Notes under the pieces: generated by a model
Seen by the model: the letters and a program-made list of their open reading frames with translations, nothing else
Databases searched by the model: none
What the model was told of the DNA's origin: nothing
Position numbers and translations under genes: made by a program
Part shown: piece by piece, positions 1 through 34,548 of the stretch
Layout: the number at the start of each line of letters is the position of its first letter
How positions within the stretch are numbered: position 1 is the first letter of the stretch
Assembly (NCBI GenBank): GCA_018822435.1
Contig: JAHJKD010000014.1
Coordinates: forward strand, 1 to 34,548
From: Patescibacteria group bacterium
GTDB lineage: Bacteria; Patescibacteriota; Patescibacteriia; UBA9570; JAHJKD01
Direction of reading: 5' to 3'
DNA length: 34,548 nt

Positions 1-1
1 C

Positions 2-670
2 AATACTGAATTGATGTATGAAACCATCGGATCATTAGAATTATATAATACTCGCTTTAATTTCTTTTTAATGTCATCTTCAAATACAGATTATTGTGAT
101 TCCTGCTATTCTTCAAAAAATCTTTTTGGCTGCATCTCCCTAGGGAAAGAAGATAATTGTATTTTAAACAAGCAATATTCAGAGAAAGACTATAAAGATT
201 TAAGAGAGAAGATTATTAAGCAGATGACTAAAGAAAAAGAATATGGTGAATTCTGGCCTATTAAGAATAGTCCTTTTTGCTACAACGAAACCGCTGCTCA
301 AGACAATTTCCCTCTTGAAAAGAAAGATGCGATTGCTTTAGGTTATCCCTGGAAAGACGAAGAAGAAAATCATGTTGATAAAAATCTGCCTATTTGCGAA
401 TCCTGCGGCCATAATTTCAATATTATTGACCGGGAAAAGAAGTTTTATGCGGAAAAAGATCTAAATAATCCCACTAAATGTTTTAAATGCCGACATAGAG
501 AAAGACTGGCTAAAAAGAATCCGCGCCATCTTTGGCACAGGCAATGCGAATGTACTAAACCGGACCATGATCATACTGGCCGCTGTCCCAATGAATTTGA
601 AACGACTTATTCACCAAAAAGGAAGGAATTAGTTTATTGCGAAAATTGCTATAATAAGGAAATCTACTAA
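2..670 (+). CDS. Cysteine-rich zinc-ribbon/beta-helix paralog, 5'-truncated by window edge
   Basis: The reading frame is open to the left edge, so this is the C-terminal part of a longer gene; codons upstream of the first TTG align with an internal stretch (NTEL) of the paralog at 820. It retains the end of the second cysteine-rich repeat block, the conserved CILNKQYSEKDY segment, the third zinc ribbon (CESC...CFKC) and the fourth Cys/His module (QCECTKPDHDHTGRC...YCENC), and ends in the family signature KEIY followed by TAA. Full members are about 540-560 residues, so roughly 60% is missing only because of the window boundary. Function is unknown; zinc binding is inferred from the paired CxxC motifs. 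An intrinsic terminator follows 41 bases downstream. Confidence 0.85.
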   Translation, partial: NTELMYETIGSLELYNTRFNFFLMSSSNTDYCDSCYSSKNLFGCISLGKEDNCILNKQYSEKDYKDLREKIIKQMTKEKEYGEFWPIKNSPFCYNETAAQDNFPLEKKDAIALGYPWKDEEENHVDKNLPICESCGHNFNIIDREKKFYAEKDLNNPTKCFKCRHRERLAKKNPRHLWHRQCECTKPDHDHTGRCPNEFETTYSPKRKELVYCENCYNKEIY

Positions 671-710
671 AGTGATGTAAGTGAGGAGTTGACATTGGCA
701 TTTTTAATTT

Positions 711-734
711 TCGGCTATGATTAGCCGATTTTTT
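711..734 (+). terminator. Intrinsic terminator after the first paralog
   Basis: A 7-bp stem (711-717 with 722-728) with a 4-base loop is followed by six T residues. An additional outer inverted repeat (689-696 with 750-757, TTGACATT/AATGTCAA) encloses it. It separates the truncated paralog from the promoter of the next copy. Confidence 0.85.
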
Positions 735-764
735 AATATTGAAAATAAAAATGTCAAAGCCTAT

Positions 765-792
765 TTGATTAAAAATATAAAATCTTTATAAT
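765..792 (+). promoter_or_regulatory. Promoter for the paralog at 820
   Basis: A TTGATT -35 box (765-770), 16-base spacer and perfect TATAAT -10 box (787-792) lie 27 bases before the start codon. The predicted leader is about 20 bases and purine-rich (AAAAAAAGAAAAG) without a clear SD. Confidence 0.75.
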
Positions 793-819
793 AAACTGAT
801 ATTAATAAAAAAAGAAAAG

Positions 820-2505
820 ATGATCACAAAACAATGTAAACAATGCCAAAAAACATTCAAGCATTCAGATGAAGATCTGGAGTATTTTGAGAGAATAGGC
901 ATACCTCCTAATGATCTTTGTTTTCGCTGTACAAAAATAAAACAACTTTGCTGGCGTAATGAACGCGTTTTCTATCCTCGTAAATGTGATTGTTGTCAGG
1001 GAGACATGGTATCTTGCTTCCCGCCTGATGCCAAGCATCCGGTTTATTGCAATGACTGTTGGTGGTCAGATAAATTTGATCCTCTGAAATACGGCCAGGA
1101 ATATACCTTTAATAAGCCTTTCTTTAAACAAATAGAAGAGTTAATAAATAAGACTCCGGTGGGAAATCTTTTTATAGACAATTCTGAAAATTCCAAATAT
1201 ACCAATCTGGCAACTAATAATAAGGATTGCTATATGGTGACGGCTTCTGATTATTGTGAAAACCTGGCTTATGCTAGCTATTCCTCCTATGACAAAGATT
1301 CAATTGACCTGACCGAAGTTAATAATTCTGAATTATGTTATGAAGGTATTGATCTGGAAAGATGTTATCAATGTCAGTATTGCCAATTCGTTAGAAACTG
1401 TAATGATTGTTATTTTTGTTATGATTTAAATGGCTGCCAGGATTGTCTTGGCTGTGTAAATCTGCGCAATCAAAAATATTCAATTTTCAATAAGCAATAT
1501 TCTGAAGAAGATTATAAGAAAAAATTTAAAGAATTTGCCTTGCATACGAATAAAGGTGTAGCCAAATTTAAAAAGCTATTCAAAGAATTCAAAGATAAGC
1601 AGTTTTATATGTATTCCCATAATGTGAATATTGAAAATTCTACGGGCGACTATCTGATTAATACAAATAATTGCCGGAACTGCTACAATCTTCTTGATTG
1701 TGAAAATTGTACAAATTCTATTCATGGTGATAAATCCAAAGATTGCATGGATGCCATGGGCCTGACTAATACCGAACTAACTTATAATTCCATTGCCTGC
1801 CCGGGAAACAACAATTCGCAATTTTGTGCTGTGGTCTGGCCGGGGTCGTCAAATAATAAATATATTTATCTTTGCCGCACAGCTAATGATTGCTTTGGCT
1901 GCGTGTCTCTTCATAAACATCAGTACTGCATTTTAAATAAGCAATACACGGAAGAGGAATACAACAAGATGGTCCCTAAAATAATTGAGCACATGAAGAA
2001 GACGGGTGAGTGGGGCCAGTTTTTTCCCATGGAAATATCCCCTTGGGCCTACAACGAAACCGTCGGGCAAGACATGTTCCCGCTTTCTAAAGAACAAGCC
2101 AAAGTTTTTGGCGCCCGGTGGCAGGAAAACTTGCCTTATACGACCAATAAAGAAACTATGTCACTTGATGAAATTCCTGATGATATAAAAGAAGTTGATT
2201 TTAATAAACTTGAGAATGCTATTTTGGCTTGTGAAGAATGTGAGCGTAATTACAAACTTGTTAAACAAGAATTAGATTTCTATAAAAATATGTCTGTGCC
2301 TATCCCCAGGAGATGTCCGGACTGCCGCCATTTTTCTCGCATGAGATCACGGAACCTGATGGAATTATGGAAACGCCGTTGCGATTGCACCATTCCCACG
2401 CATGACCACGATGGTCGCTGCACCAGAGAATTTGAGACCACTTATAATCCTAACCGCAAAGAATTGATTTACTGCGAAAAATGTTTTAGTAAGGAAGTTT
2501 ATTGA
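820..2505 (+). CDS. Cysteine-rich zinc-ribbon/beta-helix-like paralog (561 aa)
   Basis: Full-length member of the seven-copy family. Order of parts: zinc ribbon 1 near the N terminus (CKQC...CFRC), zinc ribbon 2 (CDCC...YCNDCWW), a first block of short repeats rich in Cys, Asn, Asp and Tyr, the segment FNKQYSEEDY, a second repeat block ending in CILNKQYTEEEY, a conserved region with SPWAYNETVGQDMFPL, zinc ribbon 3 (CEEC...RRCPDCRH), and a terminal Cys/His module (RCDCTIPTHDHDGRC...YCEKC). The repeats recur about every 20-25 residues and resemble right-handed beta-helix coils with stacked cysteines; that fold is inferred. There is no signal peptide or membrane segment, so a cytoplasmic location is likely. 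I recall similar multi-copy zinc-ribbon proteins in Patescibacteria, but no function can be assigned. It has its own upstream promoter. Confidence 0.9.
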   Translation: MITKQCKQCQKTFKHSDEDLEYFERIGIPPNDLCFRCTKIKQLCWRNERVFYPRKCDCCQGDMVSCFPPDAKHPVYCNDCWWSDKFDPLKYGQEYTFNKPFFKQIEELINKTPVGNLFIDNSENSKYTNLATNNKDCYMVTASDYCENLAYASYSSYDKDSIDLTEVNNSELCYEGIDLERCYQCQYCQFVRNCNDCYFCYDLNGCQDCLGCVNLRNQKYSIFNKQYSEEDYKKKFKEFALHTNKGVAKFKKLFKEFKDKQFYMYSHNVNIENSTGDYLINTNNCRNCYNLLDCENCTNSIHGDKSKDCMDAMGLTNTELTYNSIACPGNNNSQFCAVVWPGSSNNKYIYLCRTANDCFGCVSLHKHQYCILNKQYTEEEYNKMVPKIIEHMKKTGEWGQFFPMEISPWAYNETVGQDMFPLSKEQAKVFGARWQENLPYTTNKETMSLDEIPDDIKEVDFNKLENAILACEECERNYKLVKQELDFYKNMSVPIPRRCPDCRHFSRMRSRNLMELWKRRCDCTIPTHDHDGRCTREFETTYNPNRKELIYCEKCFSKEVY

Positions 2506-2530
2506 AAATTTATCGTGAATAACTCACACA

Positions 2531-2644
2531 TATAAAATGTGGGGTATTCATTCATTAAGGGTAGTAACCCCACGTTTCACACGTGTGGGTTACGGACCAA
2601 CAGGGAGAAATTCGGATAATTAGTTATCCCTATTTCCCCCTTTT
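2531..2644 (+). promoter_or_regulatory. Structured leader of the small gene at 2669 with alternative hairpins
   Basis: A TATAAA box (2531-2536) without a convincing -35 precedes three segments: 2537-2545, 2564-2574 and 2582-2593. The middle one can pair with either neighbour: ACCCCAC with GTGGGGT upstream, or an 11-bp stem with one bulge downstream. A further hairpin (2603-2611 with 2632-2640, inner GGATAA/TTATCC) is followed by TTTT and then by an SD sequence. This looks like an attenuator or switch, but if transcription starts at about 2543 the first segment would be partly lost. No known riboswitch class was recognised. Confidence 0.45.
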
Positions 2645-2668
2645 GGTGCTAGAAAAGGAGAGGATGAA

Positions 2669-2860
2669 ATGTCCCATCAAACCGCTTTGGCAATAGAACG
2701 ACCGGCAATCGATCCTACCGAGGACGACTGCGAACTCAAGTCTGGTGATGAAGTCGAGGGTCCGATCCAGGACCAATCGCCTGCACCCCGACGCGAGAGT
2801 TTGATCCGTGGACGGAGAGAAGATTACACTCCATTGAATGACCCTAACGTCGTTTTCTAG
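2669..2860 (+). CDS. Small GC-rich hypothetical protein (63 aa)
   Basis: Begins at an ATG five bases after a strong SD (AAAAGGAGAGG), unlike most neighbours, which lack an SD. The product is hydrophilic and acidic at first, then arginine-rich (PAPRRESLIRGRREDY), with no signal peptide, membrane segment or cysteine pair. Its base composition and codon use (CCG, CGA, GAC, GTC) are visibly more GC-rich than the flanking AT-rich paralogs. A structured leader precedes it and a hairpin with a T-run follows. I do not recognise the family. The strong SD, leader and terminator support a real expressed gene, possibly acquired from a different genomic background; it is similar in style, not in sequence, to the genes at 8796 and 26384-26602. 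Confidence 0.65.
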   Translation: MSHQTALAIERPAIDPTEDDCELKSGDEVEGPIQDQSPAPRRESLIRGRREDYTPLNDPNVVF

Positions 2861-2890
2861 TTAAACCCATAACCAGCACCAAAAATGGGG

Positions 2891-2946
2891 GAGGGGCGTG
2901 TGAGTATTATTTGTTGAATTTGTTAACACGTCTCCTCGTCTCTTTT
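2891..2946 (+). terminator. Probable terminator after the small gene
   Basis: CGTGT (2897-2901) pairs with ACACG (2926-2930), extended by GAGG with CCTC. The 24-base loop is large and the T-run (2942-2946) starts a few bases beyond the stem, so strength is uncertain. Confidence 0.5.
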
Positions 2947-2963
2947 TAATTACTATTTTTAAT

Positions 2964-4646
2964 ATGCCCAAAAAGCAGTGTAAAAATTGTAACAAAACAT
3001 TCCCTATCCATGATAGGGACCTTGAGTTTTATAAAAGGATCGATGTGCCAGAGCCTACTTGGTGTCCGGATTGCCGTAACATGCGTCGCTCAGCTTTTCG
3101 ACAAGAAAGAACTCTTTATAATAGAAAATGCGACCTTTGCAAGAAGGATGTTGTTTCTCTATATCCGGCTGACAGTGAATACACTATTTATTGTCATGAT
3201 TGCTGGTGGTCAGACAAATGGGATCCTCTAGAATTCGGCCAGGAATATAATGAAAACAAAAGTTTTTTCAGGCAATTTGGTGATCTAATGAAGAAAGTTC
3301 CGCGGGTGGCCACGATCGGGGCTCATAACCAAAATTGCGAATTTGTTAATTACACCAATTATTCTAAAGATAGTTATTTGATTTACGGCTGTCACCAGGC
3401 AGAAAGATGTTTTTATTCTTGGCGCATACATCATAGTAAAGACTCTTTAGATTGCCTGCAAACGACAAAATCTGAACTTTGTTATTACGGAATTGATTTG
3501 GAAGATTCCTATAACACTCATTTTGCTTATCAAGTTAAAGGCTGCCAGGATTGCAGCTTTATTTTTGATTGCCGCGGATGTAAAAATTGTTTCATGTCTG
3601 CCAATTTAAGAAATAGTGAATATGTTTATAAAAATAAACAGCTTACTCGGGAAGAATATGAGAAAGCGATTTCTAAACATGATCTTAGCTCAAGAAAAGA
3701 ACAGAAGAAGTTGTGGCAGGAGTTTAAAGAATTAATAGAGAAAAAAGCTATTCATCGTTCCGTAAATAGTATAAATTCAGAAAATATTACAGGCGATAAT
3801 TTTATTAATGCCAAAAATTGCCATTATGCTTTTAATGTAAAGAACGGAGAAAATTCATCCTATTTTTTCTTTGGAGAAGATATTAAGGACTGTTATGACA
3901 GCACTTTTACTGGTTGGCCAGGCGAACTGATGTATGAAAATTTAAGTGGAGGCGTAAAAAATTATAATACGCATTTTGGAATAGTCTGCTGGAGCTGTAA
4001 AGATTCTTATTATTCAGATAATTGCCATCATTCCCAAAATATATTTGGTTGTTCTGGTTTGAAAAAAAATGAGTATTGTATTTTAAATAAGCAATACACA
4101 GAAGAGGAATATTTGGCATTAAAAGATAAGATCGTAAAAAAGATGAAGGGGGATAAGGAGTATGGAGAATTTTTCCCAGTTGAAATCTCTCCATTTGGAT
4201 ATAATGAAACCATGGCCCAAGAATTTTATCCTAAGAAAAAAGAAGAAGTAAAGAATCGAGGTTGGCAATGGCAGGAAGACCTGCCTGGAACAACTGGCCA
4301 GGAGACTCTAATAGAAATTCCTGATAATATTAAAGAGGTTAAAGAAAATATTTTAAAAGAAGTATTAGCTTGTGAAAAATGCCAGCACAATTATAAAATC
4401 ATTAAACCAGAGTTAGATCTACTCAAGCAATTAAATCTAACAGTTTCTAAAATGTGCCCGAATTGCCGTCATGAAGAAAGGTGGAGCTTAAGAAATCCTT
4501 TCCATCTTTGGAATCGGCAATGTATGTGCACTCAACCTGATCATGGCCATCCCGGCAGATGTAAAAATACTTTTGAAACTTCCCATGATCCAGAGAAATT
4601 AGAAATAGTTTATTGCGAGCGGTGTTATAATAAAGAAATCTATTGA
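2964..4646 (+). CDS. Cysteine-rich zinc-ribbon/beta-helix-like paralog (560 aa)
   Basis: Same architecture as the copy at 820 with all four Cys modules intact. Zinc ribbon 1 uses C6, C9, C34 and C37 around the conserved core DRDLEFYKRIDVPEPTWCPD; zinc ribbon 2 uses C56, C59, C77 and C80 followed by WWSDKWDPLEFGQEY. Two repeat blocks are separated by a charged helical linker (YKNKQLTREEYEKAI). Zinc ribbon 3 (CEKC...MCPNCRH) and the terminal module (QCMCTQPDHGHPGRC...YCERCYNKEIY) close the protein. Ribbons 1 and 3 resemble each other, suggesting internal duplication. No secretion signal. The stop codon is five bases before the 3' end of a tRNA-like RNA encoded on the opposite strand. No strong + strand terminator separates it from the next two copies, so they may share a transcript. 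Confidence 0.9.
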   Translation: MPKKQCKNCNKTFPIHDRDLEFYKRIDVPEPTWCPDCRNMRRSAFRQERTLYNRKCDLCKKDVVSLYPADSEYTIYCHDCWWSDKWDPLEFGQEYNENKSFFRQFGDLMKKVPRVATIGAHNQNCEFVNYTNYSKDSYLIYGCHQAERCFYSWRIHHSKDSLDCLQTTKSELCYYGIDLEDSYNTHFAYQVKGCQDCSFIFDCRGCKNCFMSANLRNSEYVYKNKQLTREEYEKAISKHDLSSRKEQKKLWQEFKELIEKKAIHRSVNSINSENITGDNFINAKNCHYAFNVKNGENSSYFFFGEDIKDCYDSTFTGWPGELMYENLSGGVKNYNTHFGIVCWSCKDSYYSDNCHHSQNIFGCSGLKKNEYCILNKQYTEEEYLALKDKIVKKMKGDKEYGEFFPVEISPFGYNETMAQEFYPKKKEEVKNRGWQWQEDLPGTTGQETLIEIPDNIKEVKENILKEVLACEKCQHNYKIIKPELDLLKQLNLTVSKMCPNCRHEERWSLRNPFHLWNRQCMCTQPDHGHPGRCKNTFETSHDPEKLEIVYCERCYNKEIY

Positions 4647-4651
4647 TAATT

Positions 4652-4760
4652 TATATCTCAAAGGATGGAGCGAGGGGGAATCGAACCCCAGCGTCAAGAT
4701 GGTAAGCCTGACTTCGGAACCATCCGAACCCGCCCCTCACTAACCACCCTTAAAGATATA
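4652..4760 (-). ncRNA. tRNA-like RNA, copy 1 (cloverleaf core 4666-4736)
   Basis: On the - strand a full cloverleaf can be drawn. The acceptor stem is GGGGCGG with TCGCTCC (7 bp with G-U wobbles), then discriminator A and no CCA. The D arm is TCGG-ATGGTT-CCGA. The anticodon arm is TCAGG/CTTGA with an 8-base loop, CTTACCAT. The T arm is GGGG-TTCGATT-CCCC with a T:C mismatch at its base. A 15-bp outer stem (4652-4666 with 4746-4760) encloses it, leaving a 9-base bulge (GGTTAGTGA) on the 5' side. The wobbles become C-A mismatches on the + strand, which points to the - strand as the functional one. No standard aminoacyl identity fits because the anticodon loop has one extra base; T33 and A37 equivalents are present. 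It could be a divergent tRNA, a tRNA mimic or a regulatory target. Confidence 0.75.
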
Positions 4761-4775
4761 AATTGTAAAATAACA

Positions 4776-4804
4776 AAAATAAAAAGCGCCCTATTAAGGA
4801 CGCC
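4776..4804 (-). terminator. Terminator between leader RNA 1 and tRNA-like copy 1
   Basis: Read on the - strand, GCGTCCT pairs with AGGGCGC around a TAAT loop and is followed by TTTTTATTTTT. The fourth pair is a U-G wobble that would be C-A on the + strand. The loop-closing pair is U-A here and C-G in copies 2 and 3, a compensatory change. Confidence 0.8.
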
Positions 4805-4845
4805 GAGGACCGGATGATTCCAAATTGAACATCAGGCTTACCACC
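4781..4845 (-). ncRNA. Leader RNA 1, complementary to tRNA-like copy 1
   Basis: Transcription predicted from the adjacent promoter would start at about 4845 with GGTGGTAAGCCTGA. This pairs with the anticodon loop and stem of tRNA-like copy 1; the end of the segment (GGAATCATCCG, down to 4810) pairs with its D arm, using one G-U wobble. An intrinsic terminator follows immediately, giving a possible RNA of about 65 bases. Whether the segment acts in trans as an antisense RNA or in cis within a longer transcript cannot be decided from sequence. Confidence 0.6.
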
Positions 4846-4851
4846 ATCCAA

Positions 4852-4880
4852 ATAATATCTTATTAAGAATAAATTGTCAA
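4852..4880 (-). promoter_or_regulatory. Promoter for ncRNA copy 1
   Basis: On the - strand, a perfect TTGACA (4880-4875), 17-base spacer and TATTAT (4857-4852). The predicted start is 7 bases further, exactly at the leader's GGTGGTAAG. The -35 box ends 6 bases before the ATG of the divergent paralog at 4887. Confidence 0.85.
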
Positions 4881-4886
4881 TATAAA

Positions 4887-6509
4887 ATGGGGAAAAAATC
4901 CTGCCAAAATTGCAATAAGACATTCCCTGTCCATGACCGGGACGTTGAGTTTTACAAGAGGATCGATGTGCCCGAGCCGACTTGGTGCCCAGATTGCCGC
5001 CAACAACGCCGCTTATCTTTTCGCAATCTGAAAAATCTTTATCTCAGAAAATGCGATTTTTCTGGTAAGCAGATAGTATCCAATTATTCCCCGGATAATC
5101 CATTTAAGGTTTATAAGCCCGATATATTCTGGTCTGATAAATGGGATGCGCTTGAATATGGCCAAGATTACGATTTCAACTGCGAATTTTTTGAACAATA
5201 TAAAGATCTTCAGAAACAAGTGCCCAGATTATCATTATATAATAAAGGTTGTGAAAATAGTGATTTTACGAATCACTCTACGTATAATAAAAATTGTTAC
5301 CTTTGTTTTAATTTAGCTTACTCGGAAAATTGCTTATACACATCTAATTTCGTCATCTATAGCAAAGACTGTGTTGATTGTTATGATATGCAGAAATCAG
5401 AATTATTATATGAATGTTTTAGAATTCGGGAATGTTATAATTCGGAGTATTTATTCCACTGTACCAAATGTTTTGACTCAAGTTTTTTGTATGATTGTAA
5501 TGGCTGTAATAATTGTTTTATGTGTTACAACTTGAGGAATCAAGAATATTGTATTTTTAATAAAAAATATTCTAAACAAGAATATCAGGAAAAACTGGAA
5601 AAATTAAAACCACACTCATATGAAGATTGGCAAAAAAAGAGGCAAGAGTTTTTAGATCTGATTGCCAATAAAGCCATACATAAATATGCGCGCATTGAAA
5701 AAAGTGAAAATTGTACTGGTGATCAATTAGGCAATGATCGTAATGTGATCGATTCTTATGCTGGATTTGAATCTGAAAATAGTCGATATTGTTATGATTT
5801 TGGAGAAATAAAAGATTGTTGTGATGCTTATGAAACTTGGCGCGCAGAATTGCTTTACGAGACGCATGCATTCAATGAGAGCCAAAGATTAATTGGCTGT
5901 TCTATTGGAGTTGGCCTGACTGACAGTGCTTATTGTGAGTTCTGTTATAATTCTAAAAATTTATTCGGATGTATTAGTCTGCATAAAAAAGAAAATTGCA
6001 TTTTAAATAAGCAATATAGTGAGAATGATTATAAGAGGTTAAAAGAAAAAATTATTGCTCACATGAAAAAGACAGGGGAATGGGGCGAATTCTTTCCTAT
6101 GGATTTATCGCCTTTTGCCTATAACGAAACCGTAGCCCAAGAATATTATCCCTTGGATAAAGACCGCGTTAAAGCGCTAAGATTAGAGTGGAAAAAGCCA
6201 GAAGATAAAGTAGATGATCCTCAAGCCAAGAAATGTTCATCTTGTAATCGCAGTTTTAAAATTGTCCCCCAGGAAGCAGAATTTTATAAAAATAAAAAAC
6301 TACCAGAACCAGAAAAATGTTTTGATTGCCGCTATAATGACAGGATTAGTTTGCGGGACGCGCGCCACATCTGGAAACGCCAATGCATGTGCACCCAGCC
6401 CGACCACGGTCACCAAGGCCGCTGCCCCAATGAATTCGAGACGACCTATTCCCCGGAGAGAAAAGAGCTGGTTTATTGTGAAGAGTGTTATAATAAAGAA
6501 ATCTATTGA
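4887..6509 (+). CDS. Cysteine-rich paralog with a degenerate second zinc ribbon (540 aa)
   Basis: Family member with zinc ribbon 1 intact (C6, C9, C34, C37). The second ribbon has lost three of four ligands: it reads CDFSGKQIVS, and the later CxxC is replaced by YKPDIFW, i.e. C59S, C77K and C80I in the numbering of the 2964 copy. The two Cys-rich repeat blocks, the CILNKQYSENDY segment, the third ribbon (CSSC...CFDCRY) and the terminal module (QCMCTQPDHGHQGRC...YCEECYNKEIY) are intact. The first codons match the 6752 copy closely, consistent with recent duplication of gene plus intergenic element. Ribbon 2 is therefore probably structural or dispensable in this copy. No signal peptide. Expression may depend on read-through from the copy upstream, since no + strand promoter is clear. 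Confidence 0.9.
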   Translation: MGKKSCQNCNKTFPVHDRDVEFYKRIDVPEPTWCPDCRQQRRLSFRNLKNLYLRKCDFSGKQIVSNYSPDNPFKVYKPDIFWSDKWDALEYGQDYDFNCEFFEQYKDLQKQVPRLSLYNKGCENSDFTNHSTYNKNCYLCFNLAYSENCLYTSNFVIYSKDCVDCYDMQKSELLYECFRIRECYNSEYLFHCTKCFDSSFLYDCNGCNNCFMCYNLRNQEYCIFNKKYSKQEYQEKLEKLKPHSYEDWQKKRQEFLDLIANKAIHKYARIEKSENCTGDQLGNDRNVIDSYAGFESENSRYCYDFGEIKDCCDAYETWRAELLYETHAFNESQRLIGCSIGVGLTDSAYCEFCYNSKNLFGCISLHKKENCILNKQYSENDYKRLKEKIIAHMKKTGEWGEFFPMDLSPFAYNETVAQEYYPLDKDRVKALRLEWKKPEDKVDDPQAKKCSSCNRSFKIVPQEAEFYKNKKLPEPEKCFDCRYNDRISLRDARHIWKRQCMCTQPDHGHQGRCPNEFETTYSPERKELVYCEECYNKEIY

Positions 6510-6514
6510 AAATT

Positions 6515-6624
6515 TATATCTCAAAGGATGGAGCGAGGGGGAATCGAACCCCAGCGATTAGAGTGATAAGTCTAACGTCGGAACCATCCGAACCCGCCCC
6601 TCACAGTCCACCCTTAAAGATATA
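6515..6624 (-). ncRNA. tRNA-like RNA, copy 2 (core 6529-6600)
   Basis: Same fold as copy 1. The acceptor is GGGGCGG/TCGCTCC with discriminator A. The D arm is TCGG-ATGGTT-CCGA. The anticodon stem is TTAGA/TCTAA with an 8-base loop, CTTATCAC, followed by variable loop TCGC and the same T arm. The outer 15-bp stem is 6515-6529 with 6610-6624, and the 5' bulge is again 9 bases (GGACTGTGA). Anticodon-stem bases differ from copy 1 with pairing kept in four of five positions by compensatory or wobble changes, which supports a conserved RNA fold. Confidence 0.75.
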
Positions 6625-6641
6625 AATATGAAAAAAAGAAC

Positions 6642-6670
6642 AAAATAAAAGCGCCCCAAAATGGGACGCC
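6642..6670 (-). terminator. Terminator between leader RNA 2 and tRNA-like copy 2
   Basis: On the - strand GCGTCCCA pairs with TGGGGCGC (8 bp, one U-G wobble) with a TTT loop, followed by TTTTATTTTG. Confidence 0.8.
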
Positions 6671-6710
6671 GAGGTACAGATGGTTCCGACTTAACGTCAG
6701 ACTTATCACC
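6642..6710 (-). ncRNA. Leader RNA 2, complementary to tRNA-like copy 2
   Basis: Starts at about 6710 with GGTGATAAGTCT. The segment down to 6677 pairs with the anticodon loop and stem and, through CGGAACCATC, with the D arm of copy 2, with a 4-base insertion and one mismatch. The specific bases differ from copy 1 in both partners. It runs into the terminator at 6642-6670. Confidence 0.6.
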
Positions 6711-6716
6711 ATTAAA

Positions 6717-6745
6717 AATATATCTCAGAATTATTAATATGTCAA
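6717..6745 (-). promoter_or_regulatory. Promoter for ncRNA copy 2
   Basis: On the - strand, TTGACA (6745-6740), 17-base spacer and TATATT (6722-6717). Seven bases further lies the G at 6710 that begins GGTGATAAG. Confidence 0.85.
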
Positions 6746-6751
6746 TTTAAA

Positions 6752-8374
6752 ATGGGGAAAAAATCCTGCCAACAATGCAATAAATCATTTGTCATTACAG
6801 ACAATGATTTTGAATTCTATAAAAAAATAGACGTGCCCGGCCCTACTTTATGTCCAGACTGCCGCCAACAACGAAGACTTTCCCATCGAACACGTAATTT
6901 TCATTTACGCGACTGTGATCTTTGTGGTAAGAAAACCATGTCTATGTATGCCCCAGAAATAAAGGGCAATAAATTTTTTTGTAATGAATGTTTTCAATCT
7001 GATAAATGGGACGCTTTAAATTATGGTCGTGATTTTGATTTTAGCCGGCCATTTTTTGAACAGTTCAATGAACTTTATAAGGAAGCGCCTAAGCATATTT
7101 CCAATACGATCCGCTCGGAAAATTCCGAATACATCATCAACGCCCATAAGTGCAAAAACTGCTATATGCTGGATGAAGTTGATTACGGGGAGAATTGCTT
7201 TTACGGCTACTGCCTGCAGTATTGCAGGGATTGCGTGGATTGCATTTATATAAACAAGTGCGAAATAGGATACGAATTAGTTAAATGCGAAAATTGCTAT
7301 AATACTTTTTTTGCATTCAATTCCCATAATTGTACCGACTGCACTTTCATGGCTAATTGCCGCGGCTGCACTGACTGTCTTTTTTGCACGAACCTGCGCA
7401 ATGCCAAGGAGCATCTCTTCAATAAGCCGGCCAGCAAAGACGAGATAAAAAAAGCACGGGAAAAATATTTTACAGGCAAATATGAAGATCTGCAAAAAGG
7501 AATCCAAGAATATCAGAATATGCTGAAAAAGATGATCGTGCCCCACCTGATCGGCGCCAAGAATGAAATTTCAACTGGAAATTATTTAGTTAATACAAAA
7601 AATTGTCTGGATAGTTATGGAATAGATAATTCAGAGAATTGCCGCTTTTGCACGGATATTCATTTTTCCAAGGATTGCTACGACATTCACATATATGTTT
7701 CTGAATTTTCCTACGAATGCCTTCATGCCGGGCCCGAGGGCTATCATCAGGTTGGCGCGCATTTATGCTGGTATGGGTCGGATATTTTTTATTGCGATGA
7801 ATGCCATAACTGCCAGGACTGCCTGGGTTGTGCCAGCCTAAAAAAGAAGAAGCATTGCATTTTTAACAAGCAATATGAAAAAGGGGAGTATGAGAAATTA
7901 CGCGATAAAATCATTGCTCATATGAAAGAGACCGGAGAGTGGGGAGAATATTTTCCCGCTAAATATTCACCACATAGTTATGATCAGACATATGCCCAGG
8001 AATTTTATCCCTTGAAAAAAGATGAGGCCGTCTTCCGGGGATTTAATTGGCTAGACCATAAGGAAAAGGAATTCCAGCCTGATCAAAAAGTATTAATATG
8101 CGAACAATCAGGAAAAAATTTCATAGCTACCAAAGCCGAACAAGATTTTTATAAAAAATATAGTTTGCCATGGCCGCGCATCGCTCCGGAAGTGAGAATC
8201 TCCAATAAATTCAAGCAGACCGGCCACCGCCGCCTCTGGCAGCGTCAATGCACGTGCACCCAGCCCGACCACGACCACCCAGGCAGATGCCCAAATGAAT
8301 TCGAAACGACTTATTCACCAGAAAGGAAGGAGTTAGTTTATTGCGAAAGTTGTTATAACAAAGAAATTTATTAG
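6752..8374 (+). CDS. Cysteine-rich paralog with a degenerate third zinc ribbon (540 aa)
   Basis: Zinc ribbons 1 (CQQC...CPDC) and 2 (CDLC...FFCNEC) are intact. The two repeat blocks are among the most regular in the family (KCKNCYM, NCTDCTF, NCRGCTDCLFC, NCQDCLGC) and favour a beta-helix with a cysteine ladder. The third ribbon is broken: around residue 450 it reads CEQSGKN and the distal pair is replaced by RIAPEVR, so only one ligand remains. The replacement resembles that in ribbon 2 of the preceding copy (CxxSGK plus a proline), as if the same change was tolerated twice. The terminal module (QCTCTQPDHDHPGRC...YCESCYNKEIY) is intact. It ends in TAG, five bases before the third tRNA-like element. 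Confidence 0.9.
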   Translation: MGKKSCQQCNKSFVITDNDFEFYKKIDVPGPTLCPDCRQQRRLSHRTRNFHLRDCDLCGKKTMSMYAPEIKGNKFFCNECFQSDKWDALNYGRDFDFSRPFFEQFNELYKEAPKHISNTIRSENSEYIINAHKCKNCYMLDEVDYGENCFYGYCLQYCRDCVDCIYINKCEIGYELVKCENCYNTFFAFNSHNCTDCTFMANCRGCTDCLFCTNLRNAKEHLFNKPASKDEIKKAREKYFTGKYEDLQKGIQEYQNMLKKMIVPHLIGAKNEISTGNYLVNTKNCLDSYGIDNSENCRFCTDIHFSKDCYDIHIYVSEFSYECLHAGPEGYHQVGAHLCWYGSDIFYCDECHNCQDCLGCASLKKKKHCIFNKQYEKGEYEKLRDKIIAHMKETGEWGEYFPAKYSPHSYDQTYAQEFYPLKKDEAVFRGFNWLDHKEKEFQPDQKVLICEQSGKNFIATKAEQDFYKKYSLPWPRIAPEVRISNKFKQTGHRRLWQRQCTCTQPDHDHPGRCPNEFETTYSPERKELVYCESCYNKEIY

Positions 8375-8379
8375 ATTTT

Positions 8380-8489
8380 TATATCTCAAAGGATGGAGCG
8401 AGGGGGAATCGAACCCCGGCGTTTAGGGTGATAATCCTAACGGTAGAACCATCTGCACTCGCCCCTCGCCGGCCATCCTTAAAGATATA
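8380..8489 (-). ncRNA. tRNA-like RNA, copy 3 (core 8394-8465)
   Basis: The acceptor is GGGGCGA/TCGCTCC, fully paired with one wobble. The D arm is GCAG-ATGGTT-CTAC with one mismatch. The anticodon stem is TTAGG/CCTAA with 8-base loop ATTATCAC, then ACGC and a T arm GGGG-TTCGATT-CCCC. The seventh acceptor pair is A-U here and G-U in the other copies. The outer stem is 8380-8394 with 8475-8489 and the 5' bulge is again 9 bases (GGCCGGCGA). No CCA follows discriminator A. Confidence 0.75.
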
Positions 8490-8506
8490 AAATATAAAAG
8501 AGAATA

Positions 8507-8533
8507 AACAAAAAGCGCCCCAAATGGGACGCC
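8507..8533 (-). terminator. Terminator between leader RNA 3 and tRNA-like copy 3
   Basis: On the - strand a 7-bp stem (8526-8532 with 8515-8521) with one U-G wobble and a 4-base loop is followed by TTTTTG. Confidence 0.8.
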
Positions 8534-8573
8534 GAGATACAGATGGTTCTGAGTAATCGCTAGGATTATCACC
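8507..8573 (-). ncRNA. Leader RNA 3, complementary to tRNA-like copy 3
   Basis: Starts at about 8573 with GGTGATAATCCTA and includes AGAACCATCTG near 8540-8551. These pair with the anticodon loop and stem and with the D arm of copy 3; only the middle of the segment differs. A terminator on the - strand (GCGTCCC-ATTT-GGGGCGC then TTTTTG, 8510-8532) closes the predicted RNA of about 65 bases. Confidence 0.6.
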
Positions 8574-8580
8574 TAATACT

Positions 8581-8609
8581 AATATATATCTTTTCTTGGT
8601 TTGAGTCAA
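8581..8609 (-). promoter_or_regulatory. Promoter for ncRNA copy 3
   Basis: On the - strand, TTGACT (8609-8604), 17-base spacer and TATATT (8586-8581), followed after 7-8 bases by GGTGATAATCC. Confidence 0.82.
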
Positions 8610-8630
8610 GAAAAGACAAAAATCCACAAA

Positions 8631-8667
8631 AAATCAGCCTATTTTCGGTTAAAAGGCTGTTTTTTGT
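8631..8667 (+). terminator. Terminator closing the first paralog array
   Basis: CAGCCT (8635-8640) pairs with AGGCTG (8654-8659), followed by six T residues. It is the first convincing + strand terminator after the 2964 gene, supporting read-through across the three copies in between. Confidence 0.75.
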
Positions 8668-8678
8668 TGTTTTTCCTC

Positions 8679-8707
8679 TTGACAAAATAACCAATAGTTA
8701 TTATGGT
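8679..8707 (+). promoter_or_regulatory. Promoter for the small GC-rich gene at 8796
   Basis: TTGACA (8679-8684), 17-base spacer and TATGGT (8702-8707). The predicted start at about 8714 gives a leader of about 82 bases. Confidence 0.8.
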
Positions 8708-8724
8708 TATACGTCGACGCCAAT

Positions 8725-8747
8725 GGGGCAAAGCCCCCGAAAGGGGG
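8725..8747 (+). promoter_or_regulatory. Competing hairpins in the leader of the 8796 gene
   Basis: GGGGC (8725-8729) can pair with GCCCC (8733-8737) across an AAA loop, or CCCCC (8734-8738) can pair with GGGGG (8743-8747) across a GAAA tetraloop. The two stems share bases and exclude each other. No known riboswitch was recognised. An SD (GGAGG, 8783-8787) follows. Confidence 0.5.
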
Positions 8748-8795
8748 TCAGGAATTGTATTCACAAGATTTTTACAGATACTGGAGGGAAACCAC

Positions 8796-9206
8796 ATGAG
8801 TTCGCTTGTGATTCTGCGACAAGAGGAGAGAGTGGTTACCCCCAGGGGACCACGCAAGAAGGAGCGAGCCGTGACAAAGCTCGAGGATGCCCGAAGCCCG
8901 ATTTTCCGGGTGCTCAGCTGGTATGTGTTCGGAAACGACATCTGTCGTCTCCAGCTGATCCTGACCGATCGCGCCATGGAGAAGGTGAAGATTTCCGGCC
9001 TGCAGCGGATTTTTCGGAATCCACATCTGACGGTCGGACCCTATGTCTTCACCGACGAGGACATGAGGATCATCCCCGATGAGAACGTGCTTTCGTTGCA
9101 CGTCACTCTGACTCGGGAAGAACTCGAGAACATCACGCAACCGCTCCGTCTCACCCTGCGCTGGGAAGGCTTTGGTGAGCGCAAGCTCAACCATGATCCC
9201 AGCTAA
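8796..9206 (+). CDS. GC-rich hypothetical protein (136 aa)
   Basis: The ATG at 8796 is chosen over longer upstream frames because GGAGG lies 8 bases before it and a promoter at 8679 places the upstream region in an untranslated leader. The product has a basic N terminus (VTPRGPRKKERAV) and then a mixed alpha/beta-looking region (LSWYVFGNDICRLQLIL, VGPYVFTDEDM, LTREELENITQPL), without signal peptide, membrane span or zinc pairs. Composition is clearly more GC-rich than the surrounding genes. A highly structured trailer follows. The family is not recognised. Promoter, SD and coding-like composition make it a credible gene, possibly horizontally acquired. Confidence 0.7.
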   Translation: MSSLVILRQEERVVTPRGPRKKERAVTKLEDARSPIFRVLSWYVFGNDICRLQLILTDRAMEKVKISGLQRIFRNPHLTVGPYVFTDEDMRIIPDENVLSLHVTLTREELENITQPLRLTLRWEGFGERKLNHDPS

Positions 9207-9221
9207 ACTGGGGAGTGACTT

Positions 9222-9294
9222 TCAGGGGTAGGAGCACAGCTTCGGCTGTCCTCCAGGCATTTATTTGCTTTTAGCATTACGCTATTACCCCTGA
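9222..9294 (+). ncRNA. Structured 3' element with UUCG tetraloop
   Basis: A 9-bp outer stem (TCAGGGGTA 9222-9230 with TACCCCTGA 9286-9294) encloses a long hairpin GGAG-C-ACAGC-TTCG-GCTGT-C-CTCC (9231-9254) and an AT-rich arm containing GCTTTTAGC. No T-run follows, so it is not a standard terminator; it may stabilise or process the mRNA 3' end, or be an independent RNA. The strand is assumed from the gene upstream. Confidence 0.45.
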
Positions 9295-9314
9295 GCCTCC
9301 TTATGAATAGACAT

Positions 9315-9343
9315 TTTCAATATTTGCCAACATTTGGTAAAAT
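9315..9343 (+). promoter_or_regulatory. Possible promoter of the kinase gene
   Basis: TTTCAA (9315-9320), 17-base spacer and TAAAAT (9338-9343), about 30 bases before the ATG. Both boxes are imperfect. Confidence 0.45.
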
Positions 9344-9372
9344 AAAACCATTAAACAAATAACTTTAAGTTT

Positions 9373-11106
9373 ATGGTTCAACCCCTAGAAAAATCAAAAG
9401 CTGCTCCTAAACAGGAAAAGCTTAAGGAGTCTCCTGAAGATGTGGCTGATGTTTCTGAATTTCTTGAAGAAGATGAACCCAGCGTAAAAACTGATTCCCA
9501 ATTATCCCGGGCAGACATGGAAGCTGCCGGTCTTCTGGCAGTTAAAAAAACAGATGACGAGGCCAAAACCACTCAAGATATTGAGGATTCAATCAAAACT
9601 TTGACTATGCATATTGAAGAGGGCGAATTATCACCGGATGATCTGGTTGATATTACTGACCGGATCCAGAAGCTTGAACATTCTGCCATAAAAGCGAAAC
9701 ATGAAGCCAGGCTTGAAAAAGCCGAAAAAAGCGGATCTGCATTACGGGCATATTTGGCTGATTTAAGCGATCGTGCCATAGTCAGAGAATCGAATCAACC
9801 GGCCAAATTGGTCCCCGGAAAAAGAATATCAATCGGCGATGACCTCATTACTGTTAAGCAAGAATTAGGTTCAGGTGCATTTGGTTCCGTTTTTGAAGTA
9901 ATTGATTCTCTGGGAGAGACTAAAGCTGTAAAATTAACTACTGACGTCCTTGTGACTGATAAAAAACCTAACACCGCGGAGCTTGATTACCGTATTAGAG
10001 AAGGGTTGATCGGCCGGATAATGGCTGAAGGTGAAATCGTCAATAAAACAGAACAAGCCATGGTTAAATCCGGGGTCGAAGTAGCTATTGCCAAATTAAA
10101 ACCGGAATTAAAGCGAAAAAAAATAAAAGACGACCTGGACCGTATTTCAGAAGAATTATTGGTCGCCGAAGACACCGAACAATTCCAGGAAATTCTTAAC
10201 CAAAATAGAAATGATTATCCTCCTTATTTAGTTAAAGATTATTTTCGGGCCACCATTGGAAAAACCAGAAAAGTCCATTCTATTCCCAGGCCCTTTGGTG
10301 ACCAATTAGTTGAGTCAATGGACAAAAATGGAAACAAACGAATCCAGATGGCTCTTTTAATGCAAAATATCGCTGCTGAAAATAAAAATCGTCAAGAAGA
10401 TGAGCAAATAGATGATTTTCACAACCTTGAGACAGAACTATCAGAAGAAGATAAAGCCAAAGTCGGAATGGGAACAATTTTTGCCATTCGTAAAATTCAT
10501 CAAAGGGGGATTGCCATGCGGGACATCAAGCCGGCTAATATCATGGTCGACCCCCTAGCCCCGGGCAACGTTAAAGTGTTTGATTTTGGTTTAAGCGCTT
10601 CAGAATATGATAAATCAATGATCACTGAGGGAGGGATTGTGGGTACACCAACATTTATGGCACCTGAAGCTGCGGCCGGAGAGACAAAGAACTTAAAGGC
10701 TCAAGACATATACTCACTTGGAATGACTTTGTATGAAGGATTCCACGGACGGGAAGGATTATATTTAGGCATGGATAGAAAAAAACCAAAAGAAAGGCCT
10801 TTAGCAATTGTATCTTATATAGTTAATAAGGGGACTCCTTTTGAAAATATAAATTTTTTAGATAATAAAATTAAAGATACAACCGAACCCTTTAAACGTG
10901 AATTACTTGGGCTTATAAAAGAAATGACTGAAGAGCGACCGGAAAGCAGGCCTGATATTGATCAAGTAGCTAAAAAATATCACGAAATATATTCAAAATA
11001 TCAGGGTGATAAAGACGTTGAAGAAATACCTCTTGATTTAAATGGGGATGAAGATGAGATAGAATTGGATCCAGAAAAAACGATTGCTAAACCAAGAGTC
11101 GCCTAA
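9373..11106 (+). CDS. Serine/threonine protein kinase (577 aa)
   Basis: Hanks-type kinase. The Gly-rich loop GSGAFGSVFEV starts near residue 166, followed by the AVK lysine, the catalytic loop RDIKPANIMV near residue 383, the Mg-binding DFG at residue 404, and the activation segment GTPTFMAPEAA. The catalytic loop has MRD in place of the usual HRD. About 150 N-terminal residues are charged and probably helical or disordered (many Glu, Lys, Asp), and the C terminus is acidic. There is no transmembrane helix or PASTA domain, so it is predicted cytosolic, unlike many bacterial PknB kinases. An insertion of roughly 100 residues lies between the Lys and the catalytic loop. Substrates are unknown. 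It is monocistronic, with its own terminator directly downstream. Confidence 0.92.
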   Translation: MVQPLEKSKAAPKQEKLKESPEDVADVSEFLEEDEPSVKTDSQLSRADMEAAGLLAVKKTDDEAKTTQDIEDSIKTLTMHIEEGELSPDDLVDITDRIQKLEHSAIKAKHEARLEKAEKSGSALRAYLADLSDRAIVRESNQPAKLVPGKRISIGDDLITVKQELGSGAFGSVFEVIDSLGETKAVKLTTDVLVTDKKPNTAELDYRIREGLIGRIMAEGEIVNKTEQAMVKSGVEVAIAKLKPELKRKKIKDDLDRISEELLVAEDTEQFQEILNQNRNDYPPYLVKDYFRATIGKTRKVHSIPRPFGDQLVESMDKNGNKRIQMALLMQNIAAENKNRQEDEQIDDFHNLETELSEEDKAKVGMGTIFAIRKIHQRGIAMRDIKPANIMVDPLAPGNVKVFDFGLSASEYDKSMITEGGIVGTPTFMAPEAAAGETKNLKAQDIYSLGMTLYEGFHGREGLYLGMDRKKPKERPLAIVSYIVNKGTPFENINFLDNKIKDTTEPFKRELLGLIKEMTEERPESRPDIDQVAKKYHEIYSKYQGDKDVEEIPLDLNGDEDEIELDPEKTIAKPRVA

Positions 11107-11110
11107 TATA

Positions 11111-11139
11111 AAAAGCCCCGCCAATGAGCGGGGTTTTTT
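11111..11139 (+). terminator. Terminator of the kinase gene
   Basis: CCCCGC/GCGGGG stem (11116-11121 with 11128-11133), 6-base loop and six T residues. Confidence 0.9.
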
Positions 11140-11164
11140 AATAATTCTTTAGTTTCAATTCATA

Positions 11165-11173
11165 TGTTATAAT
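11165..11173 (+). promoter_or_regulatory. Extended -10 promoter for the secreted protein at 11202
   Basis: TGTTATAAT: a perfect TATAAT (11168-11173) with the TGn extension. No good -35 is present; the predicted leader is about 22 bases. Confidence 0.65.
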
Positions 11174-11201
11174 ATAGATAGCATATTTTTAAATTCTTCA
11201 T

Positions 11202-13055
11202 ATGAAAAAACTAATATTTATTAGTGCCTTATTTCTTGGTCTAGCCGCTTTGCCAACAGGAGCCTTTGCCGCTGATTTTTACATTGATTTTGACAACGGC
11301 GACAACAACAACAATTGCGCCACTACATCTACGCCTTGTGAAACCTTTGATGCCGCCGCTTTAGGTGGTTCTATTGCTCCGGGTGACACTATCTATGCAA
11401 CTGGTACTTACGACCTTACAACCGCGTCAGGAGCCGGTATCAGATATAATATTGACGGGGCAGATAATAACCCCATTACAATCACAGCGTGGCCAGGCGT
11501 GTCTATGCCCATTATTGACGGTACTGACCTTACAACCGCTTATTCCCTCTGGATTGATGCTGATTATGTGACCTGGGACGGATTTACGGTTGTAGGTGTA
11601 GAAACTGCTGATAATGATGTGGCGGTTTTTGTCGATGGCCAGGAAGAGATAACTGTTTCTAATAACATTATTTATGGCCCAAGCGCCGGTGTTTTTGATA
11701 CTTATGGCGTAAATGCCCAAAACACAACTGGATTCATGCTTCTCAATAACACCATTTACAATGTCTATGATAATCAGGTCTGGATTGATGACGGTCACAT
11801 AATAATTGACGGTAATAAATTTTATGACGTGGTGGGCAATAATTTCAGAGGACTTGCCTTAGACTCTATTTCTGAAATAACAGTCACAAACAATTTCTTT
11901 TATGATTTTGATTCAAATGGCGAAGGGTTGAGATGTGATGATATTTCCGGGTCTGAAATTATTAATAACACTTTTTATAACAATGATGAGAATGTCCAAT
12001 TTTACGGTACCCTTGGAACAGATCATGAATTTAAAAATAATCTTCTCATAGGAACAAATACTACTCAATACGGAATAATGGACCGGACAGCCGCGGTTCA
12101 ATATTTCAATCGGGTTGAATCAGATTATAATTTATTCTATATGGGCGCATCAGATGTTACGGCTGCCCGAACATTTCCTACTCTCAATACATATCCAACC
12201 TTAGCAAACTGGCAGGCATCCGGTTATGGCCAGGATGAAAATTCATTAGACAATGATCCTAAGATTGCCGGCTCTGGAGATTTACACCTGACAAATGAAT
12301 CACCCGCGGTTGATGCCGGTGATAATGTTTCCGCTGAGTCAACTTATCTGAATCAGGACATCGACAAAGAACCCCGCCCATACGGACCTGCCTATGACAT
12401 TGGCGCTGATGAAAGACCGGTTCTGGCTGTGGTCCCGCATACATTGAGCTGGGATCCGCTAGTTCTTAAAATGACCTTAGATTGGATGCAAGAAGTTGAT
12501 TATGCAGTCACAAATTTCAATGTTAAATTCGGCACTGATTCAAATCTTGCCGGAGCTGATGTTTATTTAGCCGATAATAGCGGTGAATATTTAAAAGAAG
12601 GCCTAAAAGCGGCCAAAGTATATTACTATGCTGTCCAAGGCCAATATGAAACAGGCTACCAAACATATTATTCTGCCTGGTCCGGCATAAAAAAAGTTGT
12701 CACCAAACCTGTTAAGGTAAAAGATTTATGGAAGATAAATAAATATGAGAATGAGAAACGGGTAAAGATCAGATGGAAAATGCAGAAGCGGGCCACTAAA
12801 TATCGGATCAAATTATATAAATATAAAAAATCCACCCAGACCTATCGCTATTTTCGCACTATTGTCAGAACCAAAGCAGAAACTCACTACAAGAAGAATG
12901 GCAAGCTATATAAGAACGGTGCTGCAAAGACCATAATTAAAAATCTAAAACCAGGTAAATACAAATTTAAAGTCAGAGCCGCCCGCATAGTAGATGACGT
13001 AAATTACAAAGGAAAGTATAGCCCCAAGACTAGATTCCAGCATTTTCCAGAATAA
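11202..13055 (+). CDS. Secreted parallel beta-helix protein with C-terminal Fn3-like region (617 aa)
   Basis: A signal peptide (KK, hydrophobic core LIFISALFLGLAALP, cleavage near AFA-AD around residue 24) predicts export. The mature N terminus (FYIDFDNGDNNNNC) and serial coils with phrases such as VSNNIIYGP, LLNNTIYN and VTNNFFYDF are typical of right-handed parallel beta-helix repeats. The segment DIDKEPRPYGPAYDIGADE is the motif that often ends such helices in surface proteins ('choice-of-anchor Q'-type). The last 200 residues look like two fibronectin III-like sandwiches with a strongly Lys/Arg/Tyr-rich composition, perhaps binding cell wall or anionic polymer. Carbohydrate binding or cleavage is possible but no catalytic residues are identified. 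A related protein lies at 16650. It starts without an SD. Confidence 0.85.
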   Translation: MKKLIFISALFLGLAALPTGAFAADFYIDFDNGDNNNNCATTSTPCETFDAAALGGSIAPGDTIYATGTYDLTTASGAGIRYNIDGADNNPITITAWPGVSMPIIDGTDLTTAYSLWIDADYVTWDGFTVVGVETADNDVAVFVDGQEEITVSNNIIYGPSAGVFDTYGVNAQNTTGFMLLNNTIYNVYDNQVWIDDGHIIIDGNKFYDVVGNNFRGLALDSISEITVTNNFFYDFDSNGEGLRCDDISGSEIINNTFYNNDENVQFYGTLGTDHEFKNNLLIGTNTTQYGIMDRTAAVQYFNRVESDYNLFYMGASDVTAARTFPTLNTYPTLANWQASGYGQDENSLDNDPKIAGSGDLHLTNESPAVDAGDNVSAESTYLNQDIDKEPRPYGPAYDIGADERPVLAVVPHTLSWDPLVLKMTLDWMQEVDYAVTNFNVKFGTDSNLAGADVYLADNSGEYLKEGLKAAKVYYYAVQGQYETGYQTYYSAWSGIKKVVTKPVKVKDLWKINKYENEKRVKIRWKMQKRATKYRIKLYKYKKSTQTYRYFRTIVRTKAETHYKKNGKLYKNGAAKTIIKNLKPGKYKFKVRAARIVDDVNYKGKYSPKTRFQHFPE

Positions 13056-13080
13056 AAAACTGTGAATAAATAAAATAAAG

Positions 13081-13114
13081 TAAAGGGCATGTTTACATCG
13101 CCCTTTATTTTTTT
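13081..13114 (+). terminator. Terminator of the beta-helix gene
   Basis: TAAAGGGC (13081-13088) pairs with GCCCTTTA (13100-13107), followed by seven T residues. Confidence 0.88.
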
Positions 13115-13165
13115 ACTTATCATTAGCCAAGGATTCAGTTGCCTGGGAAAAACGTAAAAAAGAAT

Positions 13166-13194
13166 TTGACTAAAAGTATGGAAATTTATAGGCT
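13166..13194 (+). promoter_or_regulatory. Possible leaderless promoter of the paralog at 13201
   Basis: TTGACT (13166-13171), 17-base spacer and weak -10 TAGGCT (13189-13194). The seventh base after the -10 is the A of the ATG, so a leaderless mRNA is predicted. Confidence 0.5.
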
Positions 13195-13200
13195 GAATTC

Positions 13201-14868
13201 ATGAATACCAAACAATGTAAACGATGTTCAAAAACTTATCAGATTACTGACAATGATCTTGAATTTTATAATAAGATAGAAGTGCCGGAGCCAACTCATT
13301 GTCCGAATTGCCGTTTGCAAAGGCGGCTGGCTTTTCGCAATGAGCGGTTTCTTTACCAGGATAAATGCGACCTATGTAAGAAAGACATACTTTCTGTTTA
13401 TTCCGAAAATAAAAATATTCCTGTTTACTGTGACAAATGTTGGCGTTCAGAAAAATGGAATCCATTAGATTTTGGCCAGGACATAGACTTCAATCGTCCT
13501 TTTTTTGAACAATTATCAGAATTACAAAAAAAAGTTCCTCGTTTTAATCTTATTAAAGAAAATGTTGATAATTGCGAATATGCGAACGTTATTGGAGATT
13601 GCCGCAATTGTTATTTGATTTTTGGATCAATTGAGTGTGAGGATTGTTATTTTGGTGATCCTTATCATTGCAAGTCATGTGTTGATTCGCTAGCTCTCCG
13701 TAAAAGTGAAATGTGTTATGAATGCATTTCATCAGAAAAGCTTTATCATTGTCTTTATTGTCAGGATTGCTTTGATTCAGACGATCTTATGTTTTGCTAT
13801 GACTGTCGCGGTTGTACAGATTGTATTGGCTGTGCCGGCTTACGCAACCAAAGCTATTATATTTTTAATAAGAAATATTCAAAAGAAGAGTACAAAAAAG
13901 AAAAGGCACGCATTAATCTTTGCGATCCACAAAGCTTTAATAGAATCCAAAAGCATTTTAATAATCAAAAATTAAAGCATGCTCGCAAATTTATGATGGG
14001 TGTTAATAATGAGGACGTCAGTGGGAATTATTTAAACGATTCAAAGCATGTTTATTATTCATTTAATGTGGAGAAGGCGGAAAATTCCAGATTTTTAGTG
14101 CAAATATATGACATAAAAGAAGCTTATGACGTAAATCATAACGAACACAGCGAAGTTGTTTATGAGATATCTGGCGCTTATCGAACTCAACGCAGTTTCT
14201 TCAATTTTTGGTGTTGGCTTTCTCATGATATTTATTATAGTGATACTTGTATTGGTAGCCACGAAATTTTTGGTAGTGTCAGTTTGAATCATAATAAATA
14301 TTGTATTTTAAACAAGCAGTATTCAGAAAATGAATACAAGGAATTAAAAAACAAGCTCATTGAGCATATGAAAAAAACCGGGGAATGGGGTGAATTCCCT
14401 CCGGTAAAAAATTCTCTCTTTGGCTACAATGAAACTGTGGCCCAGGATTTTTTTCCAATCAAGGAAGAGCAGGTAAAGCAAAATAAATGGAAATGGCAAG
14501 GCAAGGATAAGGAAAATTATGAAACACAAACTTACCGCGTTCCACAGAATATTGAAAAAGTACCGGAAAAAATTAGTAAGGAAGTTCTTGCCTGTAATGA
14601 CTGTAGTAAAAATTACCGCATTATTCCCCAAGAGTTAGAATTCTATAAACGTCAGGGGATACCCATTCCAAAATTATGTCCCCATTGCCGCCATACAAAC
14701 AGGTTGAAAATGCGCACACCTTTTGCTCTCTGGCATCGCCAATGTATGTGTACGCAAAATTCACACAACCATCAGGGTCGCTGCCTTAATGAGTTTGAAA
14801 CAAGCTATTCACCTGATGGTAAGGAATTAGTTTATTGCGGCGATTGTTATAATAAAGAAATATATTAA
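13201..14868 (+). CDS. Cysteine-rich zinc-ribbon/beta-helix-like paralog (555 aa)
   Basis: Complete member with all four Cys modules: CKRC...CPNC, CDLC...YCDKC, CNDC...LCPHCRH and QCMCTQNSHNHQGRC...YCGDCYNKEIY. It differs from the first array in an Asn-Ser pair (QNSHNH) in the terminal module and in the segments KYSKEEYKKEKARINLC and FMMGVNN, both shared with the following gene, so these two form a separate subfamily from a local duplication. Repeat blocks show CRNCYLI, CEDCYFG, CKSCVDS and CYDCRGCTDCIGC. The stop codon is directly adjacent to the next start codon (no intergenic base), which implies translational coupling. It lies between two secreted beta-helix genes but has no signal peptide itself. 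Confidence 0.9.
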   Translation: MNTKQCKRCSKTYQITDNDLEFYNKIEVPEPTHCPNCRLQRRLAFRNERFLYQDKCDLCKKDILSVYSENKNIPVYCDKCWRSEKWNPLDFGQDIDFNRPFFEQLSELQKKVPRFNLIKENVDNCEYANVIGDCRNCYLIFGSIECEDCYFGDPYHCKSCVDSLALRKSEMCYECISSEKLYHCLYCQDCFDSDDLMFCYDCRGCTDCIGCAGLRNQSYYIFNKKYSKEEYKKEKARINLCDPQSFNRIQKHFNNQKLKHARKFMMGVNNEDVSGNYLNDSKHVYYSFNVEKAENSRFLVQIYDIKEAYDVNHNEHSEVVYEISGAYRTQRSFFNFWCWLSHDIYYSDTCIGSHEIFGSVSLNHNKYCILNKQYSENEYKELKNKLIEHMKKTGEWGEFPPVKNSLFGYNETVAQDFFPIKEEQVKQNKWKWQGKDKENYETQTYRVPQNIEKVPEKISKEVLACNDCSKNYRIIPQELEFYKRQGIPIPKLCPHCRHTNRLKMRTPFALWHRQCMCTQNSHNHQGRCLNEFETSYSPDGKELVYCGDCYNKEIY

Positions 14869-16545
14869 ATGAACATCACCAAACAATGTAATAATTGCCA
14901 AAAAACTTTTCAGATCTCAGGACAAGATCAAGAATATTATAATAATCTAGACTTTCCTAATCCAAGCCATTGCCCGGATTGCCGCTGCCAGCGCCGCATG
15001 GCTACGCGCAATGAAAAGAACTTTTATCCAGATAAATGTGATTTATGTAATAAAAGTTTAATTAGCTTGTATTCACCCAATAAGGATTTAAAAATATACT
15101 GCCATGATTGCTGGTGGTCTGATAAATGGGACGCAACCGAACAGGGCATTGATTACAATCCTAAAAAATCATTTTTCGAACAATTCAAGCAACTTCAACA
15201 ATTAGTCCCGCGGCCTAATGTCATGAAAGCTGGTGGAAATATTATTAATAGTGATTATTGTTCTTATATTGGTGATGCCAAAAATTGCTATTTGGTTTAC
15301 GGTTCAATTTATGTCGAAGATTGTTTCTATGGCAATCCTTACTATTCTAAAAGTTGTGTAGACTCGCTCCTGATTCGGGAATGTGAATTATGCTACGAAT
15401 GCATCACCAGCGAGCATCTTTATAATTGTGATTATTGCCAGGATTGTTTTGATTCTAATAATCTGCAATTCTGTTATGATTGCCGCGGGTGCACGGAATG
15501 CATTGGTTGCGCAGGATTACGCAATCAGGAATATTATATTTTTAACAAGAAATATTCAGAAGAAGAATACAAGAAAGAAAAAGCCAGAATTAATTTATGC
15601 AATCCAGAATCATTTGCGCGCGTATTAAATAATTTTGACAAACAAAAATTAAAACATCCGCGAAAATATATGATGGGCGTGAAGAATGAAAATGTGACCG
15701 GTAATTACATTAATGAATCAAAGAACGCCCGTTATTGTTTTGACGTCAAAAGAGCAGAGAACAGTAAGTATTTAGCTCAGACCATTGATCTTAAGGACTG
15801 CTATGATAATAACTACACGGAAAACAATGAGTTATGCAATGATTATATCGGATCCTGGAAAAATAATCACACATGTTTCTCTAATACCTGCTATCAATGC
15901 AATGATGTTTTATATTCAGAGCTTTGTTATTCATGCCATGATTTGGTCGGCTGTGTTGGCCTGCGCAACAAAGATCATTGCATTTTTAATAAGCCATATT
16001 CTAAATCTGATTATAAAAAAATAAAAGAGAGTATTATTAAAGAGATGAAGACCCGGGAAGAATGGGGAGAATTTTTTCCCATTGAAAAATCAATCGTGGC
16101 TTATAATGAATCAGTGGCTAATGAGTATTTTCCCTTGAAAGACGAGGACATTAAAGAAAGAGGATTTAGCTTTAAAGAAAAAGAAGAAAGAGACTATAAG
16201 GCCCAGAAATATCGGGTTCCGCAAAACATTGAAAAAGTTCCTGACTCAATAATAGATGAAGTTTTAGCATGTAAAGATTGTGGAAAAAATTATAAAGTGA
16301 TCAAACCAGAGCTAGAGTTTTATCAAAATAAAAAACTTCCCATACCCAAGCAATGCCCTGATTGCCGGCATAAAAAACGAATGAATATGAGGCTGCCACG
16401 CTCTTTATGGCAACAGCAATGCATGTGCACACAAAATAATCATGATCATCAGGGCCGTTGTGCCAATGAATTCGAAACCTCTTATTCACCCGATGGAAAA
16501 GAGCTGGTTTATTGCGAGGAATGTTACAATAAAGAGATATACTGA
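14869..16545 (+). CDS. Cysteine-rich zinc-ribbon/beta-helix-like paralog (558 aa)
   Basis: Sister of the preceding gene; its ATG follows that gene's TAA directly. Four Cys modules are intact: CNNC...CPDC, CDLC...YCHDCWW, CKDCGKN...QCPDCRH and QCMCTQNNHDHQGRC...YCEECYNKEIY. The middle contains the two Cys/Asn/Tyr repeat blocks (CEDCYFG in variant form EDCFYG, CYDCRGCTECIGC, CYSCHDLVGC). The second block differs most from the sister gene, as if the distal coils vary faster than the zinc modules. The protein is predicted cytosolic. No tRNA-like element follows these two copies; instead a short double-stem hairpin is found after the stop. Confidence 0.9.
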   Translation: MNITKQCNNCQKTFQISGQDQEYYNNLDFPNPSHCPDCRCQRRMATRNEKNFYPDKCDLCNKSLISLYSPNKDLKIYCHDCWWSDKWDATEQGIDYNPKKSFFEQFKQLQQLVPRPNVMKAGGNIINSDYCSYIGDAKNCYLVYGSIYVEDCFYGNPYYSKSCVDSLLIRECELCYECITSEHLYNCDYCQDCFDSNNLQFCYDCRGCTECIGCAGLRNQEYYIFNKKYSEEEYKKEKARINLCNPESFARVLNNFDKQKLKHPRKYMMGVKNENVTGNYINESKNARYCFDVKRAENSKYLAQTIDLKDCYDNNYTENNELCNDYIGSWKNNHTCFSNTCYQCNDVLYSELCYSCHDLVGCVGLRNKDHCIFNKPYSKSDYKKIKESIIKEMKTREEWGEFFPIEKSIVAYNESVANEYFPLKDEDIKERGFSFKEKEERDYKAQKYRVPQNIEKVPDSIIDEVLACKDCGKNYKVIKPELEFYQNKKLPIPKQCPDCRHKKRMNMRLPRSLWQQQCMCTQNNHDHQGRCANEFETSYSPDGKELVYCEECYNKEIY

Positions 16546-16554
16546 TTGTTACCG

Positions 16555-16587
16555 TTCCCGCCGAAGCCCGGAGGGCGAAGGTGGGAA
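16555..16587. repeat. Double-stem hairpin with symmetric GAA/GAA internal loop
   Basis: TTCCCGCC pairs with GGTGGGAA, and inside it GCCC-GGA-GGGC forms a second stem; the two are separated by GAA on both sides. It is GC-rich against an AT-rich background and has no T-run. The form resembles short palindromic intergenic repeats that I recall from Patescibacteria genomes, but only one copy is in this window. Confidence 0.45.
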
Positions 16588-16610
16588 ATAAAGAAGTTTA
16601 TTAAAATATT

Positions 16611-16619
16611 TGCTATAAT
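16611..16619 (+). promoter_or_regulatory. Extended -10 promoter for the gene at 16650
   Basis: TGCTATAAT with perfect TATAAT (16614-16619) and no clear -35. A GGAGG lies one base before the ATG at 16650, too close to act as a normal SD. Confidence 0.65.
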
Positions 16620-16649
16620 ATCTTCATAAGAAAATAAACTTCTGGAGGT

Positions 16650-18098
16650 ATGAAAAAAATATTATTTACAACAGTGCTTTGTGGTCTGTTCATTTTTGCT
16701 TTGCCAGCTTTTGGCGCAGAATACTATATTGCGGCGAAAAATGGTAATGATGCGAATCCTGGTACAAAATCACAGCCTTGGAAAAGCTTAGACAGAATTA
16801 ACAGCGTATCCGGAGGGGACACGGTTTATATTAAGGGAAAATTTACGACTGCGGGTACAGTTGTTTTAAACATACCTATCGCCGGTACGGCTGCAAACCC
16901 CACCATTGTCACAAATTGGCCTAATAAAAATCCAGGCATTCAGCTAATGGCCGGAACTACTGCAATTGGTATTAATGCAAACAATCTCACTTTTTCTGGG
17001 GTAGAATTTCATAACAATGGCAGTCTAGCTGTTGGTAGTTCGGGAGTTTCTGTCTATGGAGGAGTAACCGGAGCAATTGTAGAAAATTGCATTTTTCGGG
17101 ATTCAAATATTGGAATTGCCGGACCTGGTGTTTCTGGAGCTAAAATTAAGGACCTGAAAGTCATTAACAATGAATTTTTCGACAATAATTATGGCAGTTT
17201 TATCGATTGGGGAGATAATCTCGAATTTGTCGCCAACACTTTTGGCAATAATTCCACAGGTGGTGTGTATAACCGCTATGGAAGCACTACTAATTTTATT
17301 AACAATTTTATTTATCAAAATAATATCGGAATTGTTGGGGGAGGAACCACTAATTTCCGAGTTGTCAATAATACCTTCTATGGCAATGCTGTCGGAGTCG
17401 GCACCGAAGGAGTGACAAATCCGCTCGTCAAGAATAATATTTTTTCATTTCAAACAGCCCTTGCCCAGCTCCATGCCGTTTCTACGAATGTTGTGTCAGA
17501 TTATAATCTTTATCATGAAAATAAAAAAATCGGGCAGATATCAACTGCCCCGCCTTTGGTAAACAATATTTATACAACATTAGCCGAATGGAAAGCCGCT
17601 AATTTTGGCGAGCACGCTTTGTCAGGTAAGCCTAGATATTGGAGCAAAGACCCAATCACCTTTGATTTGCACATTAAAAAGAAATCAGATGCTAACAATG
17701 CTGGCCTGAATATGGCCAATTACACAACTGAAGACATTGATGATGAAGCCCGGCCTCATGGCTCCGCTTTTGATATCGGTGCAGATGAATTTTACGGCTA
17801 TAAACCAGCCCGCGTTACGGGAGTGACCATTAAGGACGGGAATTATTACAAGAAAAAAGTTAAGTTGAAATGGGACAAGCAGGCAGACATGACCGGCTAT
17901 ACGATCAAGCTGTTCAGCCACAAAATGAAGGCTCTGCGGACTATTAAAATCAAAAAAAATAAAGCCAATAAATACATAAAAAAATTAGAACCCGGCAAGT
18001 CTTACCGGGTTAAGGTTCTGGCTAAGCGCACTATCCGCTACCGTACTTTCAAGAGTGCCAAGTTCAGCAAGTTATATAAGTTTCAGACAAATCAATAA
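16650..18098 (+). CDS. Secreted parallel beta-helix protein with Fn3-like tail (482 aa)
   Basis: The signal peptide has KK, then ILFTTVLCGLFIFALPAFG, with cleavage near residue 23. The mature start (YYIAAKNGNDANPGTKSQPW) is the usual opening of exported parallel beta-helix proteins. Coils such as VENCIFRDS, VINNEFFDN, FINNFIYQN and VVNNTFYGN follow, then DIDDEARPHGSAFDIGADE, the helix-end motif also found in the 11202 protein, and one basic Fn3-like domain of about 90 residues. It is shorter than its relative, with one Fn3-like unit fewer. No enzymatic residues were identified; a role at the cell surface is inferred. The start codon is the one expected from the signal peptide. Confidence 0.87.
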   Translation: MKKILFTTVLCGLFIFALPAFGAEYYIAAKNGNDANPGTKSQPWKSLDRINSVSGGDTVYIKGKFTTAGTVVLNIPIAGTAANPTIVTNWPNKNPGIQLMAGTTAIGINANNLTFSGVEFHNNGSLAVGSSGVSVYGGVTGAIVENCIFRDSNIGIAGPGVSGAKIKDLKVINNEFFDNNYGSFIDWGDNLEFVANTFGNNSTGGVYNRYGSTTNFINNFIYQNNIGIVGGGTTNFRVVNNTFYGNAVGVGTEGVTNPLVKNNIFSFQTALAQLHAVSTNVVSDYNLYHENKKIGQISTAPPLVNNIYTTLAEWKAANFGEHALSGKPRYWSKDPITFDLHIKKKSDANNAGLNMANYTTEDIDDEARPHGSAFDIGADEFYGYKPARVTGVTIKDGNYYKKKVKLKWDKQADMTGYTIKLFSHKMKALRTIKIKKNKANKYIKKLEPGKSYRVKVLAKRTIRYRTFKSAKFSKLYKFQTNQ

Positions 18099-18102
18099 AA
18101 AA

Positions 18103-18138
18103 AATGAAGGCGGCATCGCGATGCCCGCCTTCATTTTT
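18103..18138. terminator. Bidirectional terminator
   Basis: An 11-bp stem of AATGAAGGCGG with its complement encloses a self-complementary loop region and is flanked by T-runs on both strands. It serves the convergent genes ending at 18098 and 18156. Confidence 0.9.
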
Positions 18139-18155
18139 TAGAATAATTTGGATAA

Positions 18156-20354
18156 TCAAACAATCGGCTGCTCAAATTCTTCTTCTTCACCGATCTTATG
18201 TGTGTCCTCGTCCGTGCTATATAAGTTAGCGATAATTTTATCAACTTCTGCTTTTGGCGTGGCATATTTCTTGCGGCAGTAATCAATCACTTTTTGGGAG
18301 TTGTCTACTTTTGGTTTTTCAGCAATTGTTTTTGTCATGGCAGAAAATGGGGGGGTGACATGTCCTTCCACGGAAATCTTTACCAATATTTCCCGCACAC
18401 CCAGATTAATAAAGTCATCCACGTTAAAAATAGGATGATATTCATTTGATAAAAAAGTTCCGTCGTCTGCACCCACCCGGAAGGAGATCATTGAGCCGAC
18501 ATTACCAAACACAGTCGATTTAATATCTTCTGGAACTTGGCCCAAATATTGATGAGAAAGTGTTAAATTCAATTTATATTTACGGGATTCGGATAAAATA
18601 TTTTCAAAAGTCTCGGTGGCAAAGTTTTGGAACTCGTCAATGTACATATAACAATTCTGCCGTTCTGTTTCCGGCAGTTTAGCCTGGGCCATGGCAGTCT
18701 GATAAATACGGGTGATAAGCATGGCTCCGAGTAGGGCATTATTTTCTTCACCTAAACGGCCGCGGGACATTTCAATCAGCAAGACTTTTTTACCTTTAAT
18801 GACGCTGTCAAAATCAATCTTATTTTCCGGCTGAGCCACGACATTTCTAATAATATGGTTAGACAAGAATTGGCCTAGGCGGTTAACCAGGGGAAGAATG
18901 GCTTCATTATCAAATTTTTCTGACCAGGAAGAAAACTCATTCGCCCAGAAATGCTTTACTACGCTATCTTGAATTTCTGGAATAACCATCTGCCGATATT
19001 TCCTATTGGTCAGCATTTTCATCATCCCGACGATAGTGGCATTTTTATAATCCAATAAAGCTAGAGTTGTATAGCGAAAGACATGTTCAATTTTAGGAGA
19101 CCAGTCCGCTCCGAAGAACTTCTTGAATACTTCAATAAAGCCCTGAGTCATCTGTTGCTTCATGTCTATTTCTACTCCAGCCAGGGGATTGAAGGGCACA
19201 GGATATTCCAGATCAGTCGTATTGAAATAGATCACATCTTTCATGCGATGTTCAGGAATAAATTTAATAATATTTTGGATCAGGTCGCCATGGGGATCAA
19301 GCACAACCACGCCTTTGTTCATCTTGATGTCATCTGTAATCAAGCCCTCGAGCAACTTAGATTTTCCCGTGCCAGATTTACCAATAATATAGAGATGCCT
19401 GCGGCGATCTTCATATTTTATTCCAAATAATTTGTTTGATCCGCGAAAGTTTGTCCGGGCAAAGAAAGATGCTTCATTCGGGAGGCAATTCTGCGGTGTC
19501 GGTAAGTTGAAAGGCGGTTGCGCCCTTTTAGATAATATCCAGTCAATCGCTTGCATCTTTTGGGCCGGATCCGGGATATGAAACAGGGAAGCTAGTTCTT
19601 CCTCTGATAAAACTGTACCCTTTTCATATTTACGGTTCAGGTAGTTGCTTAAAAATGATTGGATGTCTTCTGTTTCCTGAAATACGATTTGGTTTTTTTC
19701 CGTAGAAAATTCATCAAATGATTTCATCACTTCTCCAAATTTTTCCCGGGCCACACGTTCTTTTCCATCGGGAAAGAAATATATGCAACGCATAGCCGCA
19801 TGGAACTTGGGTATTTCAAGGACTTCACCGATTTGTTTTTTTTCCGCATAAAACAAGCCGGACTTTTCACCGCCAATTTCCTCATTGATCGGCTGAAACA
19901 CGATCTGGTAAAAAACGGCATCTCCGGCCGGAACTGAAGCCAACATATTTAGAAATGATGACAAAGGATCTACCGGTTCTGACATTTTATAGGTCCGCAA
20001 AGAAAATTTTTCTTCCTGTTCCAGCTTCATGTTAAAACCAAAGGCATGACCGGGAATATTTTCCACATTCAGGAATTTTTCTACATGCAATACTTCAATA
20101 TCTGGAAATAAGGAAAAAAACGAATTCATAACAGCTTCCGTCAGCTTGTTTGTAGTCGTAAAATAGAAATTTATCTTGTTTTGTACGGCCACAATTTCAC
20201 AACTCATTATGTTATCCGGATTTTTTTCCCGTAGTAATAAAAAATAGATATTATGAAAAAGCCCCTGGAACTTCGATAAGTAATCCTCCATACTGGAGAC
20301 CAGGGGAAATTTGATAAGTAATGTCTTTCTTTGGTTTTGATTTTTTTCTTGCAT
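18156..20354 (-). CDS. TraG/VirB4-like conjugation-type ATPase (732 aa)
   Basis: A FtsK/HerA-superfamily ATPase of the kind annotated as type IV secretion DNA-binding protein. Walker A (GKSGTGKSKLLEGL) lies after about 310 residues of N-terminal domain and is followed by VVVLDPHGDLI. Walker B is MYIDEFQNFAT, and a later SHQYLGQV-FGNVGSMISFRVG segment is typical of TraD/VirD4 and VirB4 relatives. No membrane helix is seen at the N terminus, so it would depend on partners for membrane association. No pilin or other secretion gene lies nearby, so a link to conjugation, type IV pili or DNA uptake is only inferred. Its start is two bases downstream of the predicted transcription start. Confidence 0.85.
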   Translation of the reverse strand: MQEKNQNQRKTLLIKFPLVSSMEDYLSKFQGLFHNIYFLLLREKNPDNIMSCEIVAVQNKINFYFTTTNKLTEAVMNSFFSLFPDIEVLHVEKFLNVENIPGHAFGFNMKLEQEEKFSLRTYKMSEPVDPLSSFLNMLASVPAGDAVFYQIVFQPINEEIGGEKSGLFYAEKKQIGEVLEIPKFHAAMRCIYFFPDGKERVAREKFGEVMKSFDEFSTEKNQIVFQETEDIQSFLSNYLNRKYEKGTVLSEEELASLFHIPDPAQKMQAIDWILSKRAQPPFNLPTPQNCLPNEASFFARTNFRGSNKLFGIKYEDRRRHLYIIGKSGTGKSKLLEGLITDDIKMNKGVVVLDPHGDLIQNIIKFIPEHRMKDVIYFNTTDLEYPVPFNPLAGVEIDMKQQMTQGFIEVFKKFFGADWSPKIEHVFRYTTLALLDYKNATIVGMMKMLTNRKYRQMVIPEIQDSVVKHFWANEFSSWSEKFDNEAILPLVNRLGQFLSNHIIRNVVAQPENKIDFDSVIKGKKVLLIEMSRGRLGEENNALLGAMLITRIYQTAMAQAKLPETERQNCYMYIDEFQNFATETFENILSESRKYKLNLTLSHQYLGQVPEDIKSTVFGNVGSMISFRVGADDGTFLSNEYHPIFNVDDFINLGVREILVKISVEGHVTPPFSAMTKTIAEKPKVDNSQKVIDYCRKKYATPKAEVDKIIANLYSTDEDTHKIGEEEEFEQPIV

Positions 20355-20363
20355 AGCTTTTTA

Positions 20364-20386
20364 ATTATACCAGATTTTGATATAAT
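20364..20386. promoter_or_regulatory. Overlapping divergent promoters
   Basis: On the - strand, TGGTATAAT (20372-20364) is an extended -10 whose predicted start lies 2-3 bases before the ATPase gene. On the + strand, TATAAT (20381-20386) lies six bases before the ATG at 20393, predicting a leaderless mRNA. The 38-bp gap forces both promoters to share DNA. Confidence 0.65.
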
Positions 20387-20392
20387 CACAAT

Positions 20393-21028
20393 ATGTTTAA
20401 AGACAGGGCTGATGCCGGTAAACAACTGGTAAAAAAGCTTGAAAAATATAAAGATAATCCCGAAGTAATAGTCATTGCTATTCCTCGCGGTGGAGTTGCC
20501 ACCGGATTTGAAGTCGCTAAAGCTTTACATCTTCCCCTTGATGTCGTAGTCACAAAAAAGATCGGCGCACCAAGCAATCCGGAATATGCTATTGGTTCTG
20601 TTAACCGGCATGGTGATGTTTTCTTCAATGAAGAAGTCGCCAGCACCATGGGCATTGACCAGGCCTGGCTAGATGCGGAATCTAACAAATTACAAATTGC
20701 GATTCAGGCAAAGCTTAATATGCTCAAAGCAGGGGAGCCTCCTGTTGATTTAAAAAATAAGATTGTGATATTAGTGGACGATGGCATTGCCACAGGGTAC
20801 ACAGCTTTAGCGGCCGCAAAATTTATTAAAGACGAAGGTGCCAAAAAAGTCATTATGGCCATGCCGGTTGTTCCGGCGGATAATATCCATAAATTTGATG
20901 ATGCCGTAGATGAATTTATATATTTAAATGCCCCGCAACTTTTTATGGCTGTGGGGCAATTTTATGATGATTTTCAGCAGGTTGAGGACGCGGAGGCTAA
21001 AGAGTTATTAGAGGAAGCCAACAAATAA
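20393..21028 (+). CDS. Phosphoribosyltransferase-family protein (211 aa)
   Basis: Type I PRTase fold. The family PRPP-binding motif is IVILVDDGIATGYTA, preceded by the characteristic opening FKDRADAGKQL and VIAIPRGGVATGFEVAKAL. This group is commonly annotated as 'phosphoribosyltransferase' or as part of erythromycin-esterase/PRTase fusions; the nucleobase substrate cannot be told from sequence. Conserved KKIGAPSNPEYAIGSV and a C-terminal FYDDF motif match that group. It is free-standing, cytosolic and probably translated from a leaderless mRNA. A strong terminator follows directly. Confidence 0.85.
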   Translation: MFKDRADAGKQLVKKLEKYKDNPEVIVIAIPRGGVATGFEVAKALHLPLDVVVTKKIGAPSNPEYAIGSVNRHGDVFFNEEVASTMGIDQAWLDAESNKLQIAIQAKLNMLKAGEPPVDLKNKIVILVDDGIATGYTALAAAKFIKDEGAKKVIMAMPVVPADNIHKFDDAVDEFIYLNAPQLFMAVGQFYDDFQQVEDAEAKELLEEANK

Positions 21029-21070
21029 AATAATTGTCCTACCCCCTAAGGGGCAGGACAATTATTTTTT
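21029..21070. terminator. Bidirectional terminator
   Basis: A long stem (AATAATTGTCCT with AGGACAATTATT and an inner CCCC/GGGG) ends in seven T residues on the + strand and a T-rich run on the - strand, between genes ending at 21028 and 21072. Confidence 0.9.
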
Positions 21071-21071
21071 C

Positions 21072-21623
21072 TTAAGGAAGCTTCACATAAACCCGGGTAG
21101 CGTCTTCCAGTTTGGAAAATTTAATATCTTTTTCAGCGCCCTTATAAGCGCTGTTTATTTTTTTGCCAAGTCTGGTGGCAAATCTGTTATCTGAAACATA
21201 CACAATTATTTCATCTTTTTTCTCCTCCATTTTCAGGATCTTGTCTTCTACGTCCTGGCTAGTTGATTTGATATTTTCATTTTTTATCAAATTCAATAAC
21301 TCATTTTTTTGATCAGCATTAAAACCAGATATATATACAATACCTTCAGCCACACCTTCTTTACTTTGTTTGCAGGCTGGGCAAATTGCCTTTAATTCTT
21401 TTTCTCCTCTAATTTTATTTAATAGGTTTGGATCTTTCTGCCATTTCTTGCCAGAATAAACCGATAAGCATTTTTCACACCAAAGATTATTATAATGCAG
21501 GTGCTTCATGTTTTCTTTTGGTTTTTCATCCCGTCCTCCGCTTGAAGAAGTCACCATGCTATCTTTTCTGTTAATTTCTTGTCTTGTTTGATTTTTAGGG
21601 GTGTTTAAATTATTCTTGGCCAT
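21072..21623 (-). CDS. Zinc-ribbon protein resembling BCAM0308/NMD3-like family (183 aa)
   Basis: After a hydrophilic N-terminal tail of about 45 residues, a zinc ribbon (WCEKC...ICPAC) is followed by an alpha/beta region ending in RFATRLGKKINSAYKGAEKD and RVYVKL. This layout resembles the small BCAM0308-type proteins, which have a CxxC...CPAC ribbon followed by a C-terminal segment with a conserved RxGxxxxxAYKG-like motif. The match is from memory and moderate. A role with RNA or ribosomes is plausible from the position 38 bases downstream of rtcB but not shown. A TGATATAAT extended -10 (21659-21651) in the gap may give it an independent promoter. Confidence 0.65.
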   Translation of the reverse strand: MAKNNLNTPKNQTRQEINRKDSMVTSSSGGRDEKPKENMKHLHYNNLWCEKCLSVYSGKKWQKDPNLLNKIRGEKELKAICPACKQSKEGVAEGIVYISGFNADQKNELLNLIKNENIKSTSQDVEDKILKMEEKKDEIIVYVSDNRFATRLGKKINSAYKGAEKDIKFSKLEDATRVYVKLP

Positions 21624-21650
21624 CTTTTGTCACTTAAAAATTATAAATTG

Positions 21651-21659
21651 ATTATATCA
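21651..21659 (-). promoter_or_regulatory. Possible internal promoter upstream of the zinc-ribbon gene
   Basis: Extended -10 TGATATAAT on the - strand, in the gap after rtcB, about 28 bases before the start codon; no -35 box. Confidence 0.45.
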
Positions 21660-21661
21660 TA

Positions 21662-23047
21662 TTAATCACCTTTAATAACAACCAGCGGTTTCATTTTAGC
21701 CACTTTTTTTGCTAAACCCGCTTCAGTTACTATGTTCACGACATTATCAATATCCTTATAAGCCAGGGGCGCCTCTTCAGCCAGACCGCGCATGCTAAAC
21801 GATTTTACTAAAATGCCTTTTTCTTTTAAATCATCCTGCAGCCTTCGGCCATGGACCATTTTCTTGGCCTTCTGCCGGCTTATGGTCCGGCCGGCACCAT
21901 GGCAAACTGACCCAAACGTTTCCTCTAAGGCTTTTTGAGTGCCTGCTAAAATATAAGAAGCCGTGCCCATGCTGCCCGGAATCAAAACTGGCTGATCTGG
22001 GAATGCCCGGGTGGCGCCTTTTCTGTGCATGATCATTTCTACGCCGTCATGCTCTTCTATTTTGGCAATATTATGGGCCACGTCATACACTAGATCTAAT
22101 TCAGAATTAAAAACTTCCCGCCACACTTTTCTGGTCAGATGTGTTAGCATAGTCCGGTTGCACCAGGCATAATTTGCTCCGGCTGCCATTGCTTTTAAGT
22201 AATCCTGGCCAATAGGGGAGTTAAATTTTGCATAGATCAATTCCCGATCCGCTAGTTGCAGATTTTTCTCAACAATATATTTTTGTAATTTTTTTATATA
22301 ATCTGTGGCAATTTGGTGGCCCAGGCCGCGTGAGCCAGTGTGTATCATGATTACAATCTGATTTTTTTCCAGGCCCCATTGTTTTGCGTAATTCTCATCC
22401 AATATCTCATCTATTCTTTGTACCTCAATAAAATGATTGCCTGAGCCCAATGTCCCGATCTGGTCTTTGCCCCTGGCCTTGGCCTGGTCAGAAACTTTGC
22501 TGGCATCGGCTTGTTCCATGCACCCGCCTTCTTCCATATGTTCAAGATCTTCTGGTCCGGCTAATTTTTTCTTCACGGCCCATTTAGCCCCGGTATTCAA
22601 GACCTCATCCAGTTCTGCACCGGTTACTTTAAGTTTGCCGCCCTTGCCTACGCCCGAAGGAATAGTTTTTAATAATTTCTCACCTAAGCCGTATAAATAT
22701 TTTTCTACCTCATTAAAAGAAAGAGAAGACTTCAAAAGCCGCACTCCGCAATTAATATCATAGCCAACTCCGCCCGGTGATATGATCCCATCCGAAGATT
22801 TAAAAGCAGCCACCCCGCCGATAGGGAAGCCATAACCTTGGTGGATGTCAGGCATGGCTATAGAGTATTTTTGTATGCCTGGTAAAGTTGCCACATTAAT
22901 GGCTTGTTCTAAAGATCGATCTTCCATGACTTTCTCTAACATCTCTTTATTCACATAGATTCGGCACGGCACATTCATGTCTTCCCGAAATGACTTGGGG
23001 ATTTCATAAAGATAGCTCTCTATTTTTATTAAATCGTGTTTTTGCAT
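21662..23047 (-). CDS. rtcB: RNA-splicing ligase RtcB (461 aa)
   Basis: RtcB joins 2',3'-cyclic phosphate or 3'-phosphate RNA ends to 5'-OH ends using GTP and Mn2+. Family signatures are clear: MPDIHQGYGFPIGGVAAF, GGVGYDINCGVRLL with the metal-binding Asp and Cys, GTLGSGNHFIEVQ, HTGSRGLGHQI, and CHGAGRTISRQKA with the histidine that carries GMP. Length is near the bacterial and archaeal norm. It lies downstream of archease, its activator, on the same strand, with a 106-base gap that holds a large hairpin. In bacteria the pair acts in RNA repair; tRNA intron joining is known from archaea and eukaryotes. No SD is seen. Confidence 0.97.
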   Translation of the reverse strand: MQKHDLIKIESYLYEIPKSFREDMNVPCRIYVNKEMLEKVMEDRSLEQAINVATLPGIQKYSIAMPDIHQGYGFPIGGVAAFKSSDGIISPGGVGYDINCGVRLLKSSLSFNEVEKYLYGLGEKLLKTIPSGVGKGGKLKVTGAELDEVLNTGAKWAVKKKLAGPEDLEHMEEGGCMEQADASKVSDQAKARGKDQIGTLGSGNHFIEVQRIDEILDENYAKQWGLEKNQIVIMIHTGSRGLGHQIATDYIKKLQKYIVEKNLQLADRELIYAKFNSPIGQDYLKAMAAGANYAWCNRTMLTHLTRKVWREVFNSELDLVYDVAHNIAKIEEHDGVEMIMHRKGATRAFPDQPVLIPGSMGTASYILAGTQKALEETFGSVCHGAGRTISRQKAKKMVHGRRLQDDLKEKGILVKSFSMRGLAEEAPLAYKDIDNVVNIVTEAGLAKKVAKMKPLVVIKGD

Positions 23048-23057
23048 ATAGGTTGAT

Positions 23058-23148
23058 ACTACCGCGAATTTTCCGCGGGCGCGAATTATTTATTAATTAT
23101 TCTGAATTATTCGATCGTGATTCGCGCCTGTATAAGATTCGCGGTAGT
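23058..23148. repeat. Large symmetric hairpin between archease and rtcB
   Basis: An outer 12-bp perfect stem (23058-23069 with 23137-23148) and an inner 9-bp perfect stem (23078-23086 with 23120-23128) are separated by internal loops of 8 bases on each side, with a 33-base AT-rich loop. The arms contain CGCGAAT twice (17 bases apart) and its reverse complement twice (17 apart). It fills most of the 106-base gap within the putative archease-rtcB transcript. It could be an RNA control element, an RNA cleavage/ligation substrate or a DNA operator array. Confidence 0.7.
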
Positions 23149-23153
23149 GCAGC

Positions 23154-23558
23154 TTATATATCAAATACGACCTCTGCCATCCAACCGTCTTTGGTTTTTT
23201 CTATATTAAGGTCGTTATAGGTACACGCTTTAACGTCTAGATCATTTTGTAAAACTTTTTTTCCCCACATCCGGCCAGTCACATTTGATCCCTCCACTCT
23301 TAGGTCATATTTGGCGTATATTTCATCGTTTATATCAGAAAGGGTAAGCAGTTCATTAAAAAAATCAACAAACATAGCTTGCTCGTCAACAGCTTTTACT
23401 ATTACTCGTTTCTCAACATCTTTATCTTCCTCGTTCAAATCATGATTGATTTCAGAAAATAATCCAAAAGCCAAATTTGCCAACAACTCTTCCTTGGTTT
23501 TACCAAAGCCTCTTATTTTCAGGTCAGCTGTATGCTCAAGTATTTCATATCTTTTCAT
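23154..23558 (-). CDS. Archease (134 aa)
   Basis: Archease is a small activator that helps RtcB acquire its guanylate and turn over. Signatures: RYEILEHTADLKIRGFG at the start, a middle VDFFNELL, and VKACTYNDLNIEKT then GWMAEVVFDI at the end, as in the family. The ATG at 23558 is preferred over an upstream one giving 15 more residues: the family starts with this HTADL segment, and a TATAAT (23570-23565) places the transcription start exactly on this ATG, indicating a leaderless mRNA. It precedes rtcB on the same strand and is divergent from clpB, with a CIRCE element between them. Confidence 0.93.
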   Translation of the reverse strand: MKRYEILEHTADLKIRGFGKTKEELLANLAFGLFSEINHDLNEEDKDVEKRVIVKAVDEQAMFVDFFNELLTLSDINDEIYAKYDLRVEGSNVTGRMWGKKVLQNDLDVKACTYNDLNIEKTKDGWMAEVVFDI

Positions 23559-23564
23559 AAATTC

Positions 23565-23570
23565 ATTATA
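23565..23570 (-). promoter_or_regulatory. Leaderless promoter of archease
   Basis: Perfect TATAAT on the - strand; the seventh base downstream is the A of the ATG. The -35 region is poor (TTGGCC with a 19-base spacer). Confidence 0.6.
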
Positions 23571-23596
23571 ACAAAAAAAGGGGGATTTTGGCCAAA

Positions 23597-23623
23597 TTAG
23601 CACTCTCCTTGACAGAGTGCTAA
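23597..23623. promoter_or_regulatory. CIRCE operator (HrcA binding site)
   Basis: TTAGCACTC and GAGTGCTAA separated by 9 bases form the exact CIRCE consensus. Known function: binding of the HrcA heat-shock repressor. The right half-site lies between the -35 and -10 of the clpB promoter and the spacer includes the -35, so repression of clpB is expected. It also lies about 30 bases upstream of the archease -10. Confidence 0.95.
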
Positions 23624-23637
23624 TTTTATGCTATGCT
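23609..23637 (+). promoter_or_regulatory. clpB promoter
   Basis: TTGACA (23609-23614), 17-base spacer and TATGCT (23632-23637), overlapping CIRCE. Confidence 0.88.
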
Positions 23638-23680
23638 GTTTTTTGTGTTATTATTAATATAAAATATATAGAAAAAACAT

Positions 23681-26257
23681 ATGCAATTAGAAAAATTTAC
23701 CGTAAAATCACAAGAAGCCATCCAAAACGCCCATGAACAAACCCAAGAATTCGGGCATCAACAAATAGAAACAATGCACCTGGCCCTGGCCTTACTTATG
23801 CAGGAAGACTCGCTTGTGAAGTCTGTCTTGGAAAGGTTAGATAAAGACCCGGTTAAAATAGCCGAACAATTAAAAGACGAATTGGCTAAAACGCCGAGAG
23901 CAGAGGCGCCTCAATCTGAAGGCGAGTCTCAGGTTTTTGTTTCTCAAAATTTAAACCGCGCCTTAGTTTTATCCCAGAAGAAAGCGGATAAAATGGGAGA
24001 CGAATTCACATCAACTGAACATTTACTTTTAGGAGTATTAGATGTGGATAAAGATGTGGCCAAAATAATGGGCATTAATGAAAAACAAGTTGAAGCCATA
24101 TTAAAAGAAGTCAGAGGCAGCCAGAAAGCTGATTCACCGACTCCAGAAGGAAAATATCAGGCATTAGAAAAATATACCCGCAATCTGACTAATCTGGCCA
24201 AAGAAGAAAAGCTTGATCCGATTATCGGCCGGGACGATGAAATCAGACGCGTTATGCAGGTCTTATCCCGTCGTACCAAGAACAACCCTGTTCTTATCGG
24301 CGAACCAGGCACAGGCAAGACTGCCATCGTTGAAGGCCTGGCTCAAAGAATAGTGGCCGGCGATGTTCCGGAAACTTTAAAGGACAAAGAAATTTTATCT
24401 CTTGATATTGGTTCACTTTTAGCGGGCACAAAATTCCGCGGTGAATTTGAAGAACGCTTCAAAGGCGTTATTAAAGAAGTAGAAGAAAAAGAAAACCGGG
24501 TAATCTTATTTATAGACGAATTACATACTATTGTGGGTGCTGGCGGCGGAGAAGGTTCTGTAGACGCTTCCAATATGCTTAAACCAGGCTTAGCCCGCGG
24601 TGCTTTACATACTATTGGTGCCACCACTCTTAAAGAGTATCAAAAATATATAGAAAAGGACGCGGCTTTAGAACGACGTTTTCAACCTGTGTTCGTCGGC
24701 GAGCCTTCTGTAGAAAATACTATTGCCATTCTTCGAGGCATTAAGGAAAAATATGAGGTTCATCATGGTGTGCGCATTACTGACGACGCTATTATTGCGG
24801 CTGCTAATCTTTCCCATCGCTATATTTCAGATAGATTTTTGCCAGATAAGGCAATTGATCTGATTGACGAAGCCACTTCTGCCCTGAGAATGGAAATAGA
24901 CTCTATGCCGGAAGACCTGGATAAAATGAAGCGACGCATCCTTCAGATTGAAATTGAGAAAAAAGCTCTTAAAAAAGAAAAAACTGCCAAAGATAAAGTA
25001 AATGAATTAGATAAAGAACTGGCCGAGCTAAAAGAAAAATCCCAAAAATTAGAATTAACCTGGAAAAATGAAAAGGAAATTATTTCTAAGATTCAGGATT
25101 CAAAAACTCAAATTGATAAATTAAAAGGCGAAGCTGAAGTTAAGGAAAGAGAAGGCAGCTTAGAAGAAGTTGCCAAAATCCGCTACAGCGCTATCCCCGA
25201 GGAAGAAAAAAAGATCGAAGAGCTTAATACAAAGTTAAAAAATATTCAAAAAGACGGGGGATTACTCAGAGAAGAAGTGACCGAAGAAGATATTGCCAAT
25301 GTTATTTCCCGTTGGACAGGCGTACCGGCTCAAAAAATGCTTGAGTCAGAATCTAAAAAATTGGCCCTGATGGAAGAAGTCTTAGCTCAACGCGTAATTG
25401 GCCAGGAACAGGCCGTTGAAGCCGTGTCTAACGCTGTCAGGCGTTCCAGGGCCGGCGTGTCTGAAGAAGGCAAGCCCATTGGGACATTTATGTTCCTTGG
25501 ACCGACTGGCGTAGGTAAAACCGAATTAGCTAGAAGCTTAGCCGACTTTATGTTTAATGACGATGACGCGATAGTACGCATTGATATGTCTGAATATATG
25601 GAAAAGCATGCTGTCGCTCGTTTGATCGGCTCTCCCCCTGGTTATGTCGGTTATGATGAAGGCGGACAGCTAACTGAAGCGGTCAGACGCAGACCATATT
25701 CTGTTATCTTATTTGATGAAATAGAAAAGGCTCACCCCGAGGTTTTCAATGTCTTACTACAAATATTAGACGAAGGCCGTCTTACAGATGCAAAGGGGAG
25801 AACAGTAAATTTCAAGAATACTATTATTATCATGACTTCAAATATTGGCAGTAATACTATTCAAGAAGCAGGCGGTCAGATCACTGACAGTGTACGCAAA
25901 AAAGTTCTTGATTTAGTAAACCAATCTTTCAAGCCCGAATTTTTAAACCGCATCGATGAAATAATTATCTTTCATAGCCTGACTAAAGAACAGATCAGGG
26001 AAATAGTAAATCTACAATTAGTACTTGTCGAAAAACGCTTAGAAGATAAAAAGATCACGCTTAAGATCACTGAAAAAGCCAAAGAGCATATTGCCGAGAT
26101 CGGCTATGATCCTGTTTATGGCGCGCGTCCTCTAAAACGCGTGATTCAAAACGAAGTCCTAGATGAACTTGCCATGCAGATCATTGAAGGCAAGATCAAA
26201 GAAAATTCTAAAGTGAAAGTAGATTTCAAAGGCGGTAAAATAACATTTGGAAAATAA
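23681..26257 (+). CDS. clpB: ATP-dependent disaggregase ClpB (858 aa)
   Basis: Hexameric AAA+ chaperone that pulls polypeptides from aggregates together with DnaK. It has the double Clp N-terminal repeat ([12 protein letters not shown]...[14 protein letters not shown]), the first AAA domain with Walker [16 protein letters not shown] and Walker [14 protein letters not shown], a Lys/Glu-rich coiled-coil middle domain (about residues 400-530) that separates ClpB from ClpC, and the second AAA domain with [40 protein letters not shown] and the C-terminal arm ([16 protein letters not shown]). It lacks the ClpP-binding tripeptide loop as far as can be seen. Length is normal. Control by HrcA is indicated by the perfect CIRCE. 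A terminator follows. Confidence 0.97.
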
Positions 26258-26271
26258 ATCTTAGATACAAG

Positions 26272-26300
26272 AAATCCCCGATTCATTTCGGGGATTTTTT
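26272..26300 (+). terminator. clpB terminator
   Basis: AAATCCCCG pairs with CGGGGATTT (26272-26280 with 26289-26297), T-run to 26300. Confidence 0.92.
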
Positions 26301-26325
26301 ATTTCAAGTGTCAAAATTGAGTCAA

Positions 26326-26376
26326 CCCGCAGACATCTTAATAATATGTAAGTGTCTGCGGGCCCTCCTTTTTTTT
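26326..26376. terminator. Hairpin downstream of the small - strand gene
   Basis: A 10-bp perfect stem (26326-26335 with 26353-26362). On the + strand eight T residues follow after six bases; on the - strand, where it lies 3' of the gene ending at 26384, there is no T-run. It may act as a backup terminator for clpB or as a 3' stabiliser for the small gene. Confidence 0.5.
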
Positions 26377-26383
26377 GGCTTCC

Positions 26384-26602
26384 TCATGATTTTGGAAGCC
26401 ACTTGTCGCCGAGCTTGGCACCCTCCGGAGCTAGGGCCACTTCCAGGCCGACCCAGCACACGGCCGGAGACGGGCCTTTCACTTGGACTTCTCGGAAAAA
26501 ACGGTTGTGGTGTTTGCCTGCTTGGCACACAATCCCATACATGTCCGACTTGGGATTAATGTACACGAACAAGCCATTTTCAGACACTTTGCCCAGTTTC
26601 AT
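26384..26602 (-). CDS. Small GC-rich hypothetical protein (72 aa)
   Basis: An excellent SD (AAAAGGAGG, five bases before the ATG) and a promoter (TTGTCT, 17 bases, TATCAA, 26658-26630) support this frame over the three overlapping frames. The product starts MKLGKVSENGLFVYI, is slightly basic and has two isolated cysteines, no signal peptide and no membrane span; it may be a small beta-rich domain. The codon composition is GC-rich compared with clpB and the TrmB-like gene on either side. I do not recognise it. It shares strong SD and GC-rich style with the genes at 2669 and 8796, suggesting a common origin or expression class. Confidence 0.65.
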   Translation of the reverse strand: MKLGKVSENGLFVYINPKSDMYGIVCQAGKHHNRFFREVQVKGPSPAVCWVGLEVALAPEGAKLGDKWLPKS

Positions 26603-26629
26603 TGGGTCCTCCTTTTGGTTTTCCCTATA

Positions 26630-26658
26630 TTGATATCATGTATTCTTTATATAGACAA
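26630..26658 (-). promoter_or_regulatory. Promoter of the small GC-rich gene
   Basis: On the - strand, TTGTCT, a 17-base spacer and TATCAA, with the predicted start about 20 bases before the ATG. Confidence 0.7.
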
Positions 26659-26668
26659 CCCGATCAAA

Positions 26669-27520
26669 TTATTTTACTTTTTGCGCAGAAGGAGATTTTC
26701 TCACTCTTTTCCATTTTTTCCAGAATTTCTTCATTTCATCAATATCAGTTTCCTGCCTGATTTTCTTGTCATATTTTTCTGCACCTTCAAAGGCTAGTTG
26801 AAAAAGATTCCTCATACAATCAGCTACTGGTTTGGATTTAATAATCACCGCAAATTTATCATCAAATGAGGCAATATTAGTTGTATCATCATAAATATTT
26901 ATCTCCATCGGTAAAACCATTTCCCCTGGAATAAAATAACTTCTCCTTAAATGTTTCTGATCATTGAGCAAACATTCAGCCAGACTTGGTTTTGTTGCGG
27001 GAATAAGGCAGGTAGTTGAGATTTTTCTTTTTACCCGTTTTTCAAAGTATTCGGGAAAAGCATTTGGTAAAGCCACTGCCTGAGAATCAACGCACCCGTA
27101 ACAATAGATGTTTTTATTTTTTATTTTAAGTGTGTCTTCAAAAGCTTCTACTAATCCATCTTGACCTTCTAAATATTCAATCTTTGGTTTAGATGATTTT
27201 ACATCTTGCAGATTTTTAAGCAGGGGAATAACTTTCTTCATCTTTTCTTTCCTCTTCTTCAGTTCTTCCTCTTCCTTTTCCAATAATTTAATTATTCTAT
27301 CTGGCTCGTAGGCTGTAAAATAATATGCATTTTTCTTTTTGATTTTGGTAATAAACCCTTTTTTATTCAATGAGTTTAAAATATCAAGGACGGTTGTTTT
27401 TGGAATTTCAGAAAATTTAGCAACAAAACTGGCTTTATTTGTGCCAGTTTCTAATAAAGTTAAATATACTTTAACTTCATTATTATTAAGCCCAATGCTC
27501 TTTAAATTTTTTTCCAACAT
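26669..27520 (-). CDS. TrmB-like transcriptional regulator (283 aa)
   Basis: The N-terminal winged helix (LKSIGLNNNEVKVYLTLLETG, then SFVAKFSEIPKTTVLDILNSL and GFITKI) matches the TrmB family, and a Glu/Lys-rich coiled coil (residues about 85-115) links it to a C-terminal domain (IEYLEGQDGLVEAFEDTL), as usual for TrmB-type regulators. TrmB proteins sense sugars or other metabolites in archaea; similar proteins occur in Patescibacteria with unknown ligands. The C terminus is very basic. A perfect 15-bp palindrome 37 bases upstream of the ATG may be its own operator. No metabolic gene is adjacent, so targets cannot be named. Confidence 0.85.
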   Translation of the reverse strand: MLEKNLKSIGLNNNEVKVYLTLLETGTNKASFVAKFSEIPKTTVLDILNSLNKKGFITKIKKKNAYYFTAYEPDRIIKLLEKEEEELKKRKEKMKKVIPLLKNLQDVKSSKPKIEYLEGQDGLVEAFEDTLKIKNKNIYCYGCVDSQAVALPNAFPEYFEKRVKRKISTTCLIPATKPSLAECLLNDQKHLRRSYFIPGEMVLPMEINIYDDTTNIASFDDKFAVIIKSKPVADCMRNLFQLAFEGAEKYDKKIRQETDIDEMKKFWKKWKRVRKSPSAQKVK

Positions 27521-27556
27521 ATATTTATCTTAATTATTAAGGGATTTTGATGATAG

Positions 27557-27571
27557 CATATATCATATATG
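27557..27571. promoter_or_regulatory. Palindrome, candidate operator of the TrmB-like gene
   Basis: CATATAT-C-ATATATG, two perfect 7-bp half-sites around one base, directly upstream of the regulator in the region expected to hold its promoter. Autoregulation is inferred. Confidence 0.4.
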
Positions 27572-27713
27572 TGGAAAAGTCATCTATCGACGAAAAACGC
27601 CGTCATTAATTCGCCTTATTCTAAAGGAAAAATCGAAGTTTTCAGAAAAAATAACGGCTCCTCTTGTTTAATAATATTTGTATATTAAAATGAAGATAGA
27701 TTTTATTTTAAGA

Positions 27714-27764
27714 AGAGCTATTTTACTGTGCTAAACTGTTAACTTTAGTCCTTAAAATAGCTCT
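27714..27764. other. Long hairpin downstream of prmC
   Basis: A 12-bp perfect stem (27714-27725 with 27753-27764) with an inner CTAAA/TTTAG stem. It lies 27 bases beyond the prmC stop and lacks a T-run on either strand. The rest of the gap 27521-27790 is AT-rich with no coding potential that I can see. Confidence 0.55.
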
Positions 27765-27790
27765 CCTAAAAGATAACATCTTTCAATATA

Positions 27791-28618
27791 TCAAGTTGAT
27801 ATTTTTACTACTCGATCAAATCCACCTAGATCCTTATATATAGTAATTTTAGCTTTGGGATAAACCTTATTTACATATTCAATAACTTTTTTCGCTTGTT
27901 TATAGCCGATTTCAAAAAACATCTGACCGCCAGGTTTCAGGTATTCTTTTGACTCATCTATTATCTTATAGAGACAGCTGTATTGTCCGTCGGGGCATAA
28001 TAATGCCACTTGTGGTTCATATGCCAAACCTTTCTTACCTGCTTCTGTTTTAGTTAGATAAGGCGGATTTGATACAATCACATCTATCTTGCCTTTATAT
28101 TTATTGGGAATTGCTTTTAAAGTATCACCTTTATAAAACTTTATAATTTTCGAGTCTTTCGTGTTTTCGTGATCCAAATGTAATCGTGCATTTTTCTTAG
28201 CCACACTTAAAGCCTTTTCAGAAATATCAGTTCCGATTATTTCTGCCTTAGGCAAATATTTTTTTAAAGTCACGGGAATGCATCCGGAACCAGTCCCAAC
28301 ATCTATTAATAATCCCTTTTTCACGTTATCAAGCACAGTTTCAATTAATAATTCTGTATCAGGGCGGGGGATTAAAACATTTTTATTTACAATAAAATCC
28401 ATTTCAAAGAATTCTTTAAATCCTCTGATATACGCAACTGGCTCTCCCTTAAGTCGGCGAGCAATGTATTTTCTAAATCTTAATTCCTGATTTTTTGTTA
28501 ACTTTTTATCAGAATGCGTAACTAAAAATTCTCTTGGTTTTTTTAAAGTAAAAGCCAGGAGAACTTCAGAGTCAAGGTAGGGAGTCTTTGCCCAAATGAG
28601 TGCTTGCTCGATTGTCAT
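27791..28618 (-). CDS. prmC: Release factor glutamine methyltransferase PrmC (275 aa)
   Basis: Methylates the glutamine of the GGQ motif in release factors using SAM. The N-terminal helical domain is present ([20 protein letters not shown]), followed by [12 protein letters not shown], the SAM motif [16 protein letters not shown] and the catalytic IVSNPPYL. Length is typical. Its start overlaps the prfA stop by ATGA, so enzyme and substrate are translationally coupled, the classical prfA-prmC arrangement. Confidence 0.96.
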
Positions 28619-29670
28619 AATTTTTCCAGCGTAAGGCGCTGGTCCTCTTTTCTTAAAGCGATAATTATTTGTTCCAGGTTGCCATCAAGAATATTTTCAA
28701 TCTCATGCCAATTTTGCTTTATGCGATGATCAGTGATTCTGTCTTGAGGATAGTTATAAGTCCTGATTTTTTCTGACCGGTCGCCAGATCCGATCTGGGA
28801 GCGGCGTTGGTCGCCTAATTCTTTTGCTTCTGCCTCTTCTTTCTCTTGAAGCAAGCGAGAGCGCAAAACTTTCATGGCTTTGGCTTTATTTTTATGCTGG
28901 GATTTTTCATCCTGGCACGTAACTACCAAGTTTGTCGGCAGATAAGTAATGCGCACAGCCGAATCAGTTGTGTTTACGGATTGTCCGCCATTACCAGAAG
29001 AACGATACACATCAATTCTTAAATCCTCGTCTTTAATATTAATATCAACTTCTTCCGCTTGAGGCAGGACAGCCACGGTCGCAGTTGAGGTGTGGACGCG
29101 TCCGGATTTTTCTGTTTCGGGAATACGCTGTACCCGATGTACGCCTGATTCATATTTCATATCCGCATACACGCTATCACCAATAATTTCAAAAACCACT
29201 TCCTTGTACCCGCCAATGCCAGTTCGTGAAGTATTCATTATATTTATTTGCCAGCCTTTGGTTTCAGCATATTTGGAATACATGCGGAATAAGTTAGCGG
29301 CAAATAATCCGGCTTCGTCTCCGCCCGCGCCAGCCCGGATTTCTACGATTACATCTTTGGGGTCATTCTGGTCTTTGGGGAGCAGGGCAAGTCTAATTTT
29401 TTCTTCATATTCTGAAATGTCTTTTTGGGCTTCGGCCATTTCTTCTTCGGCCATTTCTTTCATTTCTTCATCTTTCATCAAATCTTGGGCATCAGCTAAA
29501 TTTTTCTGTGCTTTTTCAAGAGTTTCAAAAAGCACGACAGTTTCTTTAACCTCGTTATATTCCGCGTTCAGCTTTTTATACCTCATCTGGTCTTTGGCTG
29601 CTTCAGGGTTTTGCAGCTCAATTTCTAGAAGAGCTAACCGCTTTTTAAATTGATCTGATTTATCAGTCAT
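28615..29670 (-). CDS. prfA: Peptide chain release factor 1 (351 aa)
   Basis: Recognises UAA and UAG and triggers peptide release. The GGQ loop reads [15 protein letters not shown], and the codon-recognition motif is PET (RIPETEKSG), a PxT form typical of RF1 rather than SPF of RF2. [16 protein letters not shown]-like conserved text is present in the form [16 protein letters not shown]. The N-terminal domain is slightly shorter than in E. coli. The gene is followed by prmC and preceded by rpmE with a terminator-like hairpin between. TGA stops are used by several genes here, so an RF2 should be encoded elsewhere. Confidence 0.96.
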
Positions 29671-29687
29671 GTATATATAATAAATAC

Positions 29688-29717
29688 AAAATCCCCATAT
29701 GCAAAATCGGGGATTTT
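29688..29717. terminator. Hairpin between rpmE and prfA
   Basis: AAAATCCCC pairs with GGGGATTTT (29688-29696 with 29709-29717). On the - strand it is followed by TTTTGTATTTATT, so it may attenuate transcription from rpmE into prfA. Confidence 0.65.
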
Positions 29718-29729
29718 ATATTAAAGAAT

Positions 29730-30101
29730 CTATTTGTCTTTTTTAGCAGTAGTTTTACCCGCCGGAGCTTTAGCGGAGGATGGTTTTTTGGCAGGAGTTT
29801 TTTTCTTAGCCGGAGATTTTTTCTTCGGAGCAGGGTTTTTTTTCGCTGCTTTAGCGGCTCTTTTCTTTTTCTTGCCTTTTACGCCAGTTTTCTTAATCGC
29901 TTCGGTCTTTTTAGCCTTGTCTTGGAATTTCTCCACGCGACGGGCCGTATCAACTAATTTAGCTTTACCGGTAAAATAAGGATGGCAAGCCGAACAAACT
30001 TCTACTGAAATTTCTTTCATTGTAGAGCCAGTTTTAAAGCTGTTACCGCAGGCGCAAGTAACTGTTGCTTCGTGATGTTCTGGATGTGTTTCTTTTTTCA
30101 T
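29730..30101 (-). CDS. rpmE: Ribosomal protein L31 with long Lys/Ala/Pro tail (123 aa)
   Basis: The first 65 residues are a zinc-type bL31: [18 protein letters not shown] and [18 protein letters not shown], with four potential Cys ligands. Standard L31 is about 70 residues; here a further 50 or so residues are nearly all Lys, Ala and Pro ([18 protein letters not shown] and similar), probably disordered and RNA-binding. It follows the lipoprotein gene by 23 bases and precedes prfA. Confidence 0.95.
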
Positions 30102-30124
30102 ACGAAGATTAAAATAACATAGTA

Positions 30125-30832
30125 TTAATAATTTTGCAAGTAATCTATCATATTAAGGAAAAAATCCTTAATAATTTCCACTTTTTCGTCTTCTGAAATA
30201 AGCAGATTATATTCCCGGAAAGATACTTCAGGAGTTTCTGCGAAAAAATTTATAGCAAAGTCTCTTTTTTCTAATACATGCAGATCTGTCTTCAAGGTTT
30301 CAAAATCCGCGTCTTTTCGTTCTTCTAAAAATTCTTTCATTTTCTGCCGGTCTTCTTCGCTAATATAATCATTATAAAGAGCATTAGCTGTTGCCAGAGC
30401 TTCATCTTCTGAATAGGTTTCACCAAAAATCGTCAATTTATACACATTTATGCCATTTTCTTCAACTTGAGATTGAAAGTCTTTTATCTGGGCATTAATA
30501 TCTAAGCTATCTGGAATAGGATATATTTTTATATTTTCCGGAAAAACTCCTAAATCTATTTTCGACTGGAAATCAGACATCATGCGCGGCGCGTATTGCC
30601 CGGTAAAATAAATATTATCTACTTTATTATTTGGTTCCTGAGAATAGACGACCAGTTTATCAATATATTCCTTATATTTATCTTCATTAAAAACATCAGA
30701 AGGAGTTGAAGTAACAACCATCACATGGGCTTCCTGAACTTGTTCTTCAACAGTGGTTTCTACGCCATTTTTTGTGCAACCTAAGCTAAAAAACAGCATT
30801 AAAATTGTGGAGAAAATAAGTATTTTTTTCAT
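30125..30832 (-). CDS. Predicted lipoprotein, thioredoxin-fold possible (235 aa)
   Basis: The signal sequence [18 protein letters not shown] ends in a lipobox (SLGC, lipidated Cys near residue 19), so the mature protein should be anchored in the membrane and face outward. The remainder is acidic, with mixed strands and helices ([25 protein letters not shown]) and two helical stretches rich in Glu/Lys. There is no CxxC in the mature part. The segment [21 protein letters not shown] is reminiscent of DsbA/thioredoxin-like folds but that is weak. Function unknown. The promoter (TTGAAT, 17 bases, TATCAT, 30870-30842) places the start about three bases before the ATG. Confidence 0.75.
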
Positions 30833-30841
30833 AACTTTGTA

Positions 30842-30870
30842 ATGATACTATAACAATTGACTTAATTCAA
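30842..30870 (-). promoter_or_regulatory. Promoter of the lipoprotein-rpmE transcript
   Basis: On the - strand, TTGAAT, a 17-base spacer and TATCAT; near-leaderless start predicted. Confidence 0.55.
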
Positions 30871-30874
30871 GAAA

Positions 30875-30962
30875 AAATTTTAAACCCTGAATAAATTCAG
30901 GGCTTAAAATTTATAATATGGACTATATTAGGCCAAGCCCCGAATTTATTCGGGGTATTGGC
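30875..30962. other. Two hairpins in the divergent lipoprotein/rpsB region
   Basis: Stem 1 pairs CCCTGAAT with ATTCAGGG (30885-30892 with 30895-30902), flanked by AATTTTAA and TTAAAATT. Stem 2 pairs CCCCGAAT with ATTCGGGG (30938-30945 with 30948-30955), flanked by GCCAA and TTGGC. They sit upstream of both divergent promoters, where terminators have no obvious gene to serve; they might insulate the two transcription units or mark a lost gene. Confidence 0.6.
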
Positions 30963-30969
30963 TTGTTTC

Positions 30970-30998
30970 TTGACAATATTTATTAATTTATCTATTAT
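30970..30998 (+). promoter_or_regulatory. rpsB operon promoter
   Basis: TTGACA (30970-30975), 17-base spacer and TATTAT (30993-30998); start predicted at about 31005, giving a leader of about 96 bases. Confidence 0.9.
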
Positions 30999-31032
30999 AT
31001 ACTGGTTAATTAATAAGCATATCTCGGGCGTT

Positions 31033-31070
31033 AACTGTTTTCCTTGCCCTAAAATTGGGTCGAAACAGTT
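31033..31070 (+). promoter_or_regulatory. Hairpin in the rpsB leader, candidate S2 autoregulatory site
   Basis: AACTGTTT pairs with AAACAGTT (31033-31040 with 31063-31070), with an inner CCC/GGG. Autoregulation of rpsB by S2 binding to the leader is known in other bacteria; this particular structure is an inference. Confidence 0.45.
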
Positions 31071-31100
31071 GTCGGGATAGAAGTTAAAAGGATAAAAATT

Positions 31101-31853
31101 ATGAGTGAAGTATCTATGACTGACATGCTCAAGGCAGGAATGCACTTCGGGCACAAGTCATCAAAAAGGCATCCAAAAATGGATCCCTTTATTTTTGATG
31201 AAAAAAAAGGGATCTCTGTTATTGATTTGGAAAAAACTAAAGAGCAGTTGGAAAAAGCCGGTCAGGTTGCAGCTGATCTTGCCTCCCATGGAAAAATAAT
31301 CCTTTTTGTGGGAACAAAAAGACAAGCCCAGGCCATTGTGAAAAAAGCAGCTGAGAATTGCGGCATGCCTTATATCACGGAAAGATGGATCGGCGGTTTG
31401 ATTACAAATTATACCAGCGTGTCTCAAACCATGCGCAAACTTAGCCGTCTGAAAAAAGAAAAAGAAACCGGCGAACTAAATAAGTACACCAAAAAGGAAC
31501 GGTTACAATTCACCCGTGAAATTGAAAAGCTGGATACCATTGTTGGTGGAATTGAATCTATGGACCGTGTGCCTGATGCTATATTCTTGGTCGGCGTCAA
31601 AGATGAAATTACTGCCCTAAGGGAAGCTGCTACGAAAAAAATACCTGTAATCGGTATTTGTGATACCAATACCAACCCGGACAAAGTCACTTATCCGATA
31701 CCAGCCAATGACGATGCTGTGAAATCTCTGGAATATATCGTGAATTCGATTTCTCAGGCTATTTCCACAGCTCCTAAAGCGGCCCCACCAGAAGCCCCTA
31801 AAAAACCAATTAAGAATGAAGCAAAAGAAGTTAAAAAAGAAGTTAAAAAATAA
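31101..31853 (+). CDS. rpsB: 30S ribosomal protein S2 (250 aa)
   Basis: Small-subunit protein S2. Signatures: MLKAGMHFGHKSSKRHPKMD at the start, FVGTKRQAQAIVKKAA, RWIGGLITNY, and IPVIGICDTNTNPD with YPIPANDDA. The C terminus has an extra Lys/Glu/Pro tail. First gene of an operon with tsf four bases downstream, the usual rpsB-tsf order. A weak SD (AAAGGAT) lies upstream. Confidence 0.98.
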   Translation: MSEVSMTDMLKAGMHFGHKSSKRHPKMDPFIFDEKKGISVIDLEKTKEQLEKAGQVAADLASHGKIILFVGTKRQAQAIVKKAAENCGMPYITERWIGGLITNYTSVSQTMRKLSRLKKEKETGELNKYTKKERLQFTREIEKLDTIVGGIESMDRVPDAIFLVGVKDEITALREAATKKIPVIGICDTNTNPDKVTYPIPANDDAVKSLEYIVNSISQAISTAPKAAPPEAPKKPIKNEAKEVKKEVKK

Positions 31854-31857
31854 ATAT

Positions 31858-32448
31858 ATGGCAATATCATCTGCAGACATACAAAAATTAAGACAAGACA
31901 CCGGTCTTGGCGTGATGGACTGTAAAAAGTTCCTTACTGACGCTGAAGGTGATTATGACAAGGCTTTAGAAATTGCCCGTAAAGCTGGCGAAAAAGTAGC
32001 TGCCAAAAAGGCTGACCGCGAAGCCGGCCAGGGCCTTATTGACGCTTATATTCATCCTGGTTCCCAGATGGGCGTTCTTATACAGGTCAACTGTGAAACC
32101 GACTTTGTGGCTCGCAACGAAGAATTTAAGGAAATGGTTCATGATCTGGCCATGCACATTGCCGCTTTTAATCCTTTGTATATCACCCCCGAAGATGTCC
32201 CTGAAGACACAGTTGAAAAAGAAAAAGAGATTTATAAAGAACAGCTATTGAACGAAGGCAAGCCGGAAAAAATGCTGGATAAGATCGTTGAAGGCAAACT
32301 GCAAAAATATTTTGAAGAAGTCTGCCTTCTGAACCAGCCTTACTTAAAGAACGAAAACCAGACTATTAAAGAATTTGTGGAAGAAAAAATCGGTAAGATC
32401 GGAGAAAATATCAATATAAAAAGATTTGAGAGATTTTCTCTCCAATAA
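31858..32448 (+). CDS. tsf: Elongation factor Ts, short form (196 aa)
   Basis: Guanine-nucleotide exchange factor for EF-Tu. The ATG at 31858 is chosen, not the longer in-frame start overlapping rpsB, because the family begins with ISSADIQKLRQDTGLGVMDCKK. Conserved ALQ-like and VNCETDFVARNEEFK motifs are present, and the end (QTIKEFVEEKIGKIGENINIKRFERF) is typical. At about 196 residues it is much shorter than the 280-residue E. coli protein, having a single core subdomain and no coiled-coil insertion, as in many Patescibacteria, cyanobacteria and Thermus. Confidence 0.96.
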   Translation: MAISSADIQKLRQDTGLGVMDCKKFLTDAEGDYDKALEIARKAGEKVAAKKADREAGQGLIDAYIHPGSQMGVLIQVNCETDFVARNEEFKEMVHDLAMHIAAFNPLYITPEDVPEDTVEKEKEIYKEQLLNEGKPEKMLDKIVEGKLQKYFEEVCLLNQPYLKNENQTIKEFVEEKIGKIGENINIKRFERFSLQ

Positions 32449-32451
32449 AAT

Positions 32452-33291
32452 ATGATAAAAAAGGTCGCTGAAGTCCAATTTAATGCTTGGGAAAAACCCT
32501 ATTATTTTTCAGTTGGAGAAAACACGGCCAAAGAGAGTGATTATGTTATTGTCGAAACTGAATTAGGCCGCGAAATAGGAAAAATTTTAAACTTCCAGGA
32601 AATAGAAGAGGACGATCTGGAAACTCCGTTAAAGCCGATTGTCAGAAGCGCAGAGCTAGAAGACCTGCAAGTTGTAAAAGAACACCAGGCCCGCAACAAA
32701 GAAGGCCTAAAAGTCTGTAAGCAACTTGTACGAAAATATAATTTACCAATGAAACTGGTTGATTGTGGTTTTTCCTTTGATGACACGCGCCTGACATTTG
32801 CTTTTACATCTGATACCCGTGTTGATTTTCGGGAATTGGTAAAAGACCTGACTCGTCAATTCCAGAAAAAGATCCGTCTCCAGCAGATCGGCATCCGCGA
32901 CACTTTGAAGCAAGTCGGAGGCATCGGTCCATGCGGTCGAAATTTATGCTGCCATCGTTTTTTAGATGACCTAGGTAATATCAGTACAGACCTGGCTCGT
33001 GATCAGCAGATTGAGCAAAGAGGTTCAGACCGCCTGTCCGGTACATGCGGCCGTTTAAAATGTTGCCTTGCCTATGAAGCAGAAGGCTACAAAGATACCG
33101 CTAAAAATTTTCCTCCAGTCGGATCTAGCATTAAAACAAGCCAAGGCAGAGGCAAGGTCATTAATTGGAATATATTAAAACATTCAGTTGACGTGCGTAT
33201 AGATGACAGTACAGTGATTGAAGAATTTCTCGGTTGTGAGCATGTCGGCTGTCCTGGGTGTAAAGCTAAAGATTGCGTAAAAAAACAATAA
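32452..33291 (+). CDS. ricT: PSP1-domain protein, RicT/YaaT-like (279 aa)
   Basis: PSP1 family. The core IGIRDTLKQVGGIGPCGRNLCCHRFL, here cited in parts, and GTCGRLKCCLAYE carry the cysteines that bind an Fe-S cluster in the Bacillus RicT/RicA/RicF complex, which promotes RNase Y-dependent mRNA maturation. Only RicT is visible here, and a C-terminal Cys cluster (CEHVGCPGCKAKDC) is additional to the Bacillus form and could bind another metal. Located three bases after tsf in the same operon. Confidence 0.88.
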   Translation: MIKKVAEVQFNAWEKPYYFSVGENTAKESDYVIVETELGREIGKILNFQEIEEDDLETPLKPIVRSAELEDLQVVKEHQARNKEGLKVCKQLVRKYNLPMKLVDCGFSFDDTRLTFAFTSDTRVDFRELVKDLTRQFQKKIRLQQIGIRDTLKQVGGIGPCGRNLCCHRFLDDLGNISTDLARDQQIEQRGSDRLSGTCGRLKCCLAYEAEGYKDTAKNFPPVGSSIKTSQGRGKVINWNILKHSVDVRIDDSTVIEEFLGCEHVGCPGCKAKDCVKKQ

Positions 33292-33292
33292 T

Positions 33293-34087
33293 ATGTGGTG
33301 GATTTATTTAATTTTTGGTGCTGTTATCGTCGGAAGCTTGGGCTTGCTGGCTTATTATTATATAAACAGGCGAAACAAGCTGGCTCAGCTTGATCTTGAT
33401 GCTATGAAAAGCCATCGCCAGCAAAAAGTTAAGACTCAGGTTGTAGAAAACCGCATGGCTAGGAAATATTCTCAAGCCATTACTAAGATCGCGCCTACTT
33501 TTAAAAAGGCGGCCCAACCCATAAAAAAAATCGGAGGCAAATTAGCTGGCAAGATTTCTTCTTTAGAAAGAAAATACAAACAAGAAAAAAATGAAGCCCC
33601 CAAGACTATGGAACAAAAAGAAGTTGTCCGGCAGACTGTAAATCAGGTCTTAGCGGAAGGCCAGGCTTTGATGGAAAAAGAAGATTACGCCGGCGCGGAA
33701 AAGAAATATATAGAAGTATTATCAGAGGATTCAAAAAATATTGAAGCCTATAAAAAACTGGCTGATGTCTATTCGGCCCGGAAAGATTATACTCATGCTA
33801 AGGAGACCTTGGAATTCATTGCCGGCTTGAATCCCAAAGATGAAATGATCTGGCGCGCTTTAGGAGATGTGCACAATGCTGATGAAGATAAGGACAACGC
33901 TTTGAAATACTATCAAAAAGGGCTGGACCTGGCTCCTAATAACCCCAAGAACATTGTACTAGTTATTGAAACATCTTTGGACTTAAGCAGGAAAGATATT
34001 GCTATTCCGGCCATTGATAAATTAAAAGAAGTGAATCCTGATAATCAAAAACTGACTGAGTATTTAGAAAAACTTGAGAATTTATAA
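33293..34087 (+). CDS. Membrane-anchored TPR protein (264 aa)
   Basis: One N-terminal transmembrane helix (WWIYLIFGAVIVGSLGLLAY) is followed by a basic stretch and then about four tetratricopeptide repeats (residues about 115-260), for example AEKKYIEVLSEDSKNIEAYK, AKETLEFIAGLNPKDEMIWR and ALKYYQKGLDLAPNNPKN. TPR domains hold protein complexes together; the partner is unknown. It starts one base after ricT's stop, so it is in the same operon. The tRNA gene follows by nine bases and may be cut from the same transcript. Confidence 0.85.
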   Translation: MWWIYLIFGAVIVGSLGLLAYYYINRRNKLAQLDLDAMKSHRQQKVKTQVVENRMARKYSQAITKIAPTFKKAAQPIKKIGGKLAGKISSLERKYKQEKNEAPKTMEQKEVVRQTVNQVLAEGQALMEKEDYAGAEKKYIEVLSEDSKNIEAYKKLADVYSARKDYTHAKETLEFIAGLNPKDEMIWRALGDVHNADEDKDNALKYYQKGLDLAPNNPKNIVLVIETSLDLSRKDIAIPAIDKLKEVNPDNQKLTEYLEKLENL

Positions 34088-34096
34088 TATTGTAAT

Positions 34097-34169
34097 GCCG
34101 TTGTAGCTCAGTTGGTAGAGCATTCCCATGGTAAGGGAAAGGTCTGCGGTCCGAATCCGCACAACGGCT
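34097..34169 (+). tRNA. tRNA-Thr (GGT anticodon)
   Basis: Complete cloverleaf: acceptor GCCGTTG/CAACGGC, D arm GCTC/GAGC with AGTTGGTA, anticodon arm TTCCC/GGGAA with loop ATGGTAA (anticodon 34130-34132, GGT, reading ACC/ACU), T arm TGCGG-TCCGAAT-CCGCA. Discriminator is T and CCA is not encoded. This ordinary tRNA is a useful comparison for the tRNA-like elements at 4652, 6515 and 8380, which also lack CCA. Confidence 0.96.
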
Positions 34170-34190
34170 CACAAGCAACTGACTGCAAAT

Positions 34191-34222
34191 AAAAAAACCG
34201 CATCGAATTGATGCGGTTTTTT
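34191..34222. terminator. Bidirectional terminator
   Basis: ACCGCATC pairs with GATGCGGT, with A-runs before and T-runs after, between the tRNA and the convergent cold-shock gene. Confidence 0.9.
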
Positions 34223-34242
34223 ATGTGTGATTTAAAAAGTAT

Positions 34243-34440
34243 TTATACTTTTCTTACGTTCACAGCGGCTGGACCTTTGTCAGATTCCTCTGTTTCAAAT
34301 TCAACAGTGTCGCCAGATTGTAAATCATCGTAGGAAACATCAACCAGAGAATTTGAGTGGAAAAAAAGATCTTTTTCCTGTCCTTCAACTGTAATGAATC
34401 CAAATCCCTTATCAGTAAGGGTTTTAATAGTTCCTGTCAT
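34243..34440 (-). CDS. Cold-shock domain protein (65 aa)
   Basis: Single-domain CSD protein that binds single-stranded RNA/DNA. RNP1-like KGFGFITVEG and RNP2-like DLFFHSNSL are present. It is CspA/B-type in length and the C-terminal GPAAVNVRKV is typical. The leader appears to be about 64 bases, in keeping with cold-shock genes controlled through their 5' UTR, but no cold-box was identified. Confidence 0.95.
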   Translation of the reverse strand: MTGTIKTLTDKGFGFITVEGQEKDLFFHSNSLVDVSYDDLQSGDTVEFETEESDKGPAAVNVRKV

Positions 34441-34510
34441 AAATGTGATTTCTTTACTTTTATATTGTTTAATTAGAATTTTTAGAAGCTCGACTACACT
34501 TCACTTTTTT

Positions 34511-34540
34511 ATTCTATTCTAAAATATTTTACATCATCAA
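34511..34540 (-). promoter_or_regulatory. Promoter of the cold-shock gene
   Basis: On the - strand, TTGATG (34540-34535), 18-base spacer and TAGAAT (34516-34511). Confidence 0.55.
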
Positions 34541-34548
34541 AAAGGGTC

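Follow-up and report, generated by a model that had tools for sequence, protein, structure and literature searches.

Two RNA genes in each of three gaps

The window, the whole 34,548-nucleotide stretch analysed here (contig JAHJKD010000014.1 of the Patescibacteria assembly GCA_018822435.1), contains three gaps that each encode two RNA genes on the − strand, an antisense RNA (S) and a tRNA-like RNA (R). S is a short antisense RNA of ∼65 nt with a strong predicted promoter and a terminator. In copy 1, the R core (G1 to A73) lies at 4666–4736 on the − strand, scores 85.5 bits with model R3, and comprises an acceptor stem of GGGGCGG/UCGCUCC with a G3:U70 pair and an anticodon-like triplet ACC at 4701–4703. 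The extended outer stem (4746–4763 paired with 4649–4666, with a 9-nt 5′ bulge at 4737–4745) brings the whole element to 4649–4763. S copy 1 (4781–4845, − strand, predicted +1 at ∼4845) is antisense to the anticodon and D arms of R copy 1 and ends in a terminator hairpin (4786–4804) and T run (4781–4785). Its predicted promoter occupies 4852–4880 on the same strand, with a −35 element TTGACA (4875–4880) and a −10 element TATTAT (4852–4857) separated by a spacer of 17.

The other two copies repeat this layout, again on the − strand. The core of R copy 2 (6529–6600) has the acceptor stem GGGGCGG/UCGCUCC with G3:U70 and A73, the triplet AUC at 6565–6567, and an outer stem that extends it to 6512–6627 (6610–6627 with 6512–6529; 9-nt bulge 6601–6609). 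S copy 2 (6646–6710; predicted +1 ∼6710; terminator hairpin 6651–6670) is preceded by a promoter at 6717–6745 (TTGACA 6740–6745; TATATT 6717–6722; spacer 17). The core of R copy 3 (8394–8465) has the acceptor stem GGGGCGA/UCGCUCC with G3:U70 and A73, the triplet AUC at 8430–8432, and an outer stem that extends it to 8378–8491 (8475–8491 with 8378–8394; 9-nt bulge 8466–8474). S copy 3 (8509–8574; predicted +1 ∼8574; terminator hairpin 8515–8533) follows a promoter at 8581–8609 (TTGACT 8604–8609; TATATT 8581–8586; spacer 17).

In all three copies the predicted +1 of S is the start of the antisense block or 1 nt upstream of it, and beyond the antisense segment come a G+C-rich hairpin and a T run. 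The R acceptor stems have seven of seven pairs together with A73, and our reading of the sequence and pair lists gives an outer stem of 17–18 positions with one U-U mismatch, separated from the acceptor stem by nine unpaired bases on the 5′ side. The first-pass annotation, made from the sequence alone, had described three − strand copies of these parts, each with a consensus-quality promoter with a 17-base spacer, an antisense segment at about +1 followed by a terminator, and a constant 9-base bulge; we located each of these where it had been placed, the +1 being predicted. Its observation that the wobble pairs make sense only on the − strand also holds, for example for G3:U70. The outer stem it described is present, but its 15 bp was slightly low, and the complete cloverleaf it proposed agrees with the fully paired acceptor stem and A73 but not with the minimum-energy fold of pre-R, which is a long hairpin in which the 3′ end is concealed. 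We also considered and rejected a leaderless frame for S, as by eye the frames differ between copies.

The computed S:R duplex energies of the three cognate pairs in the window were −65.7, −69.5 and −63.6 kcal/mol, against −47.9 to −61.5 kcal/mol for the six non-cognate combinations. A fourth R/S pair resides elsewhere in the source genome, where S scores slightly better with a leucine tRNA (−39.8) than with its own R (−39.3). In Rfam, the tRNA family RF00005 reached the gathering level at none of the three window copies, but did so at the fourth copy (44.4 bits) and at a relative, L063 (46.3 bits). The three sites have no gathering-level Rfam match of any kind, and nothing like the element was met in the literature searched, in line with its being called undescribed at first.

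A family of R/S pairs across Patescibacteria

Screening 631 genomes of the ultra-small Patescibacteria with model R3 yielded at least 56 R/S pairs in at least 37 genomes, a lower bound since only the best-scoring model matches were taken into the pair search. Model R3 matches nearly every genome (376/379 and 284/285), and of the 29 loci that model R1 contributed, 24 contained a tRNA in a first ARAGORN check, so model match counts are not family counts. The models were built from R, which biases the relatives found toward R-like acceptors, and 52 of the 56 were admitted on condition of having G3:U70 with A73; L083, L183 and L199 were retained despite a failed G3:U70 parse, and L080 was added by hand. 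Before this count we dropped 13 rows that matched a neighbouring or tandem tRNA (two each at L116, L017 and L117, and one each at L138, L037, L188, L147, L196, L168 and L174), as well as L098, L165 (whose triplet is AGC, and which may be an R whose S escaped detection) and all rows with an antisense score below 9.5, of which L192 (9.0) may be real. L018, the copy between uvrC and uvrA in genome G139, has an A2-C71 mismatch; it failed the parse and stands outside the 56. L049, at first a candidate homologue, turned out by eye to be a tRNA-Gly. An unexplained further match at position 264 of L141 was left out of the count.

The position of S varies across the family: it is on the same strand as R in 25 pairs upstream and 19 downstream, and on the opposite strand in 11 downstream and one upstream. 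The order of leader, terminator and tRNA-like domain in the first-pass annotation thus holds in the window but is no general rule across the 56 pairs, and the label 'leader' does not fit an RNA that elsewhere is encoded after R or on the other strand from it. Distribution is patchy, with carriers making up 4 of the 11 genomes of one family, while the source genome and genome G431 have four copies each. BLAST with copy 2 against 57 genomes found, outside the source genome, only four short A+T-rich linker matches.

The earlier suggestion that the RNA system is linked to the zinc-ribbon genes was not supported. At L050 and L051 the R/S pair is found between uvrC and uvrA, and the window RNA genes were therefore most simply duplicated together with the zinc-ribbon gene; beyond this joint tandem duplication we found no tie between these genes and the RNA pair. 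Exact-pattern scans of viral contigs found no R/S, and on these scans phage or viral carriage was rejected for the RNA pair; for the protein it was rejected on a separate search. In a further search no record spanned 80% of the query, and the top matches listed were to phage tRNA genes or covered short stretches.

S and R covary in trans

S is complementary to the anticodon arm, and often also to the D arm, of the neighbouring R. Across 37 contiguous pairs and an 18-position window, with register and pairs preselected, 0.898 of cells were paired, compared with a mean of 0.562 and a maximum of 0.639 in 1000 shuffles of the partners; almost every stem position shows the four Watson-Crick types. 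When the preselection was removed, at least 14 of 16 positions were paired in 32 of 53 cognate combinations and in 50 of 2756 non-cognate ones (mean paired 13.26 and 10.33, respectively). The orthologous uvrC-uvrA copies of two genera differ by three two-sided compensatory changes, with 17 of 17 pairs kept. Relatives in other genomes have the same parts and covary, the opposite of the sequence pattern that the first-pass annotation had named as counting against it, and together with the preference for the cognate duplex in the window this confirms that the observation is more than chance. On this covariation, S and R very probably pair as RNAs in trans.

Single measures separate the family less sharply. 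In the matrix of duplex energies the cognate R ranks first for only 34 of the 56 S, and the antisense score by itself gives no clean separation: a score of at least 12.5 was reached by 52 of 83 G3:U70/A73 entries, but also by 20 of the 111 other tRNAs and by 5 of the 194 mismatched flanks. We read most of those 20 as matching a tRNA gene close by on the opposite strand. In 44 of the 56 pairs the predicted +1 of S is no more than 3 nt from the antisense block, and in nine it is 25–36 nt before it; the three misfits are L048 (−7), L131 (17) and L189 (16), of which the L048 pair gave −1 as L012. In the loci read, no promoter-linked S accompanied an ordinary tRNA-Ala gene. The same loci hold 31 G3:U70/A73 tRNAs outside the pair list, 24 of which read as NGC, and none of the 31 combined an antisense score of at least 9.5 with a promoter score of at least 8.5 at S offsets.

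Alanine identity elements with non-alanine anticodons

R retains A73, G1-C72, G2-C71 and G3:U70, and the published bacterial alanine set, as given in the accessible text of PMC9976931, comprises A73, G2-C71, G3:U70, G4-C69 and G20. Of 36 pairs chosen on their antisense match, prior to any look at their identity, 34 had G3:U70 in the best acceptor parse together with A73, although in L018 one of the seven acceptor pairs, 2:71, is broken; of the exceptions, L059 fits after a 1-nt shift and L083 fits by eye. The corresponding count of 53 of 56 is not independent, because these elements were an entry condition for 52. In L199 the acceptor is threonine-like and the triplet is GGU, a combination that appears to be self-consistent and non-alanine, while in L183 G3:U70 sits, by eye, inside a poorly paired stem.

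The anticodon arm tells a different story from this identity set, which the first-pass annotation had not remarked on. A rough script count over the 56 R gave the triplets GUC (14), GAC (14), ACC (8), AUC (7), GCC (4), AGC (3) and AAC (2), with four unread; some are misread, as L099 is GAU and L141 GAC by eye. The triplets are mostly purine-N-C, corresponding to Val, Asp, Gly and rarely Ala codons of the form GNY. L083, L085 and L114 read AGC, which is alanine-cognate; the other alanine-type R have an anticodon-like triplet of an amino acid differing from their identity elements. The anticodon loop has 8–10 nt in 42 of 56 and 7 nt in 11 of 56, and an enlarged loop may decode poorly. Inspected by eye, 36 anticodon arms all have U33 and a purine at 34, with C36 in 35 and A37 in 35; C33 was seen in four later R (L086, L131, L132 and L183). 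A73 is not directly followed by CCA in 27 of 56, and the evidence for promoters of R is weak (mean best −10 match 4.66 versus 4.08).

The source genome has ordinary tRNAs for Ala (UGC, CGC, GGC), Val (GAC, UAC, CAC), Asp (GUC) and Gly (GCC), so R is additional to these. Its identity set suggests that R is probably alanylated; that it goes on to decode GNY codons has a little less than an even chance.

Comparison with known systems

The tRNA-ProX family with ProRSx was reportedly described by Vargas-Rodriguez in 2021 and Schuntermann in 2023. Its members (tRNA-ProA, -ProN and -ProT, with ProRSx) in Streptomyces and Kitasatospora reportedly mistranslate and prove toxic in E. coli (PMC10365949, accessible text). 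R too has a dual identity, the body of one amino acid and the anticodon of another, but its body is alanine, its partner is an antisense RNA, its anticodon loop is mostly enlarged, and it belongs to a different phylum. No special synthetase is needed for R because the alanine synthetase does not read the anticodon, and none was found adjacent to it among the ten window proteins or, by eye, in the first 4 kb of L048 and in L050. At L051 a MetRS-like ORF was noted by eye ∼4 kb away.

In RNAI/RNAII, CopA/CopT and type I toxin-antitoxin systems the sense and antisense RNAs overlap in the DNA, and their complementarity is automatic. S and R resemble all of these in having a short, strongly promoted antisense RNA, a structured target and complementary loops; unlike them they are separate genes, and hence must covary. 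Compared with type I systems, R is tRNA-like with identity elements and is no mRNA, with no toxin peptide known. A T-box riboswitch pairs a codon-like segment with an anticodon near a terminator, as S does, whereas S pairs along the arm including its stem, targets a neighbouring tRNA-like gene, can itself be on either strand, and in 31 of 56 pairs is encoded after R or on the other strand, unlike an upstream T-box leader; no gathering-level T-box match occurs in the window. tmRNA is likewise tRNA-like with G3:U70 alanine identity, but R possesses both a D arm and an anticodon arm and lacks the length for a tmRNA reading frame and pseudoknots; Rfam similarity to the tmRNA clan is weak (best 38.4 bits against a threshold of 47), and YrlA (bacterial Y RNA) is not among the Rfam matches listed. 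Unusual anticodon stems in bacterial tRNAs (PMC7609411, PMC13092985) and UGA reassignment in Patescibacteriota (PMC13092985) have been reported, and the word 'antisense' is absent from the accessible main text of both papers. Among the titles and abstract openings listed in searches of open-access PMC articles, none describes a Patescibacteria RNA that is antisense to a tRNA-like gene, an absence that is not proof.

A proposed switch and its alternatives

The sequence supports two genes, S-R complementarity with covariation in trans, an alanine identity set, and a predicted S promoter, and these parts support a self-paired, probably regulatory RNA system, as the first-pass annotation had it. 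We propose that S, in pairing with the anticodon loop, its stem and often the D arm, would unfold the cloverleaf of R and mask its anticodon, most likely keeping R silent by default. If S fell or R rose, free R would be charged with alanine and would insert it at GNY codons, so that mistranslation would come in a burst that the cell could control. That S is a negative regulator of R we consider probable; the whole chain, in which S silences a chimeric alanine tRNA and so regulates mistranslation at GNY codons, is put forward tentatively, as we infer the expression of R and S, their binding in vivo, silencing, charging, decoding and any benefit to the cell.

An unlikely but credible alternative is RNA-only addiction, in which R is harmful, through mistranslation or by occupying AlaRS or ribosomes, and S is a labile antitoxin whose loss is costly, so that the module is kept. 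The strong predicted S promoters, the patchy distribution, the multiple copies per genome and the preference for the cognate partner would all suit such a module, but the exact-pattern scans found no R/S in viral contigs and the uvrC-uvrA copy is common to two genera, which suggests vertical inheritance. It is rather unlikely that R is an alanine donor outside translation (for peptidoglycan cross-bridges, lipid aminoacylation or C-terminal alanine tailing), with its anticodon keeping it off Ala codons and S controlling supply. Alanine identity is indeed the steadiest feature of R and its anticodon loop is unusual; against this, U33, purine 34, C36 and A37 are kept as if the loop were read (yet C33 occurs in the four later R), and the ORF lists of L048, L050 and L051, read by eye, show no conspicuous transferase gene next to R.

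We regard as improbable a sponge arrangement, where S regulates mRNAs and R is a tRNA-shaped decoy: a strong promoter of its own and extensive pairing with R would be expected of such an S, but the kept acceptor identity and T loop of R, beside a varying S-pairing part, are left unexplained. A DNA element (palindrome or recombination site), or a cis attenuator whose leader pairs with the downstream tRNA-like part, is very improbable, for although in the window S and R share a strand and make up an inverted repeat, S lies downstream of R on the same strand in 19 of 56 pairs and on the opposite strand in 12 of 56, where the two are direct repeats in DNA, and opposite-strand S excludes both a palindrome and an attenuating leader. 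Decaying tRNA-Ala copies with chance complementarity, a reading that the tRNA-Ala-like acceptors and the few ARAGORN calls among those tested might invite, have a negligible probability given the covariation in trans, the promoter placement and the ordinary tRNA-Ala genes without a promoter-linked S.

The regulated-mistranslation reading may describe a phylum-wide fidelity switch, in which co-evolving antisense RNAs silence alanine tRNAs with the wrong anticodon and, when on, Val, Asp and Gly positions would receive alanine; this remains tentative, and some genomes would have several independently addressable copies. If true, a tRNA under its own antisense RNA would be a type of system that the literature searched did not contain, and would account for odd extra tRNAs that annotation skips or misnames. 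The regulation of mistranslating tRNAs is posed as an open question in the outlook of PMC11415595, within its accessible text, and would become directly testable with two short RNAs. Even without decoding, an RNA with alanine identity and an antisense partner that covaries with it in trans has no counterpart in the literature searched; with decoding, a vast bacterial group about which little is understood would possess a built-in, switchable mistranslation device.

Location and organisation of the RNA pair

A tRNA-like RNA gene (R) and a short antisense RNA gene paired with it (S), both on the − strand, were located in each of three gaps following the genes ending at 4646, 6509 and 8374 (copies c1–c3), which bears out the − strand layout described in the first-pass annotation. 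The 22-base T-arm motif of R has its only sites in the genome in these three gaps, with up to three mismatches allowed, and no Rfam family reached its gathering score at the three window sites. The genes flanking the gaps are paralogues, of which one lies above the Pfam cut-off for zf_Tbcl (treble-clef), one lies just below it, and the third has no Pfam match at the threshold used. The spacing of 1863/1865 is consistent with the gene and the RNA having been duplicated together. A 232-nt repeat occurs seven times between 439 and 16545, at the gene ends of Cys-rich paralogues with treble-clef-like parts, and the RNA pair is present in only three gaps of this array.

Each window S has a near-consensus promoter, which puts the predicted +1 no more than 1 nt from where the complementarity to R begins, and ends in a terminator hairpin followed by a T run. 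Its targets are the anticodon arm and D arm of its own R. Duplex energies were −65.7, −69.5 and −63.6 kcal/mol for the cognates and −47.9 to −61.5 kcal/mol for the non-cognates; against the 39 cellular tRNAs of the genome, each of the three S favoured its own R (−56.7, −56.3 and −54.0 versus −44.1, −45.8 and −39.7). The anticodon-like triplets of R are ACC in c1 and AUC in c2 and c3. On its 5′ side, R has nine unpaired bases and then a long outer stem tying down the 3′ end. With this stem included, R folds at minimum energy into a long hairpin, so the tRNA form may need processing.

Relatives in other Patescibacteria

The first-pass annotation had named homologues beyond the three copies as a check, and a search model built from these copies (R1) returned four true relatives in one other family, with S upstream in two of them and downstream in two. 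Two further models (R2 and R3) and an antisense scan widened the set to 56 R/S pairs in 37 genomes, a lower bound on prevalence, R3 being run on 379 + 285 genomes (631 different genomes). The predicted +1 of S lies within 3 nt of the antisense block in 44/56 pairs and 25–36 nt before it in nine, with a misfit in three. The mean S promoter score of 36 pairs was 10.47, compared with a mean of 8.18 and a 95th percentile of 10 for random draws from the loci (up to 400). The two antisense blocks of S are swapped in order around a hairpin in some species (some by eye), giving the same targets with a different topology.

A fourth pair in the window genome (L207) lies on contig C49, with R at ~4862–4933 (−) and triplet GAC by eye. 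This R exceeds the Rfam tRNA threshold at 44.4 bits, as does that of locus L063, and is labelled tRNA-Ser(UGA) by ARAGORN. Its S does not score best with its own R (−39.3 versus −39.8 for a cellular tRNA), and the predicted +1 precedes the block found by 30 nt, as in swapped-block S.

Two loci showed additional features. At L057 (G110:C77), the pair directly precedes a gene with an ArfB-type release factor-like start (GGQ motif, by eye). At L036 (~1420–1500 and 2370–2455), both copies in genome G136 are preceded by a near-identical promoter and short hairpin with a T run, as though R were preceded by an attenuator or by a further, third transcript of very small size.

Evidence for pairing between S and R in trans

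Among the 56 pairs, those with S and R on one strand have S upstream in 25 cases and downstream in 19; those with S on the opposite strand have it downstream in 11 and upstream in one. An opposite-strand S makes the matching segments direct repeats in the DNA, for which RNA pairing is the simple explanation. For 37 contiguous pairs the fraction of positions paired was 0.898 (1000 partner shuffles: mean 0.562, maximum 0.639), an optimistic figure because the register was chosen by four positions and pairs below 13/18 were left out. Without such selection, in the 53 of the 56 pairs with a readable triplet, at least 14/16 positions paired in 32/53 cognates versus 50/2756 non-cognates, and at least 12/16 in 38/53 versus 458/2756. 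In 49/56, S contains a perfect complement to U33 and the triplet. In the copies that lie between uvrC and uvrA in genomes G118 and G139, three of 17 R–S base pairs changed on both sides and four on one, with 17/17 paired; uvrC was identified by Pfam in both copies and a UvrA domain in L050, with which the UvrA of L051 shares 76% identity.

Alanine identity of R

The 7-bp acceptor of the window R cloverleaf, GGGGCGG (GGGGCGA in c3)/UCGCUCC, gives a G:U pair at 3:70 and A at base 73 in tRNA numbering, the core elements of the set that specifies alanine identity in bacteria (PMC9976931). Thirty-six pairs gathered before identity was examined provide a fair test: in 34 the best acceptor parse gives G3:U70, with A73, while L059 fits G3:U70 after a 1-nt shift and L083 by eye. 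Acceptor bases 4–7 vary jointly with their partners. The full-list count of 53/56 adds no independent support, since G3:U70 with A73 was an entry condition for 52 of the 56, and the search models themselves favour R-like acceptors.

The useful contrast runs in the reverse direction. The loci hold 194 tRNA or tRNA-like entries; G3:U70 with A73 is present in 83, of which 52 are in the pair list, and absent in 111, of which only L083, L183 and L199 are. An antisense score of at least 12.5 was reached by 52/83, 20/111 and, for mismatched flanks, 5/194, a noisier contrast; on our reading, adjacent tRNA genes account for most of the 20. Of 31 G3:U70/A73 entries that are not in the list, 24 carry NGC (17 UGC, 6 CGC, 1 AGC), and in 0/31 did an antisense match scoring at least 9.5 come with a linked promoter scoring at least 8.5. 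The window genome holds standard tRNAs for Ala, Val, Asp and Gly (42 of 43 hits re-read, the one on C39 excepted), and R is therefore no replacement for them.

L199 (G280:C2:411800-413200) holds a guarded tRNA-like gene whose acceptor, GCCGAUG/CAUCGGC with U73, is not of the alanine type and which, with its triplet GGU, looks threonine-like, suggesting that tRNA bodies other than alanine ones can also have an antisense guard. L140 (G013:C25:2800-4200) has a G3:U70/A73 tRNA whose 7-nt loop reads UAG (Leu) by eye, and no S for it was found within the locus. In L116, L117, L123 and L017, an ordinary-looking tRNA-Ala has another T arm and acceptor end within ~50 nt after it, with inverted acceptor-like repeats but no complete second tRNA.

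Proposed function

Several features weaken the decoding step: the R anticodon loop parses to 8–10 nt in 42/56 (other well-parsed tRNAs of the loci have 7 nt in 108/135), C33 occurs in four R (by eye), the triplet is AGC in three, L199 is threonine-like with GGU, and CCA directly follows A73 in 29/56.

Each component of the R/S system is of a known kind. No such system appears among the matches listed in the open-access literature, and no tRNA-type gene is known to us to have an antisense RNA dedicated to it and co-evolving with it. Chimeric mistranslating tRNAs are already represented by tRNA-ProX, which is reported to work with a special synthetase (PMC10365949), whereas R has an antisense RNA partner. 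The sequences support S–R pairing and alanine identity; in the mechanism we propose, S would silence R, R would be charged, and free R would put alanine at GNY codons (Val, Asp, Gly and Ala type).
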